A DNA stretch of 64,000 nt from Solirubrobacteraceae bacterium (GTDB lineage: Bacteria > Actinomycetota > Thermoleophilia > Solirubrobacterales > Solirubrobacteraceae). A model generated the notes under the pieces. That model was not told where the DNA came from and did not search any database. It worked only from the letters and a program-made list of their open reading frames with translations. Positions 1-64,000 of the stretch are shown here, piece by piece. Each line of letters begins with the position of its first letter. Position 1 is the first letter of the stretch. The translations under genes were made by a program, and so were the position numbers. The stretch spans positions 1 to 64,000 of the forward strand of contig JAGIBJ010000043.1 in assembly GCA_017744415.1 (NCBI GenBank), written 5' to 3'.

Positions 1-113
1 TCAAGGACACTCCCGTCACGCGCGTGACCGCAGGTCCCCTCAAGGACACTCCCGTCACGCGCGTGACCGCAGGTCCCCTCAAGGACACTCCCGTGACGCA
101 GGCTCGGTAGGTC
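1..113 (+). repeat. Intergenic repeat cluster 1 (3 units)
   Basis: Two perfect 39-bp direct repeats start at 1 and 40, and a third, decayed unit starts at 79. Each intact unit carries the 14-bp palindrome GTCACGCGCGTGAC followed by CGCAGGTCCCC. The cluster lies upstream of the DUF3089 gene and may continue left of the window. It belongs to a family found in 15 clusters here. Confidence 0.9.
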
Positions 114-138
114 GCTTCTGCCGCCTGCTCAATTGAAC

Positions 139-167
139 GTGACGACGGACACACAAGCGTCTACGAT
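139..167 (+). promoter_or_regulatory. Candidate leaderless promoter of the DUF3089 gene
   Basis: A -35-like GTGACG (139-144) and a -10 TACGAT (162-167) are separated by 17 bp. The -10 ends 6 bp before the GTG start at 174, so transcription would begin at or next to the start codon. There is no Shine-Dalgarno sequence between them. Confidence 0.5.
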
Positions 168-173
168 CTTCTG

Positions 174-1391
174 GTGTTTGGTTTGTCCCGCCGAACCGCG
201 ATGGCGCTACTGGCCGTCGTCGCGTTCCTGTTCGCTGCGCCGAGCGCGCCCGCAGCGCCGACCGTCGAGCCGACGAAGGTGCCGGCGCGCTGGGGTTGCT
301 ACCCCGGAATGGCCGAGAGCATTTGCGCCCAGGCCTACGTGACGACGGTGCTCGGCAACACGCAGATCCAGCGCCGCCGCGTGCTCGGCACCACGCGCAC
401 GGAGGTTTCCGCCGACCCGCCGATCGACTGCTTCTACGTCTATCCGACCGTCACGTCCGACGGCTTCTCGTCGAACGCGCAGCGCCGGATCAACGCCGAC
501 GTGCGCACCGTCCTCCGCCAGCAGGCTGCGGCTTTCACGCCGGCTTGTCGGGTGTTCGCACCGATCTACCGCCAGGAATCGGCGGGGAGCATCGCCGGCG
601 CCTACGTCACGCAGCAGCGTGGCCCCACCCCGCCCCAGGACATCGCGTACGCCGACGTGCTCGGTGCCTGGAACGAATACATGGCGCGCGACAACCACGG
701 CCGGGGCGTGCTCCTCATCGGCCATTCGCAGGGCTCGGCGATCCTTTCCCGACTGCTTCGGGACGTGATCGATCCCGATCCGGTGCTGCGCGGGCAGCTG
801 GTCGGCGCGATCCTTCCGGGTAGCGCATTCACCACCGCACGCGGTGAGCTCGTCGGCGGCACCACTCAGCACATTCCCCTGTGCACCCAGCAGGGCCAAG
901 ACGGCTGCGTCGTCGCCTACTCGACCTACGGCCGTCGTCCTGGCCGAGACCCGCTCTTCGCAGCGCTCGGCGCGCTCGTCCGCGCGTTCGGCGGACCCAC
1001 GGGCCCGGAGTACGAACTCGCATGCACCAACCCCGCCGAGCTCGCAGGCGACGGAGACATCCTCCACCCGCTGCTCTCTGGACGCCCTGCCCCGGGCTGG
1101 TCGGGGATCGTGGAGCGTGCCTTCTGGAACTTCCTGCGCCCGGAGGCCTCAACGCCCTGGGTCGTGACGACCGACCGCTTCACGGCGAGCTGCGAGCGCG
1201 ACACGGGCACCGCCGTCTTGCGGGTGCGGGCGGGCCGCAACTCGATCATGCCGTCGCCCGTCCCATGGGCCGAGTGGGGACTGCATTCCGGAGAGGTCTC
1301 GATGACGCTGGGCTCGCTGATCGAGATCGCACATCACATGGGGTCGACCTACGTCAGCGAGCACGGCAGAACGACCGTCTCACCAGGCTGA
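174..1391 (+). CDS. Secreted DUF3089-family alpha/beta hydrolase
   Basis: A 405-residue protein with an N-terminal signal sequence: twin Arg near residue 6, a hydrophobic stretch of Ala/Val/Leu to about residue 25, then an Ala-rich cleavage region. The mature part matches the DUF3089 family of lipase/esterase-like alpha/beta hydrolases. The nucleophile elbow GHSQGS places the catalytic Ser at residue 185. Paired cysteines suggest extracytoplasmic folding. The substrate is unknown; an ester is expected from the fold. The GTG start at 174 is chosen because it begins the signal peptide and sits 6 bp behind a -10 box. The gene stands alone between repeat clusters. Confidence 0.8.
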   Translation: MFGLSRRTAMALLAVVAFLFAAPSAPAAPTVEPTKVPARWGCYPGMAESICAQAYVTTVLGNTQIQRRRVLGTTRTEVSADPPIDCFYVYPTVTSDGFSSNAQRRINADVRTVLRQQAAAFTPACRVFAPIYRQESAGSIAGAYVTQQRGPTPPQDIAYADVLGAWNEYMARDNHGRGVLLIGHSQGSAILSRLLRDVIDPDPVLRGQLVGAILPGSAFTTARGELVGGTTQHIPLCTQQGQDGCVVAYSTYGRRPGRDPLFAALGALVRAFGGPTGPEYELACTNPAELAGDGDILHPLLSGRPAPGWSGIVERAFWNFLRPEASTPWVVTTDRFTASCERDTGTAVLRVRAGRNSIMPSPVPWAEWGLHSGEVSMTLGSLIEIAHHMGSTYVSEHGRTTVSPG

Positions 1392-1399
1392 GCGACGCC

Positions 1400-1639
1400 G
1401 GGCACTCCCGTCACACGCGTGACCGCAAGACCCCCAGAAGGCACTCCCGTCACGCGCGTTACCGCAGGACCCCCAGAAGGCACTCCCGTCACGCGCGTTA
1501 CCGCAGGACCCTCAGAAGGCACCTCCGTCACGCGCGTTACCGCAGGACCACAACCAGGCCGGAGGGCCTCCGGTCACGCGCGTGACGCGAGTGCCCTCCC
1601 GGGCACTTCGCGTCACCTGCGTTACCGGAGGACCCCCCA
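1400..1639 (+). repeat. Intergenic repeat cluster 2 (6 units)
   Basis: Six copies of the repeat fill the gap between two convergent genes. The middle copies are nearly identical (GTCACGCGCGTTACCGCAGGACCC, 39-bp period). The fifth and sixth are more diverged, with a longer interval before the fifth. All read in the plus orientation. One frame translates as VTRVTAGP-type repeats, which is an artefact of the repeat and not a protein. Confidence 0.9.
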
Positions 1640-1650
1640 GGGCGCGGCGG

Positions 1651-3675
1651 CTACTTGTTCTGCCAGTTGGCGGCGCGCTTGGCGAGGAAGGCGCTGATGC
1701 CTTCCTTGCCGTCGGCCGACTGGAACGCCGTCTCGAAGCCGGCGATCTCGGCGGCGATGCCCGTGTCGAGGTCGCCCTGACCCGAGACCGTCTTGATCTG
1801 CTTCACGGCGATCGGCGCCTGACCCGCGAGCTTGCGGGCCCAGTTCAGAGCCGACTCGATCAGGGCGTGGTCGTCGACGACGCGGTTCACGAGACCGTAG
1901 TCCTCGGCCAGCGCGGCCGGGAGTGGGTCGCCGACGAGGTTGAGCTCCAGCGCACGGCCAGCGCCGACGAGGCGCGGCAGGCGCTGCGTGCCGCCGAAGC
2001 CCGGGATGATGCCGAGCTTGATCTCCGGCTGGCCAAACACGGCCGACTTCGCGGCGAGACGAATGTCGGCGCTCATCGCGAGCTCACAGCCACCGCCGTA
2101 GGCGAGGCCATTCACCGCGGCGATCGTGGCCACATCGCTCTGACCGAACTCGCGGAACAGCGAATGGGCACTGTTGATCAGCTCCGCACCGGCGGCCTCG
2201 TCGAGCTGGGTGAACGCCTTGATGTCGGCGCCGGCGCAGAACAGCAGCGGGTTGCTGGAGGCGAAGATCAGCGCGCGGTCGCCGCGGGCGCTCACCTTCT
2301 CCCACACCTTGCGGAGGTCGGCGATGACGGCCGGCGACAGCGAGTTCATCAGGCCGTTCGCGAGCCATGCGATCGAGATGCCACCGTCGCGACTCTCGAG
2401 CTTGACGGTCTCGCCAGGCTGCTCGGCGTCGAAGTTCGGGTACGGGTAGAAGCCCTGACCCGACTTGGTGCCGAGGCGACCCTGTGCCACGAGGCGCTGG
2501 AGCAGCACCGGCGGGGCGAAGCGAGGGCCGTACTTCGCCGCGGCGTCCTCGAACTGCTGGAGGACGACATCGAGACCGATCTGGTCGGCCTTCATGAACG
2601 GCGGGAGGAGGCCGCGGCGCGGGTCCATGCCGGCGCCGCCCATCATGCCGAAGTCGATGTCGCGGATACCGGCGATGCCCTCCTCGACGAGCTGGCACGC
2701 CTCGCGCAGCGTCGTCAGGAGCGTGCGGGTGACGATGTCGTCGATGTCCGGGTCGGCGTCGCCCGGCAGATTCTTGCTGCCGTCGGCGGTGTAGACGCCC
2801 TCGCCGGTCTTCACGCCCGACTTGCCCGCGGCGACCAGCTCGCTAATGCCCTTATGGACGTAGAACGAGGCGTCGTTGGGGTCGACGAGGCCGCCGTCGT
2901 ACTCCTCGTGGAGGTGCTCGGCGGTGTGCAGCGCGGTGTCGAGACCGAGCAGGTTGAGCAGCAGGAACGGGCCCATCGGGAGGACCTTCGCCTCCTGCAG
3001 ACCCTGGTCGACCTTGAGGATGTCGAGGCCGCCTTCTTCCTGCGCGCGCCAGATCTCACCGACGGCCGCGATCAGGATGCGGTTGACGACGAAGCCGGGG
3101 CACTCGCCACAGATGATCGGCTGCTTGCGGGTCTGCTGGGCGAACGCGTACGCCACCGAGACCGTCTGCGGATCGGTGTAGTCGCCCTCGATGACCTCGA
3201 CGAGCGGCATGAGCGTCGCCGGGTAGAAGTAGTGGAAGCCGACGACCTTCTCGGGGCGCGTCGTGGCCTCGCCGATCTCGGTGACCGACAGCGCCGACGT
3301 GTTCGTCGCGAGAATCGCGTGGCTCGGCGTGACGGCATCGAGCTGCTGGAAGATCGCCTGCTTGATGTCCATCCGCTCGGGGACGGCTTCGATCACGAAG
3401 TCGACGTCGCCGAACGAGTCGTACGTGAGCGTGCCCTCGATGAGGCCGAGCACCTCGGCGACGCGCGCGGCCGCCTGCTCCTCGGTCATCTTGCCCTTCT
3501 TGACGAGGCGCGCGACCTCGCCCTGAGTGGCTTCACGCGCGGCGGTGATGCCGGCGTCGACGAACTCCTGCTTGATGTCCTTGAGGACGACGGGGATGCC
3601 CGACGCGGCGATCGTCTGCGCGATCTGGCCGCCCATGGTGCCGGCGCCGACGACAGCGGCCTTGAAGATGAACAT
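1651..3675 (-). CDS. 3-hydroxyacyl-CoA dehydrogenase / enoyl-CoA hydratase fusion
   Basis: A 674-residue bifunctional beta-oxidation enzyme. The NAD-binding dehydrogenase domain comes first (GAGTMGG at residues 10-16), then the 3HCDH C-terminal domains to about residue 400. A crotonase domain follows, with the oxyanion-hole stretch FCAGADIKAF and both catalytic glutamates retained (GGGCEL and PEIKLGIIPG). This order, dehydrogenase then hydratase, is the reverse of E. coli FadB and resembles Bacillus FadN and archaeal fusions. The ATG at 3675 is chosen because GXGXXG begins a few residues later and AGGAG lies about 11 nt upstream. The reading frame continues upstream only through repeat DNA. 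No thiolase gene is adjacent. Confidence 0.9.
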   Translation of the reverse strand: MFIFKAAVVGAGTMGGQIAQTIAASGIPVVLKDIKQEFVDAGITAAREATQGEVARLVKKGKMTEEQAAARVAEVLGLIEGTLTYDSFGDVDFVIEAVPERMDIKQAIFQQLDAVTPSHAILATNTSALSVTEIGEATTRPEKVVGFHYFYPATLMPLVEVIEGDYTDPQTVSVAYAFAQQTRKQPIICGECPGFVVNRILIAAVGEIWRAQEEGGLDILKVDQGLQEAKVLPMGPFLLLNLLGLDTALHTAEHLHEEYDGGLVDPNDASFYVHKGISELVAAGKSGVKTGEGVYTADGSKNLPGDADPDIDDIVTRTLLTTLREACQLVEEGIAGIRDIDFGMMGGAGMDPRRGLLPPFMKADQIGLDVVLQQFEDAAAKYGPRFAPPVLLQRLVAQGRLGTKSGQGFYPYPNFDAEQPGETVKLESRDGGISIAWLANGLMNSLSPAVIADLRKVWEKVSARGDRALIFASSNPLLFCAGADIKAFTQLDEAAGAELINSAHSLFREFGQSDVATIAAVNGLAYGGGCELAMSADIRLAAKSAVFGQPEIKLGIIPGFGGTQRLPRLVGAGRALELNLVGDPLPAALAEDYGLVNRVVDDHALIESALNWARKLAGQAPIAVKQIKTVSGQGDLDTGIAAEIAGFETAFQSADGKEGISAFLAKRAANWQNK

Positions 3676-3715
3676 GCGGTGGCTTGCGCTCCTGCTGCGT
3701 GAACGAGAGGGGGCG

Positions 3716-3788
3716 GGCCCTGCGGTAACGCGCGTGACGTGAGGACCCGCGAGGGGCACTGCGGTCACCCACGTGACGTCGGGGTCCG
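3716..3788 (-). repeat. Intergenic repeat cluster 3 (2 units, inverted)
   Basis: Two units in minus orientation, reading CCCTGCGGTAACGCGCGTGACG and a diverged CTGCGGTCACCCACGTGACG on the plus strand. They lie just upstream of the HAD/hydratase fusion. This is one of only two clusters in this orientation. Confidence 0.8.
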
Positions 3789-3910
3789 AGGCACGCGCAA
3801 GGCTACCGATGGCCCGCGCCCGGCGCCGGTGCGGCGTGTGAGAAGGAACGCGACGGTACCCGCGACAGGGCCTCGCTCTCGCGAGGTCCCCCGCCGTCCC
3901 ACCGCGATCC

Positions 3911-4128
3911 GGCCGTCACTCGCGTGACCAAAACGCCACCGGAGGCACCCGCCGTCACTCGCGTGACCAAAACGCCACCGGAGGAACCCGCCGTCACTCG
4001 CGTGACCGTAGGGCCCCGGGTAGGACCTGCTGTCACTCGCGTGACCGTAGGGCCCCCGGCAGGACCCGCCGTCACTCGCGTGACCGTAGGGCCCCGGGCA
4101 GGACCCGCCGTCACTCGCGTGACGGCGG
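3911..4128 (+). repeat. Intergenic repeat cluster 4 (6 units)
   Basis: Six units share a cluster-specific core GTCACTCGCGTGACC. The first two are followed by AAAACGCCACCGGAGG and the next three by GTAGGGCCCC, so sub-types have multiplied locally. The cluster lies upstream of the AbiEi-like gene, and an open frame runs through it into that gene. Confidence 0.9.
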
Positions 4129-4232
4129 TCTCGCGATCGGGGACTGTTGTGCGCGCGATGACGTGGAGGGGCGACGCAGTTTCGCCACAGATTCGTTGCG
4201 ATGCGAGCGGCAGCTGTAACAGGTCGATGCCG

Positions 4233-5213
4233 ATGATCAACAGCATGGAATCCGTCGCAGATCTCGCCCAGATCGTGGCGCTGGCCGACTCGAGCGATCG
4301 CTGCATCACCGTGCACCAACTGCGGGGGCTCGGCTACACCGCGAAGAAGATTCGTGTGCTGACGCGTCGCGGCTTCCTTCAGCGCGTGTTTCGAGGCGTC
4401 TACGTGGTCGCCACAGCCGAGCTCAACGATGCGCAGGTGATCCGGTGCGCGCTGCTTGCAGCGGGAGCGAGCGCGCACGTGGCCGCCCGGACCGCACTCG
4501 AGGTGCGCAAGGCCGCCGCGCCGCACCGGGGTGGGCAGTTCTGGATCGGCGTCGTGGGCGGCCAGCGGCGCCCGAGGCGAGCCACCGGGGTCCGGCTGGG
4601 GCGGACCGGCCGGCCCGCCATCGTGCATTTCATCCGGGTTGCCGCACCCGTCGAAACCGAGATGATCGGAGGTGTCTCCGTTGCCTGCGTCGGGCACGCG
4701 CTCGTCGACACTGCCGTTCGCGAATCGAAGTCGATGCTCCGCCGGATCGTCCACGAAGCGGACTACCTCCAGCTGCTCGACGAAGACGAGCTCAATCGCA
4801 CGTTCGATCGAAAGCGCCGCGGCACCGGCGCGCTCCGGCGCGCGATTCCCGCCGGCCCACTCACCGCGGCGCTGACCGGCGGACCGGACAGCCGCGCCGC
4901 GCACCGACTGGTGAGGGCGCTCGTCGCGCGCGGGTTCGTTCCGACATCGGTCGATCAGCCGCTCCGCGTCGAGGGCGGTGAGTTCCGTCCCGACATCCTC
5001 TTCCTGCACGAGCTTCGCCGCCTCGCGGTCGAGGTCGACGGCCCGCAGCATCGCAAGCCCCATCGTCGCGCGCTCGACAAGGCGCGCGACGCCATCCTCG
5101 CACGGGCCCGGATCGACACCCTGCGCATCGAAACCGACCGGATTCGGACAGACCTCGAAGGGGCCGTCGACGACGACGTCACCGCTCTGCACCGACAGGC
5201 GCTCGCTCCTTAG
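4233..5213 (+). CDS. AbiEi-like regulator with a DUF559-like C-terminal domain
   Basis: A protein of about 326 residues. The N-terminal 70 residues look like the AbiEi-type winged helix: a helix pair, then LRGLGYTAKKIRVLTRRGFLQRV and FRGVYVV. The C-terminal 100 residues, with RPDILF, AVEVDGPQHR and repeated Asp/Arg, resemble the DUF559/Vsr-like nuclease fold. AbiEi proteins are antitoxins and self-repressors of type IV toxin-antitoxin systems, but no nucleotidyltransferase toxin (AbiEii) is adjacent, so this is an orphan of the kind common in actinobacteria. The start is uncertain among ATGs at 4227, 4233 and 4245. I prefer 4233 because AACAGG sits about 10 nt upstream. The longer frame to 3924 reads only repeats. 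Confidence 0.65.
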   Translation: MINSMESVADLAQIVALADSSDRCITVHQLRGLGYTAKKIRVLTRRGFLQRVFRGVYVVATAELNDAQVIRCALLAAGASAHVAARTALEVRKAAAPHRGGQFWIGVVGGQRRPRRATGVRLGRTGRPAIVHFIRVAAPVETEMIGGVSVACVGHALVDTAVRESKSMLRRIVHEADYLQLLDEDELNRTFDRKRRGTGALRRAIPAGPLTAALTGGPDSRAAHRLVRALVARGFVPTSVDQPLRVEGGEFRPDILFLHELRRLAVEVDGPQHRKPHRRALDKARDAILARARIDTLRIETDRIRTDLEGAVDDDVTALHRQALAP

Positions 5214-5296
5214 TCCCGGCGGGACACGCCAGCAATCCCCAGGGACGCCGTCGCGCGGGCGTCGCGGGCCGCCCCGCATCAGCAGAAGTCGGTGGC

Positions 5297-5302
5297 TAGC
5301 CT
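5297..5302 (+). promoter_or_regulatory. -10 box for a leaderless transcript
   Basis: TAGCCT ends 8 bp before the ATG at 5311. This spacing puts the transcription start at the start codon. No clear -35 element is visible. Confidence 0.45.
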
Positions 5303-5310
5303 GAGGCGCG

Positions 5311-6000
5311 ATGTGCTTCTCGGCGACGGCAGACCTGACCGCCGCGGCCATCGTCGCACCGGTTGGCGTCGTCGCGCTGCGGATGGCTCCAACCCGAGCC
5401 GACTTCCCGATCGCAGCACTGCCTCTGCTGTTCGCCGTGCACCAAGGTGTTGAGGCGTTCGTCTGGTTCGGACTGCAGGGGACCGTGAGCGTCGGCGTGA
5501 TGAACGCCGCGATCCTGGCGTACCTGCTCATCGCGCAGATCGTCCTGCCGCTGCTCGTCCCGCTCGGGGTGCGCGCGATCGAGCCCGTGCCGTGGAGGCG
5601 CCGCGCCCTCCTTTTCCCGCTCGCCGCCGGCGCCGCGGTCGCGGTCTGGGTCGTCTACGTCCTGAACGTCGAGGAGATTGCTGCACACGTCGACCGGCAC
5701 GCGCTCGTCTACGAGACCGACTACAGGCTCGGTCCGATCTCGACGGCGCTCTACGCGGTCGCGACGCTCGGCGCGGTACTACTCACGAGCCGACGTGAGC
5801 TCCTGGTTTTCGGACTCGTCAACGCGGCGGGGTTCGTCGGCGCTGCGCTCGTGCGGTACGAGTCGGTCACGTCGGTGTGGTGCGTCTATGCCGCACTCAC
5901 GAGCGCCGTCGTGCTCCTGCACCTCCAGGTGCGGAGGCGCGAAGAGCGAGCGCGACGACGCCCGGTAGCCGTTGACCCCGCGCGCGCCCCCGGCGTCTGA
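5311..6000 (+). CDS. Multi-pass membrane protein (DUF6629-like)
   Basis: A 229-residue integral membrane protein with about seven hydrophobic segments and an Arg-rich C-terminal tail. The opening MCFSATADL resembles the DUF6629 family seen in Streptomyces and relatives, whose function is unknown. I rely on memory of that N-terminal signature, so the family name is tentative. The gene is monocistronic, flanked by the AbiEi-like gene and a convergent histidine kinase, with a repeat cluster at its 3' end. Confidence 0.65.
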   Translation: MCFSATADLTAAAIVAPVGVVALRMAPTRADFPIAALPLLFAVHQGVEAFVWFGLQGTVSVGVMNAAILAYLLIAQIVLPLLVPLGVRAIEPVPWRRRALLFPLAAGAAVAVWVVYVLNVEEIAAHVDRHALVYETDYRLGPISTALYAVATLGAVLLTSRRELLVFGLVNAAGFVGAALVRYESVTSVWCVYAALTSAVVLLHLQVRRREERARRRPVAVDPARAPGV

Positions 6001-6013
6001 TCCGCGTCAGCCG

Positions 6014-6088
6014 AGGGCACTCCCGTCACGCGCGTGACCACAGAGCCCCAGCCGGACACTCCCGTCACGCGCGTGACCGCACGACCCG
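6014..6088 (+). repeat. Intergenic repeat cluster 5 (2 units)
   Basis: Two units (GTCACGCGCGTGACC) in plus orientation fill the gap between the convergent membrane-protein and kinase genes, running up to the kinase stop codon at 6089. Confidence 0.85.
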
Positions 6089-7315
6089 CTAGGCGCCGGC
6101 GGCCAAGCTGAACCGGAACCGGCTGCCGCGCTCCGACGGCGCCAGCCAGATCCGCCCGCCGTGGGCTTCCACGACGGCTCGCGCGATGGCCAGCCCGAGT
6201 CCGGTGCCGGGCCGGGTGCGTGCCGCCTCGCTCCCGCCGCGGTAGAAGGGATCGAAAATGCGATCGGCGTCCGCCGGATCAATGCCCTCGCCGTCGTCGG
6301 CCACCTCGACCTCCCATCCCCCACTCGCCGCCGGCTCGATGCGCACCGTCACCGACCCATCCGCCGGCGTGTGGCGCACCGCGTTCTGGAGAAGATTCAG
6401 CAACACCCGCCGCAACCGCGCGGGGTCACCGAGGAGCTCGTACGCGTCATCCGTCGGTGCCTGGATGCGGATCCCACGCTGAGAAGCCTCCGGCTCGAGC
6501 GTCCCGATCACCTCCGCGGCGATCTGGCCGAGCTCGATCTGTTCCATCGACCACGTCAGCGCGCCGGCCTCAATGCGGGCCAGCTCGAACAGGTCGTCGA
6601 TGAGCGCGCCGAGCACCTCGACGTTCGTGCGCATCGAGGTCGCGTAGCGCTTGACCGTCTCCGGGTCGACGAGATCGTCCTCGATCGCCTCCGCCAGCAG
6701 CCGAAGCGACGTGATCGGCGTGCGGAGGTCGTGACTGATCGACGCGATCGTCTGCCGCCGCATCCGCTCAGCCTCGTCGCGCAGCCGCTCTTCCTCCGCG
6801 AGCATCGCGACGGTCTCACGCGCTTGCGCGGCGAGCCCGCCGAGCTCATCGCGACCGTCGACGCGGAACACCACATCTCGCTCACCCGCTGCAACGCGAG
6901 CCAACCCGGCGCGGAGCTCTGCCACATCCCGCCGCACGTCGCTTGAGAGCAGGTACGACACCCGCGCGCCGACAGCGAGCGCCATCACGAGGACGCCGGC
7001 GCCGACGGTCGCGTCTTCCGGCGTAATGAACATCTGCTTCGCGGCCGCAGCGCCAGCGAACAGGACGGGGCCAAGCGCCAGCAGGGTGACGAGCCAGAAG
7101 CGCTGCGACAGCGAGCGTATTCCGCGCGGATCATGGTGGACGAGGTGTGCGACGATCAGCGCGAGCAAGCTCGTCGGCCCGACGCAGATCGCAATCCAAT
7201 AGGCCGCGACCCACGAGTGACCGAGCTGGGTGTAGATCAGCGCGACCGAAACCGTGAGCGCCGCGAGGAACAGCGCCGTCGACCCCGCGATCGAACGGCG
7301 CTCCGCGGAACTCAT
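6089..7315 (-). CDS. Sensor histidine kinase
   Basis: A 408-residue kinase with four predicted membrane helices (about residues 10-30, 38-60, 73-92 and 103-123) and little periplasmic sequence, suggesting a membrane or intracellular cue. A HAMP-like linker runs to about 175. The H-box ISHDLRTP has the phosphorylated His at residue 195. The N box (LLQNAVRHT), G1 (DDGEGID), F (FDPFYRG) and G2 (GTGLGLAIA) motifs are intact. The ATG at 7315 overlaps the regulator stop codon as ATGA, so kinase translation is coupled to the regulator. The signal is unknown. Confidence 0.93.
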   Translation of the reverse strand: MSSAERRSIAGSTALFLAALTVSVALIYTQLGHSWVAAYWIAICVGPTSLLALIVAHLVHHDPRGIRSLSQRFWLVTLLALGPVLFAGAAAAKQMFITPEDATVGAGVLVMALAVGARVSYLLSSDVRRDVAELRAGLARVAAGERDVVFRVDGRDELGGLAAQARETVAMLAEEERLRDEAERMRRQTIASISHDLRTPITSLRLLAEAIEDDLVDPETVKRYATSMRTNVEVLGALIDDLFELARIEAGALTWSMEQIELGQIAAEVIGTLEPEASQRGIRIQAPTDDAYELLGDPARLRRVLLNLLQNAVRHTPADGSVTVRIEPAASGGWEVEVADDGEGIDPADADRIFDPFYRGGSEAARTRPGTGLGLAIARAVVEAHGGRIWLAPSERGSRFRFSLAAGA

Positions 7316-8085
7316 GCCGCCTCGGATACGTCGCCGGCCGACGCAGGCACGTCGAACCGGTAGCCGACGCCCCACACGGTCTGCACGAACTCCGGCTCGG
7401 CCGGGTCGCGCTCAAGCTTCTGCCGCAACCGGCGGACGTGCACGGTGACCGTCGAAGTGTCGGTGTAGAAGTCGTGTCCCCAGACGCCGTTCATCAGCTG
7501 GTCACGCGAGAACACGGTGCCCGGGCTGGCGGCGAGGTACAGCAGGAGGTCGAACTCGCGCTGGGTGAGCTGCACCTCTTCAGAGCCACGGGTCACGCGA
7601 CGGCCCGCTGGGTCGATGCGCAGGTCGCCGGCCTCGATCACGTCGGTCGCGACGGGCGCTGACTGGGCCGGGCGCACCCGGCGGAGCACCGCGTCGACCC
7701 GCGCGACGAGCTCCCTCGGCGAGAATGGCTTGACGACGTAGTCGTCGGCCCCGAGCGCGAGCCCGGTGATGCGATCCGACTCCTCCCCGCGCGCGGTCAG
7801 CATGATCACGGCTGGCGCGTCGCCCCCGTCCCGCCGCAGCCGACGCAAGACCTCGACGCCGCTCACGTGCGGCATCATCACGTCGAGCACGATCAGGTCG
7901 GCGGCCCGCTCGTTGTGCAGCGCGAGCGCCTGCGCGCCGTCGCCCGCGATTCGGGTGTCGTAACCGGCGCGCACGAGGTAGCGCGCGACGACCTCGCTGA
8001 TCGTCGGCTCGTCGTCGACGACGAGTACCGACGCACGGCTGTTCTGGCCCGCTCGACTCTGCACGTCTCCAACCGTAACCGGCAC
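7312..8085 (-). CDS. OmpR-family response regulator
   Basis: A 257-residue regulator. The receiver domain contains the acidic pair in VVDDEP, the phosphoacceptor Asp68 (LIVLDVMMP), the conserved Thr (LTARG) and Lys (VVKPFSP). The C-terminal half is a winged-helix DNA-binding domain (LTQREFDLL, then FYTDTSTVTVHVRRLRQKL). It is transcribed ahead of its kinase with a 4-nt overlap. The GTG start at 8085 lies near a TGTAAT sequence and a repeat cluster. Targets cannot be read from the sequence. Confidence 0.93.
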   Translation of the reverse strand: MPVTVGDVQSRAGQNSRASVLVVDDEPTISEVVARYLVRAGYDTRIAGDGAQALALHNERAADLIVLDVMMPHVSGVEVLRRLRRDGGDAPAVIMLTARGEESDRITGLALGADDYVVKPFSPRELVARVDAVLRRVRPAQSAPVATDVIEAGDLRIDPAGRRVTRGSEEVQLTQREFDLLLYLAASPGTVFSRDQLMNGVWGHDFYTDTSTVTVHVRRLRQKLERDPAEPEFVQTVWGVGYRFDVPASAGDVSEAA

Positions 8086-8123
8086 CTGATTACAGACCGC
8101 TGAATCCGAGGCGGCCAGCGGAC

Positions 8124-8266
8124 GGACCTCCCGTCACCCGCGTTACCGCACCGCCCTCCCAGGGACCTCCCGTCACGCGCGTTACCGCACCGCCCTCCCA
8201 GGGACCTCCCGTCACCCGCGTTACCGCACCGCCCTCCCAGGGACCTCCCGTCACCCGCGTGACCGC
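8124..8266 (+). repeat. Intergenic repeat cluster 6 (4 units)
   Basis: Four units with a 38-bp period. The repeated text is GGACCTCCCGTCACSCGCGTTACCGCACCGCC, with the last copy ending in GTGACC. They lie between the divergent response-regulator gene and a small membrane-protein gene. Confidence 0.9.
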
Positions 8267-8319
8267 GTGAGAGCTACTGCGTCGCTGTTCTGGACCGACA
8301 TCGACCTCGAGCTGCACGC

Positions 8320-8325
8320 GATACT
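8320..8325 (+). promoter_or_regulatory. -10 box for a leaderless transcript
   Basis: GATACT ends 6 bp before the GTG at 8332. The spacer is GGGGGC. The G-run could instead act as a Shine-Dalgarno, but it lies too close to the start for that. Confidence 0.4.
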
Positions 8326-8331
8326 GGGGGC

Positions 8332-8739
8332 GTGGGGGCGTTCGGTGTCGTCGTGGTGGTGGTGCTCGTGGCGTCGATCGTCGTCGGGCTCGTCCTGCTG
8401 CGCCGCCCATCCCCGTGGGACGAGATCGGACGGGACGGCCTCGATGCCGACCGCGGGCCTGATCGCGGCGGAACGCAGATGCCGAGCCGGGCTGCCGACG
8501 AGGCAGCACTCCGGGAGCTCATTGCCGAGAAGCGAGCCGCCCGCCTCGCCCGCGACGGGGCGGGCGGCCCGAGCCGGCCACTGGCGCAAGGTCCGCCCTG
8601 GGCGCACATGGATTCCGAGTTGGTCGACGAAGCACGGGCGCTGGTGGCGCGACGACGAGACCGGCTCGCCCGTCAAGGCAAGCCCGACGTCGACGAGCAC
8701 GCCGAGCTCGAGCGCATCCTCGGCCCACCGCACGTCTGA
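8332..8739 (+). CDS. Small single-pass membrane protein
   Basis: A 135-residue protein of unknown function. One N-terminal membrane helix (roughly residues 3-22, Val/Leu/Ile-rich) is followed by a charged cytoplasmic tail. The tail holds two short Arg/Ala-rich helices that each begin with acidic residues (ADEAALRELIAEKRAARLAR and VDEARALVARRRDRLAR), perhaps an internal duplication. The frame has strong G/C at third positions, which supports coding. I recognise no domain. Confidence 0.6.
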   Translation: MGAFGVVVVVVLVASIVVGLVLLRRPSPWDEIGRDGLDADRGPDRGGTQMPSRAADEAALRELIAEKRAARLARDGAGGPSRPLAQGPPWAHMDSELVDEARALVARRRDRLARQGKPDVDEHAELERILGPPHV

Positions 8740-8743
8740 GCGG

Positions 8744-8855
8744 TGCTCACGTCACGCGCGTGACCGCAGGGCCCCCAACAGGCACTTCCGTCACGCGCGT
8801 TACCGCAGGGCCCCCAACGGGCACTTCCGTCACGCGCGTGACCGCAGGGCCCCGT
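8744..8855 (+). repeat. Intergenic repeat cluster 7 (3 units)
   Basis: Three plus-orientation units (GTCACGCGCGTKACCGCAGGGCCCC) lie between the convergent small membrane-protein and cax genes. Confidence 0.9.
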
Positions 8856-8899
8856 GCGGGCGACTGACGTCGTGTGGCTGACGACACGGCCCGGCTGAC

Positions 8900-10024
8900 T
8901 CAGGCGAAGAAGAAGACGACGCCGAAGATCGCGTAGAGGGCGAGGAGCTGGAAGCCCTCGAACCAGGTCGATTCGCCGTCTCGGACGACCTGGTCGACGG
9001 CCAGGATGGCGATGAGAATCGCTGCCAGCTCGTAGCCGTTGAAGACGAGTGCCATCGGCTCCGGACCGAGGAAGAGTGAGCAGAGGACGAGCACCGGCGC
9101 GACGAAGAGGGCGATCTGCGCGCCCGAGCCGATCGCGATGTTGACGGTGAGATCCATCTTGTCCTTCTTCGCGAAGTACAGAGCCACCCAGTGCTCGGCC
9201 GCGTTGCCGACGATGGCAACGACGATCAGGCCAATGAAGAACGGTGAGAGGCCGAGACCCTCGGCCGCGTCCTCGAGCGACCCGACGAGAATCTCCGACA
9301 TCACACCGACCGCGACGCCCGCCGCGGCCAGGGTGAGGACTGAGCGGCGCACCGACCAGGCGTCTTCGGCGGCGAGCTCATCGTCGTCGTCACCGTGGCT
9401 CGGGTTGAACAGGTCGCGATGCGTGCGCAGTGAGAACAGGAGCCCGGCGCCGTAGGAGAGCAGCAGGATCACGGCGACGATGTCGGACATCTGCCGCGCC
9501 TCGACGGGGACCTTCGCGATCTCGTCTCCCACCTGCGGCAGCCCGGTGCCCTGGATGAGGACGAACACCGTCGGCATGAGGAGCGCCGCACCGGCAAGCA
9601 TGAGCATCGTCATCTGCGCGGTGACGGCCGTCGGCTGGAACCGCTGCCGGACGCGCCCGATACCGCCGTAGACCATCGATCCACCCAGCACGAGGAGCGT
9701 GTTGCCGAGGACCGAGCCGATGAGCGAGGCCTTGACGACCTCCTGGAGCCCGGCGTTCAGGGCGAAGAGGGCAATGATCAACTCGGGCGCGTTGCCAAAG
9801 GTGACGTTCAGGAGACCGCCGACGCCCGGCCCGCTGCGGGCCGCCAGCTCCTCCGTCGCCTTGCCCATCAGCGCCGCCGTCGGGACAACGCCGAGCGCGG
9901 CCGCCAGGAAGATCGCGGACGATCCAGCGCCGGCGAGGTCGAGCGCAACGGCGATAGGGATGAACGGCACGAGCAGGTAAGGCCAGCCCGCGCCCGAGAA
10001 CAGAAAGCCGGAGACGCGCGTCAC
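8900..10024 (-). CDS. cax: Ca2+/H+ antiporter (CaxA family)
   Basis: A 374-residue, roughly 11-helix cation/proton exchanger. The two diagnostic repeats of the CaCA superfamily are present, GNAPE at residues 77-81 and GNAAEHW at 273-279, each carrying the ion-coordinating Glu. They are separated by an acidic loop (GDDDDELAAED at 211-221) typical of the Cax family. It exports Ca2+ using the proton gradient. I place the start at the GTG at 10024, because a -10-like TACCGT ends 7 bp upstream; a GTG at 10033 would add three residues. The first codons read V-T-R-V, resembling the repeat family next to it. Confidence 0.88.
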   Translation of the reverse strand: MTRVSGFLFSGAGWPYLLVPFIPIAVALDLAGAGSSAIFLAAALGVVPTAALMGKATEELAARSGPGVGGLLNVTFGNAPELIIALFALNAGLQEVVKASLIGSVLGNTLLVLGGSMVYGGIGRVRQRFQPTAVTAQMTMLMLAGAALLMPTVFVLIQGTGLPQVGDEIAKVPVEARQMSDIVAVILLLSYGAGLLFSLRTHRDLFNPSHGDDDDELAAEDAWSVRRSVLTLAAAGVAVGVMSEILVGSLEDAAEGLGLSPFFIGLIVVAIVGNAAEHWVALYFAKKDKMDLTVNIAIGSGAQIALFVAPVLVLCSLFLGPEPMALVFNGYELAAILIAILAVDQVVRDGESTWFEGFQLLALYAIFGVVFFFA

Positions 10025-10031
10025 GGCCCGC

Positions 10032-10037
10032 ACGGTA
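10032..10037 (-). promoter_or_regulatory. -10 box for a leaderless cax transcript
   Basis: On the minus strand TACCGT ends 7 bp before the GTG at 10024. This spacing favours that start over the GTG at 10033, which overlaps the box. Confidence 0.45.
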
Positions 10038-10067
10038 CCGGGCGCGCCGACGGCGTACCCGGTCGCT

Positions 10068-10138
10068 TACGTCACGCGCGTGACCGCAGGGCCCCAGACG
10101 GACACTCACGTCACGCGCGTGACCGCAGGACGCCCCAG
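10068..10138 (+). repeat. Intergenic repeat cluster 8 (2 units)
   Basis: Two plus-orientation units with the perfect 14-bp palindrome GTCACGCGCGTGAC lie upstream of cax, between it and the terminator of the lipoprotein gene. Confidence 0.88.
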
Positions 10139-10146
10139 ACGAGCGG

Positions 10147-10181
10147 AGGCGCCGGCGCCGCTCTTGTCGGTGCCGGCGCCT
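10147..10181 (-). terminator. Strong hairpin after the lipoprotein gene
   Basis: AGGCGCCGGC pairs perfectly with GCCGGCGCCT. A G-T wobble and CCG/CGG extend it to about 14 bp around a 7-nt loop. It lies about 43 bp past the stop of the lipoprotein gene at 10224. There is no long U-tract, as is usual in high-GC actinobacteria. Confidence 0.6.
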
Positions 10182-10223
10182 ACAGCGCACGATGCGGAGG
10201 GCGGCGCGCGCCGCCGACGCCGA

Positions 10224-11276
10224 CTAGCCGCCGAGCAGGCCGCCGATGCCCGGGAAGTCCTTCTGGAGCTCAGCGAAGAGGTCGGTCACCGGGGCTGAGC
10301 TGCTCGGCGCCTTGATGCCCTGCGGCTGGTTGAACTTCGTCATGTCGATCTGGATGGTGAGATCAGCAGAGGCACCGCCGTCACCCTTGTCCTTGCCGGC
10401 GAGCTTGAGCTCGAGGCGACGCAGGGCGTGGTCCTCCTTGCCGATGTAGGCGGTGAGATCGCGCGTGGTGAGCGACTCCTCGGCCTCCTTGATGTCGGCG
10501 TCCTTGAGGTCGCCCATCTGCTCGAGCTCCTTGAAGCCCGGCACATTCGGGAATGCCGCCGGCAGCTTCTTGAAGCCCTCGCGAAGATCCTCGGCGGTGG
10601 CGCGGACGTTGATCTTGCCGGTCACCGCGTCGGTCGCAACGCCGTCGAGCTCCGGCCCGTCACTCACCTTCGAGTCCTCGAGCCAGGTGCCCGGCTCCAG
10701 GTCGAGCGTGTCGACGAGCTTCTTCGGATCGGCCGTCACGGCCTGCAGATCCTTGGAATCGCCCTTGCTCGAAAGACCCTGACCGAAGCCCGTCGCGAAC
10801 TGCTTCGTGAGCTCCTTGCCGAACGCGTAGTCCTTGCCCTTCCAGTTGACGTAGAGCTGCGAGTCGAGGTAGCTGAACCCGCCGGCGTACTTCGCCGTGC
10901 CCGTCTTGCCCGACGGCGACGTGTAGTCGCCGTCGATGTCGAACGTCACCTTCGTGGGCGGCGTGGAGCCCTTCGCGGTATCGATCCCTTCGGAGCTCAC
11001 GGTGAGTGACACCTTGCCGCTGACCTTCTTGACGTCCTTGTCCTTCGGGGAGTCGAACGTGCCGGAGACCGACAGGCCGACGGTGCCCGACTTCAGCGCT
11101 GCGCCATCGGGCGTGATCGTCGCCGCGTTCAGCAGCGCCGCGCCGTCGCCGCCGTCTGCGGAGCCTCCGCCACCTCCGCCGGATGAATCGTCACCGGAGC
11201 CGCAGCCGGCAACGCCGACGGCAGCGATCGAGCAGGAGAACACGGCGAGAGCGCGCCGCGACGAGGTAACGAGCAT
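10224..11276 (-). CDS. Lipoprotein, LppX/LprG-like (copy A)
   Basis: A 350-residue secreted lipoprotein. The signal peptide ends in the lipobox VAGC (Cys25), followed by a Gly/Ser-rich linker. The body has short beta-strand repeats and motifs such as GTVGLSVSG, ALRRLELKL and DLTIQIDMTKFNQP. The topology resembles the mycobacterial LppX/LprAFG lipid-binding lipoproteins (DUF1396), but I cannot prove this by eye. It shares length, layout and the motif TAYIGKEDHALRRL with the next gene, so the two are paralogues. The ATG at 11276 is preferred to an upstream TTG because it starts the signal peptide directly. Confidence 0.65.
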   Translation of the reverse strand: MLVTSSRRALAVFSCSIAAVGVAGCGSGDDSSGGGGGGSADGGDGAALLNAATITPDGAALKSGTVGLSVSGTFDSPKDKDVKKVSGKVSLTVSSEGIDTAKGSTPPTKVTFDIDGDYTSPSGKTGTAKYAGGFSYLDSQLYVNWKGKDYAFGKELTKQFATGFGQGLSSKGDSKDLQAVTADPKKLVDTLDLEPGTWLEDSKVSDGPELDGVATDAVTGKINVRATAEDLREGFKKLPAAFPNVPGFKELEQMGDLKDADIKEAEESLTTRDLTAYIGKEDHALRRLELKLAGKDKGDGGASADLTIQIDMTKFNQPQGIKAPSSSAPVTDLFAELQKDFPGIGGLLGG

Positions 11277-11400
11277 GCGGGCATTCAACCATGCGCACCG
11301 CTACCAGCCTGGCCACCGGTGGACGCGCTGGATACCGTCGGCATCCCGCGCGCGTGAGCGGTGTCGCGCCAGTCCAACTGTCAGGGACGAGCGCCCAGCC

Positions 11401-12495
11401 CTACTTCTGGAGCTCGGCCTGGCAGTCGTTGAGCTTCGCGGCGTCGCCGCCCGCCGCGCTCACGCACTGCACGTAAGCGTCCGGCACCGACGCACCGGCG
11501 CCGCTGCTCGCAGCACCGCCCCCGGCACCGCTGGCACCGAGGCCGCTCGCGGCACCGAAGAGCCCGCCCAGCTTCGGCATGAGCTCGGTGATCGGCTTCG
11601 TGTCGGACGGCGCCGAGATCTTCTGCTCCTCGTTCACGCCCGTGAGGGTGAGCTGAAGCGTGCCGTCGAGCACGTCCTTGGAATCCGTGTCGCCAAGCGA
11701 GAGATCGACCTTCAGCTGGCGGAGGATCTGATCCTCCTTGCCGGTCCAGATCGTCACGTCGAGCTTCTTGACCTGCTGCTCCACCTTGGTGAGCTGCGCC
11801 TCGGTCACCGTCGGCACCTTCGTCGTCGACGCCGACGGAGCGAGCGACTGCGCCTTCTTCGCCGCAGCGAGCACGTCGGGCACGAGTGCCTTCAGGTCGA
11901 CCGCTCCGGTGATCTTGTAAGTGTCGACGCCGCCGATCTCCTCGTCGCCGTCGACCTTGGGGTCGGTGAGCCACGTCTCCGGGTGCAGGCCGAGCTGGCC
12001 CATCACCTGCTGCTGCGCGTCCTTGCCCGAAGACTCCTTGACCGCCTGCTGCAGCGAGCTCACTGCGCGCTTCGAGAGCTCCTCGCCGACGTCGTAGTTC
12101 TCGCCGTCGTAGCTCACGTAGAAGCGGTTGCCGACGTACGTGCCGCCGGCCTTCAGGTCGAACTTGGAGCTGCCCTTCTGCTGGCCCTCGACCGCGACCT
12201 CGGCGGCGAACTCGGGCAGGGCACCGTCCTTGGCCTGATCGATCTGGATCTTGGCCTCGGCGGTGCCGTCGAGGGCATCGCTGCCCGTCATCTTGCCACT
12301 GACCTTGAGGTCGATCTGGCCGCTCTTGATCTTGCTGCCGTCGGTCGACGGGGCGAACGTGTTGACGAGGATGGCCTTGGCGTCGGTGCCGCCATTGCCG
12401 GTGTCGGCGGTGCCGCTGTCGCTGCCGCCGCAACCGGCGAGTACGACGGCGCCAGAGGCGACCGCCGCGAGCGCGAGGGATCGAAGCGTCGTCAT
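11401..12495 (-). CDS. Lipoprotein, LppX/LprG-like (copy B)
   Basis: A 364-residue lipoprotein with lipobox LAGC (Cys22). Its body parallels copy A: ILVNTFAPSTDG, a strand-rich centre, ETWLTDPKV, then VTIWTGKEDQILRQLKVDL and a final LTLTGVNEEQKISAP. The C-terminus adds a Gly/Ala/Ser stretch and a small Cys-containing tail (VQCVSAAGGDAAKLNDCQAEL) that probably forms a disulfide. It is encoded upstream of copy A on the same strand, about 125 bp apart. The ATG at 12495 has GGGAG about 9 nt upstream and begins the signal peptide. A role in carrying cell-envelope lipid is inferred only. Confidence 0.65.
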   Translation of the reverse strand: MTTLRSLALAAVASGAVVLAGCGGSDSGTADTGNGGTDAKAILVNTFAPSTDGSKIKSGQIDLKVSGKMTGSDALDGTAEAKIQIDQAKDGALPEFAAEVAVEGQQKGSSKFDLKAGGTYVGNRFYVSYDGENYDVGEELSKRAVSSLQQAVKESSGKDAQQQVMGQLGLHPETWLTDPKVDGDEEIGGVDTYKITGAVDLKALVPDVLAAAKKAQSLAPSASTTKVPTVTEAQLTKVEQQVKKLDVTIWTGKEDQILRQLKVDLSLGDTDSKDVLDGTLQLTLTGVNEEQKISAPSDTKPITELMPKLGGLFGAASGLGASGAGGGAASSGAGASVPDAYVQCVSAAGGDAAKLNDCQAELQK

Positions 12496-12769
12496 GAGCA
12501 AAGGGCTCCCGGGGAAAACGTCTGGGGTACCGGCGCGGACCGAGGGCGAACGAAAGGCCCGCACGGTGTGCCGAAGCTATCACCTGCCCTCCCCGCTGCA
12601 CGCCAGTAGGCCCCGCTCGAGGGCCAGCGCCACGACCACCCCGAATCGCCCGTGCCACCGGCGATCCCGCCCTGAAATCGCCGCGCGCCGCTGGCCGGAC
12701 CGGCGCTGCGACGTGCCAACGTGCGGCAGGATCCGCAGCACCTGCCGAGAAGGCGGGTTGGACCCTTTG

Positions 12770-14083
12770 ATGCCGACGCCCCGCCCCCGCCCCCACCGTC
12801 CGCTCGCGCTCGCCATCCTCGGCGCAGCCTTTCTCACCGCAACCGCGGCCACTCCCGCGACGGCGACCACGCAGCTGCTCGTGCGCGGCTCGCAGGTGAC
12901 GACGGTGCCCGCGATCGGCCAGGGCGTGGGCACCGACGCCTCGCCTGCCGACGTCGCCGCGAGCGTCAGCACGGCCTCGTCGTCGTCCGGTCGCCCGACC
13001 GCATCGGCCGCGCGCGTCGCCCCGAAGAAGAAGCCGAAGGCGAAGACGATCGACCTCACGCTCATCCGCAAGCGCATCAACGCCGTCGGCGGCCCGCCGA
13101 GCGCCCGCTACGACGCCCGAGCCGCGCTCACCAGCGCCGACGCCGTGCGCCGCAAGGCCAAGAGCAAGAGCCAGGCGCGCCGGGAGCTCGACGGCCTGTT
13201 GAAGACGACGACCACGATGGCCCGCGGCAACCGCATCACCCGCGACCGGTTGCCGATGCTCACCGCGACGCTCCAGCGCAACGCGCAGTGGTGGAAGCTC
13301 GGCAAGTCCACGGCATCCGGCCAGCGGATCCAGTTCGATGGCAGCCAGGTGCTCTGGCAGCTCTACCCAGGGCTCGGCCTCCAGCTGCAGTGGCTCGGCA
13401 CGTTCGGCCGCGGCAACGCGCTCTACTACACGCCCGGGCCCACGGCCAAGACCCAGCTCGGTGGACTGATCGGCGAGGCGCAGGCGCTGCGCGTGCCGCG
13501 GGCCGGCGGCACGGCCTGGGAGTACTTCTTCCCGTTCGACGGCGGCAGTCCGCCGTGGGTGTCGGGCATGGCGGAAGCGACGGGCGTGCAGGTGTTCAGC
13601 CGCGCCGCGACCTCGCTTGCGCGCCCCGAGCTCCTCGACGAAGCCAAGGCGGCCCAGGGCATCCTGCGTACGCCGCCGCCGAGCGGCGTGCAGGTGGTCG
13701 ACCCGACCGGCACCCACTTCCTCATCTACTCGTTCGCGCCCTCGATGAAGGTGCTCAACGCGATGACGCAGACCGTGAACGGCATCTACGCGTACGTGCT
13801 CGCCCAGCCGGCCGACGTGGACGCCCGGCTGATGCTGCTCGAGGGCCTGCGGTGGCTCGACTCCAACGTCGATGGCTACATGACCGGCACCTGGTCGCTG
13901 TACTCGCTCGGCGGCCCGAAGGCGACGTCGCATTACCAAGTCGTCGCCCGAGACTTCCTCAAGACCCTCTGCGCGCTGCTGAACAAGGATGCGACCACCC
14001 CGGGCGGCGGCCCGAGCGGGGCGTATCCGTCGGCGAAGATCTGCGCGGCGTCGGCGACGCTGACCAAGTACATCGACGCCTGA
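12770..14083 (+). CDS. Secreted D-glucuronyl C5-epimerase-like protein
   Basis: A 437-residue exported protein. Residues 1-32 form a signal peptide (PTPRPRPHR, then a hydrophobic core ending ATA). A low-complexity region follows with a basic patch KKKPKAK. The C-terminal 300 residues look like the alpha/alpha-barrel C-terminal domain of glucuronyl C5-epimerase (AQWWKLG, FQFD-like QIQFDGSQVLWQLYPG, GGTAWEYFFPFDGG, SLYSLGG). Family members act on uronic-acid polysaccharides, so a role in an extracellular polysaccharide is plausible but unproven. The ATG at 12770 has GAGAAGG upstream. It is divergent from lipoprotein B. Confidence 0.65.
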   Translation: MPTPRPRPHRPLALAILGAAFLTATAATPATATTQLLVRGSQVTTVPAIGQGVGTDASPADVAASVSTASSSSGRPTASAARVAPKKKPKAKTIDLTLIRKRINAVGGPPSARYDARAALTSADAVRRKAKSKSQARRELDGLLKTTTTMARGNRITRDRLPMLTATLQRNAQWWKLGKSTASGQRIQFDGSQVLWQLYPGLGLQLQWLGTFGRGNALYYTPGPTAKTQLGGLIGEAQALRVPRAGGTAWEYFFPFDGGSPPWVSGMAEATGVQVFSRAATSLARPELLDEAKAAQGILRTPPPSGVQVVDPTGTHFLIYSFAPSMKVLNAMTQTVNGIYAYVLAQPADVDARLMLLEGLRWLDSNVDGYMTGTWSLYSLGGPKATSHYQVVARDFLKTLCALLNKDATTPGGGPSGAYPSAKICAASATLTKYIDA

Positions 14084-14136
14084 GCCGACGTGTGATCTCC
14101 GCCGTGCCTCGGTGGCACGCAGGCACCCGCCGCGGG

Positions 14137-14142
14137 TAGGGT
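14137..14142 (+). promoter_or_regulatory. -10 box for a leaderless transcript
   Basis: TAGGGT ends 7 bp before the GTG at 14150 that begins the ArsA-like/EVE operon. No Shine-Dalgarno sequence is present. Confidence 0.5.
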
Positions 14143-14149
14143 CCGCCGG

Positions 14150-15049
14150 GTGCCCCCGCGCATCCTGATCCTCGCGGCGCTGTCGGGCGACGGGCCGCGT
14201 GCCGCCGCCGGGCTCGCCTGTGAGCTCGTCAGGCCGGGCGCAGCGCGACCGCTCACCGTCGATCCCGCCCTGGCGCCGCCGGTACTCCGTTCTGCGGCCG
14301 ATCGGCTGGCCGAGCAGCTGGCCCTCCGGCCGGTCGCCCATCCACTCGCCGTGCTCGCTCACCTCACCGGGCTGCTGCGCGAGCGGGCCGACGCGACGGT
14401 GGTGCTCGAGGCCGACCGTCCTGAGCGGCTCGTCGAACTCCTGGAGACCGCAGATCTGGCGCGCGCTCGCCTTGATGCTGAACGCCCGCCCGCGGGTACC
14501 TCATCGCTGGCGGCCCAGCGCGCGGCCCAGTCGGCTCCCGACCTTCCCGTCCTGCGCGCTGCCGCGGCCGGCGGCGATCTCTTGCGGGCACGGGAACTCA
14601 CCACGTGCGGACTGGTCGCAGGGCCGTGGGCGGAGCCGGCCGACGAGCTGCGCGCGCGGACGATGCTGGCGCTGGCCGGCCTGCCGGTGCTCGACGTCCT
14701 GCTGCCCGAGGAGCCCGAGGCGGCCGCTCGCGCGATCGTCGATGCGCGCCCGGTGGATGCCGGGGATCCGTCGCCGGTACTGGCCGCGGTGTCGGGCGGT
14801 GCCGAGCTGCGGATCGGGCTGCCGCGCGTGCCCCAAGATCTCCGGGCGGTGCGCAGCGGCGACGAGCTCACGTTGCAGACGTCCGGGATCAGCCGACGGA
14901 TCCGGGCGCCGCGCTCGTTGGGTGCGCTGCGGCCGGGCGCTGTCGCCGCCGACGAGGCCGGGCTCGTGGTGGCGCGCTTCGCGGATACCACGAGCGTCCG
15001 AAACGTGGCCGCGGCCGGGGACGACGATGCCGGGCGGGCCGGCGCGTGA
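14150..15049 (+). CDS. Degenerate ArsA/GET3-like protein
   Basis: A 299-residue protein. The N-terminus has the strand-loop-helix layout of an ArsA-type ATPase, but the P-loop is replaced by LSGDGPRA, with no GKT. A remnant of the switch strand reads LTVDPA. The last 70 residues (LPRVPQDLRAVRSGDEL, TLQTSGISRRIRAP, GLVVARF) match the HSP20-like C-terminal domain found in actinobacterial ArsA homologues. It probably no longer hydrolyses ATP. Its stop overlaps the EVE gene start (GTGA), so the two are translationally coupled. The assignment rests on visual similarity only. Confidence 0.5.
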   Translation: MPPRILILAALSGDGPRAAAGLACELVRPGAARPLTVDPALAPPVLRSAADRLAEQLALRPVAHPLAVLAHLTGLLRERADATVVLEADRPERLVELLETADLARARLDAERPPAGTSSLAAQRAAQSAPDLPVLRAAAAGGDLLRARELTTCGLVAGPWAEPADELRARTMLALAGLPVLDVLLPEEPEAAARAIVDARPVDAGDPSPVLAAVSGGAELRIGLPRVPQDLRAVRSGDELTLQTSGISRRIRAPRSLGALRPGAVAADEAGLVVARFADTTSVRNVAAAGDDDAGRAGA

Positions 15050-15852
15050 CCCCGTCGACGCCCCCACCTGCTGCCGACGACCCGCAGTCGCTGAGCGAGC
15101 TGCTCGCCGAGCTCCAGGCCACGGCCGAGCAGCTCGGGAGCCAGCTCGGTGATCTCGGACGCCTCGGCCGTCAGAACGCGGTACAGCAGGCCGAGCAGCT
15201 CCCGGCGGTGCGGCGCGTGCTCGAGGTCGCTCCGCCCGAACTGCGCGCCCGCCTCGCGAGCGCGGCCACCCACGGACTGCTCGCGACGCGCGACCTGGCC
15301 GACTGGCTGCTCGCTCAGATGCAGGGCGACCCCCCGGTGGCGCCGGAACCCGAGGAGCTGCCGATCACGCCGATCGGGATGCCTAGAATCGAGCGAGTGC
15401 CGACCACCTGGGTCCTCACCGCATCCGTCGACAACCACGCCGCCACGGAGTCCCGTGCGTTCAGCGTGATCGGGATCAAGGAGCGCAACCGCCGCCGCGC
15501 GATGGAGATCGAGCCAGGTGACGTGCTCGTCCTCTACCTCACGAAGGTGATGGCTTTCGCGGGCGCGATCCGCGTCACCGGCGACCTCTACGAGGACCGC
15601 GAGAAGATCTGGCCCGGGCAGCCGAAGAACCCCGACGCGTATCCGTGGCGGTTCCCGACCGAGCCTGTCGTGGCGCTGCCGCGTGAGCGCTGGGTGCCCG
15701 CCGAGGAGCTGAGCACGCAGCTCGAGCACGTGCAGAAGTGGCCTGCCGAGCACTGGAAGCTCGCGTTCCAGGGCCAGCTGCGGACGGTGTCCGACCACGA
15801 CGCCGGCCTCTTGCTCGACCGTCTCCACGCCGAGGCCGGCACCCCGGCATGA
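15046..15852 (+). CDS. EVE-domain protein with an N-terminal extension
   Basis: A 268-residue protein. Residues about 117-265 form an EVE (PUA-like) domain: TWVLTASVDNH, GDVLVLYLTKVMAFAGAIRVTG, WPGQPKNPDAYPWRFP and KWPAEHWKLAFQG. EVE domains bind modified bases in DNA or RNA and are common in defence or RNA-processing contexts. The first 115 residues are predicted helical and Leu/Ala/Glu-rich, of unknown role. The GTG at 15046 overlaps the upstream stop. An internal ATG (15379) or GTG (15397) could give a minimal EVE protein. The stop overlaps the next ATG. Confidence 0.8.
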   Translation: MTPSTPPPAADDPQSLSELLAELQATAEQLGSQLGDLGRLGRQNAVQQAEQLPAVRRVLEVAPPELRARLASAATHGLLATRDLADWLLAQMQGDPPVAPEPEELPITPIGMPRIERVPTTWVLTASVDNHAATESRAFSVIGIKERNRRRAMEIEPGDVLVLYLTKVMAFAGAIRVTGDLYEDREKIWPGQPKNPDAYPWRFPTEPVVALPRERWVPAEELSTQLEHVQKWPAEHWKLAFQGQLRTVSDHDAGLLLDRLHAEAGTPA

Positions 15853-16415
15853 GCTCGGCGCCGCATCCGCTGCGGCCGAGTCTCCTCGACGACGGTCTCA
15901 AGCTCGCCGCGCTTGCTGCCGCGGTCTTCCTCATCTCGCTGTTCCTGCCGTGGTTCACGAAGAGCGCGCTGCCCGAGGGTGCGAAGGAGTTCGCGACCAC
16001 GAGCCTCAGCGCGTTCGGCGCCTTCTCCTGGATCGAGGCAGCGCTTCTCCTCGTCGACGCCGCCGTCCTGCTGCTGCTCTACCTCCGCTCGACGAACCGC
16101 CGCGTCGAGCTCCCAACCGACGACGGCACGATGGTGGCGATCGCCGGCGGCTGGATGCTCATCCTGCTCGTGATCCGCGTCGTCTTCGCCAAGCCCGAGG
16201 TGGCGAGCACGGCGACCGCGGCCGTCGCCCCCACCGTCGGCCTCCAGTGGGGTCTGCTCATCGCGATGGGCGCGGCCGGCGGCATGCTCGCGGCGGGCCT
16301 CGCGACGCGCGCGTTCGTCCACGCCGCCCGCACCCCGGCCGCCGCGCCGGACACCGACCTCGAGGACGACCTCGAGTCGCAGGTGCCCGCCCGCTGGCGC
16401 CGCCCCCGCGCGTAG
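15849..16415 (+). CDS. Four-helix membrane protein of the EVE operon
   Basis: A 188-residue protein with four hydrophobic segments (roughly residues 17-37, 53-75, 87-106 and 125-150) and an acidic, then basic, C-terminal tail. I recognise no family. The ATG overlaps the EVE stop (ATGA), making it the third member of a tightly coupled operon. Whether it works with the ArsA-like and EVE proteins is unknown, but the double overlap suggests stoichiometric expression. Confidence 0.65.
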   Translation: MSSAPHPLRPSLLDDGLKLAALAAAVFLISLFLPWFTKSALPEGAKEFATTSLSAFGAFSWIEAALLLVDAAVLLLLYLRSTNRRVELPTDDGTMVAIAGGWMLILLVIRVVFAKPEVASTATAAVAPTVGLQWGLLIAMGAAGGMLAAGLATRAFVHAARTPAAAPDTDLEDDLESQVPARWRRPRA

Positions 16416-16451
16416 CGCCACGCCGCACGCACCCATCGCCCCCGCTCGCCG

Positions 16452-16564
16452 GGGCACTTTCGTCACGCGCGTTACCGCAGGGCCCCCACAGGGCACTTTC
16501 GTCACGCGCGTTACCGCAGGGCCCCCACAGGGACCTGCCGTCACGTGCGTTACCGCAGGACCCC
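16452..16564 (+). repeat. Intergenic repeat cluster 9 (3 units)
   Basis: Three plus-orientation units (GTCACGCGCGTTACCGCAGGGCCCCCACAGGG, 39-bp period; the third core is GTCACGTGCGTTACC). The last unit ends about 8 bp before the -10 box of the MoxR gene, so the repeat core occupies that promoter's -35 region. Confidence 0.9.
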
Positions 16565-16571
16565 GCTCGCG

Positions 16572-16577
16572 TAGGCT
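16572..16577 (+). promoter_or_regulatory. -10 box for a leaderless moxR transcript
   Basis: TAGGCT ends 8 bp before the ATG at 16586. The repeat-derived GTTACC lies exactly 17 bp upstream, at the -35 position, although it is a poor match to TTGAC. Confidence 0.5.
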
Positions 16578-16585
16578 GGGTGGGA

Positions 16586-17476
16586 ATGGACCGCACTGCT
16601 CTCGCTGCCGACCTCGCACGCGCCGGATACCTGGCCGACGATCGCACGGTGCTGGTGTCGGCGCTGGCGACGGAGCTCGGCAAGCCGGTACTCGTCGAGG
16701 GACCGGCGGGTGTCGGCAAGACCGAGCTCGCGAAGGCGCTCGCCAAGGTGACGGGCCGCGAGCTCGTGCGCCTGCAGTGCTACGAGGGACTCGACGAGGC
16801 CCGCGCGCTCTACGAGTGGAACTACCGCGCGCAGCTGCTGCGGATCCAGGCGGCGCACGGCTCCGACGGCGACTGGGGCGGCCTGCGAGACGACCTGTTC
16901 GCCGAGGAGTTCCTGCTCGAGCGGCCACTGCTGCAGGCCATCCGCAGCGAGCAGCCGGTGGTGCTGCTCGTCGACGAGATCGACAAGGCCGACCAGGAGT
17001 TCGAGGCGCTGCTGCTCGAGCTGCTCTCCGACTTCCAGGTGTCGATCCCCGAGCTCGGCACGGTCCACGCGGAGTCGCACCCGCTGGTGATCCTCACGTC
17101 GAACGCCGCCCGCGAGCTCACCGAGGCCCTCAAACGCCGCTGCCTCTTCCTCACGCTCGACTATCCGAGTCCCGAGCGCGAGCGCGACATCCTGCTCGAG
17201 CACGTGCCCGGCCTGCCCGACGGCATTGCGCTGCGGATCGCCGAGGTGGCGCAGAAGATTCGCGACCTCGACCTGCGCAAGCCGCCGGCGATCTCGGAGA
17301 CGATCGACTGGGCCCACACACTGCTGCTGATCGGTGCCACCCAGATCGACCAGGCCGTGCTTCGCGAAACGCTCCCCGTCGTCCTCAAGCACCGCACCGA
17401 CCTCGACCTCGTCGCCGAACGCGCGGGCGTGGTGCTCGGCCAGACCGCCTCGGCGGGCCGCGCCGGCAGCCGGTGA
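16586..17476 (+). CDS. MoxR-family AAA+ ATPase
   Basis: A 296-residue ATPase with Walker A GPAGVGKT (residues 39-46), Walker B VVLLVDEIDK, sensor-1 region VILTSNAARELTEALKRRC and an arginine-finger pattern typical of MoxR/CoxD proteins. MoxR ATPases work with von Willebrand factor A partners as metal-insertion or maturation chaperones. The partner VWA gene follows 31 bp downstream on the same strand. The start is set by the -10 box 8 bp upstream and by the domain boundary. The client protein is not evident in the window. Confidence 0.9.
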   Translation: MDRTALAADLARAGYLADDRTVLVSALATELGKPVLVEGPAGVGKTELAKALAKVTGRELVRLQCYEGLDEARALYEWNYRAQLLRIQAAHGSDGDWGGLRDDLFAEEFLLERPLLQAIRSEQPVVLLVDEIDKADQEFEALLLELLSDFQVSIPELGTVHAESHPLVILTSNAARELTEALKRRCLFLTLDYPSPERERDILLEHVPGLPDGIALRIAEVAQKIRDLDLRKPPAISETIDWAHTLLLIGATQIDQAVLRETLPVVLKHRTDLDLVAERAGVVLGQTASAGRAGSR

Positions 17477-17507
17477 ACCTCACCACCACCTTCCCGCGGC
17501 AGGCACG

Positions 17508-18998
17508 GTGAGCCACCCAGGACGCTCCGCCTGGGGAGGCTCCGGCCGCCCGGCTCCCGCCGATGCCCCGCGCGGCATCGACGGCCTTCTCCTGCAGGCC
17601 GCCACCGCCCTGCGCAGCGCCGATGTGCCCGTCGGCTCCGGCGAGCTCCTCGACGCCTCTCGCGCGCTGCTCGCCGTCTCCTGGGACGACGAGGCGACCG
17701 TCCGCGAGGTCCTCGCCTCGACGCTGGTCAAGAGCGCCGAGCACCGCGAGCGCTTCCTGGCGCTGTGGGACGAGCTGCTCCGCCACCAGGTGCTCCGCGC
17801 GGCCCTCGACGCCCAGCGCGGCCTTGGTGGTACCGGGGCCGGCGATGAGCTGCCGGGTGAGGCTGGCGCGGGCCAGGGCGACGGCGAGGGCAGCGACCCG
17901 ACCGGCACGCAAGGCGCCGAGGGCGACGGCGGCTCCGGAGGTGAGGGCAGCGGCTCGGGCCTGGATCTCGACGAACTCATGCGCACCGTGCAGGCCGCCA
18001 TGGGCGAGGGCTCGGGCGCGGGTGGGGCCCTGATGCGCGATTTGGCCCGGCTCGCGATCGAAGCGGCCCGCCAGCAGGAGTCCGGCGTGGTCGGCGTCGA
18101 CGTGCAGCGCATCCGCCGCATGCTCGGCCTCACGCGCGGCAGCGAGGGGGTCGAGCAGCTCTCCGACGAGGCGATCCGCGCCTTCACCGAACTCCTGCGC
18201 CAAGAGCTCGAGGAGCAGCGCACGCTGCGCACCGGTGATCTGCCGCCGCAGCGGGCGCTCGCGCAGCTCGGCCGCGATCTCAGCTTCGGCCAGTCGCCCG
18301 ACGAGGCGGCCGTGATGAAGGCGATCCATGCGCTGCGCCGCCAGCTCGCGGTGGCGGGCCACAGCCGCCGCGGCCCTCGCAGCGGCCCGATCGACCTGCG
18401 CCGCACGATCCGCAGCTCCCTGCAAACGGGCGGCGTCCCGATCGAGATCATCCCCCAGCGCGAGCACCCGCGCCGGCCGCAGCTCGTCGCGCTCTGCGAC
18501 GTGTCCACGTCCGTCAGCGGCTCGGCCGTCTTCTTCCTCAGCGTCGTCTCCGCCCTCGCCGATGCCTTCTCGCGCCTGCGCACCTGGGCGTTCATCGAGG
18601 TGGCCGACGAGGTGACCGAGCTGTGCCTGCACGCCACGGGCCCGCGGCAGCTCGGCCAGTCGATTACCACCCAGGCCAAGGTGGCCGACCACACCGGCTA
18701 CACCGACTACGGGCGCGTCTTCAAGCAGCTCGCGGTCGACCTCGCCGACGTGATCGACCGTCGCACCACGTTCATCGTCCTCGGTGACGCGCGCACCAAC
18801 GGCCGCGATCCGGGCGTCGAGGCCTTTGCCGCGCTCACCTCCCGCGCCGGCCGCACCCTCTGGCTCAACCCGGAACCCGAGCTCTACTGGAACTACGGCG
18901 ATTCGGAGAGCAGCACCTACGCGAAGTGGTGCGAGATGCACCGCTGCGCGTCGGCGTCGGATCTCACCGGTCTCGCGCGGCTGCTCGCCGTCGACTGA
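17508..18998 (+). CDS. VWA (CoxE-like) protein, MoxR partner
   Basis: A 496-residue protein. The N-terminal 95 residues are helical (DGLLLQAATALRSADVPV). A Gly/Ser/Asp/Glu-rich linker spans about 105-150, followed by a helical mid-region. The C-terminal CoxE-type VWA domain carries an intact MIDAS motif, DVSTS, near residue 331, and later FIVLGDARTNGRDP. CoxE-like proteins pair with MoxR ATPases, as the adjacent upstream gene shows. The GTG start at 17508 has GGCAGG just upstream. The low-complexity linker is natural for the family and not a frameshift. Confidence 0.85.
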   Translation: MSHPGRSAWGGSGRPAPADAPRGIDGLLLQAATALRSADVPVGSGELLDASRALLAVSWDDEATVREVLASTLVKSAEHRERFLALWDELLRHQVLRAALDAQRGLGGTGAGDELPGEAGAGQGDGEGSDPTGTQGAEGDGGSGGEGSGSGLDLDELMRTVQAAMGEGSGAGGALMRDLARLAIEAARQQESGVVGVDVQRIRRMLGLTRGSEGVEQLSDEAIRAFTELLRQELEEQRTLRTGDLPPQRALAQLGRDLSFGQSPDEAAVMKAIHALRRQLAVAGHSRRGPRSGPIDLRRTIRSSLQTGGVPIEIIPQREHPRRPQLVALCDVSTSVSGSAVFFLSVVSALADAFSRLRTWAFIEVADEVTELCLHATGPRQLGQSITTQAKVADHTGYTDYGRVFKQLAVDLADVIDRRTTFIVLGDARTNGRDPGVEAFAALTSRAGRTLWLNPEPELYWNYGDSESSTYAKWCEMHRCASASDLTGLARLLAVD

Positions 18999-19097
18999 CC
19001 CCCGCCGACGCCGCCGCGGCCTCGCTCGTCTCGGCTCCGCGTCTGCGATCCCGTAAGGTGCCAGCTGGTGACGGGCCCGCCCGCCATCGATCTCCAA

Positions 19098-19187
19098 CCG
19101 AGCAGGGGAGCCGCGAGCGCGGCTGAGAGGGCGCAGGTGGCGCCGACCCTTCGAACCTGTGGGCTCGCACCCGCGTAGGAAGCTGAA
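19098..19187 (+). promoter_or_regulatory. TPP riboswitch (THI element)
   Basis: The conserved TPP aptamer elements appear in order: GGGGAGCC, CTGAGAG (19123-19129), GACCCTTCGAACCTG (19144-19158), the pyrophosphate-sensing arm, and GCGTAGGAAGCT (19173-19184). The short P1 pairing is AGC (19101-19103) with GCT (19182-19184). The 3' aptamer strand includes GGAAG, placed 9 nt before the GTG at 19192, so ligand binding could hide the ribosome binding site directly. There is no separate terminator hairpin. Confidence 0.93.
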
Positions 19188-19191
19188 CACC

Positions 19192-19983
19192 GTGTCCGTC
19201 GTCGACGACCCGGCGCCCCCGGCGCCCGGGACATCACAGGCCGAGCAGGCCCCCCACACCCCGGCGTCCCCGGCCCCGTCAGTGGTGGCCGAGCTGCGGG
19301 CGGCGACGGTCCGTCACGGCGAGACGACCCTCCTGCCTCCCGTCGACCTCACGGTGAACGCCGGCGAGGTGGTGGCGATCGTCGGCCGCAGCGGCGTCGG
19401 CAAGACGACCCTGCTGCACGTGCTCGCCGGCCTCCTCGCGCCGACGAGCGGCGACGTGACCGCCCACCCGGCGGCGCTCATGCCCCAGCGCGACGGCCTC
19501 ATGCCCTGGGCCACCGCCCGCGACAACGCCGCGCTGCCCCTCCGCGTCGCCGGCCTCCCCCGCGCCGACGCCCGGGCTCAGGCCGAACGCCAGCTTGACG
19601 CGCTCGGGCTTGCCGGCCTCGGCGGCCGCCGCACGGCACGGCTCTCGGGCGGCCAACGCCAGCGGGTCGCCCTCGCTCGCACGCTCCTCACCGGCCGCGA
19701 GCTGTTGCTGCTCGACGAGCCGTTCGCCGCCGTCGACGCTCTCACCCGTGACGAGCTCCACGACCTGCTGCTCGCGCACCTCGGCGCCGAGGGTCGCGCA
19801 GCGGTGCTGGTCACGCACGATGTCGAGGAGGCCGTACGGCTCGCCGACCGCCTGCTCGTGCTCACGCGCGGGGCCGGGCTCGTCATGCCGGCGGTCCCGC
19901 TGCTGGCACGGCCGGGCGACCGGCTCGCCGCGCGCGGTGGGGAGTCACTGCGCGCCGCGGTGCTCGAGGAGCTGGCCCGATGA
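19192..19983 (+). CDS. thiZ: Thiamine-precursor ABC transporter, ATP-binding protein
   Basis: A 263-residue ABC ATPase: Walker A GRSGVGKT at about residues 65-72, Q-loop LMPQRDGLMPW, signature LSGGQRQRVALAR, Walker B LLLLDEPFAAVD and switch His in VLVTHDVEE. It belongs to the nitrate/sulfonate/pyrimidine importer subfamily. The N-terminal 32 residues are a Pro/Ala-rich extension. The GTG start uses the GGAAG embedded in the riboswitch, so it is the natural target of TPP control. The stop overlaps the permease ATG. Confidence 0.88.
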   Translation: MSVVDDPAPPAPGTSQAEQAPHTPASPAPSVVAELRAATVRHGETTLLPPVDLTVNAGEVVAIVGRSGVGKTTLLHVLAGLLAPTSGDVTAHPAALMPQRDGLMPWATARDNAALPLRVAGLPRADARAQAERQLDALGLAGLGGRRTARLSGGQRQRVALARTLLTGRELLLLDEPFAAVDALTRDELHDLLLAHLGAEGRAAVLVTHDVEEAVRLADRLLVLTRGAGLVMPAVPLLARPGDRLAARGGESLRAAVLEELAR

Positions 19984-20822
19984 GCACCCGCATCCCGACG
20001 CGACGCGCCGCCGGCCCCGCGGCTTCCCGCACCGGTCGGCTGCTCTCGTGGCTCGCTCCACTGCTCACGGTCGGCGGGCTCATCGCGCTCTGGCAGGGCT
20101 ACGTGCGCTGGCACGAGGTCGACCCGATCGTCCTCCCCGCGCCGACGGATGTGGCCAACGCCCTATGGCGCGACCGAGAGCTCCTCCTCACGGCCACCGA
20201 GCACACGCTCCTCGTGCTGCTGCTCGGGCTTGTCGCCGCGCTCGCGCTCGGCACGCTCTGCGGTATCGCGCTCCACCGTTCGCCCGCCCTGCGGCGCGCG
20301 CTCGAGCCGCTGCTCGTCGGCAGCCAGGCGGTCCCGATACCGATCCTCGCGCCGCTGCTCGTCGTCTGGCTCGGCTTCGGGCTCACGCCGCAGCTCGTGC
20401 TCGTCGTCGTCGTCGCGTTCTTCCCGGTCGCGGTCGCCACGCGCGACGCCCTCGCCGGCCTCTCTCCCGAGACGGCGCTCGTCCTGCGCAACCTCGGTGC
20501 CACGCCGGCGCAGCGCCTGCGCCTGGTGGAGCTGCCCGGTGCCCTGCCGGGCATTCTCACGGGCGTGCGGCTCGCGGTCGTGTTCGCGGTGATCGGCGCC
20601 GTGTTCGCCGATGCCACGGGCCAATCGGCGACCACTGCCGCCGATCCCACGTCCAGCGGCGGGCTCGGCCGGATCGTGGCCGATGCCGTCCCCCAGCTCC
20701 AAACCGACCGCGCGTTCGCCGCAATCGTTCTCCTCGTCGCCCTCTCCTTGGCGCTCTTCTGGTCGCTCGGCGGCGTGGAGCGTCGGCTGGATCGGCGATC
20801 ATCTCCCTCGCTTCCGATCTAG
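19980..20822 (+). CDS. thiX: Thiamine-precursor ABC transporter, permease
   Basis: A 280-residue inner-membrane permease of the BPD_transp_1 family with about six helices and the coupling-loop motif (RNLGATPAQRLRLVELPGALPGILTGVRLA). It forms the channel with the upstream ATPase, which it overlaps by ATGA. Its substrate is inferred from the riboswitch and the NMT1-like binding protein downstream, most likely HMP or a formyl-aminopyrimidine breakdown product of thiamine. Confidence 0.87.
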   Translation: MSTRIPTRRAAGPAASRTGRLLSWLAPLLTVGGLIALWQGYVRWHEVDPIVLPAPTDVANALWRDRELLLTATEHTLLVLLLGLVAALALGTLCGIALHRSPALRRALEPLLVGSQAVPIPILAPLLVVWLGFGLTPQLVLVVVVAFFPVAVATRDALAGLSPETALVLRNLGATPAQRLRLVELPGALPGILTGVRLAVVFAVIGAVFADATGQSATTAADPTSSGGLGRIVADAVPQLQTDRAFAAIVLLVALSLALFWSLGGVERRLDRRSSPSLPI

Positions 20823-20828
20823 GGCCCC

Positions 20829-21905
20829 ATGACCCGCACCATCCGCTCACGCCTGCTCGCCCCGCTCCTCCTCGCCGCCGCCGCGCTCGTCTCGGCGGGC
20901 CTGCTCGCCGGTTGCGGCGAGAAGCCGGAGGACCAGACTGCCGTCACCGGCCGCGAGAAGGTGACGATCGTTCTCGACTACTTCCCCAACGCCGACCACG
21001 CCGCGATCTACGCTGCGCTCGGCAGCGGCGCCTTCGAGCGCGCCGGCCTCGACGTGCAGATCCAGGCCCCGGGCGATGCCTCCACGCCGCTCAAGCTCCT
21101 CGAGGCGGGCAAGGCCGACTTCGTCATCACCTACCAGCCGGAGCTGGTGCTCGCGCGGGCCAAGGGCCAGAAGGTGCAGGCGGTGGCGGCGCTCGTGCAG
21201 GAGCCGCTCACGTCGCTGATCTCGCTGAAGCCACACGGCATCACGCGGGGCGAGCAGCTCAAGGGCAAGACGGTCGGCACCGCCGGCCTCAACTACCAAG
21301 CCGCGTACGTCGACACGATTCTCAAGGCCGCGGGCGTGCGGTCGTCATCGGTGAAGCGCGTCGACCTCGGCTTCAACCTCACGCAGCCGCTGATTGCCAA
21401 GAAGGTCGATGCGAGCCTCGGAGCGTTCTGGAACTACGAGGGCATCGAGCTGCAGCGCAAGAAGAAGCACCCGGTGATCACGAAGATCCAGGATCTCGGC
21501 GTGCCGACGTACGACGAGCTCATGCTCGCGGCGAGCGAGGACACGATCCGTGACCGCGGCCCCGTCGTCCGCCGCCTCGTGCAGGCGATCGCGACCGGCG
21601 CGAAGCTCCTGAAGACCGATCCGAATGCGGGCATCGATCCGCTGCTGCAGGCGAGCCCCGGCCTCGACCGCGGCCTCCAGGAGGCCGTGCTCGAGGCGAC
21701 CCTCCCGGTGATGTTCCCGAAGGACGCCGACCACCCCTTCGGCTGGATCGACGAGACCGAATGGGCCGCCTACGCGCGCTGGCTCCAGGCGCAGGGCCTC
21801 GTGAGCGACGCGACGATCGCCGCGCGCGGTTGGACGAACGAGTTTCTGCCCGGCGAGGGCGTCGGCGACGACGACGGCGGCGGCCAGTCGGTGCAGGGGA
21901 TCTAG
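20829..21905 (+). CDS. thiY: Thiamine-precursor ABC transporter, substrate-binding lipoprotein
   Basis: A 358-residue lipoprotein with lipobox LAGC (Cys29). The body is of the NMT1/THI5-like periplasmic-binding fold: VTIVLDYFPNADHAAIYAALGSG, LKLLEAGKADFVITYQPE and LGAFWNYEGIEL. ThiY proteins of this type bind a pyrimidine precursor of thiamine. It lies 6 bp after the permease, with AGGG just before the ATG. No thiamine-biosynthesis enzyme is in the window, so the operon serves salvage. The C-terminus is an unusual Asp/Gly-rich tail. Confidence 0.87.
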   Translation: MTRTIRSRLLAPLLLAAAALVSAGLLAGCGEKPEDQTAVTGREKVTIVLDYFPNADHAAIYAALGSGAFERAGLDVQIQAPGDASTPLKLLEAGKADFVITYQPELVLARAKGQKVQAVAALVQEPLTSLISLKPHGITRGEQLKGKTVGTAGLNYQAAYVDTILKAAGVRSSSVKRVDLGFNLTQPLIAKKVDASLGAFWNYEGIELQRKKKHPVITKIQDLGVPTYDELMLAASEDTIRDRGPVVRRLVQAIATGAKLLKTDPNAGIDPLLQASPGLDRGLQEAVLEATLPVMFPKDADHPFGWIDETEWAAYARWLQAQGLVSDATIAARGWTNEFLPGEGVGDDDGGGQSVQGI

Positions 21906-21965
21906 GCCCTCCGCTCCGACCGGCCACCGCTTGGACCGCTGCACGACCGGCAGCGGGCGCGGTGC

Positions 21966-23372
21966 TCATCGCGTGCCGCGGATCACCTGCCCGGTGCGCA
22001 GCACCCCGTGCGGGTCGTGCTGATCGGCGAGGGCGCCGAGCCAGTGCCGCGTGTCGTCGTCGTAGCTGCGGGAGAGCCGCTCGGGGTCGTCGGTCGCCGT
22101 GAAGTTCGGCAACGTGAAGCCCGTCGACCACGGTTCGATCGCGGCCTCGAGCGCTGCGCCGTGTGCGGGCACCGCTTCGGCGATCTCGGGAGCGAGGACG
22201 CCGACCGCGAGGAAGGTGAACGCCGCGTCGCGATGAGAGAAGGCGCTGCGATGCACCGGGGCCTCTCGCACCTTGCCGCCCAGCAGCCGCAGCTCAACGA
22301 CCGTCTGCGGAGAGCGGCTGCCCGGGCCGGCGAGATCGACGAGCACCTCCGCGAGCTGGCCGGGGAACTCACGCAGCAGACCGCTCACCTCGCGGCTCGG
22401 CATAGGGTCGACGGGATCGGCGTGCACGGCGGCGACGGCCGCGTACGGCATGGGTGCGACCCCGTCGAGGATCGGCTCGGCGCAGGCGCGGAGCGGCGCG
22501 AGCAGCCGTTCGCCCACCTCGGGCGACTGCGTCGTCGTGAACCGCACCGCGATCGACATGCGCCCGGCGATCGGAGCGGGGATCTTCGGGAGCGGCGGCA
22601 GCTGCAGGATCGCCAGGGAGGTGTTGGCGTGCTCCGGGAGGTCGACCGTCAGCTCGCGCCACGCCTCGATCACCGCCGCCGCGTCCGCGCCGTCGAAGTA
22701 GAGCGCGCCGCCGTAGAAGCCGGCGAGGTCGAGGAGGTCGATCTCGATCTCCGTCACGATCCCGAGGCTGCCCTTCCCGCCACGCAGGCCCCAGAACAGC
22801 TCGGGATGCTCGGTCGGCGTGACGCGCAGGAGCTTGCCCTCACCGGTGACGACCTGAAACGCACGCACGTGATCGGAGGAGAGCCCGAAGGTGCGCACGA
22901 AGGGGCCGATGCCGGCGCCCGTGAGGAAGCCGGCCACGCCGACGTTCGGTGAGCTGCCGACGAGCGGTGCGAGACCGTGCGGGGTCGCGGCATCGAGCAC
23001 CTGCTGCCAGATCGCGCCGGCGCCGACGCGCGCGGTGCGGCCAGCGACGTCGATCTCGATGTCGTCCAGCTTGCCCGTGTGCACGAGCACCGTCGGGCCC
23101 GAGATGGTGACCGCACCGTGGCCGGTGCGGCGCACCGCGACCTGCAGGCCGTGGGCCGCGGCGTGCCGCACCGTCGCCACGATGTCGGCAGGCGTCGCTG
23201 CCTCGACGACGGCGAGCGGCTCCTGCCGCACGGCGACGTTCCACGGCGTGGCCAGCTCGTAGCCGGGCTCGCCGGGGGCGGCGACGACACCGGAGACATC
23301 GGCGCGCAGCGCGGCGAGGAGCTCCGGCGCAAGCGGCGCGCTCTCGAGGGGGTGGTCGATGGACTGGGTCAC
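21966..23372 (-). CDS. FAD-linked oxidoreductase (BBE-like)
   Basis: A 468-residue FAD-binding PCMH oxidoreductase. The first half is the FAD-binding domain with RTGHGA, where the His is the usual 8-alpha attachment site, and GVAGFLTGAGIG. The second Cys used for bicovalent flavin in plant berberine bridge enzymes is absent. The C-terminal BBE motif reads YDDDTRHWLGALADQHDPHGV. Bacterial members oxidise sugars, alcohols or antibiotic intermediates. The GTG at 23372 has GAAAGG 8 nt upstream, which decides the start. SARP-type boxes lie 70-96 bp upstream, so the SARP gene next door is the likely activator. Confidence 0.85.
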   Translation of the reverse strand: MTQSIDHPLESAPLAPELLAALRADVSGVVAAPGEPGYELATPWNVAVRQEPLAVVEAATPADIVATVRHAAAHGLQVAVRRTGHGAVTISGPTVLVHTGKLDDIEIDVAGRTARVGAGAIWQQVLDAATPHGLAPLVGSSPNVGVAGFLTGAGIGPFVRTFGLSSDHVRAFQVVTGEGKLLRVTPTEHPELFWGLRGGKGSLGIVTEIEIDLLDLAGFYGGALYFDGADAAAVIEAWRELTVDLPEHANTSLAILQLPPLPKIPAPIAGRMSIAVRFTTTQSPEVGERLLAPLRACAEPILDGVAPMPYAAVAAVHADPVDPMPSREVSGLLREFPGQLAEVLVDLAGPGSRSPQTVVELRLLGGKVREAPVHRSAFSHRDAAFTFLAVGVLAPEIAEAVPAHGAALEAAIEPWSTGFTLPNFTATDDPERLSRSYDDDTRHWLGALADQHDPHGVLRTGQVIRGTR

Positions 23373-23426
23373 GGCGTTGGCCTTTCGGTGTCTGGCAGCA
23401 GCCCACCTGGGCTGCTCACTGCCCGC

Positions 23427-23468
23427 ACTCTGTCCCTCGGCGCTTGCGGCTCCCTTGGGGCTCGCTTG
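23427..23468 (-). promoter_or_regulatory. SARP-type operator and -10 of the oxidoreductase gene
   Basis: Three direct repeats on the minus strand, CAAGCG (23463-23468), CAAGGG (23452-23457) and CAAGCG (23441-23446), lie exactly 11 bp apart. The last is followed by 8 bp and then CAGAGT (23427-23432), a plausible -10. SARP proteins are known to bind heptamer repeats spaced one helical turn apart, with the last 8 bp from the -10. The upstream copy also forms an inverted repeat with 23475-23483. Confidence 0.65.
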
Positions 23469-23483
23469 GAGCGCCTCCAAGCG
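23463..23483 (-). terminator. Hairpin just after the SARP gene
   Basis: CGCTTGGAG and CTCCAAGCG form a perfect 9-bp inverted repeat around CGC, starting a few bases past the SARP stop codon. It may act as that gene's terminator, or simply be two opposed SARP half-sites. It overlaps the operator array. Confidence 0.4.
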
Positions 23484-23486
23484 TCG

Positions 23487-26400
23487 TCAGCTGGCGGTGA
23501 GTGCGCGGGCTTCACGCGCGATGCCCGCCATCCCGAGATCGTCCGCCGCTGCGGCAATCGACTCGAGCTCTTCCGTGCGGTCGCCTCTGCCGGACGCGTC
23601 GATGTGCACGGCCGCGAGGCGGCACCGAAGGAGTGAGGGCCGGCCGCCGTGCTCGGTGGCGAGCGTGGTCGCGATCTCGAGCAGCCGTGCGGCTTCGTCC
23701 GTCTCGCCGAGGAGGTGCTGGGCGCGGGCCAGGGCCAGCGCCACCGGTCCGAACTGGCCCACGTCGCCGACGATCGCGACGGCCTCCTCGTACGGCGCCA
23801 GCAGCGCGACGAGCGCAGCCGCCTGCTCGGCGGCTCCGAGATCGGCGCTCACGTGCGTGAGCAGCGTGGCGTGGCCGAGCGTCGTCCAGACCATCTGGCG
23901 CGGCGTCGCGAGCCACGTGTCGATGCGTTCCAGCGCTCGCGAGCGCTCGCCACGGGCGGCGGCGACGGCTGCCTCCCACGCCACGGGCTCGACGTCTCCG
24001 GGGCGATCGAGCTCGGAGAGCGTGCCCCGTTCCCAGCGCATCGCCTGGTCCGGCACGTCGACCGCGGCCTCGGAGTGCAGCTCCGTCGACCGATGCACCT
24101 CACCCGCCTGCGCGAAGTGCGCGGCGGCGGCCTCCAGGTCGCCGCGCCACTGCGCCATCATGCCCTGCGCCCATCGCAGCTGCACGCGCACGGCTGCCAT
24201 ACGCTGCATGTCGGCACCGACGATGCCGCGACGCAGATGCTCCTCCGCGGCGCCGATGTCGCCGAGGTTCAGGCAGGCCATCACGGCGACGGCGTGCCCG
24301 ACGGTTCGATCGACGGCCGAGCGCTCGTGCGGCAGCGACCAGAGCCGGTCGATCAGCTCCAAGCTCTCGCGCCGGTAGCTGGCGATTCCGGAGAACGCGA
24401 GGATGCGGCCGAGTAGCACGTCGGCGAGCAGTTCGTCGTCACCGAGCGCCTCGGCGATCGCGATGGCCTCCGAGCTCTGGCGCTCTGCGATCGAGCGATC
24501 GAGTTCGTAGACGTTGCCCACGGCGATGGCGGCAAGCACCTTCGCCCGCGCCGCCGGATCGTGTTCGAGGGCTGGTTCGACGGCGCTGAGCCGCGCCTGG
24601 AGCGAGCCGGGATCCTGCACGGAGGCCACCCACGGCCAAGAGCCGGTCGCGCGGAGCAGACTCGCCGCGAGCTTGCCGACGGTGCTGGTGCGCTCCTCGC
24701 GAACGGCGTCGAAGATGCCGTCCTCGATCACCTCGATCACTCGCTGGCGCCGCCCGGCGAGTGCCAGCGCCTCGACGTGGGCGATGATCAGGTCGTCGCG
24801 CTCGCCTGGGCTGCGCTCGGCGGCAGGCAGCAGATCGTAGGCCCGGAGCGCCTCGCGCCACCAGGCTGCCGCCGTCTCCGAGCTCCAGCGTTCGACGTCG
24901 GCGCGGGCCGCCTCGCGACACGCAGCGAGCGTCTCAGCGGCATCGCTCACCGGGAGGGCCTGGAGCAGGTGACGGGCCCGCAGGCCCGGTTCGGCGCCGC
25001 GCTCCCTCAGCAGCTCTGCCACCCGCACGTGGAGTCGCTGCCGCCGCAGCGCAGGCATCTGTGCCAGCACCTCCTCGCGCAGCAAGCCGTGTCCGAAGGC
25101 GTAGCCGGCGGTATCCGCAGCCGGGACGAGGATGTGCGCATCTGCTGCGGCATCGAGCAGGTCGGCGGCCGCATCGGGATCCTGACGGGTGAGGACGGCG
25201 ACGAGATCGAGATCGACGGGGTCCCCGACCACCGCTGCGGCGCGCAACACGTCGATCACGGCGTCGTCGAGTTCCCCGAGCCGGCGTCCGAGCACCGAGC
25301 GCACCGCGAGCGGAAGGCCCGCGCCCCCGCGTTCGGCGGGGGCGAGACGCGCGTACTCACGGACGAACAACGGGTTGCCTCCGGTGCGCTGCGAGAGCTC
25401 CTGCGCCTCCGATGGGGCGAGTGGCTCGGCAGCGACGAGGTTGGCGAGCTCGCCGACCGCCCGCGGCTCCAGTGGGGCGACCGCCAGCTGACGGTGCCCG
25501 TCGGCGCGTGCGAGGGCGGCGAGGAGCGGCCGCAGGGCCGACTCGTCCTCGCCCTCGCGCAGGGTCAGCGCAAAGACCACGGGAGCGATCCGCACCGTCC
25601 CCGCGAGATAGGCGAGGCACCTCGCCGACGTGGGATCCGCCCACTGAACGTCGTCGATGATGATGACGCGGGGCGGGCCATCCACCGCCGCATCCGTGAT
25701 CAGCTGCGCAACGCGGTCGTACACCGCGAAGCGCGCCTCGTCCGCCTCGGCTCCGGGCGGCGGCACCAGCACGTCGTCGGGCACGCCGCCGAGGAGCCGG
25801 ATCAGCCGGCGCAGCGGCCACCACGCCGGCATGCCCTCGTCTTCGGGGCAGCGGGCCCACACGTCGCGCCAGCCGCGCTTGCGCGCGCGTTGCGCGAGCT
25901 CCTCGGCCAGGCGGGTCTTGCCGATCCCGGCCGGGCCGGTCATCACGAGCCAGCGGGCCGCATGCTCGCCCGCCTCGTCGAGCAGCTCCTCGAGGAGCGT
26001 GACTTCGCGGGCGCGCCCGACGAGGTCGTGGCTCTGGTCGAGCTCGAGATCCGGGACGACCGGCAGGGTTCGCTCCTCGGAAGCGCGCGGTGCGGGTGGT
26101 GCGGGCGCTATCGGTTCCGGTGGGGATGCGCCGGCGCCCGAGTCCGCGCTGCGCGGCCACGCGGCAAGTGCCGGGTCCTGGCGGAGGATCGACATCTGCA
26201 GTTCGCGGAGCTCACTGCCGGGCTCGAGCCCGAGCTCGTCGCTCAGCCGGGCAGCGTGCTCGCGGAAGCGCTCAAGCGCCTCGGGCGCCCGGCCCGCGCG
26301 GTACAGCGCCACCATCAGCAGCCAGCAGCCGCGATCTCGGAGGGGATCGTCGGCCACGAGTTGCTGGGCCTGGACGATCGCGTCGGCGATGCGGCTTTCG

Positions 26401-27005
26401 CTGAGGAGGGCGGTTGCGCGCGTCTCCCTCAGCTCGGTGATGATCTCGGCGACGGCGTCGGCTTCCGTGCGCACCCATGGCTCATCGGCCAGGTCCTGGA
26501 GGAGCGGGCCCTCGCCCAGGGCGGCTGCCTGCTCGGCGGCGTCGATCGCCTCGTCCCAGCGCTGCTGCCCGGCCGCTTCTCGCGCTCGTCCCGCCAGGCG
26601 AGCGAACTCGGTCAGGTCGAGCTGCTCGGCGGTCACGTCCAGGGCGTACCCGGAGGAACGCCACGCGATCGGCGCCGCTCCGCCGTCCTCGTCGCGCAGC
26701 GCACGCCGCAGGTTCGACACGTAGGCCTGCAGGCTCGCCGTCGCGCTGGCCGGAGGGTCGACCGGCCAGACGGCGTCGATCAGGCGATCAGTCGGTACGA
26801 CGCGACCCCGGCTCAAGAGGAGCACGGCGAGCACGGCCCGCTGCTTCGGCGGCCCGAGCTCGATCGTCTCGCCGTGGCGGGCCGCGGTGAGCGGCCCGAG
26901 CAAGCGATAGGTGATGGCGGGTGACGCCTCCGATGCTCCATCCCGCGCGATGGCGGGAGTGTAGATGAGCGACCTCCGCAGCAGATGGCGTGGGAGGTCG
27001 CCCAC
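23487..27005 (-). CDS. Large SARP/AfsR-type transcriptional regulator
   Basis: A 1172-residue regulator. Order: winged-helix DNA-binding domain (about 32-105, ITYRLLGPLTAARHG, LQAYVSNLRRAL), bacterial transcriptional activator domain (110-265), Pro/Ala-rich linker, AAA/STAND ATPase with Walker A GPAGIGKT near residue 350 and Walker B VIIIDDVQWADP, then a long TPR-like helical region to the end. There is no C-terminal LuxR helix-turn-helix. Such proteins activate local gene sets by binding direct repeats. Matching boxes occur before the oxidoreductase gene and before the beta-propeller gene whose operon includes this regulator. The GTG at 27005 is 32 bp after the upstream stop; the exact start is unsure. 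Confidence 0.88.
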   Translation of the reverse strand: MGDLPRHLLRRSLIYTPAIARDGASEASPAITYRLLGPLTAARHGETIELGPPKQRAVLAVLLLSRGRVVPTDRLIDAVWPVDPPASATASLQAYVSNLRRALRDEDGGAAPIAWRSSGYALDVTAEQLDLTEFARLAGRAREAAGQQRWDEAIDAAEQAAALGEGPLLQDLADEPWVRTEADAVAEIITELRETRATALLSESRIADAIVQAQQLVADDPLRDRGCWLLMVALYRAGRAPEALERFREHAARLSDELGLEPGSELRELQMSILRQDPALAAWPRSADSGAGASPPEPIAPAPPAPRASEERTLPVVPDLELDQSHDLVGRAREVTLLEELLDEAGEHAARWLVMTGPAGIGKTRLAEELAQRARKRGWRDVWARCPEDEGMPAWWPLRRLIRLLGGVPDDVLVPPPGAEADEARFAVYDRVAQLITDAAVDGPPRVIIIDDVQWADPTSARCLAYLAGTVRIAPVVFALTLREGEDESALRPLLAALARADGHRQLAVAPLEPRAVGELANLVAAEPLAPSEAQELSQRTGGNPLFVREYARLAPAERGGAGLPLAVRSVLGRRLGELDDAVIDVLRAAAVVGDPVDLDLVAVLTRQDPDAAADLLDAAADAHILVPAADTAGYAFGHGLLREEVLAQMPALRRQRLHVRVAELLRERGAEPGLRARHLLQALPVSDAAETLAACREAARADVERWSSETAAAWWREALRAYDLLPAAERSPGERDDLIIAHVEALALAGRRQRVIEVIEDGIFDAVREERTSTVGKLAASLLRATGSWPWVASVQDPGSLQARLSAVEPALEHDPAARAKVLAAIAVGNVYELDRSIAERQSSEAIAIAEALGDDELLADVLLGRILAFSGIASYRRESLELIDRLWSLPHERSAVDRTVGHAVAVMACLNLGDIGAAEEHLRRGIVGADMQRMAAVRVQLRWAQGMMAQWRGDLEAAAAHFAQAGEVHRSTELHSEAAVDVPDQAMRWERGTLSELDRPGDVEPVAWEAAVAAARGERSRALERIDTWLATPRQMVWTTLGHATLLTHVSADLGAAEQAAALVALLAPYEEAVAIVGDVGQFGPVALALARAQHLLGETDEAARLLEIATTLATEHGGRPSLLRCRLAAVHIDASGRGDRTEELESIAAAADDLGMAGIAREARALTAS

Positions 27006-27037
27006 CAGGGCGCGCTCGAGTGCGCGACGCCCGCGCC

Positions 27038-28402
27038 TCAGAGCTTGGCGGTGACGGCCGTCGTCGGCCCACCCTGCTGCTTGGCCTTGATCGTCACCGA
27101 CATGTGGTGACGCTGGCGCAGGCGCCGCATCCCCACAGCGTTCAGCCGGATCCGGGCCGATGCGGCGCCGCTCTTACCCGGCTTGACGGTCCGGCGGCCG
27201 ACCACCACGCGGCCGTCGAGCACGGTCAGCGTCACGCGGCCCGAGGCGCCGGTGACGCGCACCGCGATGCCCGCCGTGAGGGCACGCTTCACACGCCCCG
27301 ATGGGAGACTGATCGCGAGGCTGCGGTGCTCACCGGCACCTGTCGCGGGCCGGTTGGTGGAACCGCCCGTTCCGGATGCCGGGGCGGTGGGCGCGGTGGC
27401 GGCAGGCCGGCCGCCGAGCGGGACCGACGCCGGACGGCTCGTCGGCACGTCGGCCGGCCCCCAGTCGGGTGAGGTCGCGCCGCTCACGATGGTCTTGGCC
27501 TCCTGGCCGTCCGGGCAGGTGGTGCTCGTGTCGCCGATGGGCGCCGCCATCAGGTCGTGACCGTCCGAGAACGCAAGCACCGTCCCTCCGGCGTTGAACG
27601 TGGGTGACTCGTACGCCGGCGTGCCGTCGTTCGCGCCGGCGCTGTAGGTGAAGCACTTGGAGACGTTGCCCTTCACCTGCGCGTCCCAGTCGCGGTAGAC
27701 GGAGACGCCCTGCCGGCCGGGCCCGACGACCGCCGCGATCAGCCGCTTGTTGCGCGAGATCGTGCCGTCGAGGGGATGCATGTTGTCCGGGTCGGTGAAC
27801 CATCCCTGCGGATCGCCCGAGCCGAGGGTTTCGACGGCGAACGGGTCGCTCGGGTAGCCGGGCCCGTTGGTGACGAGCACCGTGGAGTCGTCGATCCACT
27901 CGGGGGCGTCCCACGACTTCGCGTACTTGTAGCCGGCGTCGGTGAAGCCGGTGAGGGCGTCGCTCTTCGTGAAGCCGTGCCCGTTGTGCTCCTCGTAGTC
28001 GATCGCGCCCGAGCTGTTGTTCTGCCAGCCCTGCGACCACCAGCCGTAGGCGATGGTGCGGCCGTTCGGCGAGAGGTCGGCGTCGAACGGCCCGCGGAAC
28101 GTGAACAGGCTGCTGCCCGCGGTCGAGACGGGTGTGCTGATCGAGGAGAGCACCGCGCCGAAGCGGTCCATGCGTACGAGGTCGCCGCCGCTCGTGCCGA
28201 GGATGGTGCCGTCGTCGGCCTGGCTCACGTGGCTGTATGCCGTACCGCTCGTGACCTGGAACTGCCGGGCGCCGTCAGTCGTCGTGAGCCAGATGTCGCC
28301 GCCGCGCAGGTAGGCGATCGAGTCGGCGTGGGCGGGCCCGGCGAGCGCTGCGGAGGCAGCGCCGGCGGCAAGGAGGGCGGTGAGGATGCGGTTCGTTTGC
28401 AT
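27038..28402 (-). CDS. Secreted TolB-like beta-propeller protein
   Basis: A 454-residue exported protein: signal peptide ending AGPAHA, then WD40-like/PD40 beta-propeller blades (SIAYLRGGDIWLTTTDG, DADLSPNGRTIAYGWW, PDWGPADVP). A Thr/Pro/Gly linker follows, then a C-terminal beta-sandwich (SGRVTLTVLDGRVVVGRRTVKPG). It is probably a cell-surface or extracellular scaffold. The ATG at 28402 sits 7 bp after a CAGGGT -10 that is preceded by SARP boxes. The SARP gene follows 32 bp downstream, so the two are likely cotranscribed. Confidence 0.75.
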   Translation of the reverse strand: MQTNRILTALLAAGAASAALAGPAHADSIAYLRGGDIWLTTTDGARQFQVTSGTAYSHVSQADDGTILGTSGGDLVRMDRFGAVLSSISTPVSTAGSSLFTFRGPFDADLSPNGRTIAYGWWSQGWQNNSSGAIDYEEHNGHGFTKSDALTGFTDAGYKYAKSWDAPEWIDDSTVLVTNGPGYPSDPFAVETLGSGDPQGWFTDPDNMHPLDGTISRNKRLIAAVVGPGRQGVSVYRDWDAQVKGNVSKCFTYSAGANDGTPAYESPTFNAGGTVLAFSDGHDLMAAPIGDTSTTCPDGQEAKTIVSGATSPDWGPADVPTSRPASVPLGGRPAATAPTAPASGTGGSTNRPATGAGEHRSLAISLPSGRVKRALTAGIAVRVTGASGRVTLTVLDGRVVVGRRTVKPGKSGAASARIRLNAVGMRRLRQRHHMSVTIKAKQQGGPTTAVTAKL

Positions 28403-28409
28403 GGACCGC

Positions 28410-28464
28410 ACCCTGCTCGCGGGCGCTTGGTGCCGGCCATGGCACGCGCTTGGAGACGCGCTTG
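28410..28464 (-). promoter_or_regulatory. SARP-type operator and leaderless promoter of the beta-propeller/SARP operon
   Basis: On the minus strand CAAGCG occurs at 28459-28464, 28447-28452 and 28424-28429 (spacings 12 and 23 bp). The last is followed by exactly 8 bp, then CAGGGT (28410-28415) and 7 bp to the ATG at 28402. The CAAGCG-N8-CAGNGT layout repeats that before the oxidoreductase gene. Confidence 0.6.
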
Positions 28465-28533
28465 GACGACGTCAGGAACCGGCGCTCGCCCGAGTCGCGA
28501 ACGGGTGCGCCCGGTGAACGGTCCGTGTCCCGC

Positions 28534-29805
28534 TCAGCAGCTCAGCGGCAGCACGCGCGTGAACGGCAGCGTCGTCGTGAAGGTGCAGCCGGCGTTGGTG
28601 CCGTTGCCCGAGCTGTCGGCATCTGCCGCGCCGCCGCTGATGGTGATCGTGCCGGTGCCCTTGCCGGAGAGGATGGGTCCGCGGCGTGAGAGTTCCACCT
28701 GCGTGGTCGTGCGCTTCGCGAGCTTGTAGCCGAGGCCCCAGGCGTTGCCGTGGTCGGTCATCGTGCCGTAGTCCCAGAACTTCGCCGCGCTGGTCTGCGT
28801 GACGGGCGGGGCTCCCCAGAGGCCGCGCTGGTAGGCGTCGGCGAGCTGCTTCTTCCAGCCGGCCCAGTTGTGGGAGGTGTCCGGGAAGTTCACGGTGTTC
28901 ACCTTGGCGGTGGTGTCCTTCAGCGCCTTCAGGAAGCTGCCGGCCTGGAGGTTGGTGCCAACCTCCAGCGTTGCCTCACCGCGGGCACGGATGTCGAGAC
29001 TCCAGAGCGTCGAGATCGGCGGGGTGCCGTAGCCGACGTAGAGGCGTGAGAGCGCGTACTCACGGGCGTTCTTGAGCGGGTTCATCGACGTGGCGTAGGC
29101 GCTGCCCGGCAGGCCCCACACTGCGGTGTAGCCGTCGTGGCCGGCCTGCGCGAGCGCGAGGATCGGCGTGAAGCTGAAGTCCTGGTTGTCGAGCAGGCCC
29201 GAGAACGAGAGGGCGTTGCCGAAGTAGGTCGGCATCGCGGCCGACGCCATCATCGAGCCGTAGCCGCCCATCGACAGGCCGCCGATCGCGTGGTTGGCGC
29301 GCCCGGGAGCGATGCGCAGGTTCTGCTCCATGAATGGGACCACCTCGTCGAGCAGGTAGTTGCCCCACTGGTTGCCGGGCGTCCGCGCCGGATCGGCCCA
29401 GTTCACGAACCACGCCTTCGCGCCCTCGGGCATCACGATGATGCCGGGGAAGTCCGCCGGGAGCACCTTCGTCACGTCGCCCTTCTTCGGGTCGAGCCAG
29501 GCGCTGCTGTCGTCCTCCCAGCCGTGGAGCAGGTAGAGCACCGGCCAGCGGCGGTCGGGCTGGTCGTCGTAGCCCTCGGGCAGGCGCACCCATGCCGTGA
29601 GGCTGTTGACGGTGCCGTTGAACTGCACCTTCTTGACGTCGATGTTGCCCTTCGTGCTCGGCACCGCGAACTGCACGCTGCGCGCGGGCGAGGCGGCCTG
29701 CGCGGTGCCGGCCGCGGCGAGGAGGGTGGCGCCCACGACGGCGGCGACGGTGAGCCGCGCGAGGCGCCGGGTCGCGGGGACAACGGACCGGAACAGGAGG
29801 GACAT
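28534..29805 (-). CDS. Secreted esterase (esterase D / antigen 85-like fold)
   Basis: A 423-residue exported alpha/beta hydrolase. The signal peptide ends near AGTAQA. The catalytic domain has PVLYLLHGWEDD, the oxyanion region, nucleophile motif GGLSMGGYG and a late His in DTSHNWAGW. The family includes S-formylglutathione hydrolase, feruloyl esterases and mycobacterial mycolyltransferases; which activity applies is unclear. The last 75 residues form a small beta domain with two Cys that likely pair. It is first in a run of four minus-strand genes, 131 bp before the beta-propeller gene. Confidence 0.8.
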   Translation of the reverse strand: MSLLFRSVVPATRRLARLTVAAVVGATLLAAAGTAQAASPARSVQFAVPSTKGNIDVKKVQFNGTVNSLTAWVRLPEGYDDQPDRRWPVLYLLHGWEDDSSAWLDPKKGDVTKVLPADFPGIIVMPEGAKAWFVNWADPARTPGNQWGNYLLDEVVPFMEQNLRIAPGRANHAIGGLSMGGYGSMMASAAMPTYFGNALSFSGLLDNQDFSFTPILALAQAGHDGYTAVWGLPGSAYATSMNPLKNAREYALSRLYVGYGTPPISTLWSLDIRARGEATLEVGTNLQAGSFLKALKDTTAKVNTVNFPDTSHNWAGWKKQLADAYQRGLWGAPPVTQTSAAKFWDYGTMTDHGNAWGLGYKLAKRTTTQVELSRRGPILSGKGTGTITISGGAADADSSGNGTNAGCTFTTTLPFTRVLPLSC

Positions 29806-29853
29806 CACACGATGCTCGCAGAGGGCACGGCATGAGTCGCGTTCGAGCGCCCT

Positions 29854-29872
29854 TCTTGAGCCAAGCTCAAGA
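29854..29872. promoter_or_regulatory. Palindrome upstream of the esterase gene
   Basis: TCTTGAGC-CAA-GCTCAAGA is a perfect 8-bp inverted repeat around 3 bp, 49-67 bp upstream of the esterase start and about 70 bp past the glycosylase stop. It could be an operator for the esterase promoter. It lacks the G/C richness expected of a terminator here. Confidence 0.4.
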
Positions 29873-29943
29873 CCCTGGTGATCGTTCTGAGTTCGTCTTG
29901 TGCGGGGACTTTTCGCCATCCGCTTCGTTTCGCAGCCCGGAGA

Positions 29944-30978
29944 TCAGGCGCGGAGCAGGTGCTCGGCCGCGTAGCCCCGCCAGGGCGCGTAGCGGCTGAC
30001 GAGGTCGTGCACCTGCTGCTCGCTGGCGAGCGGGAGCCGTTCCCGCTCGTCGCGGGCCGTCGGATCGGTGCCGTCATCGGGGGCGGGAGCGCGGCCGTCG
30101 GCCATGAGGCGCCCGACCGCCTTGAGGAGCCCGAGATCGCCCGAGGGTGAGGCATCGGGGTCGCCCTGGCCGCGCAGCGCCATGCAGGCGAGGGTCCACG
30201 CGCCGAGGCCGGGGATCGCGCGCAGGCGGCGCTGGGCGGTGACGAGTGGCTCGGCGTCGAGGTCGAGGCCGCGCTCGAGGTGCCGGCACACCTCGCGGAG
30301 CAGCAGCGTGCGGCGACCCGAGAGCCCGAAGCTCTCGATGCGGGCGGGTGCACAGTCGAGGATCGCTCGCGGCGTCGGGGCATCGCGCAGGCCGGTGCGC
30401 GCGCACTGCGTCCCGAGCAGGCGGGTGAGCTGTCGCTGGATCCGGGCCGCCTCGACGTACTCGATGAGTTGCTCGGTGATCGCCCACATCAGCGCCTCGT
30501 GCGGGCGGTAACGAACGCTCGGCCGCAGCCACGGGCGCGCGCGGACGAGTGGGCCGAGGAGCGGGTCGTGCCAGGCGGCCTCGAGGAACGGGCGGTGGTC
30601 GGCGTCGACCCCGAGCGTGCGGCGCCAGCGATCGAGCGCTCGGTCGGCGAGCGCGGGATCGTCGGCCCACGCCCCCATCACGACGGTGGCGTCCGCGCCA
30701 CGTCCCGGCTGAGCCGCCCGCAGGAGCACGATCTGGTCGTCCTCGACGACGATGCGCTCGAGCACGCCGCCGCGCCTGCGCATCACCCCGTCGGGCGTCG
30801 CGCGCGGGAGGCGGTAGGGCGCGACGGGATTGACGCTCACGCGCCGATGAGCGAGGCCTTCGAGCGGATCGATCGATTGAGGTGGCGCCTGACGGGCTGC
30901 CGCGGCGCGGGTTCCGGGGCGCCGCGGAGCCTGCGCCTTCCCAGAGCCGGGTGCGGGCCGGCGGGCCGGCGCGGTCAC
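29944..30978 (-). CDS. AlkA-like DNA glycosylase (HhH-GPD)
   Basis: A 344-residue base-excision repair enzyme. The helix-hairpin-helix reads IPGLGAW (residues 255-261), followed by the catalytic Asp281 in SGDLG, the AlkA/3-methyladenine glycosylase II pattern. The first 45 residues are Pro/Arg/Ala-rich and probably disordered. The GTG at 30978 overlaps the stop of the upstream small gene (GTGA), which supports this start. The protein should excise alkylated purines. No alkyltransferase gene is adjacent. Confidence 0.85.
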   Translation of the reverse strand: MTAPARRPAPGSGKAQAPRRPGTRAAAARQAPPQSIDPLEGLAHRRVSVNPVAPYRLPRATPDGVMRRRGGVLERIVVEDDQIVLLRAAQPGRGADATVVMGAWADDPALADRALDRWRRTLGVDADHRPFLEAAWHDPLLGPLVRARPWLRPSVRYRPHEALMWAITEQLIEYVEAARIQRQLTRLLGTQCARTGLRDAPTPRAILDCAPARIESFGLSGRRTLLLREVCRHLERGLDLDAEPLVTAQRRLRAIPGLGAWTLACMALRGQGDPDASPSGDLGLLKAVGRLMADGRAPAPDDGTDPTARDERERLPLASEQQVHDLVSRYAPWRGYAAEHLLRA

Positions 30979-31301
30979 CGCTCGAGGACGTGGAAGTCGA
31001 CGAGCACCGAGGTCGTCTCCTTCGCGCGCAGCCGGCGCTTGCGGCGGCCGGGAGCCGGGGCGACGATCACGCGCCGACCGTTGCCACGGCCGACGAGCGC
31101 GGCGAGCACGAGGCCCGCGGCAACGCCGACACCGCCGATCGCGGCGGCCTTCACGGGCGCCGGGAGGCCGGCTCGACGCTCGACCGGGCGGGCTGGCTGG
31201 GGCGCGCGCTGCGCCTCGGCGATGGCGACGCCCTCGGCACGCGCGACGATCTGCTCGCCGCGAGCCGGGTCGAGCGGTTCGCCTGCCGGGTCGTACGTCA
31301 C
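30975..31301 (-). CDS. Small membrane protein coupled to the glycosylase
   Basis: A 108-residue protein with one membrane helix (about residues 50-70, AAAIGGVGVAAGLVLAALVG) and a basic C-terminus (RRKRRLRAK). The family is not recognised. It overlaps the downstream glycosylase start by 4 nt and begins at GTG 31301, 7 bp after a TACCGT -10 box, so it opens a two-gene operon. Confidence 0.6.
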   Translation of the reverse strand: MTYDPAGEPLDPARGEQIVARAEGVAIAEAQRAPQPARPVERRAGLPAPVKAAAIGGVGVAAGLVLAALVGRGNGRRVIVAPAPGRRKRRLRAKETTSVLVDFHVLER

Positions 31302-31308
31302 CGGGTGA

Positions 31309-31314
31309 ACGGTA
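31309..31314 (-). promoter_or_regulatory. -10 box for a leaderless transcript
   Basis: On the minus strand TACCGT ends 7 bp before the GTG at 31301. It would drive the small membrane protein and glycosylase genes. Confidence 0.45.
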
Positions 31315-31410
31315 CCGCCCCGGCGGGCGGACGGGGACGGTGTGTCGAGAACCGCCCCGTGTGCAGGAAGAGCCCGTACCGAGCTGGCGCCGGGCCGCCC
31401 GTCACCACTG

Positions 31411-31522
31411 GGGCTCTCCCGTCACGCGCGTTGCCGCGGGGCCCCAGGAGGGCACTGCCGTCACTCGCGTTACCGCGGGGCCCCAGGAGGGCCCTCCCGT
31501 CACTCGCGTTACCGCGGGGCCT
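31411..31522 (+). repeat. Intergenic repeat cluster 10 (3 units)
   Basis: Three plus-orientation units with a cluster-specific CCGCGGGGCC in place of CCGCAGGGCC, and cores GTCACGCGCGTTGCC and GTCACTCGCGTTACC. They end about 10 bp before the GNAT-like stop codon. Confidence 0.9.
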
Positions 31523-31532
31523 CCGTCGGCGG

Positions 31533-32729
31533 CTACGCAGCGTCCCAGGGGATCGGCTCGGGGAGCGGCTCGACGCCTTCCACGAGCGGCCGGTCGTAGA
31601 TCCGGTAGCGCTTGGAGAGCTTGCCGTTCATGCCCTGCATCGCCCAGTTCATGGCCTTGTTGGTCTCGAGGATCCAGCCCATCTCGCCCGTGCGGACGGG
31701 CGTGCGGTGGGCGGCGTCGAAGTGCTCGCGGTAGAGCAGGGCGGCCGCGCCGGTGTGCTGGCGGTCGGGCTGCACACCGAGGAAGCCGACGCGGATGCGC
31801 GTGATCTTCTTGCGGCCGAACGCGAAGTGCCACCAGCCGAACGGGAAGAGCTTGCCCTTCATCTTGGCGAGCACCTGGTTGAGGTCCGGGATCGTGATCG
31901 CCATGCCGACGACGTTGTCGTCCTGATCGACGGCCTTCATCATCCATTCCTTGGTGTAGGCGAGCTGCGACTCCTCGCCCAACGCCTTGATGTCCGCCTC
32001 CGTGTACGGCGAGTAGCCCCAGTTCTTCGACCAGGCCGCGTTGAAGAGCTCACGGAACGGCCCTTTGTAGTCGGCGCTGAGCGAGCGGCGCGTCATCTTC
32101 TCGATGCGCAGGCCGTGCTCGGTCTCAGCTTTGGCCGCCGCCTCGAAGATCGCCGGGTGCACCTTGTCCTTGTCGTCGATCACGAGGCTCCACATCAGGA
32201 GGTCCATCGCCTTCGTGAGCCCTGCCTCCTCGAAGCGCGCCTTGTAGTACTCGGGGTGCCACGGCTGGAGGATGATCGGATCCTTCTCGTACCCCTCCAC
32301 GAGGAGCCCGGCCTCGTTGTTGATGTGCAGGTCGATCGGACCGACCATGCGCTCCATGCCCTGCTCGCGGATCCAGTCGCCGGCGGCGGTGAGCAGCGCA
32401 TCGAGGATTTCCTGGTCGTCCTCGAACTCGACGAAGCCGAACGAGCCCCACTTGCTCTGCTGGTACTCGTTGAAGTTGTGGTCGACCTGCGCGCTGATGC
32501 GGCCGACGACCTTGCCGTCGCGTTCGGCGAGGAAGTACTCCGCGTCGCCGTGCGTGAAGAAGGCGTTCTGGAACGGCCCCTTCTTGGCGAGCAGGATCCG
32601 GCGCTCGAGCTTGAGCGGCGGCACCCATTTGGTGCCCGCATGCAGGCGGAACGGAAGGTCGATGAAGGCCTTGAGATCGCGCTTCTTGGCGACCGGCCGG
32701 ACGGTGACGGAAGACGTGGCGACAGACAC
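31533..32729 (-). CDS. GNAT-fold acyltransferase, candidate ceramide synthase-like
   Basis: A 398-residue protein with N-terminal AKKRDLKAFIDLPFRLHAG and a GNAT-like core (DGKVVGRISAQVDHNFNEY; later RIRVGFLGVQPDRQHTGAAALLYREHF; ETNKAMNWAMQGMNGKLSKRYRIYDRPL). It is much longer than a simple acetyltransferase. It is divergent from a serine-palmitoyltransferase-like gene, and both have leaderless promoters. The Caulobacter ceramide synthase is also a GNAT-superfamily protein, so an N-acyl transfer to a sphingoid base is a reasonable inference, but not shown. The GTG at 32729 is set by a -10 box 7 bp upstream. Confidence 0.6.
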   Translation of the reverse strand: MSVATSSVTVRPVAKKRDLKAFIDLPFRLHAGTKWVPPLKLERRILLAKKGPFQNAFFTHGDAEYFLAERDGKVVGRISAQVDHNFNEYQQSKWGSFGFVEFEDDQEILDALLTAAGDWIREQGMERMVGPIDLHINNEAGLLVEGYEKDPIILQPWHPEYYKARFEEAGLTKAMDLLMWSLVIDDKDKVHPAIFEAAAKAETEHGLRIEKMTRRSLSADYKGPFRELFNAAWSKNWGYSPYTEADIKALGEESQLAYTKEWMMKAVDQDDNVVGMAITIPDLNQVLAKMKGKLFPFGWWHFAFGRKKITRIRVGFLGVQPDRQHTGAAALLYREHFDAAHRTPVRTGEMGWILETNKAMNWAMQGMNGKLSKRYRIYDRPLVEGVEPLPEPIPWDAA

Positions 32730-32736
32730 GCTGCGG

Positions 32737-32742
32737 ACCCTA
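32737..32742 (-). promoter_or_regulatory. -10 box for a leaderless transcript of the GNAT-like gene
   Basis: On the minus strand TAGGGT ends 7 bp before the GTG at 32729. Confidence 0.5.
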
Positions 32743-32784
32743 CTCCCAAGTGGCGCGTTCGCACCCACTCCCCTCCAGCCAGCC

Positions 32785-32934
32785 GGGCCACCGCCGTCAC
32801 GCGCGTTACCGCAGGGCCCCCACAGGGCACCGTCGTCACGCGCGTTACCGCAGGGCCTTCACAGGGCACTCCCGTCACGCGCGTTACCGCAACGCCCTTA
32901 TTGGGCCCTTGCGTCACCCGCGTGACGGGAGGGC
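32785..32934 (+). repeat. Intergenic repeat cluster 11 (4 units)
   Basis: Four plus-orientation units fill the space between the divergent GNAT-like and SPT-like genes. The fourth (GTCACCCGCGTGACGGG) is the most diverged. The cluster lies between the two -10 boxes, so it occupies the shared upstream control region. Confidence 0.9.
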
Positions 32935-32951
32935 TCCGCGCGCGTGGTCGC

Positions 32952-32957
32952 TACCGT
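32952..32957 (+). promoter_or_regulatory. -10 box for a leaderless transcript of the SPT-like gene
   Basis: TACCGT ends 6 bp before the ATG at 32964. Confidence 0.45.
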
Positions 32958-32963
32958 GCCAGC

Positions 32964-34247
32964 ATGGACGCGATGACCAGCCCCCGCGCCGCCAAGGACC
33001 TGTTCGCGAAGATCGCGCAGAACGAGCGGGTGCAGCAGTGGGAGCAGGCGAAGCCGCTCGACCTCTCCCCGTACTTCCGCACCGCCGAGTCGCCCGCGGC
33101 GCCGGTGATGCGGATGGAGGGCAAGGACCGGGTGATGCTCGGCTCCAACAACTACCTCGGCCTCACCGGCGATGAGCGGGTCCTCAACGCGGCACGCAAG
33201 GCCGTCGACGTCTACGGCTCCGGACTCACCGGCTCGCGGCTGCTCAACGGCACCATTCCGCTCCACCTCGAGCTCGAGCAAGAGATCGCCGAGTGGATGG
33301 GCACCGAGGACGCGATCGTCTTCGCGACCGGCAACCAGGCCAACACCGGCGCACTCTCGACGCTGCTCGGCCCGGGCGACACCGTGATCGCCGACTCCGG
33401 CGACCATGCCTCGATCCTCGACGGCTGCATCCTCTCGAAGGCCAAGCTCCGCGCGTTCCGGCACAACCGTCTCGAGAAGCTCGAGAAGCAGCTCGAGCGG
33501 GCCGCCGGCGACGGCGGCGGCGTGCTCGTGGTCGTCGACGGCGTCTTCTCCATGGAGGGCGACATCGCGCCCGTCCCGGAGATCGCCGATCTCTGCGAGC
33601 AGTACGGCGCCCGGCTCATGGTCGACGAGGCCCACGGCGCCGGCGTGCTGGGCGCGCGCGGCGCGGGCACGTGCGAACTGCTCGGCTGCGAGGACCGGGT
33701 CGACCTGCGCATGGGCACCTTCAGCAAGTCGCTCGCGTCGGCCGGTGGCTTCATCGCGGCCAGTCACGAGGTCGTGCAGTTCCTGAGGCTCCAGAGCCGC
33801 CCCTACCTCTTCACGGCCTCGGCCGTGCCTGCTGCCGTGGGGGCCGCGCTCGAAGCCCTGCGGATCATCCGCTCAGACGAGGGCCCGCAGCTCCTCAACA
33901 AGGTCCTCGACAACGCCCGCTACTGGCACCAGGGCCTGAGTGCCCTCGGTCTTCACGTCGTGCCGCCGACGACCCTGCCCGACGGCTCCGAGCTCATCAC
34001 CCCGATCGTTCCCGTGCTCGTCGGCGACGATTGGAAGGCGTTCCTTCTGTGGAAGGCGCTGTGGGACGAGGGCGCGTTCGTGAATGTCGCGGTCCACCCC
34101 GCCGTGCCGCCCGGCGGCGCGCTGCTGCGCACCAGCGTCATGGCGACCCACGAGCGCAGCGACCTCGATCACGCCCTCGACCTCGTCGAGCGCGTCGTCA
34201 AGGCGTTCACGGCGGAGCATGGCCCGCTCCCCGGGCCCGCCGCCTAG
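32964..34247 (+). CDS. Serine palmitoyltransferase-like alpha-oxoamine synthase
   Basis: A 427-residue PLP enzyme of the AOS family (SPT, KBL, BioF, ALAS). Motifs: LSPYFR, LGSNNYLGLTGDERV, GSRLLNGTIPLHLELE, VVVDGVFSMEGDIAPVPEI, MVDEAHGAGVLG and the PLP lysine at residue 255 in GTFSKS. The GTFSKS and PYFR signatures fit bacterial serine palmitoyltransferases better than BioF (GTFGK) or KBL (GTLGK). It would condense L-serine with an acyl-CoA to 3-ketosphinganine. The N-terminus carries about 30 helical residues. No ACP or reductase gene is adjacent. KBL activity cannot be excluded by eye. Confidence 0.75.
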   Translation: MDAMTSPRAAKDLFAKIAQNERVQQWEQAKPLDLSPYFRTAESPAAPVMRMEGKDRVMLGSNNYLGLTGDERVLNAARKAVDVYGSGLTGSRLLNGTIPLHLELEQEIAEWMGTEDAIVFATGNQANTGALSTLLGPGDTVIADSGDHASILDGCILSKAKLRAFRHNRLEKLEKQLERAAGDGGGVLVVVDGVFSMEGDIAPVPEIADLCEQYGARLMVDEAHGAGVLGARGAGTCELLGCEDRVDLRMGTFSKSLASAGGFIAASHEVVQFLRLQSRPYLFTASAVPAAVGAALEALRIIRSDEGPQLLNKVLDNARYWHQGLSALGLHVVPPTTLPDGSELITPIVPVLVGDDWKAFLLWKALWDEGAFVNVAVHPAVPPGGALLRTSVMATHERSDLDHALDLVERVVKAFTAEHGPLPGPAA

Positions 34248-34260
34248 GTCCAGACCCAAC

Positions 34261-34440
34261 CGACACGCGAGTGACCGCGGCGCCAGCTGCGAGCACTCCC
34301 GTCCCCCGCGTTACCGCGGCATCCTCACAGGGCACTCCCGTCACGCGCGTTACCGCAGGGCCCCCACCGGGCACTCCCGTCACCCGCGTTACCGCAGGTC
34401 CCCCGCCGGGCACTCCCGTCACGCGCGTTACCGGAAGGCC
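34261..34440 (+). repeat. Intergenic repeat cluster 12 (5 units)
   Basis: Five plus-orientation units directly after the SPT-like stop. The first two are decayed (GCGAGTGACCGCGG and GTCCCCCGCGTTACCGC); the last three are close to consensus. Confidence 0.88.
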
Positions 34441-34878
34441 GGCACGCTCCGTCGCTCTCGCGCTACCGGAGAGATGTGCCTCGACGGGGCCGGTGGGGTG
34501 GACGCGGAGTGTTGCTGGAGTGTTTCGTCCAGGTCACCCGGCTGGGCGACGTTGAGGCTCAAGTTGACGTTGAACCTAACGCGGGTCGGTTTGGTTGTAC
34601 CTCTGTCCGGCATTGGCTGAATAACTGGATTCCGGTCGTACCGAATTCGGCCCACTTGATTCGGAAAAAGCCGCTCCGAGCAGCAAATGTGTGTGACGGC
34701 AGTCCACACTCCGCGCTAGGTTCGCTCAAGGCGATTCGAGCTGGTCCGTAGGGATCCGGAGCAGCTCGGGGGTCGCGGTCCACGCCGCTGCCCACTGCGT
34801 TCTCCCACACCCGGGCGCACGCCGAACTGAAGAGAGCACACCTTCGTCTGCCCCACCCGGCGGACGGGAAAGGGACGT
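34441..34878. other. Intergenic control region upstream of mihF, lower GC than its surroundings
   Basis: About 440 bp with no convincing gene. Its middle (34560-34700) is clearly richer in A/T than the surroundings. It has a direct repeat GACGTTGA at 34548 and 34566 (18 bp apart), and the candidate mihF promoter at 34692-34721. Short open frames here lack third-position G/C bias. Confidence 0.55.
34692..34721 (+). promoter_or_regulatory. Candidate mihF promoter
   Basis: GTGACG (34692-34697) and TAGGTT (34716-34721) are separated by 18 bp. The predicted transcript would have a leader of about 150 nt ending in AAAGGGA before the ATG at 34879. Confidence 0.4.
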
Positions 34879-35205
34879 ATGTCCGCGACCATCACGGCCG
34901 CCGAGCCGCAGCATCTGCACGCCCTCGCACGGGCGAACGAGATCCGGCTTGCCCGCGCCACCATGAAACGTGAGATCGCCTCCGGCGATCGCTCGGTGGC
35001 CGAGGTGCTCATGGACTGCCCGCGCGAGATCGCCCGCATGGAGATCGGCGAGCTCCTCTCGTGCCAGCGCCGCTGGGGCGGCCAGCGCACGCGTCGCCTT
35101 CTCGCGACCGTGCCGGTGGTCGAGACGAAGCTCGTCGGCACGCTCACGGAGCGTCAGCGCCGCGCCATCGCCGACGCTCTCGACTCCACGCTCCAGGTCG
35201 TCTGA
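34879..35205 (+). CDS. mihF: Actinobacterial integration host factor (mIHF)
   Basis: A 108-residue basic nucleoid protein. Layout matches mycobacterial and Streptomyces IHF: a long N-terminal helix (ALARANEIRLARATMKREIASGD), then SVAEVLMDCP, then a helix-two-turn-helix (TRRLLATVPVVETKLVGTLTERQRRAIADAL) of the kind shared with ribosomal protein S13. It binds and bends DNA non-specifically and is normally essential and abundant. The usual neighbours, such as gmk and rpoZ, are not present here. The ATG at 34879 has AAAGGGA 4 nt upstream. The long, less GC-rich leader fits a highly expressed gene. Confidence 0.85.
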   Translation: MSATITAAEPQHLHALARANEIRLARATMKREIASGDRSVAEVLMDCPREIARMEIGELLSCQRRWGGQRTRRLLATVPVVETKLVGTLTERQRRAIADALDSTLQVV

Positions 35206-35424
35206 CCAACTCTCTTGACTGCCCGATGCGGCCGGCCGGCGTGTCCACCCATCCGCAGCGCCCGGCGGCATCGCGCGCAGCTTCTCCGGTGACGGGCGCT
35301 TCCACACTGCAGCGCTCAGGCCGGGACTTGCGTCCGGACCGGTACGCGGCGATGGCCGGGCTCGCCGATGCCGGTCGCTTGTGCTGCCGCCGCTCGGCCG
35401 CGCAGGGCAGCGGCGTCAGGCGCG

Positions 35425-36015
35425 CTACTCGCCGTCGCCCTTGGGCGCTGCGTCCGGCGCTGCCGACGGCGCCGGCGACGCCCCCTTGTTCGCGCGCTCT
35501 TCCCGCGCGCGCTTGAAGACGCCACCCAATGCGCTCCACCCGATCAGGAACACGACGGCCCCGACGCCCAGGGATGTGCGCGGCCCCAGCCCGACGAGTT
35601 TCCAGAACGCGAGCGCAACCGGCAAAGCCAGCAGCCCGGCCAGGAGTGCGCCGTGGCTGCGGTAGCCGTGGCGGTGCTCGCGCCAGCTGAACTCGGCAGT
35701 CCCGAGCACGATCAGCAGGAAGCCGGCGATCAGACCCCGGTCGCTACTCAAGGCGACCGACGCGAGCATCGCCACGGCCCCAAAGACGATCGCGAGCTCG
35801 GAGAGGGGCAACGGATCCCACGGCGCGGGCGGCGGCTTCAGTCGCGCCCGCGCCCGAGCGAGCGCCTCCGGCGACGGCGCGGGTTTCCCGGCCGGACGCG
35901 CATGCTTGCCCTCGCCGGCTCCCGCGGGCCCGGCACCGCGGCGCTCGGAGGGCCGCGGCGTCTCGGGGCCGTCACCGCGCCCCGACTTGCCCTCAGCCCA
36001 CCGTCGTCCGGCCAT
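35425..36015 (-). CDS. Membrane protein at the end of the mce operon
   Basis: A 196-residue protein. The first 60 residues are hydrophilic and Pro/Arg/Gly-rich. Four membrane helices follow (LAIVFGAVAMLASVAL, GLIAGFLLIVLGTAEF, ALLAGLLALPVALAFW, GVGAVVFLIGWSAL), then a basic, Ala/Pro-rich tail. No family is recognised. The ATG at 36015 lies inside the MMPL gene (23-nt overlap), so it is translated from the mce transcript. A role in the Mce system is only positional. Confidence 0.6.
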   Translation of the reverse strand: MAGRRWAEGKSGRGDGPETPRPSERRGAGPAGAGEGKHARPAGKPAPSPEALARARARLKPPPAPWDPLPLSELAIVFGAVAMLASVALSSDRGLIAGFLLIVLGTAEFSWREHRHGYRSHGALLAGLLALPVALAFWKLVGLGPRTSLGVGAVVFLIGWSALGGVFKRAREERANKGASPAPSAAPDAAPKGDGE

Positions 36016-38653
36016 CGCGCGCAAGACTAGAGGAGGCCAGCCGACCGCCCGGGATCGCCGCGCTGACCGACGGAGCGGAACCGCGCGTGCCGGCCCCACC
36101 ATCCGCGCCAGCGGCGGTGTCGCGATCGGCAAGCACCCAGGTCGCCGGTGCGATCACGACGAGCGCGAGCAGCACGAGGGCCAGGTCGAGCGCCGTCGCG
36201 ACGCCGAACTCGGCGATCACCGGGATCTGCGCGAACCCGAGCACCGCGAAGCCGGCGATCGTGGCGCCGGCCGAGATCGTCACGGCGCCGCCCGTCTCAC
36301 GGAGCGTCGCGCTGATCGCGCGCTCACGGTCGACACCGACCCGCCGCAGGGCCGCGAAACGCTCGCCGAGCAGCACGCTGAACTCGACCGCCACCGCGGC
36401 CACGAGCACGCCCAGCGCCGCCGTGAGCGGCGTACGTGGCACGCCGAAGAGCCAGAGCGCGAACTCCGACCAGCCGAGCGCGAACGCGGGTGGCACGAGC
36501 GCGACGAGCACCCGGCGCGGCGAGCGGAGCGTCGCGAGGAGCACCAGTGCCGGCAACAGCAGCGCCAGGGCCGCGAGGATGGCCCGCCGACCCGGGCTCT
36601 CGAGCGCGCTGGCGCTTGCGTCCACGACGGCAGGCAGGCCCGACACTCCGGCGCTCTGCACCCCAGGCACCTTGCGCTCGATCGCGTCCGTGAACGTGCG
36701 CAGCTGGCTGACGAGCTTGCGCTGCTCAGCGCCGTCGAGCGTGCCGACACCGAACGGCAGCGACACCACGCCCTTGTCGGCGTCGACCAGCCCGCGCGCC
36801 ATCTCCTGCGGCAGCGCGGCGAGCGTGTCCCGCACCTGGACGTCAGTCGGAAGCGCGCCCTTGGTGGTGGTGCCGAAGAGTTCGTCGAGGGGCAGCGGGG
36901 TGCACAGGCCGGTGCCGCGGCAGCGTCCATCGGTTCCTGCCGTCACGGTGCGCTGAGCGGCGACGAGCCGCCGCCAAAGATCGGGGTTACCGGGCTGCTT
37001 GGTCTGCACGACGATCGAAACGGTCGAGGCAAACCCGATCTCATTACGGAGCGTACGAAGCTCCTTCGCGCCGGCGGTGTCGGCCGGGACGAGCGCGTTC
37101 AGATCGGTCTGCACGGTCGCGCGCGACCCGAGCAGCGCGCCGGCGACAGCGACGAGCACGCCGAGGCCGAGCGCGATCATCGCGCCACGCCGCCCGATTC
37201 GCGCCGCCGTCTCGGCAACCCACCGTCCGGCGGCCGTGGCACCGCGCACCGGCGGCGAGCCTGCGAGGAGATCGTCGGCGTCCTCGATCGCCGACGCGAT
37301 GCCGCTGGGCTCCTTGCCGCCCTCAGCACGTCGTTTGGCGAGCGTGAGTGCAGCCGCCGAGGCCACCGCTGCCGCGACGATCGCGACGAGGATCGCGCCG
37401 GCGATCGCCAGCGCGACCGTTCGCACCACGCCAAAGGGGCTGGCGACGAGCGCGAGCGCACTGGCGCTCGCCGCCGCACCCGCGATCACGAGTGTGCGCA
37501 GCGCCTGTGGGTGCAGCCGCCGCTCGAGCCGGAGCTGCGCCTGCACGGCCTGGTCGACGGCGAGGCCGACGAGCACCGGCAGCGCCACCACCGAGGCGAG
37601 CGACAGCGCCCCCGTGGGAATGCCGAGGAGCAGCAGGGCGAGGCCGAGCGTGGCGGCGGCGACGAGCACCGGGAGCAGCCGGCGGCGCAGGCGGCGTGCG
37701 AGCAACAGCACGCCGGCCATCACGACGAGGGCAGCGACGCCGAGCACGAGGGCGGAGCGGCGGATCGTGTCGCTGAGGCTCTGGGTCGCCGGGGCGAGAC
37801 CCGTGAAGCGCAGCTCGGCGCGCGTGTTCGTGAGCTTGAACGCGAAGTTCTGCATCACGTCCTGGAGGGCCTTGGTGACCTGAGCGCGCTTGCTCGCTGA
37901 CAGGTTGCCGTTGAGGTTCACCTGGATCAGGGCGGTGTTGCGCGTCGGGATGAGCCATGCCAGACGCCGCTTGGGACCGAGCTTGCCGTCCTTGCCCTTG
38001 GCGAACAGGATCTTCGTGATCAGGGGCTTGTCGCGCAGCGTGAGTGAGTCGGCGCTGGCGCCGATGCCCGTGGTGCTGAGCAGCCCGCTGAACTGGTCGA
38101 TGGCGTTGAGCTGCACGGCTGCCTCGGCCGCGTCGCCGCGCGCCGTGATCTGCGCCTTCGAAAGCCCTTGCTTCTTCGCCGCAGCCTCGGCCGCCTTGCG
38201 CGCCGCCTGGGTCTGCGACACCAGCGCCGAGAGCTGCCCCTGCACCTCTTCCTGGAGTTGAGCGAGCGAGCTGTTGAGGAACGTCGCCGGGCCCTGCACC
38301 GATTGGACGGCGTCGAGGTCGCGGATCTTTGCGCACGGGCCCGTCTTCGTGGAGCTCTGGACCTGACCCTTGAGGCAACCCTCGAGGCCGGTGAGCCGCA
38401 GCAGGTCGGCGGGGTCGCGCAGCGTGTTGACCATGTCGCCGCGGATCAGGATCACGGCCGAGTCGCCACCGAAGCTCGCGCGCTCGAGCTCCCCTGCCCG
38501 CTCCGTGGAGCTGCCGCTCGGGCTCACGCGATCCAGGCGACCATCGACCGGCACCAGCGTGCCGGCCACCACGCCGGCGACCGCGAGGAGCGCCAGCGCG
38601 ACGAGCGTGGTGCGCGGGAGGCGCGTCGCGACCGCGAGCAGGCGCCGGAGCAT
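35993..38653 (-). CDS. MMPL/RND-family transporter of the mce operon
   Basis: An 886-residue membrane protein with two MMPL halves: helix 1 near the N-terminus, a large extracytoplasmic domain (about 35-300), a cluster of five helices, a linker, a further helix, a second loop domain and a final helix cluster. Sterol-sensing-like stretches (GLAVDQAVQAQLRLERR; AVAVEFSVLLGERFAALR) are present. MMPL proteins move lipids or hopanoids across or within the envelope. It starts 3 bp after the last MCE gene, so it belongs to the same operon. Confidence 0.85.
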   Translation of the reverse strand: MLRRLLAVATRLPRTTLVALALLAVAGVVAGTLVPVDGRLDRVSPSGSSTERAGELERASFGGDSAVILIRGDMVNTLRDPADLLRLTGLEGCLKGQVQSSTKTGPCAKIRDLDAVQSVQGPATFLNSSLAQLQEEVQGQLSALVSQTQAARKAAEAAAKKQGLSKAQITARGDAAEAAVQLNAIDQFSGLLSTTGIGASADSLTLRDKPLITKILFAKGKDGKLGPKRRLAWLIPTRNTALIQVNLNGNLSASKRAQVTKALQDVMQNFAFKLTNTRAELRFTGLAPATQSLSDTIRRSALVLGVAALVVMAGVLLLARRLRRRLLPVLVAAATLGLALLLLGIPTGALSLASVVALPVLVGLAVDQAVQAQLRLERRLHPQALRTLVIAGAAASASALALVASPFGVVRTVALAIAGAILVAIVAAAVASAAALTLAKRRAEGGKEPSGIASAIEDADDLLAGSPPVRGATAAGRWVAETAARIGRRGAMIALGLGVLVAVAGALLGSRATVQTDLNALVPADTAGAKELRTLRNEIGFASTVSIVVQTKQPGNPDLWRRLVAAQRTVTAGTDGRCRGTGLCTPLPLDELFGTTTKGALPTDVQVRDTLAALPQEMARGLVDADKGVVSLPFGVGTLDGAEQRKLVSQLRTFTDAIERKVPGVQSAGVSGLPAVVDASASALESPGRRAILAALALLLPALVLLATLRSPRRVLVALVPPAFALGWSEFALWLFGVPRTPLTAALGVLVAAVAVEFSVLLGERFAALRRVGVDRERAISATLRETGGAVTISAGATIAGFAVLGFAQIPVIAEFGVATALDLALVLLALVVIAPATWVLADRDTAAGADGGAGTRGSAPSVSAAIPGGRLASSSLARDGRTTVG

Positions 38654-38656
38654 GGC

Positions 38657-40306
38657 CTACGGCCCGGTGACGCTGGGGTTGGTGCTCGTCGGCGCGGCCG
38701 GGAGCTGCGGGTAGGTCGTCAGGCGACCGGCACCCAGCGAGTACTGCTGCTGCACGGTGCACGTACGCGGAGCGCTCGTGGGGGTGGTGGGCGCCGGGGT
38801 CGAGCTCGGGCCCGGGGCAGAGCCATCGGGCGTTGTCGGCGTCGCCGCGAAGTACCCGAGCGGGTCGAAGAGCGTGTAGCGCAACGCGTCGATGAGCGAG
38901 ACGTCGGGGACGGCGGGCTTGCCGGGGCCCTGCGACTCCAGCGCGTTCAGCTCCGCGTTGTCGGTGTCCGGCAGTCGCGGCACAGTGGTCCCGCAGCTCT
39001 GCGCGGCGTAGACGTCGGCGAGCCCCTGCCCGATCAAGCCTGCCCAGTTGGGCCGGCGGTAGGCGTTGGCCTGGTCCGTCGAGTAGCGAGTGTTCGACGC
39101 GGCGAGACCGGAGCTCTGCAGGGTGACGCCACCGCGAAGCGCGCGCATCGATTCGCCGTCGCGGTACTTCGCGTCGGCATCGCTTGGCAAACCAACGCTC
39201 GTCGCTGCAGCAAGGTTCGCAAGCGCGCCAACGAGCTGGTTGGAGTAGAGGCCGGTGTACTCAAGGATCGGGTTGAGCTGCTTGAGGAACGGGTCGAGGC
39301 CGTCGAGCGTCGCCGGGAGCGCCTTAAGCGCCTCTTCCGTGGCGGGCAAGCCCTTAACGGCGTTCTTGTTGACCCGTTCGACGCCGGTGAGCAGGCGGTT
39401 GAGCGAAGGCGCGACATCGGTGAGCGCCTTCGTCGCCGGTGCGAGCTCCCTGGCGGTCGGCAGCAGGCGCGTCGTGGCAGCGCCGGTCGACGTCGAGAAG
39501 TCCTCGATCGACTCAAGGCCGGTGCGGGTCGACGAGAGGAACCGCGGCAGCTTCTGCACGAACGCCGTCAGCGCCGCGTCGTTCTGGCCGGTCTGGCGGA
39601 ACACGCGCTCGGTCTCGACGATCGCGCGACGCAGCGCACCCGGTGTGGTCGTCGTGGCGTTGAGCACGCGCTTGCCGTCACGCAATGCGCTGGCCAGGCG
39701 AGGCGTCTCCTCATTGAGCGATTCGGCGGTGCCCGACAGATCGGACACGAGCATCTGGATCTCGACGAGGCCCTTGCCGAGGTTGGCGCCCTGCCCGGAG
39801 AGGCCCTTGCCGCCCTCCTGCATCCACTCCTGGAACGCCTTGCGGGTCGGCGGATCGAAGGTGGAGAAGAGCTCGTCGAGCTCGGTGGTCGTACCCACGT
39901 CGCTGTCGGGGATGCGGCCGCCCTCTTCGATGAAGCCGGTCGGCTTGGCCGGCGGGCTCAGCGCGATGTAGGTCTCGCCGAGGAGGGTCTTCTGGCGGAG
40001 GATGGCCTTCGTGTCCTTGGGCAGCGGGGTGTAGCGGCGCTGCAGCTCGAAGGTGACCGTCGAGCGGCCGTTCGTACCCGGAACGACCTTCTTCACGCGA
40101 CCGATGGCGACACCCGCGATCCGCACGTCGGCCTCGGTGGCGAGCTGCGTCGCCTCCGGGAATGTGGTGGTAATGCGGTAGCCCTGGGCCTTGAACGGAA
40201 TCGCGCCGCCGAACTGCAGCCAAAGGAACAGGGTCAGCCCGAAGCACGACAGCGCGAACAGCACCATCGTGAGCAGCTTTCCGAGTGTGGGGACTTGACG
40301 GTTCAC
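38657..40306 (-). CDS. MCE-family protein 6
   Basis: A 549-residue MCE protein: one N-terminal membrane anchor (about 10-33), a single MCE/MlaD domain (YRITTTFPEATQLATEADVRIAGVAIGRVKKV), a long helical region of repeated LPxTxxAL-like turns, and a Pro/Thr/Ser-rich C-terminus. MCE subunits form a hexameric ring or tube that conducts lipids between membrane and outer envelope. The GTG at 40306 overlaps the preceding stop. The Pro/Thr tail makes it the longest of the six. Confidence 0.88.
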   Translation of the reverse strand: MNRQVPTLGKLLTMVLFALSCFGLTLFLWLQFGGAIPFKAQGYRITTTFPEATQLATEADVRIAGVAIGRVKKVVPGTNGRSTVTFELQRRYTPLPKDTKAILRQKTLLGETYIALSPPAKPTGFIEEGGRIPDSDVGTTTELDELFSTFDPPTRKAFQEWMQEGGKGLSGQGANLGKGLVEIQMLVSDLSGTAESLNEETPRLASALRDGKRVLNATTTTPGALRRAIVETERVFRQTGQNDAALTAFVQKLPRFLSSTRTGLESIEDFSTSTGAATTRLLPTARELAPATKALTDVAPSLNRLLTGVERVNKNAVKGLPATEEALKALPATLDGLDPFLKQLNPILEYTGLYSNQLVGALANLAAATSVGLPSDADAKYRDGESMRALRGGVTLQSSGLAASNTRYSTDQANAYRRPNWAGLIGQGLADVYAAQSCGTTVPRLPDTDNAELNALESQGPGKPAVPDVSLIDALRYTLFDPLGYFAATPTTPDGSAPGPSSTPAPTTPTSAPRTCTVQQQYSLGAGRLTTYPQLPAAPTSTNPSVTGP

Positions 40307-41667
40307 TTGGGCTGGTTGTCGGTGCAGTACTTCTGCGCCGTCTGGCCGTTGGGGAGGACTGTGCTCGGCGTGGCCGTGCCGAGGAGGTCAAGAATGATGC
40401 GCGCCGAGGGGCTGTCTTTGCGGAGTTGCCCGTTACCGATTGTCACGAGGTTGCAGTCGGTGTAGAGCAGGGCGCGCCCGACGGCACCCGCTGCATCCTG
40501 CATCGAGGTAAGGCTCATGCCGGCGTGGCCGAGCCAGCCCGCGAGCGTGAGCGCGCTCAGGTTGTCGCCGCCGGGCTTGTAGGCGATGCCGTCGAAGAGG
40601 TTGCGCAGGACTTCGACGCCCGTCGAGGTGTTCTTCGCGCCAGCGGCGATGTCGTCGACGGCCGGCTTCAGCTTGCCGAGCGGCGCCTGGGCGTCGCGGG
40701 CGAACGGACGCACCTGGTCGCGGAGCACCGGCGAGGCAGCATCCATGAACGAAATGAGCTGCTTGAAGCCATCGTCGAGCTTCGCCGTCGGGCGCTCGAG
40801 GCGCTTAGAGGCGTTGCCGAGGTGCTCCGAGAGATCGCCGGCCGTGTTGAGCAGCTCCTCGGTCTTCTTGAGCGCATCGGGGCTCTTGTCGAGGACCTGC
40901 TTGAGGTCGGCGCTGCTGTCGCCGATCGCGTCGAACGCGTCGGCACCGGACGACACGAACGTCGCCAATGCATCCTGGTTCTTGCCGATCTCGTCCATCA
41001 CGGCGCGCAGGTTGGTGACCGTGCGCTGGATCTGCGCCTCGCGCACCTTGAGCGCCTTCGCGATGCGGGCGGAGTAGGTGGTCGTGTTCTCGAGGCCGCG
41101 CAGCAGTCGGCCGAAGTCCTTGCCACCGTCGCCGGCGAGCCCCTTCGCGCCCTGCTGGAGCAGGATCGCGAGGTACTGGCGGGTGTCGGCGTCGAACTCC
41201 GAGAGCACCTCGTCGAACTCGACGGGCGTCATCGTGCGCTCGGCGGGGATGTTGCCGCCGATCGGCAGGCGCGGGCTGCCCTTCGAGCCCGGATCGAGCT
41301 CGATGATCATGTCGTCGAGGAGCGTGCGCGGGCGCAGGGCGGCCGAGGCATCCTCGTGGATGCGGTCGGCGTACTTGCGCTGGATCTTCACGGCGACACG
41401 CCCGCGACCGTTGTGGAGGCGCACGTCGGCGATCTCACCGACGGTGACGCCGGAGATCGCGACCGTCTGACCCTGGCCGGGCACGACAGCCTTTGCCGAG
41501 GAGAAGTCGATCGTGTAGTCGACGAAGTCGGAGCCGAGGAACGGCACCCCCTTCGGGAGGTAGAACCGCTGGTTCGACAGGATGCCGATCGCGGCGGCCA
41601 GGCCGATGACGACGATCACGAAGATCGCGGCAAACGGGACGCCGTAGCGCTCGAGGATGCGTTTCAT
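40303..41667 (-). CDS. MCE-family protein 5
   Basis: A 454-residue MCE protein with an N-terminal anchor (FAAIFVIVVIGLAAAIGIL), an MCE domain (YTIDFSSAKAVVPGQGQTVAISGVTVGEI, LRPRTLLDDMIIELDPG) and a helical tail with two late Cys. It overlaps MCE 4 by ATGA, and MCE 6 overlaps its own stop. It is one subunit of the six-protein MCE assembly. Confidence 0.88.
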   Translation of the reverse strand: MKRILERYGVPFAAIFVIVVIGLAAAIGILSNQRFYLPKGVPFLGSDFVDYTIDFSSAKAVVPGQGQTVAISGVTVGEIADVRLHNGRGRVAVKIQRKYADRIHEDASAALRPRTLLDDMIIELDPGSKGSPRLPIGGNIPAERTMTPVEFDEVLSEFDADTRQYLAILLQQGAKGLAGDGGKDFGRLLRGLENTTTYSARIAKALKVREAQIQRTVTNLRAVMDEIGKNQDALATFVSSGADAFDAIGDSSADLKQVLDKSPDALKKTEELLNTAGDLSEHLGNASKRLERPTAKLDDGFKQLISFMDAASPVLRDQVRPFARDAQAPLGKLKPAVDDIAAGAKNTSTGVEVLRNLFDGIAYKPGGDNLSALTLAGWLGHAGMSLTSMQDAAGAVGRALLYTDCNLVTIGNGQLRKDSPSARIILDLLGTATPSTVLPNGQTAQKYCTDNQPK

Positions 41668-43142
41668 CCGCCGCTCCCGTCAGCCGGGCCGGACTTCACA
41701 GCGTTCAGATCAGCCTTCATCGAGCCGGTGCAGCGGACGTTGAACTTCCACTTCGCGCCGTCCGACGTTGTCGTAGGCGCTGTCGGCTTGAGCGGACGGG
41801 TGCTGAGCGGCTGCGAGTTCGCGGTACCAAGAATCGGTGAGGATCCGTCGGTGCCTACGCGGTCGTGCGCGCCGGCGATGAACACCGAGCCCTGAGACGT
41901 CGCGGCCCGAGCGAACAGACCGTTGGCGTCGAAGTTCTGCGCGGAACTCGCGAAGCCGACCCAGCTGCGCATGAACTCCTGCCAGCTTGTCAGGCCCGTC
42001 GTGTACTGGCCATCGCTGATCCGCTGGTTCGCAGTCGGAATGAGCGCATCCGTTGCACAAACCGACATGCGGTCCAGATCCGACAGGATCGCGGCAAGCG
42101 AGGGCGCCGAGGACGCCAGCCCCTGCGAGATTGGCTCGAGGCTCGAGGCTAGTGCGCCGCCCTCGTCGGCCGAGAGCAGCTCCTTGCTCTGCGTCAGGAA
42201 CGGACCGGCCGCGCGGACGAGCTCGGGCGTGTTGGGGAGCGCGTCGGCGACGTTCTTGGCGACGTTGCGCGCAGGGCCGAGCGCGCTGCGCACCTGCGGC
42301 AGCGTGCGCTCCGCCGTACGGACCGTCTGCGGGAGCTGGGCGATGCTGGCGCTCACGGCGCCCGAGTTGTCAGCGAACACGCTCACGGTGCGGTCGAGGC
42401 CGTCGATGAGGCGACCGAGATCATCAGCGCGGTCGGCGAGCGGCGCCGTGGCGCGGGCGAGGGCCCGGATCGCGCCGGCGAGATCGCCGCGCTGCTCGCC
42501 CTGCAGGGCGCGCGCGAGGCGCTCGATGTCAGTGCCGGCTCCAGCAGCGGCCTTGATCGTGTCGTTGAGCGACTCACCCGCGGTCTCACCGCGCGTGAGC
42601 GAGGTGACGCCCGGATCGGAGGGGTCTTCCTCACCGAGCGCCTCGCCGACCTTCTGGATCACGTCCTGTAGATCCTTGCGCTCGGGGCCCTGAAGCGTCG
42701 AGAACACCTCGTCGAGCTGAACCGCGCGGGTCGAATGCGTGATCGGGATCGTGTCGCCATCTTCGAGGCGCTTGGCGCCCGGGCGGCCGGGGCTGATCTC
42801 AACCACGAAGTTGCCTTCGAGGAAGAGGCGCGGGCGGATGCGCACACGAGCGTCCTCGTGGATCGGGAGGCCGTTCTCGTTGATGTCGAGGTTGAGCTTC
42901 GCGGCCTCAGCGCCGTTGTAGCGCTCGACCGAGCTCACCGAGCCGACATCGACGCCGGCGATGCGCACGAGCGAGCCGGGCTTGATGCCGGCCGCGTTCT
43001 GCACGACGACGCCGATGTGCATCGGACGGTGGAACGGGTTGTCCTTCGTGAACGCCACGGCGACGATCGCGATGAGCACGATCAGCGTCGCGAACCCCGA
43101 GCGAATCGGATTGGCGGCCAGGCGACGGCGGCGACTACTCAT
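41664..43142 (-). CDS. MCE-family protein 4
   Basis: A 492-residue MCE protein: basic N-terminus (SSRRRRLAANP), membrane anchor, MCE domain (MHIGVVVQNAAGIKPGSLVRIAGVDVGSV, IRPRLFLEGNFVVEISPG) and long helical tail. The ATG at 43142 overlaps the end of MCE 3 by 8 nt, chosen over a longer frame because the anchor starts here. The C-terminal 150 residues are Ser/Thr-rich. Confidence 0.88.
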   Translation of the reverse strand: MSSRRRRLAANPIRSGFATLIVLIAIVAVAFTKDNPFHRPMHIGVVVQNAAGIKPGSLVRIAGVDVGSVSSVERYNGAEAAKLNLDINENGLPIHEDARVRIRPRLFLEGNFVVEISPGRPGAKRLEDGDTIPITHSTRAVQLDEVFSTLQGPERKDLQDVIQKVGEALGEEDPSDPGVTSLTRGETAGESLNDTIKAAAGAGTDIERLARALQGEQRGDLAGAIRALARATAPLADRADDLGRLIDGLDRTVSVFADNSGAVSASIAQLPQTVRTAERTLPQVRSALGPARNVAKNVADALPNTPELVRAAGPFLTQSKELLSADEGGALASSLEPISQGLASSAPSLAAILSDLDRMSVCATDALIPTANQRISDGQYTTGLTSWQEFMRSWVGFASSAQNFDANGLFARAATSQGSVFIAGAHDRVGTDGSSPILGTANSQPLSTRPLKPTAPTTTSDGAKWKFNVRCTGSMKADLNAVKSGPADGSGG

Positions 43143-44679
43143 CGCTGTCCTCCGTCGCTTTATCCAGACTCGGCGAGCGGAACTCAGAGCCCTTCGGCGG
43201 GGCCGGACGGAAGGCGGACGAACTCGCGGCCGACCCACCGATCGTCAGCTTCTGCTGCTGCTTGTCGTCGGACCAAGCCGGGCGCGTCTCATAACCCGGA
43301 CCACACTGACCACCCTGGCCGGTCACAGGCGCCGGGTTCGAGTACAAGTACGCGTTCCGGGGCGTCGCTGCCTGACGCTGGTCACGGATGCCGGTCGTTG
43401 ACGCGCCGGCGTAGGCACCAGCTGGCAGGCCGGTCAAGCCGTTGAGCGGGCTCGCCGCGGGCAGCCCTTCGCCGTTTGGCTGGAACGTCGGCAGGTAAGG
43501 GTAGACCCGGAGCCAGTTGCCGCTCTTGTTGCCGTCGAACGTCGCAGAGCCGAGGTTGCGGAAGAGCAGGGAGAGGTACGAGCATTGGCGCTGCGCTTGC
43601 GACAGCGAGGTGACGAGCGGCGCGGCGCTGCTCGTGAACTGAGTGAGGCCGTCGAGGCCTCTGGCTACGACGGTGCTCTTGCTGACCGCGTCGAGCTGCG
43701 TCAAGACCGAGGTGAGATCGCGGGCGAAGCGCGGGGTATCGCCGAGGCTGCGAACGGCCGCGCCCGTAGCGTCGGCCAGATCCGACGACCCCTGACGGAT
43801 GTTCTCGAACGACGGGCGCAGGACGCGAGCAAGCTCGATGTGCGGGCCGATGGCGCCGCGCGTCACGCGCAGCGAGTTCGCCGACGAGGTCAGCGCCTCG
43901 GGGGCGATCTGCAGCGTCTGGTCGAGCTCGGCATCGGCGCGGGCGAGCGCGCCGGTGGTGCGGTCGAGCCCGCGGAAGAGCCCGCCGAGCGAGTCGCCGG
44001 AGCCAGCGAGCTCGGTGGTGAAACGCGTGAGCGAGGTGAGGAACGGAACGAGGCCGTCCTGGTCGTCGGCGAGCACCTTGGCGACCGGGACGATGTTCTC
44101 CGAGAGCGGACCGGCGTCGTCGATCAGCTGGCCGATGATCGAGCCGCGGCCGGCGAGGGCGTCACCGAAGTTCGTGACCGCCTCGACGATGCCCGCGCGC
44201 GTCGGATCGTCGAAGGTGTTGAGGAGCTGGTCGACCTCGACCGGATCCGGCGTGGAGTTGGCGAGCGGCACGCTGCTGCCCCACTCGAACTTCTTGTCGC
44301 TCTTGACGGGCGTGAGCTGCACGTACTTGAGGCCGAGGAGCGAACGGGCGCGGATCAGCACGGTCGTCTTGACCGGGATCGGCTGCGTGTTCGCGTCGAG
44401 CTTGAGCTCGAGTAGCGCGGTCGTGCGGCCGTCGGGGTACTGCTTCGCCGTCGTCTTCCCGACGATGCCAACGCGCGTGCCGCCGATGCGCACCTCGTTG
44501 CCGGGCACGATGTTGGCAGCGTCTTTCACCTCGACGGTGAGGCTCTTGGAGGGCACCCACGGCAGGCCGTTATTGGCGTTGTACGCAAGGAACGTCGTGA
44601 TCACGACGATCAGGACGGCGATCGACCCCAGGAGGGTCGGGCTCATGCTCGGCTTGCGGCCGCCGACTGCGCTACTCAT
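43135..44679 (-). CDS. MCE-family protein 3
   Basis: A 514-residue MCE protein with an N-terminal anchor (TLLGSIAVLIVVITTFLAYNANNG), MCE domain (LTVEVKDAANIVPGNEVRIGGTRVGIV, LIRARSLLGLKYVQLTPVK), helical tail and a flexible Ser/Pro-rich C-terminus. The start overlaps the stop of MCE 2 (ATGA). Part of the predicted MCE hexamer. Confidence 0.88.
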   Translation of the reverse strand: MSSAVGGRKPSMSPTLLGSIAVLIVVITTFLAYNANNGLPWVPSKSLTVEVKDAANIVPGNEVRIGGTRVGIVGKTTAKQYPDGRTTALLELKLDANTQPIPVKTTVLIRARSLLGLKYVQLTPVKSDKKFEWGSSVPLANSTPDPVEVDQLLNTFDDPTRAGIVEAVTNFGDALAGRGSIIGQLIDDAGPLSENIVPVAKVLADDQDGLVPFLTSLTRFTTELAGSGDSLGGLFRGLDRTTGALARADAELDQTLQIAPEALTSSANSLRVTRGAIGPHIELARVLRPSFENIRQGSSDLADATGAAVRSLGDTPRFARDLTSVLTQLDAVSKSTVVARGLDGLTQFTSSAAPLVTSLSQAQRQCSYLSLLFRNLGSATFDGNKSGNWLRVYPYLPTFQPNGEGLPAASPLNGLTGLPAGAYAGASTTGIRDQRQAATPRNAYLYSNPAPVTGQGGQCGPGYETRPAWSDDKQQQKLTIGGSAASSSAFRPAPPKGSEFRSPSLDKATEDSDE

Positions 44680-46112
44680 CGGCCACCTCCGAACAGGAGG
44701 TCGGCGGCCTTGTTGTCGGACGACGAGTCCGACCCGCCATCAGAGGCAGAAGATGCCGACGCCGCCGGGGCCGACGACGAGCTAGCCGCGGAACCCTTCG
44801 GTAGACCGCCGACCTGGTTCGTCAGTCGGCGCCCGCACGCTGTGCTCGCGCTGCTCGTCGGCAGCGCGCAGAACGGCGCGTTGATCGTCAGCCCCCGCAG
44901 GTAGCTGCCGTTCGCGTCACGCCCGTTGGTCGTGTACGCGAGCCCGTAGATCGTGTCCAGGAGGTAGTCCAGGCCACCGGTCGCCCGGAAGTCGCCCAGC
45001 GTCAGGCCCAGCACGGAAGCGGTGGTCTTCACGCCGCCAGCGGTCTTCGTGAGGCGGTCGATCAGGGCGTCGGTGTCGGAGCTGGTGAGGATCTCGCGGC
45101 CCTGGTCGAGGGTGGGTCCGAGCGCGTTGATCGCGGTCTTGGCCCGGCTCGAGGCCGACGGGAGGTCGTTGATGATGGTGGCCAGATCGGCGGAGCTCGC
45201 GTCGAGGTCCTCGGCGATCGGCGCGAGCTGATCGGTGAGATCGGTGACGCGGTCGACGCTCGGGCTCACCTCGGTGAGGAGCGTGTTGAGGCTCGCGATC
45301 GATGCGCGCACCTCGGACTGGCGGGCCGCGAGGCGCTCGGCGACGACGGCGCCGTTTTTGACCGTGCCGGAGATGGAGCCGCGCTCGGAGGCGAGCGAGG
45401 CGAGGGTGGTATCCGCCGTGGCGTCGAGCTGCTTGAGCATCTCGGTCTGGTTGGCGAGCTGCTCGAGGATGCGATTGGCGTAGCGCAGGCCCTCGTTGCT
45501 CTTGCGCAGCGTTGCGTTGATCTTGTCGCCGCGCCCAGCCACGCCGGCACCGAGCTCGCGCACGATGATGAAGAGGCGCTCACGCACCGACGGCGTGTTG
45601 GCCGAGATCAGCTGGTCGGCGTCGACCGGCACGTACGTCTGCTCGACCGGCAGCAGGTGCTGGCCCTTGTACTTGCCGCTCTCGATCGTCGGCAGCGCCG
45701 CTGGAGCCGTCGCACCCTCAGGTCGAGGTTGAGTGAGCTCGCACGCGAGGTAACGCTCGCCGATCAGGGCCTGCGGGCGGATCGTGCAGGTCGCGTCCTT
45801 GCGGAAGTCCTTGAAGCCGTCGTCGGTGATGGTGAACGTGACCGCGGCCTGGTTATCGTCGGTGAGCTCGACACCGTTGACCTGCCCGATCTTCACGCCC
45901 GAGACGCGCACGTCGAGACCGGGCAGCACGAAGGCGGCGCTGTCGAAGATCGCGCGCACGGAGTACGAGCCAGCCGGCGGCGTGGCATTGGAGCTCCCGC
46001 CGCAGCCCGCGATCAGGCCACCGCCGGCAGTGAGCGCCAGCACCGCGCCGGCCACTGCGCGGCCGCGACGCGTCGCCCGCAGGCGCACCCGGGTGTCGAC
46101 GCCGCGACTCAT
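44676..46112 (-). CDS. MCE-family lipoprotein (protein 2)
   Basis: A 478-residue MCE protein anchored as a lipoprotein: the signal peptide ends in lipobox IAGC (Cys37). The MCE domain follows (YSVRAIFDSAAFVLPGLDVRVSGVKIGQV), then the helical tail and a Ser/Ala/Asp-rich end. In mycobacterial mce operons the lipoprotein is usually the fifth gene (mceE); here it is second. The ATG at 46112 overlaps the MCE 1 stop. A longer frame to 46142 would only add non-signal residues. Confidence 0.88.
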   Translation of the reverse strand: MSRGVDTRVRLRATRRGRAVAGAVLALTAGGGLIAGCGGSSNATPPAGSYSVRAIFDSAAFVLPGLDVRVSGVKIGQVNGVELTDDNQAAVTFTITDDGFKDFRKDATCTIRPQALIGERYLACELTQPRPEGATAPAALPTIESGKYKGQHLLPVEQTYVPVDADQLISANTPSVRERLFIIVRELGAGVAGRGDKINATLRKSNEGLRYANRILEQLANQTEMLKQLDATADTTLASLASERGSISGTVKNGAVVAERLAARQSEVRASIASLNTLLTEVSPSVDRVTDLTDQLAPIAEDLDASSADLATIINDLPSASSRAKTAINALGPTLDQGREILTSSDTDALIDRLTKTAGGVKTTASVLGLTLGDFRATGGLDYLLDTIYGLAYTTNGRDANGSYLRGLTINAPFCALPTSSASTACGRRLTNQVGGLPKGSAASSSSAPAASASSASDGGSDSSSDNKAADLLFGGGR

Positions 46113-47458
46113 GGGGCGGCCGGCACGTCGCCGGTGTTGCACTGGACGGCGCCGCCGTCGGTGTACGGGGCCGAGCCGTCGCTCGTGGCCTGAGCGGCCG
46201 AGCCGGGGCAGCGGTTGGTCGTCGTCTGCAGGCCCTGCAGGCGGTTGAGGAAGCTCGGGCGCGGCACGAGATCCTGGTTCGGGGCGCTGCCCGAGAGCTG
46301 GAAGATGTTGAGCACCGGCGAGAGGCGCGCGTAGTGGCCGGCGGCGTCGTAGTTCGCCGAGATCAGGCCGAGGCCGGTGATCGCGGCGGTGATGTCGGGC
46401 GTGTACGCGCGGGTTTCGGAGAGCAGCGGCGTGGCGCCAGCGAGGGCCTTGGGCACGCTCACGGAAGCCTTCTTCGAGGCGGCGCCGACGGCGACGCTCG
46501 CAGCGAGCAGGTCGGCGACGTCGTTGTTCTTGCCGTCGCGGTTGAGGGTGCGCGCGAGCGAGTCGACCGTGGGCTTGCCCGACGTGAGGGTGTCGGTGAG
46601 CTGGCGCAGGCGCTCGGGCACGCCGGCCTTGTACTTGTCGGCGAGCAGGATCAGGCGCTTCACCTGCGCGAGGGTGCTCGGCAGCTCCTCCATCACGGCG
46701 GTCGCGTCGTCGAGCACCTTCGGGCTGCGCGCGAGCGTCTCGGAGATCTCGGTGCCGTTCCCGGCGGTCGCCGCGGCAGCGACGCCCGAGTTGCGCGTGA
46801 GGCGGGCGATGGCCTCCGTGTGATCGGCGAGCGCGTTGTTGATCGCGGCGACGTTGACGACGACGTCCTGGAGCGCGTCGCCATCCGGATCGAGGCCGGC
46901 GGCGAACTCGCGGAGCTCCTTCAGCGTCGTCGGGGTCTCGTCAAGCACCTTCTGAAGGTTCTCGCTGTTGCCCTTCACCACCTCGGCGCTGCCCTTCACG
47001 AGCTGCTGAAGGCCCTTGCGCGTGGGCTCGTCGAACGCGTTGACGAACTCGTCCTGGCCGATGATCCCGCGCGTGTCCTTCAGGCCGATCGTCGCGCCGT
47101 CGGCGAGCGGCTTCGCGTTGTTCGGTGCGAGCGAGAGCGCGATGTACTTGTTGGCGACACCCGCGAGCGAGGTCGCGCGGATCTGCGCGAACGTGCCCTG
47201 GCGCAGCGGCCCGAACTCGTCGACCTTGATCTTCACGAACGCCTGGTAGCTGCCGTCAGCGGTGCGCGTGGTGCCGATGCTCGACACCGTGCCCATGTTG
47301 ATGCCGTTGACGCGCACGAGGTTGCCCTTGATGAGGCCGCCGGCGTCGTCGAACCGCAGCGTGTACTCGTGCGAGTCGCCGCCACGCAGGCCGACGAACG
47401 CGATCGCGAGAACGCCAAGGACGATCGCCGCGATCGCGGCGATACGAGAAGGGGTCAT
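46109..47458 (-). CDS. MCE-family protein 1
   Basis: A 449-residue MCE protein with an anchor at residues 5-24 (IAAIAAIVLGVLAIAFVGL), MCE domain (YTLRFDDAGGLIKGNLVRVNGINMGTV, IRATSLAGVANKYIALSL) and a helical tail. It begins 41 bp after the MceG stop. The ATG at 47458 starts the anchor; the longer frame overlaps MceG. The weak G-rich ribosome binding site lies a few bases upstream. Confidence 0.87.
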   Translation of the reverse strand: MTPSRIAAIAAIVLGVLAIAFVGLRGGDSHEYTLRFDDAGGLIKGNLVRVNGINMGTVSSIGTTRTADGSYQAFVKIKVDEFGPLRQGTFAQIRATSLAGVANKYIALSLAPNNAKPLADGATIGLKDTRGIIGQDEFVNAFDEPTRKGLQQLVKGSAEVVKGNSENLQKVLDETPTTLKELREFAAGLDPDGDALQDVVVNVAAINNALADHTEAIARLTRNSGVAAAATAGNGTEISETLARSPKVLDDATAVMEELPSTLAQVKRLILLADKYKAGVPERLRQLTDTLTSGKPTVDSLARTLNRDGKNNDVADLLAASVAVGAASKKASVSVPKALAGATPLLSETRAYTPDITAAITGLGLISANYDAAGHYARLSPVLNIFQLSGSAPNQDLVPRPSFLNRLQGLQTTTNRCPGSAAQATSDGSAPYTDGGAVQCNTGDVPAAP

Positions 47459-47498
47459 CCTTGCGACCCCCGCACGGTGAGCGGGCTGAGCAGCAGGG

Positions 47499-48569
47499 CT
47501 ACTCCATCCCCAGGGGGCCGTCGGCCTCGCCGGTGAGGAACTGGCGCACGAACGGGTTCGGCGACTCGAACAGCTCCTTGGCAGGACCGGACTCCACGAT
47601 GCGTCCCTTCCAGAGCACGGCGATGTGCTCGGCCACGCGGCGCGCACTCGCGATGTCGTGGGTGATGACGATGTAGGTGCCGCCGTTTTCGGCGTGCACC
47701 TCTTCGATCAGCTCGCACAGCAGCGCCGTGCGGACGGGATCCAGACCCGAGTCGGGCTCGTCGAAGAGGACGATGTCGGGATCGAGAACGAGCGCGCGGG
47801 CCAGGCCAGCACGCTTGCGCATGCCGCCCGAGAGCTCGTTCGGGTACTTGTCGCGCGCAGGGATCAGACCGACCTCGTTGAGGCGGCGATCGACGATGTC
47901 CTTGATCTCCTTCTCGCCCTTGTCGGTGTGCTGACGCAGGGGGAAGGCGACGTTGTCGTAGAGGTTCATCGAGCCGAAGAGCGCGCCGTCCTGGAAGAGG
48001 ACGCCGAAGCGCTTGCGCATCTCGAAGAGATCGTCGTCGTCGAGGTTCGGCACCGACTGGCCCTGCACGAGCACGTCGCCCTTGTCGGGGAACAGCAGGC
48101 CGACCATGTGCTTGATGCACACCGACTTCCCCGTGCCCGACGGGCCGAGGATCATCGACACGCGGCCCTCAGGGATCGCGAGATCCAGGCCACGCAGGAT
48201 CTTGTTGGAACCGAACGCCTTGTGGACGCCCTGGAACTCGATCGCGAACGGACCGTCGAGCTCGTGGGTCTCGCCGCGATGGTAGGCGTATTCGTCCTGA
48301 GCGAGGAGCGGATCCGGCTCGCGGAGCACGCTCACCTTGGCACCGCTGGCGGCAGCGGCACCGACCGGGGCTGCCGCCACGGGCTGTGCGACGGGCTCGA
48401 CCACGGGCTCGGCGAAGATGTCGTCGGCCTCAACCTCGAGACCTTCGCGCTGCGCCTCCTGGCGTGCGCGCTCATCGGCCGACGGGGCGGCGTCGAGGTC
48501 CTCGGGGCGCAGCGCCTCGAAGGGATCGCGGTGCGGCTCGTCACCCGGCTGGTTGCGGCGCTCGTCCAT
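47499..48569 (-). CDS. mceG: MceG ATPase of the Mce importer
   Basis: A 356-residue ABC ATPase (Mkl/MceG type): Walker A GPSGTGKS at 142-149, signature LSGGMRKRAGLARAL, Walker B VLFDEPDSGLDP. It powers the YrbE permeases. A 107-residue acidic Pro/Ala/Val-rich N-terminal extension precedes the ABC domain and is unusual. The ATG at 48569 has GGAGG 7 nt upstream. A GTG at 48575, overlapping the upstream stop, lies too close to that site. In mycobacteria mceG is unlinked to mce operons; here it is inside one. Confidence 0.92.
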   Translation of the reverse strand: MDERRNQPGDEPHRDPFEALRPEDLDAAPSADERARQEAQREGLEVEADDIFAEPVVEPVAQPVAAAPVGAAAASGAKVSVLREPDPLLAQDEYAYHRGETHELDGPFAIEFQGVHKAFGSNKILRGLDLAIPEGRVSMILGPSGTGKSVCIKHMVGLLFPDKGDVLVQGQSVPNLDDDDLFEMRKRFGVLFQDGALFGSMNLYDNVAFPLRQHTDKGEKEIKDIVDRRLNEVGLIPARDKYPNELSGGMRKRAGLARALVLDPDIVLFDEPDSGLDPVRTALLCELIEEVHAENGGTYIVITHDIASARRVAEHIAVLWKGRIVESGPAKELFESPNPFVRQFLTGEADGPLGME

Positions 48570-48571
48570 GG

Positions 48572-49384
48572 TCACCCTCCGATCGGGGCTCGAGGGTTGT
48601 TGCCCCAGAAGACCTGGGTGTAGATCATGCCGATGAGGTGGACCAGCACGAGGTTCACGGCCATCGACTTGGCGGTCGCGGTGCCAACGCCAACGGGACC
48701 GCCGCTCGTGTTGTAGCCGTAGTAGCAGCCGACGAGGATGATCGCGATCGCCATCGTCATCGCTTTGATGAGGCTGAAGAGCAGGTCCGGCGGGTTCTGG
48801 AACTGCCAGAAGAGCTGGAGGTAGCCGCCCGACGACACCTGACCGAGCTGCTCGACCACGGCGATGTACGAGGCGAAGAAGCCGGCCGCGACGCCCGTGA
48901 CGTAGAGGAACGGCAGCACGATCAGCGAGGCCAGGAGCTTCGTGGAGCAGAGGAACGTGAGCGAGTCGACGCCCATCACCTCGAGGGCATCGATCTCTTC
49001 CGAGATCCGCATGGCGCCCAGCTCCGCCACGATGCCGGTGCCGACCTTGGCCGCCATCATCCAGCCGAACACGTACGGGACGAGCTCGCGGAGGTCGCAC
49101 CAGGCGGTGAAGAGCGCGGCGTAGGCCGGGGCGCCGACGGCCGACGTCTGGTAGCCGCCCTCGATGCCGCACTGGAGACCGACGACGAAGATCATCGACG
49201 TGATCACGAGGCCTGAGCTCACGATCACGATGCCGGCCTGGCGGACGATCTCGGCGGAGAACCGGAACACGCGCAGCGTGACGATGCTCTTGATCACCCG
49301 CGCCGCGAAGTTGACGATCTCGCCGGTGTTGTAGAGGGCGTCGCCGAACGGCGAGGCTCCGAAGCGGGCCGAGAACGAACTCAT
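48572..49384 (-). CDS. YrbE/MlaE permease 2
   Basis: A 270-residue permease with about five helices and the MlaE-family signature (ISEEIDALEVMGVDS) that contacts the ATPase. With permease 1 it forms the membrane core of the lipid importer. It overlaps the preceding permease by ATGA. Confidence 0.92.
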   Translation of the reverse strand: MSSFSARFGASPFGDALYNTGEIVNFAARVIKSIVTLRVFRFSAEIVRQAGIVIVSSGLVITSMIFVVGLQCGIEGGYQTSAVGAPAYAALFTAWCDLRELVPYVFGWMMAAKVGTGIVAELGAMRISEEIDALEVMGVDSLTFLCSTKLLASLIVLPFLYVTGVAAGFFASYIAVVEQLGQVSSGGYLQLFWQFQNPPDLLFSLIKAMTMAIAIILVGCYYGYNTSGGPVGVGTATAKSMAVNLVLVHLIGMIYTQVFWGNNPRAPIGG

Positions 49385-50184
49385 CGCAGCGACAGCATTT
49401 CGGGGTGCGTCGCCAGCAGGGTCTGCGTGAAGACGTAGTTGAACGAGAACACGCCGATGAAGGCGATGACGACGGCCTGGTTCACCGCGCGGCCAACGCC
49501 CTCAGCGCCGCCGGAGGCCGTCATGCCCTTGTAGCAGCAGACGATCGCGGTGATCGCACCGAAGATCGTGCACTTGATCAGCGAGCCCCAGAGGTCGGTG
49601 ACCGACGCGTTGTTGAGGAACGTCGCGAAGAACGGGGCGAGCGGCTCGCCGTACATCAGCGTCACGAGGATGCCGCCGGCGACGCCGAAGAGCACCGCGT
49701 AGATGTCGAAGAGGCTCGTGACGACCATGAGCGCCAGGAAGCGCGGCACCACGAGGTTCTTCACCGGATCGACGCCGAGCACCTGGAGGGCGTCGAGCTC
49801 CTCGCGGATCTTGCGGGCGCCGAGGTCGGCGGTCATGGCGGTGCCGGCCACACCCGCGACGACGATCGCCGTCACGAAGGGGGCGAACTCGCGGATCGCG
49901 GTGATGACGAAGAGGCCGCCGAGACGGTCGGGCGCGCCGAAGAGGCTCAGGAACGAGATGCCCTGCAGGCCCGGTGCACCGAAGTTCACGGCGACGGTCG
50001 AGATGAGCAGCGGCAGCCAGCAGAGGCGCAACGCGAACAGGAACTGGCCGACGAACTCCGGCCCGTACGGGTACGGGGGACGGATCGCCGACGAGACCGT
50101 GCGGCCAGTCAGCAGCATCATGCTGCCGACCTCCGCCAGCGACTCGCGGGCAGGTTCGAAGGCGCGGTTTACGACGCTCGCCAT
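49381..50184 (-). CDS. YrbE/MlaE permease 1
   Basis: A 267-residue permease with the MlaE signature (IREELDALQVLGVDPVKNLVVPR), first gene of the mce operon. The ATG at 50184 is preferred over the longer frame to 50268, which would add a hydrophilic leader. A weak CGAGATG lies upstream, and a TACGCT -10-like box occurs near 50229-50234 on the minus strand. The 188 bp to the divergent lipoprotein gene hold both promoters. Confidence 0.9.
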   Translation of the reverse strand: MASVVNRAFEPARESLAEVGSMMLLTGRTVSSAIRPPYPYGPEFVGQFLFALRLCWLPLLISTVAVNFGAPGLQGISFLSLFGAPDRLGGLFVITAIREFAPFVTAIVVAGVAGTAMTADLGARKIREELDALQVLGVDPVKNLVVPRFLALMVVTSLFDIYAVLFGVAGGILVTLMYGEPLAPFFATFLNNASVTDLWGSLIKCTIFGAITAIVCCYKGMTASGGAEGVGRAVNQAVVIAFIGVFSFNYVFTQTLLATHPEMLSLR

Positions 50185-50358
50185 GGCGTCATCTCGTTGT
50201 GTGGTGCAGGGATCACCGACGGCGAAGCGTATGCGATGTTGGTCACGGACGCGTCGTTCCCGTTGCAAGCCCGGCGCGGCCGAGGTTTTGCGGTACCCGC
50301 CAGGACGGGTGACAGGCGCCAGATGTCGGGGCGTCGAGTACTCACGGGACAGTCAGGG

Positions 50359-50364
50359 TAGGGT
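50359..50364 (+). promoter_or_regulatory. -10 box for a leaderless transcript
   Basis: TAGGGT ends 7 bp before the GTG at 50372. The overlapping AGGGTAGGG could also serve as a Shine-Dalgarno. Confidence 0.45.
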
Positions 50365-50371
50365 TCGCCCT

Positions 50372-51040
50372 GTGCGGCGAAGCTCCCTGCTCATTCGATC
50401 ACACGCTCCCACGGGGGTCACGGCGATTCTCGGCCGGCCCTTCCCGAGGGTGCGACTGCTCACGCTCGTCTCCGGCTCGGCGCTGCTCCTGACGGCCGGT
50501 TGCGGCAGCGTCTCGAAGCCACCCGAGGAGGCGGCCGCACCCCCGGTGCAGCTCGAGGTGAAGCAGGCCAAGTTCTCCCAGAGCCAGCAGCTGCCAGGGG
50601 ATCGCGTGACGCTCTCGCTCACGGTCACCAACACCGGCGCGAATCCGGTGAAGGACCTCATCGTGAGCCTCGAGGGCAACGAGCCCGAGCAGCTCGCGGT
50701 CGCGAACGTCGACGACAACCCGAACGACATCCCGCAGTCGACGGACGATCTGCCGAACACGATCAAGCGCGCCGCGTGGTTCATCGACGACGGCCCGCAG
50801 CACAGCCCGCTCGGCGGCGGCGACAGCTGGAACGGCGGCTCGCTCGCCCCTGGCAAGACGACCACCCTGCGCTGGCACATGGCCGCTATTACATCTGGTC
50901 GACACACCCTCAACTACTTCGTCTCCGGTGGCCTCACCGACAAAGCCGCCGCAGCAACGAGCGGCAGTGGCCTCGAGGGTTCGGTCACCGCCACGATCGA
51001 CACGCCGGGCGACACCACCGCCCAGGGCTCGGCCGGCTAG
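50372..51040 (+). CDS. Exported lipoprotein with a CARDB/DUF11-like beta domain
   Basis: A 222-residue lipoprotein: long basic leader, hydrophobic core and lipobox TAGC (Cys44). The mature domain is an immunoglobulin-like beta sandwich (DRVTLSLTVTNTGANPVKDLIVSLEG, LAPGKTTTLRWHMAAITSGRHTLNYFVSGGL) as in CARDB modules. It is divergent from the mce operon and 92 bp before sbcD. A shorter GTG start at 50450 would also give a signal peptide. A role with the Mce system is possible but unsupported. Confidence 0.7.
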   Translation: MRRSSLLIRSHAPTGVTAILGRPFPRVRLLTLVSGSALLLTAGCGSVSKPPEEAAAPPVQLEVKQAKFSQSQQLPGDRVTLSLTVTNTGANPVKDLIVSLEGNEPEQLAVANVDDNPNDIPQSTDDLPNTIKRAAWFIDDGPQHSPLGGGDSWNGGSLAPGKTTTLRWHMAAITSGRHTLNYFVSGGLTDKAAAATSGSGLEGSVTATIDTPGDTTAQGSAG

Positions 51041-51120
51041 GCGGAGCGCCGGGCGGGCGCGTTCCTCCGCTGCGAGCAGGGACGCTTCGCCGAACACCCG
51101 TTCCCGTCCGGGGCGGGCCG

Positions 51121-51126
51121 TACCCT
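51121..51126 (+). promoter_or_regulatory. -10 box for a leaderless sbcDC transcript
   Basis: TACCCT ends 6 bp before the GTG at 51133. Confidence 0.45.
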
Positions 51127-51132
51127 CAGCCG

Positions 51133-52296
51133 GTGCGCCTGCTCCACACCGCTGACTGGCATCTGGGCCGCGGCTTCCACGGCGCGTCGCTGATGGACGC
51201 GCACGCCGCCGTGCTCGATCACCTCGTCGCCGTCGCCGCTGAGGTGCGCCCAGATGCCGTCGTGGTGTCGGGCGACGTGTTCGACCGGGCCTACCCCCCG
51301 CTCGATGCCGTAGAGCTCTACGACGATGCCGTGGCGCGCATCGCCGAGCTCGGCGTTCCGCTCGTGATCACCTCGGGCAATCACGATTCCCCGATCCGGC
51401 TAGGCATGCACGGGCGCGTGGCCGCGGGCGCGGGCGTGCACGTGCGCACGCGCGCGAGGGACATCGCGATTCCGGTGCCCGTCGGCGATGGTCTGATCTA
51501 CGCGATCCCCTACCTCGATCCGCCCCTCGCCGCGCATGAGCTCGACGCCGAGGCGACCCACGCGGGCGTGCTCGGTGCGGCCCTCGCTCGGATTGCCGCC
51601 GACCGGGCCACCCGCGGCGCCGGCGGGCCGGTCGCGGTGATGGCGCACGGCGTGGTCGCTGGCGGCAAGGCCGTGGCCGATGCAGGCGCTGGCCGCGTCG
51701 AGCGCCCGATCGACGTCGGCGGCGTCTCGGCCGTGGCCCCTGCGGTGTTTGGCGGAATCGACTATGCAGCCCTCGGGCACCTCCACCGGCCGCAGTCGAT
51801 CGGCGAGCGCCTGCGTTACAGCGGGGCCCCGCTGCCGTTCGGGTTCGACGAGGCCGGCGAGGTGAAGTCGATCGCGCTCGTCGAGCTCGTCGCCGGCGAA
51901 GCGCCTCGCGCGGAGCTCCTCCCCACGCCGCAGCCGCGCGGCATCGCGCGCCTCGAGGGCACGCTCGAGTCGCTCCTCACCGACGCGGCACATGCCGGCG
52001 TCGAGGAGGCCTGGGTCGAGGCCACGCTCACCGACCGGCTTCGACCGAAACTGGCGATGGAGCAGCTCCGGCGCAGGTTCCCGCACATCCTCAAGATCGA
52101 GCACCGCCCCGTCGGCGCCGACGCGTCGACGGCCAAGCAATACGCCGAGCGCATCCGAGGCCGCGACCCGCTCGAGATCGCAGAGCAGTTCCTCGCCGAT
52201 GTGCGTGCCGGAGGCACCGCCGCCGACGAGTCCGAGCGCGAGCTGTTGCGTGCAGCCCTCGAGCATGACTCGAGGGTCGAGGCGGCCAGCGCGTGA
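51133..52296 (+). CDS. sbcD: SbcD exonuclease subunit
   Basis: A 387-residue Mre11-type nuclease. Metallophosphoesterase motifs are intact: HTADWHLG at 5-12, VVSGDVFDR, TSGNHD, AHG and GHLHRPQ. With SbcC it forms the SbcCD complex, which cuts hairpins and processes DNA ends. It overlaps sbcC by GTGA. The GTG start begins the conserved first strand (RLLHTADWH), so no residues are missing. Confidence 0.93.
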   Translation: MRLLHTADWHLGRGFHGASLMDAHAAVLDHLVAVAAEVRPDAVVVSGDVFDRAYPPLDAVELYDDAVARIAELGVPLVITSGNHDSPIRLGMHGRVAAGAGVHVRTRARDIAIPVPVGDGLIYAIPYLDPPLAAHELDAEATHAGVLGAALARIAADRATRGAGGPVAVMAHGVVAGGKAVADAGAGRVERPIDVGGVSAVAPAVFGGIDYAALGHLHRPQSIGERLRYSGAPLPFGFDEAGEVKSIALVELVAGEAPRAELLPTPQPRGIARLEGTLESLLTDAAHAGVEEAWVEATLTDRLRPKLAMEQLRRRFPHILKIEHRPVGADASTAKQYAERIRGRDPLEIAEQFLADVRAGGTAADESERELLRAALEHDSRVEAASA

Positions 52297-55200
52297 GGAT
52301 TCACCGCCTCACGCTGGAGGGCATCGGGCCCTACGCCGAGCGCCAGGAGATCGATGTCGACGAGCTGTCGAGCGGCGGACTCTTCCTGCTCGCGGGCCCG
52401 ACCGGCGCGGGCAAGACCACCATCCTCGACGCGATCGTCTACGCGCTCTACGGCTCGGTGCCGGGCGTGCGCGGGGCCCGCGGAGAGCGTGCGACCAGCG
52501 AGCGGATCGTCAGCGATCTCCGCACCGTCGATACTCAACCTGAGGTAGAGCTTGAGTTCTCGATCGCCGGTCGGCGGCTCAAGCTGCGGCGCGTTCCCCA
52601 GCATGAGCGGCCGAAGGCCCGCGGCGCGGGCGTCACCCTCGACAAGGGCTCGGTCGCGCTGAGCGAATGGGACGGCGACGCCTGGACTCCCCGATCGAAC
52701 GACTACCAGGAGGTCGCCCTGGAGATCGAAGACCTCGTCGGGATGAACGCCGCGCAGTTCGCGCAGGTCGTGCTCCTCCCCCAGGGTGAGTTCGCCGGGT
52801 TCCTCCGCGCCGGCGACGCCGATCGCCAGAAGGTGCTCAAGCGGCTCTTCCGCGTCGACCAGTACCAGTCGGCAGAGGCGTGGTTCGAGGAGCGAGCCAA
52901 GGTGGCGAAGGCCAAACTCGATGAGGCGCAGGACGACCTCGCCTCGATCGTCGATCGCCTCGTCGGTGCCCTCGACGGCGCCGCCGACACGAGACCCACC
53001 GATCTGAGCTTCGCGGCGATCGAGGCGTGGATCGGCGAGCGGCGATTCGAAGCCGAAGAGCTCGAGGGGCTTGCTCGCGTGGGCGCGGACACCGCATCGA
53101 GCGCGCACGACGCCGCGCGGCGCGCGGTGGAGGCGACGGACGAGGTGATCGCGCGTCGCACCGCTCTCACCGAGATCGCGAGCAAGCTCGAAGCCTTCAA
53201 CACGCGCCGCGCCGGCGCCCGCAAGTGGATCGCCGACCAGGGCGACACCGAACTCGCCGCCGACGAGGCGGGCTGGGCGAGGGCGGCACGCAGCGCGCAG
53301 GATGCCCTCGCGCGCCTCGACGCCCACCGACCCGATGCCGGCCGGATCACCGCGCTCGAGGCCGAGCACGCAACGGCTGAGCGCGCCGCGGCGGCGGCGG
53401 AGCAGCGCGCGCTCGCCGCCGACGGCCAAGTCCACGAGCTCTCTGCTCAGCTGCGGGCTGCACAGACGCAGGCCGGGCAGGCAGAGGTCGCCGACGCCCA
53501 GGTGGTTGCGACTCGGCACCGGCGCGAGCAGCTTGCCGCCGTGCTCGCGGCCACCGAGCGACGCGACGCCCTTGCCGTGCAGTTGCGCGCCGCCGAGACG
53601 ACGGCGGCCGAGATGGCCGCGTCGCTCGCCGAGGTGCAGCGCATCGCGGCGGGGCTCCCCGACGTCGCCGATGCCGACGCCGCGCTCGAGGCGGCGACGC
53701 ACGAGCTCGCGCAGGTCGAGGTCGAATCTGCGCAGCGGCGTGCGGATCGCGGGTCGGCACGGATCGAGTTCGATCGGACCCAGGGCGCGCTCGAGCGCGC
53801 GGCTGGTCTTCGCACGCAGCTCGGCGCGGCATCGGCCGAGCAGCAGGCGGCGCGCGATGCCTCCCAGCAGGCGCGTGAGTCGCACCTCGCCGCCCGAGAG
53901 GCGCGACTGGACGCGATGGCAGCCGAGCTGGCGTCGCAGATCAGTGAGGGCGAGCCGTGCCCGGTCTGTGGCAGCACCGACCACCCCGCCCCGGCGACGC
54001 CCGGCCCCGGCGGTGATCTCCGCGCCGCCGAATCGGCCGCCGAGGAGCGCGCGAGTCGCGCACGCTCGGCGTTCGACCGCACGACGCAGGTCGTCGCCGC
54101 ACTCGAGGCCCAGCTCGGTTCGCTCGGCGACCTCGCTCTCCTCGAGCGCAGCCGCGCGGCCCTGGCTGCGCACCTGCAGCAACTCGACGCTGCCCTGGCC
54201 GCCGACGAGGACCGCCAGAAGAAGCTCACGGCTGCCGTGGCCGAGCGGCGCGCCGTCGCGGAGCAGTCACGTCAGGTCGACGCGCGCCGCACCTCAGCCG
54301 ATCGCGCTGCCGCGGAAGCGCGTTTGGCCGTCGATGCCGCGCGCAGCGCGCACGCGACCGCCAGCGAGGCCGCGGGGCCCAACCCGCCCTCGGCCGACGA
54401 TCTCGCGGCCGCCGATGCCGAGCTCGCGCGTCTCGCCGGCGCGCGCGAGGAGGCCGCGAAGGCACGCGATCGCGTCACGGCGCTCGAAGCCGCGTTGGAG
54501 CGTGCCCGGCAGACTTCCGGCGCCGAGCGCGAGCACGCTGCTTCATCCCAGGCGCAGGCGCGTGCCGCGGCGGCGCAGGCCGCAGAGCTGCGCCGAGCCC
54601 TCGCCGAGGTGGTCTCCCCACACCCCGACCTCGAGACGGCGATCGCTGCCGCCGCCCGTCGCGCGCAGGTGCTGACCGCCGCGGCGGACGTGGTCGAGGA
54701 CTGCGCCCGTGCGGAGTCCGAGGTGACCGCGGCCGGCGCCATCGTCGAGGCGGCGGCCGCCGCCGAGGCGATCGCGAGCAATGAGCCGACCGACCCGAAC
54801 GAACGCCGCGCAGCGCGCGCGGCTGCCGCCAAGTCGGCACTCGCGCAGCGCGACGAGGCGCTCACCCAGCATCGCGTCGCGCAGCTCCGCCTCGCTGCCA
54901 CCGAGCGTGCCGGCACCGAGGTCGCGGCCGCACGTGAGGCCCTGGGGCCGGTCGCCGCCGAGGCTGAGCGCCTCAGTCGCCTCGACGCCACGGTGCGTGG
55001 CCTCGGCGACGACAACCGTCGCCGGATCTCGCTCACCACCTACGTCCTCGCGGCGCGCCTCGAAGAGGTCGCCGCCGCGGCGACGGTGCACCTGCAGCGG
55101 ATGTCGTCGGGCCGCTTCTCGTTGCTGCATCACGACGAGCGCTTCGGCAACGGACAGGCCGGGTTGGGCCTGCGCGTGCTCGATGCCCACAGCGGCGAGG

Positions 55201-55523
55201 AGCGCGAGACGGTCACGCTCTCCGGCGGCGAAGCCTTCTACGCCTCGCTGGCGCTTGCGCTCGGCCTCGCCGACGTCGTCCAGCGCGAGGCCGGCGGGCG
55301 CCCGCTCGAAACGCTGCTCGTCGACGAGGGCTTCGGCGCACTGGATCCCGACACGCTCGAAGAAGTGCTCGGTGAACTCGACGAGCTCCGCGCAGCGGGT
55401 CGCGCCATCGGCCTCGTGAGCCACGTGCCGGCATTGGCCGAGCGCATCCCCGCGCAGCTGCGGGTGACGCCCGGTCCGACGGGCTCCACGGCCCGGGTGG
55501 TGATCGGCGAACTCGTGGCCTGA
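52293..55523 (+). CDS. sbcC: SbcC ATPase subunit
   Basis: A 1076-residue SMC/Rad50-like ATPase. Walker A GPTGAGKTTILDAI lies near residue 35 and the Q-loop follows (VVLLPQGEFAGFLRAG). Two long Ala/Glu/Arg-rich coiled coils flank a zinc hook CPVC (Cys556, Cys559). The C-terminal signature LSGGEAFYASLALALGL (about 975) and Walker B LLVDEGFGALD (about 1008) complete the ATPase head. With SbcD it removes hairpin and protein-blocked ends. It ends in a convergent terminator with glnK1. Confidence 0.93.
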   Translation: MRIHRLTLEGIGPYAERQEIDVDELSSGGLFLLAGPTGAGKTTILDAIVYALYGSVPGVRGARGERATSERIVSDLRTVDTQPEVELEFSIAGRRLKLRRVPQHERPKARGAGVTLDKGSVALSEWDGDAWTPRSNDYQEVALEIEDLVGMNAAQFAQVVLLPQGEFAGFLRAGDADRQKVLKRLFRVDQYQSAEAWFEERAKVAKAKLDEAQDDLASIVDRLVGALDGAADTRPTDLSFAAIEAWIGERRFEAEELEGLARVGADTASSAHDAARRAVEATDEVIARRTALTEIASKLEAFNTRRAGARKWIADQGDTELAADEAGWARAARSAQDALARLDAHRPDAGRITALEAEHATAERAAAAAEQRALAADGQVHELSAQLRAAQTQAGQAEVADAQVVATRHRREQLAAVLAATERRDALAVQLRAAETTAAEMAASLAEVQRIAAGLPDVADADAALEAATHELAQVEVESAQRRADRGSARIEFDRTQGALERAAGLRTQLGAASAEQQAARDASQQARESHLAAREARLDAMAAELASQISEGEPCPVCGSTDHPAPATPGPGGDLRAAESAAEERASRARSAFDRTTQVVAALEAQLGSLGDLALLERSRAALAAHLQQLDAALAADEDRQKKLTAAVAERRAVAEQSRQVDARRTSADRAAAEARLAVDAARSAHATASEAAGPNPPSADDLAAADAELARLAGAREEAAKARDRVTALEAALERARQTSGAEREHAASSQAQARAAAAQAAELRRALAEVVSPHPDLETAIAAAARRAQVLTAAADVVEDCARAESEVTAAGAIVEAAAAAEAIASNEPTDPNERRAARAAAAKSALAQRDEALTQHRVAQLRLAATERAGTEVAAAREALGPVAAEAERLSRLDATVRGLGDDNRRRISLTTYVLAARLEEVAAAATVHLQRMSSGRFSLLHHDERFGNGQAGLGLRVLDAHSGEERETVTLSGGEAFYASLALALGLADVVQREAGGRPLETLLVDEGFGALDPDTLEEVLGELDELRAAGRAIGLVSHVPALAERIPAQLRVTPGPTGSTARVVIGELVA

Positions 55524-55525
55524 TC

Positions 55526-55544
55526 GCGCGGCAATCGGCCGCGC
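55526..55544. terminator. Shared convergent terminator of sbcC and glnK1
   Basis: GCGCGGC-AATCG-GCCGCGC forms a 7-bp stem in the 28 bp between the sbcC and glnK1 stops. A C-run follows. Confidence 0.55.
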
Positions 55545-55551
55545 CCCCCGA

Positions 55552-55929
55552 TCAGTCGACCGACGGCGCGCCGGCCGGCGACTCGTGCTTCTCCATGGTC
55601 TCCTCGCCGACCTCACCCGTGCGGATCCGGATGGACTGCTCGATCGGGAGCACGAAGATCTTGCCGTCGCCGATGTTGCCCGTGCGCGCATGCGTGACGA
55701 TCGTGTCGATCACGGTCTGCGCATCCTCGTCGGAGACGCCGACCTCGAGCCGCACCTTCGGACGAAGGTAGTTCGTGACCGACGAACCGCGATAGTGCTC
55801 GGTGACGCCGCGCTGGCGGCCGGTGCCTTTCACGTCGGACACGGACATGCTCGGGAGGCCCTTGGCCAGCAGGTCGGCGCGGATGGGCTCGAACGCGTCG
55901 TGCCGGATGTAGGCGATGACCAGCTTCAT
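55552..55929 (-). CDS. glnK: PII nitrogen regulatory protein (copy 1)
   Basis: A 125-residue PII protein. VSDVKGTGRQRGVTE, YRG (Tyr46) and ARTGNIGDGKIFV are conserved, so ATP and 2-oxoglutarate binding are likely. The T-loop reads YRGSSVTNYLRPK, putting Val at position 51 instead of the usual Tyr51, the uridylylation or adenylylation site. Control by covalent modification at that site is therefore unlikely. The C-terminal tail is longer than usual. It follows amt1 by 59 bp and should gate that channel. Confidence 0.92.
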   Translation of the reverse strand: MKLVIAYIRHDAFEPIRADLLAKGLPSMSVSDVKGTGRQRGVTEHYRGSSVTNYLRPKVRLEVGVSDEDAQTVIDTIVTHARTGNIGDGKIFVLPIEQSIRIRTGEVGEETMEKHESPAGAPSVD

Positions 55930-55988
55930 GCTTGTGGATTGTGACGCATCGGGAGGCGGAATCCCAGTGTTTCCGGGGCTTCCGGCCG

Positions 55989-57440
55989 CTACTTCAGCTC
56001 GGCATAGTCGGGGGCGAGGCTCGCGCCCACGCCGAACATCTCGGCCTCCGGGATGAACTGCTCCGGGTAGCCGTACATCCCATGCTCGGAGATGTCGAGA
56101 CCGGCGAGCTCGTGCTCCTCGGAGACGCGCAGTCCGTAGGTCGCCCGGATCGCCCAGAACGAGGCCCAGCACATCGCGAAGACCAGCACGATCACGATCA
56201 CGAGACCGACGGTCTGCGCAGCGAGCTGATTGAGGTTGCCCGAGTAGAAGAGGCCGCCGTCAGGATCGCCGACCTTCATCGCCTGGGCCAGCGTCGGCGT
56301 TGCGAAGAAGCCCGTAGCGAGCGTGCCCCAGACGCCGCAGAGGCCGTGGGCGGAGAGCGCGCCGACCGGGTCGTCGAGGCGGCGGTCGATCGCGTAGACC
56401 GCCAGCGGGACGATCACACCCGCGATCACACCGATCGGGATCGACGCCCAGGTGTCGACGTAACCCGACGGGCCGGTGATCGCGACGAGTCCGGCGATCA
56501 TGCCGTTGCCGGCCATGCCGATGTCGATCGTCTTGGTCTTCCAGTACGCGGTGAGGATCGCCGCCACGGTGCCGGCGGCACCGGCGAGCAGGCTCACGAC
56601 GATGATCTCGGACGCCCGGCCGCCGCCGATCGTCAGCGCCGAGCCGCCGTTGAAGCCGATCCAACCGATCATGATCAGCGTCACGCCGAGGCCGAAGAGG
56701 GGCATGTTGTGGCCGGGGATCGCGCGGGGGCTCCCGTCGTGCGCGTACTTGCCGTGGCGCGGGCCGAGGAGCATCACCGCTGCCAGGCCGGCGAGCGCGG
56801 GCACCACGCCGACGACGCACGAGCCGGCGAAGTCCTGCATGCCGACGAGCCCGAGGCCGAGGTAGTCGCCTACCTGCAGGAAGCCGCCGCCGAAGATCCA
56901 GTGGGCCACGAGCGGGTAGATCAGCGCGGCAAAGATCGTCGAGAAGATCGCGTAGACGCCGAACTTGATGCGCTCGATCGTCGGGCCCCAGAGGATCGCG
57001 ACGCCGACAGCCGCGAAGGTGAACTGGAACAGGAACTTGGTGTCGAGATTCGCGCCCGAGCCAGCGAGCGCCGGGAACGTGGCGTCGGTGCCGTCGAGGA
57101 AGAAGCCGGCCGACCCGAGGAAGCCTCCCGAGTCGGTGCCGAACGCGATCGCGAAGCCGACGGCCCAGAACGCGATGAGCGCGATCGCGAAGTTCATGAG
57201 GATCTTCGCGACGATCGTGCCGGCGTTCTTGCCGCGCGAGAAGCCGACTTCGAGCAGGAGGAAGCCCGGCTGGAAGAGCAGGACGAGCACGGCTGCCAGC
57301 AGCACGAAGACCGTGTCGAGGTCGCCGAGGGTGGCCGGCTCAGCCGTAGCGGCGATTGCCGGCTGCGCGAGGGCAGCAGAGAGCAACAGGCCGGCGGCGC
57401 CGATGGCGGCCGCGCGACCCGAGAATCGAGAGAGCTTCAA
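55989..57440 (-). CDS. amt: Ammonium transporter (copy 1)
   Basis: A 483-residue Amt/MEP/Rh channel: N-terminal signal-like segment, then about 11 helices with the family motifs (VLLFQPGFLLLEVGFSRGKN, GAMAGL-like NGMIAGLVAITGPSGYVD, SAHGLCGVWGTLATGFF). The C-terminus carries GLDISEHGMYGYPEQFIPE, shared with copy 2. It imports ammonium and is paired with glnK1. The start appears to be TTG at 57440, the only codon that gives a complete signal segment; no good ribosome site is visible. Confidence 0.88.
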   Translation of the reverse strand: MKLSRFSGRAAAIGAAGLLLSAALAQPAIAATAEPATLGDLDTVFVLLAAVLVLLFQPGFLLLEVGFSRGKNAGTIVAKILMNFAIALIAFWAVGFAIAFGTDSGGFLGSAGFFLDGTDATFPALAGSGANLDTKFLFQFTFAAVGVAILWGPTIERIKFGVYAIFSTIFAALIYPLVAHWIFGGGFLQVGDYLGLGLVGMQDFAGSCVVGVVPALAGLAAVMLLGPRHGKYAHDGSPRAIPGHNMPLFGLGVTLIMIGWIGFNGGSALTIGGGRASEIIVVSLLAGAAGTVAAILTAYWKTKTIDIGMAGNGMIAGLVAITGPSGYVDTWASIPIGVIAGVIVPLAVYAIDRRLDDPVGALSAHGLCGVWGTLATGFFATPTLAQAMKVGDPDGGLFYSGNLNQLAAQTVGLVIVIVLVFAMCWASFWAIRATYGLRVSEEHELAGLDISEHGMYGYPEQFIPEAEMFGVGASLAPDYAELK

Positions 57441-57504
57441 TTCGGGACGTCCAAGTGATGGGGCAGGACGGCGATAACCCTCCCCGGCCGAGCACCTCGC
57501 GCGA

Positions 57505-57538
57505 TTGTCCCGTTGGCTAAACGGAGTTGTCCCGTTGG
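57505..57538. promoter_or_regulatory. Direct repeat upstream of amt1
   Basis: TTGTCCCGTTGG occurs at 57505-57516 and again at 57527-57538, 22 bp apart (two helical turns), 65-98 bp upstream of the amt1 start. TTGTCC/GGACAA also recurs in the glnN-amt2 control region. A nitrogen-regulator operator is inferred. Confidence 0.5.
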
Positions 57539-57560
57539 ATAGGACCCCAGAAAGGACAGC

Positions 57561-57590
57561 GGCCCGCCGGGACACAAGTCCCGGCGGGCC
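57561..57590 (-). terminator. Terminator after glnK2
   Basis: GGCCCGCCGGGAC-ACAA-GTCCCGGCGGGCC is a perfect 13-bp hairpin 26 bp past the glnK2 stop. It separates the amt2-glnK2 unit from amt1. Confidence 0.8.
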
Positions 57591-57615
57591 GTGATCTGCC
57601 CCATCAGCCCCTGGC

Positions 57616-57990
57616 TCAGCCGTTCACTGCCTCAGCAGCGTCCGGGTGGGCCTGGAGCGTCTCCTCACCGGACTCGCCAGTGCGAATCCGGTAGGCCTGT
57701 TCGATCGCGGTGACGAAGATCTTCCCGTCACCCACAGTGCCCGTACGGGCGTGCTTGAGGATCGTGTCCACGATCGTCTGCACGTCGCCGTCAGCAACAC
57801 CGCATTCGATCTTGAGCTTCGGCCGCAGGTAGTTCGTGACCGAGGCGCCTCGGTACGACTCCGTGACGCCCTTCTGGCGACCCGAGCCCTTCACATCACT
57901 GATCGTCATGCTCGGGAACCCGAGCTCGAGGAGCTCGGCGCGGATCGGCTCGAACGCGTCGTGCCGGATGTAGGCGGTAACCAGCTTCAT
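57616..57990 (-). CDS. glnK: PII nitrogen regulatory protein (copy 2)
   Basis: A 124-residue PII paralogue of copy 1 (same MKLVxAYIRHDAFEPIRA opening). The T-loop YRGASVTNYLRPK again has Val at position 51. ARTGTVGDGKIFV and RIRTGESGEE are present. It lies 3 bp after amt2, so the pair is one unit. Two PII paralogues without Tyr51 imply regulation by nucleotides and 2-oxoglutarate rather than by covalent modification. Confidence 0.92.
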   Translation of the reverse strand: MKLVTAYIRHDAFEPIRAELLELGFPSMTISDVKGSGRQKGVTESYRGASVTNYLRPKLKIECGVADGDVQTIVDTILKHARTGTVGDGKIFVTAIEQAYRIRTGESGEETLQAHPDAAEAVNG

Positions 57991-57993
57991 GGG

Positions 57994-59496
57994 TTAGGCC
58001 TCCTGCGGAGTGGTCGTGGATCCGACCGTTTCCGCACGCGTGAGGTTGGGAGCGAGGCCGTAGCCGACGAGCTCCGCCTCGGGGATGAACTGCTCCGGGT
58101 AGCCGTACATGCCGTGCTCGGAGATGTCGAGGCCAGCCTCTTCCTCCTCCGGCGTGACGCGGAGACCGACGGTCACCTTGATCAGCCAGAACGTGAGGTA
58201 CGAGATGACGAACACCGCGACGAACGTGAACAGCACTGCGACGAACTGCGCCGCGAGCTGCGTGCCGCCGCCGCCGTAGAAGAGGCCCGGCTCCTGGCCC
58301 TCGAGCGTCAGCGCCTTCGTGGTGAAGAGGCCGCACGAGAGGGTGCCCCAGATACCGGCCACACCGTGGGCGGAAAGGACACCGACCGGGTCGTCGATCT
58401 TCTTGTCGATGGCGATGATGCACGGGACGACGATCAGGCCGGCGATCACGCCGACGACGATGCCGGCCCACGGGTCGACGTAGCCCGACGGGGCGGTGAT
58501 GGCGACGAGGCCGGCGATGGCGCCGTTGCCGATCATGCCGACGTCCAGGGTCTTGCTGAACAGCAGCGCGGCGATCGCAGCGCCGAGGACGCCGCCGGCA
58601 GCGCCGAGGTTGGTGACCACGGCGACTTGGCCGAAGACCGCGCCGGTGGCGGCGACCGTCGAACCGGCGTTGAAGCCGAACCAGCCGACCCAGAGGATCA
58701 GGACGGCCAGGCCGAACAGCGGCATGTTGTGACCCGGGATCGGGCGCGGCTTGCCGTCGGGGCCGTACTTACCGCGGCGGGGTCCGAGGAGCAGGACCGC
58801 TGCGAGGGCGCCGGTGGCGCCGGTCAGGTGGACCACCGAGGAACCGGCGAAATCCTGGACGTACAGACCGAACGGGTGCAGCGCGCCCGCCCAGACCTGG
58901 TGCGCGACCAGCGGGTAGATGATGGCGATGAAGACCACCGCGTAGATCGGGTACGCGATGAACTTGATGCGCTCGAGGGTCGAGCCCCAGACGATCGCGA
59001 GCGAGACCGCTGCGAAGGCGAACTGGAAGAGGAAGTACGTGAACGCACTGCCGTCGACGAGCTGGTGGGCGTCACCGCCGCCGAAGCCGTAGGCCCCGCC
59101 GACCCAGCTGTCACTGAGCGTCTGCCCCGCGTTGAGGAAGAAGCCACTCGTGCCAACCCCGGTGTCACCGCTGCCGAACGCGAAGGCGAACCCGACGGCC
59201 CACCAGACGACGGCGGCGATCGAGAAGTTCACGAGGATCTTCGCGACGATCGTGCCGACGTTCTTCCCGCGGGCGAAGCCGATCTCCAGGAAGAGGAAGC
59301 CGACCTGCATCAGGATCACGAGGATCGCGGCGACGATCACCCAGGTCGAGCTGACGTCTTGTGCCGTCGCTGCGAGGCCGGACGACACCGAGTCGAGCGT
59401 CGGCGGCGGGTCGTCCTGGGCGAACGCCAGTGATGGGGTGAGAAGCGTGGCCGCGGCTGACAACAGCGCAGCACGACGCAGAACGGGTGGGTGCAC
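57994..59496 (-). CDS. amt: Ammonium transporter (copy 2)
   Basis: A 500-residue Amt channel: cleavable signal peptide (AFAQDD), then about 11 helices with VGFLFLEIGFARGKN, GNGAIAGLVAITAPSGYVD and SAHGVAGIWGTLSCGLF. The conserved C-terminal stretch GLDISEHGMYGYPEQFIPEAE matches copy 1. The GTG start at 59496 has a near-perfect AAGGAGG 4 nt upstream. It is transcribed divergently from glnN and cotranscribed with glnK2. Confidence 0.92.
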   Translation of the reverse strand: MHPPVLRRAALLSAAATLLTPSLAFAQDDPPPTLDSVSSGLAATAQDVSSTWVIVAAILVILMQVGFLFLEIGFARGKNVGTIVAKILVNFSIAAVVWWAVGFAFAFGSGDTGVGTSGFFLNAGQTLSDSWVGGAYGFGGGDAHQLVDGSAFTYFLFQFAFAAVSLAIVWGSTLERIKFIAYPIYAVVFIAIIYPLVAHQVWAGALHPFGLYVQDFAGSSVVHLTGATGALAAVLLLGPRRGKYGPDGKPRPIPGHNMPLFGLAVLILWVGWFGFNAGSTVAATGAVFGQVAVVTNLGAAGGVLGAAIAALLFSKTLDVGMIGNGAIAGLVAITAPSGYVDPWAGIVVGVIAGLIVVPCIIAIDKKIDDPVGVLSAHGVAGIWGTLSCGLFTTKALTLEGQEPGLFYGGGGTQLAAQFVAVLFTFVAVFVISYLTFWLIKVTVGLRVTPEEEEAGLDISEHGMYGYPEQFIPEAELVGYGLAPNLTRAETVGSTTTPQEA

Positions 59497-59557
59497 GAGG
59501 CCTCCTTGATGGGGTTAGGGACCTCGGCCAGCATTGCTCCCCGTGGAGGGACACCTT

Positions 59558-59750
59558 TTGTCCACCCGGCCAAAGTTGAGCGCCGCCGGGTCGCCACTCG
59601 CGACGATGCGCGCGAGGTGCGGGCCGGTCCGTCGGCGCCTCGCCGCTCTGCCGGGCGCGAACGCTTCGGCCCGTTCGTCTCCTCGCGCGGGAACCGTTTG
59701 TCTGGGGCCGCTGGACAAGGTCCAGTGCCTTGGTTTGTCCATGTGGACAA
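59558..59750. promoter_or_regulatory. Operator-like TTGTCC/GGACAA array between amt2 and glnN
   Basis: TTGTCC or its complement occurs at 59558-59563, 59713-59718, 59735-59740 and 59745-59750, with a one-mismatch copy at 59698. The last two form TTGTCCA-TG-TGGACAA, a 7-bp inverted repeat. This palindrome ends 24 bp before the glnN -10, so it covers the -35 region. Confidence 0.55.
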
Positions 59751-59773
59751 CACGGGCGGGCGCGGCCGGTCGA

Positions 59774-59779
59774 TAGGTT
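59774..59779 (+). promoter_or_regulatory. Candidate glnN -10 box
   Basis: TAGGTT, 24 bp downstream of the palindrome TTGTCCATGTGGACAA. It would give a leader of about 95 nt ending in AGGAAGGGAG before the ATG at 59880. Confidence 0.45.
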
Positions 59780-59879
59780 TTGCCTCCGGCCCGTCGAGGG
59801 CCCGATCGGCGGCGCCGGAGCGCCCGTTGCGCCGGCCAGCCAGCCAACCCCGACCCTCAGGAAGGGAGCACACCCCATC

Positions 59880-62027
59880 ATGCCCCACCTCCGTCAGACC
59901 AACGTCACTGCCGCGCAGTGGACGGCCAACGGAAGCACCATCGCCGAGTACGACCTGACGTCGCCGAGCAGCCAGATCTTCGGCAGCAACGTGTTCTCGG
60001 TCGACGTGCAGCGTCAGCGTCTCCCGAAGGCCGTCTTCAAGGAGCTCCAGGCAGCGCTCGCCAAGGGCGGCGCCCTCGATCGCCCGCTCGCCGACTCCGT
60101 CGCCCTCGCGATGAAGGAGTGGGCGCTCGAGAAGGGTGCGTCGCACTACACGCACTGGTTCCAGCCGCTCACCGGCTCCACCGCCGAGAAGCACGACTCG
60201 TTCTTCAGCCCGACGGGCTCCGGCGGCGCGATCGCCGAGTTCTCCGGCAAGGAGCTGATCCAGGCCGAGCCGGACGCCTCCTCCTTCCCGAACGGCGGCA
60301 TCCGCTCCACGTTCGAGGCCCGCGGCTACACCGCGTGGGACCCGACCTCGCCGGCGTTCATCCTCGAGAACCCGAACGGCGCCTACCTCTGCATCCCGAC
60401 GGCCTTCGTGTCGTTCACGGGCGAGGCCCTCGACGCCAAGATCCCGCTGCTGCGCTCGATGGATGCCGTCTCGACGGCCGCCGTCCACGCCCTCAAGCTC
60501 TTCGGCCACGACGACGTGAAGCGCGTCTTCTCGTCGGTCGGCCCCGAGCAGGAGTACTTCCTGATCGACGAGCAGTACTACTTCGAGCGCCCCGACCTCG
60601 TCACCACGGGTCGCACGCTCTTCGGCCGCAAGCCGCCGAAGGGCCAGGAGCTCGACGACCACTACTTCGGGTCGATCCCGGAGCGCGTGCTCGCGTACAT
60701 GATGGAGGTCGAGCACGAGCTCGCGAAGCTCGGCGTGCCGATCAAGACGCGCCACAACGAGGTGGCCCCGGGCCAGTTCGAGATCGCTCCGATCTACGAG
60801 AACTCGAACATCGGTGTCGACCACCAGCACCTCTGCATGCAGGTGCTGAAGAAGACGGCCCGCAACTACGGTCTCGTCTGCCTGCTCCACGAGAAGCCGT
60901 TCGCCGGCGTCAACGGTTCGGGCAAGCACAACAACTGGTCGATCGGTACGGACCAGGGCGACAACCTCCTCTCGCCGGGCAAGGTCCCCAGCGAGAACCT
61001 GCGCTTCCTCTTCTTCTGCTCCGCGGTGCTCAAGGGCATCAAGAAGCACCAGGAGCTGCTCCGCGCGACGGTCGCCTCGGCCGGCCAGGATCACCGCCTG
61101 GGTGCCAACGAGGCGCCGCCGGCGATCATCTCGATCTTCCTCGGCGCCGACCTCGAGGCTGCCTTCAAGGCCGTTGCTTCGGGCTCCAAGGCCGATGAGG
61201 GTGAGAACGGCTTCCTCGGCCTCGGCACCCCGGTGCTGCCGCCGCTCGCCCTTGACGGCGGCGACCGCAACCGCACCTCGCCGTTCGCGTTCACCGGCAA
61301 CAAGTTCGAGTTCCGCGCGCCGGGCTCGGGCCAGTCGATCGGCCTCGTCAACACCGTGATCAACACGATCATGGCCGAGACCATCGAGATCCTCGCCACC
61401 GAGCTGGAGGCGGCCATCAACAGCGGCACCCCGCTCGACGAGGCCGTCACCACGATCGTCCGGAACGTGTGGGAGGGCGACGGCGAGATCGTGTTCTCCG
61501 GCGACGGCTACTCCGAGGAGTGGCCGATCGAGGCCGCCAAGCGTGGCCTGGCCAACAACAAGACCACGCCGGATGCGCTGCCCGCGCTCGTGAAGGACTC
61601 GACGATCGAGCTCTTCGAGACGTACAACGTGCTCAGCAAGCGTGAGCTCGAAGCCCGCTACGAGGTCTTCGTCGAGCAGTACATCACCCTCCTGAACATC
61701 GAGGCCGAAATGGCCGCGCTGATGGCCAAGACGGCGATCCTCCCGGCAGCCCTCAAGCACCTCGCGCTGATCAAGGAGTCGGGCGTCACCTCGCTCGAGG
61801 CCCCGATCCTCGAGCTGATCGAGCAGCTCAACGCTGCGATCACGAAGCTCGACGAGAAGAACGCCATCCACCCGGCCGGCGATCCGATCGATCACGCGGT
61901 CTACATGCGCGACGAGGTCTACGCCGCGTACATGGAGGTCCGTGAGGCCGCCGACGCCCTCGAGGGCGTCGTCGCCGACGACCTCTGGCCGCTGCCGCGC
62001 TACTCGGAGATCCTCTTCGTCAAGTAG
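59880..62027 (+). CDS. glnN: Glutamine synthetase type III
   Basis: A 715-residue GSIII, much longer than the 440-470 residue GSI. Motifs: [50 protein letters not shown] and [20 protein letters not shown]. It condenses glutamate and ammonia into glutamine. The ATG at 59880 has AGGAAGGGAG about 12 nt upstream. It is divergent from amt2-glnK2 and shares their TTGTCC-rich control region, so ammonium import and assimilation are probably co-regulated. Codon choice suggests high expression. Confidence 0.95.
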
Positions 62028-62040
62028 CGACTCGCTGCCA

Positions 62041-62063
62041 GCCCGCCGCCGTTCGCGGCGGGC
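62041..62063 (+). terminator. First hairpin after glnN
   Basis: GCCCGCCGC-CGTTC-GCGGCGGGC, a perfect 9-bp stem, 14 bp past the glnN stop. Confidence 0.7.
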
Positions 62064-62096
62064 CCGGCTCGCCGGCCTCGTGCCGTGAGCCAGCTC

Positions 62097-62125
62097 GTGA
62101 GCCCCGCCCTCCCGGCGGGGCTCAC
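62097..62125 (+). terminator. Second hairpin after glnN
   Basis: GTGAGCCCCGCC pairs perfectly with GGCGGGGCTCAC over 12 bp around a 5-nt loop. Tandem hairpins suggest strong termination after glnN. Confidence 0.65.
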
Positions 62126-62146
62126 GTCGTTCCGGGCCGCTCCGCG

Positions 62147-62180
62147 GGGCCCTGCGGTAACGCACGTGACGAGTGGTCCC
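62147..62180 (-). repeat. Intergenic repeat cluster 13 (1 unit, inverted)
   Basis: A single unit in minus orientation (CCCTGCGGTAACGCACGTGACG on the plus strand). It is the only lone copy and one of two clusters with this orientation. Confidence 0.75.
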
Positions 62181-62237
62181 TCGGTCATGCAGCCAGGTCG
62201 ACTGCGACACGGGCCGGCTCGCGTCGACGTTCTAGGT

Positions 62238-62861
62238 GTGTTCCGTCCCAAGCCACCGGGCCCTGCGGGCCTTCCGCCTGTCGAGGAGAATGCGTTCGGC
62301 CAATCGCGCCCAGCACCGAAGCCTTGCGCGACCAAGCCCGCCGGTCGCGGGGCGCGCGGCAACGGACTGCGTCTGCCGTGGTGGCTTGCCGGCGGCTGGG
62401 TGGCCGCGATGCTCGGGTCGGCGTTCCTGCTGCGCCCGCTCAACGACCTGATCGGGCGCCAGCCGGCGACGATCGTCTGGCTGGTCGGCGTCGCTGCCGC
62501 GACCTGGGCGCTCTGGGTGTGGCTCGGAAACGGGCGGCTTGATCGGATCGAGGCCGGACCGCTCGGCGCACCCGGCCGTGCCTGGGGCCGCATCCACGAT
62601 CGCTTCGAGCACGTCTTCGTCGCGCTCGGCACCTTCCACGCACTGCTCATCTTTGCCGGCTTCCTCTACGGCATCGCCCAAACCGGACCGGTCGCCCGCT
62701 GGATCGTCATCGCGTTCGCGGTCTTCATGGCCGTCGTCGTCCCGTGGGCGTGGATCGCCGGCCGGCGCGAGCAGACCGCTCGGGCCCGCGAGCGCGCCGA
62801 GCGCGAACTCGCGTACGCGCGGCGCACCAACACGCGGCGCCTCGACGACTTCGCCAGCTAA
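62238..62861 (+). CDS. Three-helix membrane protein
   Basis: About 207 residues. A Pro/Ala/Gly-rich N-terminal 48 residues precede helices (LPWWLAGGWVAAMLGSAFLL; IVWLVGVAAATWALWVWLG; later FHALLIFAGFLYGIA and WIVIAFAVFMAVVVPWAWIAG) and a basic helical tail (RERAERELAYARR). No family is recognised. The start is uncertain: GTG at 62238 (FRPKPPGPAG) or ATG at 62187. The upstream frame reads through a repeat unit, so I prefer the later start. Strong third-position G/C supports coding. Confidence 0.6.
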   Translation: MFRPKPPGPAGLPPVEENAFGQSRPAPKPCATKPAGRGARGNGLRLPWWLAGGWVAAMLGSAFLLRPLNDLIGRQPATIVWLVGVAAATWALWVWLGNGRLDRIEAGPLGAPGRAWGRIHDRFEHVFVALGTFHALLIFAGFLYGIAQTGPVARWIVIAFAVFMAVVVPWAWIAGRREQTARARERAERELAYARRTNTRRLDDFAS

Positions 62862-62892
62862 CCCACGCGTCACGCTCGCTAGCGCGCCCCAC

Positions 62893-62968
62893 AGGGTCCT
62901 AGCGTCACGCGCGTCACCGCAGGGCCCGCAGAGGGACCTCGCGTCACGCGCGTTACCGCAGCGCCCCT
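62893..62968 (+). repeat. Intergenic repeat cluster 14 (2 units)
   Basis: Two plus-orientation units (GTCACGCGCGTCACC and GTCACGCGCGTTACC) after the membrane-protein gene. Confidence 0.88.
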
Positions 62969-63079
62969 GGACGGTATGAGCGGAAGGCGGCCCGAGATGG
63001 CCGCTTGTGCGATGGACAGGGGACACACAGCACCGGATACTGGACTCAAGGTCGACCCCCCTGATCCGAACATCTGGCT

Positions 63080-63355
63080 ATGAACCACCGATCCTCGCCT
63101 TGGCTCTCTTCCGGCCCGAGCGTGCCCCCACCGGGGTACCGCGGTGCGGTCGGTGGTGTGCCCGAGCAGCCGACGCTCCGTCCCGAGCGCGCAGCAGACG
63201 ACCCGCTGGAGTCGATGGCGGTCGAGCTGAACGGCGCGTTCGTCCCCGCCCGCGCGACGTATTCGATCGGCCCGGAGTCGACGCGGCCGCGTCGCTCCGA
63301 GTTGCCGCCGTCCGATCCGCGGACGCGCACGCTGCGCACGTACGTGGGCTCCTAG
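63080..63355 (+). CDS. Possible small protein
   Basis: A 91-residue open frame with high third-position G/C and a hairpin downstream. It is Pro/Arg/Ser-rich with a patch LESMAVELNGAFVPARATYSIG. There is no signal peptide, no recognised domain and no clear ribosome binding site. Overlapping frames on both strands are open, so it may be non-coding. The rest of 62969-63446 shows no other gene. Confidence 0.35.
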   Translation: MNHRSSPWLSSGPSVPPPGYRGAVGGVPEQPTLRPERAADDPLESMAVELNGAFVPARATYSIGPESTRPRRSELPPSDPRTRTLRTYVGS

Positions 63356-63409
63356 TACCGCCAGCACACCTCGGCGACCCGCACAATCGGGTCGTCGCCC
63401 TATCAAGTC

Positions 63410-63430
63410 GCGCCGGCCCTGAGCCGGCGC
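63410..63430 (+). terminator. Hairpin before repeat cluster 15
   Basis: GCGCCGGC-CCTGA-GCCGGCGC, an 8-bp stem followed by CGCCGTTTCTG. It may end the transcript of the small open frame. Confidence 0.5.
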
Positions 63431-63446
63431 CGCCGTTTCTGCGCTA

Positions 63447-63518
63447 GGCACCTCTCGTCACGCGCGTTACCGCACGGCCCGTGAACGGCACCTCTCGTCA
63501 CGCGCGTTACCGCAGGGG
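63447..63518 (+). repeat. Intergenic repeat cluster 15 (2 units)
   Basis: Two plus-orientation units (GGCACCTCTCGTCACGCGCGTTACCGCA). The second abuts the region where the sigma-factor gene may start. Confidence 0.9.
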
Positions 63519-63559
63519 CGATGTCACGAACATTCGGGATGCGCGACTGTGCGTTGCGA

Positions 63560-64000
63560 ATGGCGTCGAAGATCGACATCGACCAGCTCTACGAACGACA
63601 CCAGGCGAGCCTCTTGCGGTGGTTCGCCCGTCGGACGGCAGACCCGCAGGTCGCGCTCGACCTGTGGGCGGAGACGTTCGCACAGGCCGTGCGCAGCTCC
63701 GGGCGCTTTCGGGGCAGCACCGACGATGACCGTGCGTCATGGCTCTACACGATCGCCCGCAACCAGCTGGCGAGCTACCTGCGCAAGGGCTACGCCGAGC
63801 AGCGCGCGATGGCGCGCCTGGGGATCGAGCGTGAGCCCGCGAGCGATGCCCTGCTGCGCGAGGTGGAGGCACGAGCCGGCCTCCCCGCGCTGCGCGCCGA
63901 GCTGCGCGACGCCTTGGGCGAGTTGAGCGACGAAACGCGCCGGGCCGTCGCGCTGCGCGTCGTCGACGAGCAGCCCTACCGCGAGGTGGCGCGCATCCTC
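63560..64000 (+). CDS. ECF-type RNA polymerase sigma factor (runs off the window)
   Basis: The frame from 63560 is open to the window end (147 codons, no stop). It reads MASKIDIDQLYERHQASLLR, then WFARRTADPQVALDLWAETFAQAVRSSGRFRG (sigma region 2.1-2.2), WLYTIARNQLASYLRKG (region 2.3-2.4) and LSDETRRAVALRVVDEQPYREVARIL (start of region 4). This is the pattern of an extracytoplasmic-function sigma factor. In-frame ATGs at 63521 and 63539 could add 13 or 7 residues; 63521 would sit directly after the repeat cluster. Any anti-sigma factor lies beyond the window. Confidence 0.85.
   Translation, partial: MASKIDIDQLYERHQASLLRWFARRTADPQVALDLWAETFAQAVRSSGRFRGSTDDDRASWLYTIARNQLASYLRKGYAEQRAMARLGIEREPASDALLREVEARAGLPALRAELRDALGELSDETRRAVALRVVDEQPYREVARIL

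Follow-up and report, generated by a model that had tools for sequence, protein, structure and literature searches.

SARP regulators follow a defined operator architecture: direct repeats lie 11 or 22 bp apart, the 3' repeat lies 8 bp from the -10 element, sigma R4 is adapted to the promoter, and ATP relieves the inhibition exerted by the NOD/TPR part of the protein (PMC10936776). In AfsR, residues T88 and R92 of the recognition helix read bases (PMC10936776). Large SARPs are abundant in actinobacteria, and in the openly searchable literature we found no description of targets or operators for the SARP group outside Streptomyces antibiotic clusters. McrA, the mitomycin radical oxidase, has been reported as an inducibly synthesized flavoprotein that serves in self-resistance (PMC6804068 and its ref. 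374).

Here we analyze a locus in which a large SARP and a McrA-like oxidase occur side by side. The window is a 64,000-nt stretch from a Solirubrobacteraceae bacterium with a 4.1-Mb genome (GCA_017744415.1, contig JAGIBJ010000043.1, positions 1-64,000). The same gene pair, boxes, and spacing are kept in distant actinobacteria, so the SARP, the oxidase, and the boxes before the oxidase gene very probably make up a genuine genetic switch that is mostly local; its general type is known, and its recognition sequence is new.

Regulator, oxidase and promoters in the window

The regulator carries an N-terminal OmpR-type DNA-binding domain followed by BTAD, both above the Pfam cut-off (Trans_reg_C 42 bits, BTAD 109 bits), and a central NTPase (AAA_16, E 7e-21) with the Walker A motif GPAGIGKT and the sequence IIIDDVQWAD. 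Its SARP domain matches the AfsR cryo-EM chains with E 5e-35 in phmmer. The C-terminal region gave no Pfam TPR match in the window protein and a weak TPR_12 match in a clade-2 homologue. By domain content, the regulator belongs to the large SARP family, its TPR region standing without Pfam confirmation.

The closest solved relative of the oxidase is mitomycin radical oxidase (PDB 9r43; E 4e-80, 273 bits over residues 32-461), followed by EncM and then 6-hydroxy-D-nicotine oxidase. The homology spans the full FAD oxidase fold, and the window protein belongs to the same enzyme family as McrA, with which it has the TGHG flavin motif and GSSPNVG in common. This relationship suggests that the SARP-oxidase unit may be a xenobiotic-responsive detoxification module. 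Translation very probably starts at GTG 23375, as indicated by an upstream AAAGG and by agreement with the orthologue starts, and the oxidase message would therefore have a short leader. With this start the boxes lie upstream of the coding region, whereas the longer TTG frame would have enclosed them.

Table 1. Positions of genes and predicted promoter elements in the window.
Feature	Position	Strand	Evidence
FAD-dependent oxidase gene (PCMH/VAO type), start GTG 23375	21966..23375	-	Pfam FAD_binding_4; PDB 9r43; orthologue starts; AAAGG
Predicted -10 CAGAGT, oxidase promoter	23427..23432	-	sequence; equivalent position is [CG]ANNNT in orthologues
SARP box 3 (GCAAGCG; CAAGCG core), 8 bp from -10	23441..23446	-	sequence; orthologue comparison; simulation
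SARP box 2 (CCAAGGG; CAAGGG core)	23452..23457	-	sequence; orthologue comparison; simulation
SARP box 1 (CCAAGCG; CAAGCG core)	23463..23468	-	sequence; orthologue comparison; simulation
CCAAG half site in inverted orientation (CTTGG on - strand), preceding box 1	23477..23481	+	counterpart of inverted pair common in mycobacterial orthologues
Large SARP: Trans_reg_C DNA-binding, BTAD, AAA_16 (STAND-type), C-terminal region	23487..27005	-	Pfam; phmmer AfsR 8hvr/8k60/8jke, EmbR 2fez
TACACT, candidate -10 for a promoter of the SARP gene alone, kept in G002:C7	26958..26963	-	inference
Secreted TolB/WD40-like beta-propeller protein, ATG 28402	27038..28402	-	PD40 of a relative; low-confidence fold matches
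Predicted -10 CAGGGT, propeller promoter	28410..28415	-	sequence; CAGTGT in G002:C7
SARP box CAAGCG, 8 bp from CAGGGT	28424..28429	-	sequence; G002:C7
SARP box CAAGCG, 23 bp upstream of proximal box	28447..28452	-	sequence; G002:C7
SARP box CAAGCG, 12 bp further upstream	28459..28464	-	sequence; G002:C7

At the oxidase promoter, the three boxes start at 23468, 23457, and 23446 on the minus strand, an exact 11-bp period, and the last is separated from CAGAGT by the 8 bp at 23433-23440. No recognizable -35 was found at this promoter. The genome search that the original prediction had suggested for the combined box and -10 pattern was run as CAAGSG-N5-CAAGSG-N(6-10)-CAGNGT. It returned a single match in 4.1 Mb, the oxidase promoter itself, and the reversed control returned none in the same 4.1 Mb. 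The triple box was absent from all 200 first-order Markov simulations of the window, which also gave expectations of 0.035 per 64 kb for 11-bp box pairs (two seen) and 0.085 for box-N8-CAGNGT (two seen). The box arrangement is real and highly non-random.

Before the propeller gene, the CAAGCG starts at 28464, 28452, and 28429 are spaced by 12 and 23 bp rather than by 11 or 22, and this 12/23/8 layout recurs before the propeller gene of a relative (G002:C7). The propeller message is predicted to be leaderless because ATG 28402 lies seven bases after the -10 hexamer. The window propeller protein has no Pfam match, and a relative (L153) shows a PD40 repeat above the cut-off. An AlphaFold model of low confidence (pLDDT 54) matches WD40 and TolB folds and gives weak support.

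The original prediction had called the regulator a SARP, placed these boxes before both genes, and read the 11-bp period and 8-bp gap as SARP architecture. The regulator is indeed a SARP by its Pfam domains and its AfsR and EmbR matches, and all the boxes were found, including the oxidase triplet CAAGCG/CAAGGG/CAAGCG, its 8-bp distance to CAGAGT, and the propeller CAAGCG 8 bp from CAGGGT with two more copies upstream. The published spacing is seen in full at the oxidase promoter (11/11, then 8 bp); at the propeller promoter the 8-bp gap agrees with it and the 12/23 spacing does not.

Conservation of the operator and its proposed recognition

SARP orthologues (BTAD and AAA/STAND), collected by protein, were found in Patulibacter-like genomes, Mycolicibacterium, Jongsikchunia, and others. 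The same FAD oxidase follows every orthologue with an available 3' flank except one (L226, the thirtieth locus of the second set), which has no oxidase within reach and no boxes. The first set comprised 16 intergenics; in 15 loci the oxidase was located immediately behind the SARP gene by tblastn, and in G015 (L011) its start was taken from the sequence itself. CCAAG-N6-CCAAG-N10-[CG]ANNNT is present in all 16 SARP-oxidase intergenics, and the CCAAG-N6-CCAAG pair does not occur elsewhere in these loci, across 439 kb of flank on both strands. For the second set, the SARP protein was the sole query against 201 genomes from L042's family; this gave 29 usable loci, two of them shared with the first set. 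A slightly looser pattern, CAAG-N6-SCAAG-N10-NANNNT, is found in 29 of 29 oxidase intergenics and nowhere in 360 kb of flank.

When all gaps from 0 to 29 are considered in the second set, 30 of 32 box pairs have a gap of 6. The element [CG]ANNNT stands at distance 10, which corresponds to the 8-bp rule, in 28 of 29 orthologues. All orthologous oxidase promoters have the 11-bp box period. Short of an assay, the comparative support for the operator is as strong as can be obtained. As originally proposed, the oxidase gene is a predicted SARP target, its boxes being kept in the orthologous loci.

A site-first search of Mycobacteriaceae showed that CCAAG promoters also adjoin a second clade of large SARPs, where the genes concerned encode DUF4386-like membrane proteins or, as in L205 and L206, proteins of the hemerythrin type. 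A few strong sites (L203, L209, L210) have no SARP within about 6-7 kb, as would be expected if a different regulator bound the boxes and the nearby SARP were coincidental. We find this scarcely credible, since the boxes obey SARP geometry and stay with a SARP across Thermoleophilia and Mycobacteriales, also beside the second clade.

To examine recognition, 61 SARP domains were compared, some of the box-negative loci having short flanks. Box-bearing loci carry the helix LQ(A/V)x(I/V)S(N/H)LRR or one near it, and no boxes were seen with SRLR helices among these domains. Two clades of the tree hold the box-bearing loci, each with a helix of the LQxxxS(N/H)LRR type, so that the CCAAG code would be either old or gained twice. 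More distant SARPs, including those of Nocardia, showed no CCAAG pair when searched with wide flanks. In an alignment by eye, AfsR T88 and R92 correspond to A/V and N/H here. These would be the putative base-reading positions here, the base contacted by each being register-dependent.

An inverted arrangement, CTTG(G/A)-N6-CTTG(G/A), lies upstream in 20 of the 29 second-set loci, in many of the first set, and in most mycobacterial copies; the window has a single inverted CTTGG and not a pair. The inner distance is near 13-14 or 24 bases, values about one helical turn apart. We found no description of this arrangement in the published SARP literature searched, and propose that it may be a second, head-to-head SARP pair. 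Seen in 20 of the 29 orthologues, the pair looks less like a plain activator site than like a complex of several dimers. It would also suit a repressing SARP: the boxes, lying in the -35 to -10 interval, and the inverted upstream pair would then keep the promoter shut until a ligand freed the protein. Repression is nevertheless very unlikely, given that a suboptimal -10, the lack of a recognizable -35, and the 8-bp geometry are hallmarks of SARP activation (PMC10936776).

Proposed mechanism, autoregulation and regulon

We consider it highly likely that this large SARP of the STAND type switches on the neighboring oxidase gene, and at this locus the propeller gene too, through CCAAG repeats in response to a signal, probably a compound that the oxidase then destroys. 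In this best explanation, gene pairing, operator conservation, spacing, and site rarity are observed, and binding, activation, signal, and substrate are inferred, signal and substrate being guessed from homology. An AfsR-type mechanism explains the locus best because the geometry is identical. The SARP would sit as a side-by-side dimer on direct repeats of the CCAAG type, which are spaced 11 bp and reach to 8 bp from the -10, and would hold sigma region 4 at a promoter that has no -35. The AAA/C-terminal part would keep the protein inactive until the signal permits ATP-dependent activation. Enzyme and pump homologies suggest that the inducing signal is probably a redox-active or toxic small molecule, which the induced oxidase would destroy and which a co-regulated MFS pump might export in some lineages.

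The original prediction had also proposed that the SARP is probably cotranscribed with the propeller gene and would activate its own operon. In the full form of such a circuit, the propeller promoter drives a propeller-SARP operon, and the SARP activates its own synthesis together with the oxidase. Co-transcription is possible: a gap of 32 bp separates the two co-oriented genes when the SARP start is taken as GTG 27005, and no terminator-like site was found in 23300-28600. The genes are co-oriented in four loci; the propeller adjoins the SARP in G002:C7 and C56, and the order is propeller-cupin-SARP in G022. However, TACACT, a conserved element immediately preceding the SARP domain, points to a separate promoter, and mycobacterial SARP orthologues begin directly after a box-free TAAGCT element, with leaderless starts. 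Apparently the SARP is transcribed from a box-free promoter of its own. Moreover, the propeller gene is absent from the mycobacterial loci, from the G015 locus, and from most orthologues. While the gap and the absence of a terminator speak for the proposed operon, the TACACT and TAAGCT elements and the frequent absence of the propeller speak against it, and we place the full autoregulatory circuit somewhat below an even chance.

Genome scans combined pattern searches with a sequence-only profile built from 16 non-window sites. The oxidase promoter is its top match in each orthologue-bearing genome with an assembled SARP-oxidase junction, except the window genome; most of these sites were in the profile's own model, and the ranking mainly shows the scarcity of other sites. 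The window's own sites receive low scores (propeller E 1.07, oxidase E 7.5), owing to the GCAAG of box 3. For the same reason, the strict pattern CCAAG-N6/7-CCAAG-N10-SANNNT misses the oxidase promoter in this genome, its only match there being an unrelated site. The further profile matches opened in this genome (C67, C84) lie within coding frames and look like chance. A scan across the class Thermoleophilia gave matches at E 0.001-0.03, near the number expected by chance, and three of the four that were opened lay away from gene starts. The fourth, L159, precedes an aminopeptidase-like gene. Sites G002:C196 and G015:C2 were set aside, as nothing but short, doubtful frames lies downstream of them.

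Elsewhere, profile sites precede the propeller gene in G022 and in a second propeller-SARP copy (G002:C56), whose promoter has four boxes at an 11-bp period, two of the four being CCGAG. Boxes before the propeller gene in three Patulibacter-like loci agree with the earlier view of this gene as a second target, which we likewise predict. In Jongsikchunia, G278, and G402, profile sites also precede genes for MFS exporters, which have 55-63% mutual identity; the G402 gene is unlinked from the SARP. The regulon is predicted to be tiny, consisting of the oxidase and, depending on lineage, a secreted propeller or an MFS exporter. The profile search of the window genome gave no convincing third target, in line with the self-contained circuit originally described.

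More broadly, and tentatively, we suggest a STAND-SARP family outside antibiotic clusters, each member controlling one or a few neighboring detoxification-type genes through a common CCAAG code, often with an additional inverted repeat pair upstream that would make a head-to-head four-protomer complex; we would put this at a little less than an even bet. The gene types neighboring such SARPs are a flavin oxidase, an MFS pump, and a hemerythrin-like or DUF4386-like protein. If true, the head-to-head four-protomer SARP complex would be one not described before.

Comparison with described SARP systems

The conserved operator offers a testable DNA code for at least two clades of large SARPs in Mycobacteriales and Thermoleophilia. 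It predicts regulons of one to three genes and ties large SARPs to enzymes and pumps of the detoxification type. Since one helix residue at a base-reading position is not that of AfsR, the recognition rule can be tested directly by mutation. In the openly searchable literature, we found none joining CCAAG, SARP, and direct repeat.

AfsR of Streptomyces coelicolor, acting at the afsS promoter, has the same domain order (DNA-binding, BTAD, NTPase, C-terminal region), and its operator has 11-bp direct repeats 8 bp from the -10. In contrast, its box is CGTTYATCG rather than CCAAGYG, and its target is afsS rather than a flavin oxidase gene. EmbR of Mycobacterium tuberculosis, a medium SARP, has the DNA-binding and BTAD fold and a similar recognition helix, YVSNLRK, but carries FHA instead of STAND/TPR (PMC10936776) and has different targets.

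The SARP-LAL regulators PimR, SanG, and PolR use CGGCAAG heptamers with 4-bp spacers at an 11-bp period, with the CAAG core in common with the boxes described here, and the main PimR operator has three boxes, as does the window's oxidase promoter (PMC5930380). Unlike the present locus, these regulators sit in Streptomyces antibiotic clusters; the PimR operator has no -35 overlap, and no inverted pair is reported for it (PMC5930380). The PimR-type heptamer itself is not matched, the consensus here being CCAAG and GCAAG occurring only in box 3 of the window's oxidase promoter. Judged by its sequence, the CCAAG box is a new SARP recognition sequence, closest to the CGGCAAG of PimR.

Translation start of the SARP gene

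Downstream of the conserved TACACT (26958-26963, minus strand; region considered, 26890-27005), a possible -10 element of a separate SARP promoter, no in-frame ATG, GTG or TTG precedes the SARP domain, either in the window or in the corresponding locus of another genome (G002:C7, L152). The sequence suggests that translation would begin either upstream, at GTG 27005 in the window, or at a leaderless, non-canonical ATC.

Tandem repeats in the window

A 39-bp unit with the core GTCACGCGCGTTACCGCAGGGCCCC forms short tandem arrays, each of about 2-5 copies, in at least 10 places.

Positions of the 39-bp-unit arrays
Feature	Positions	Sequence
Array	1-99	window
Array	1401-1549	window
Array	3912-4123	window
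Array	8124-8266	window
Array	8750-8853	window
Array	16452-16564	window
Array	31411-31521	window
Array	32789-32934	window
Array	34293-34440	window
Array	62884-62967	window

Related loci in other genomes

The gene row in genome G022 (locus L153) is propeller-cupin-SARP-oxidase, with the cupin-like frame, read by eye, at L153:8239-8964 between the propeller and SARP genes. Elsewhere, an oxidase paralogue (L210:6698-8234), 34% identical to the window oxidase, carries CCAAG-type boxes; no SARP lies within ~6 kb of it, and the only SARP match in that genome is a distant one.

In Mycobacteriaceae, a second clade of large SARPs adjoins DUF4386-like and hemerythrin-type genes (L206:5338-10058, L205, L202, L207 and L208). 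The promoters of these neighbouring genes likewise have the form CCAAG-N6-CCAAG-N10, and several of the genes with such promoters are predicted to be leaderless.
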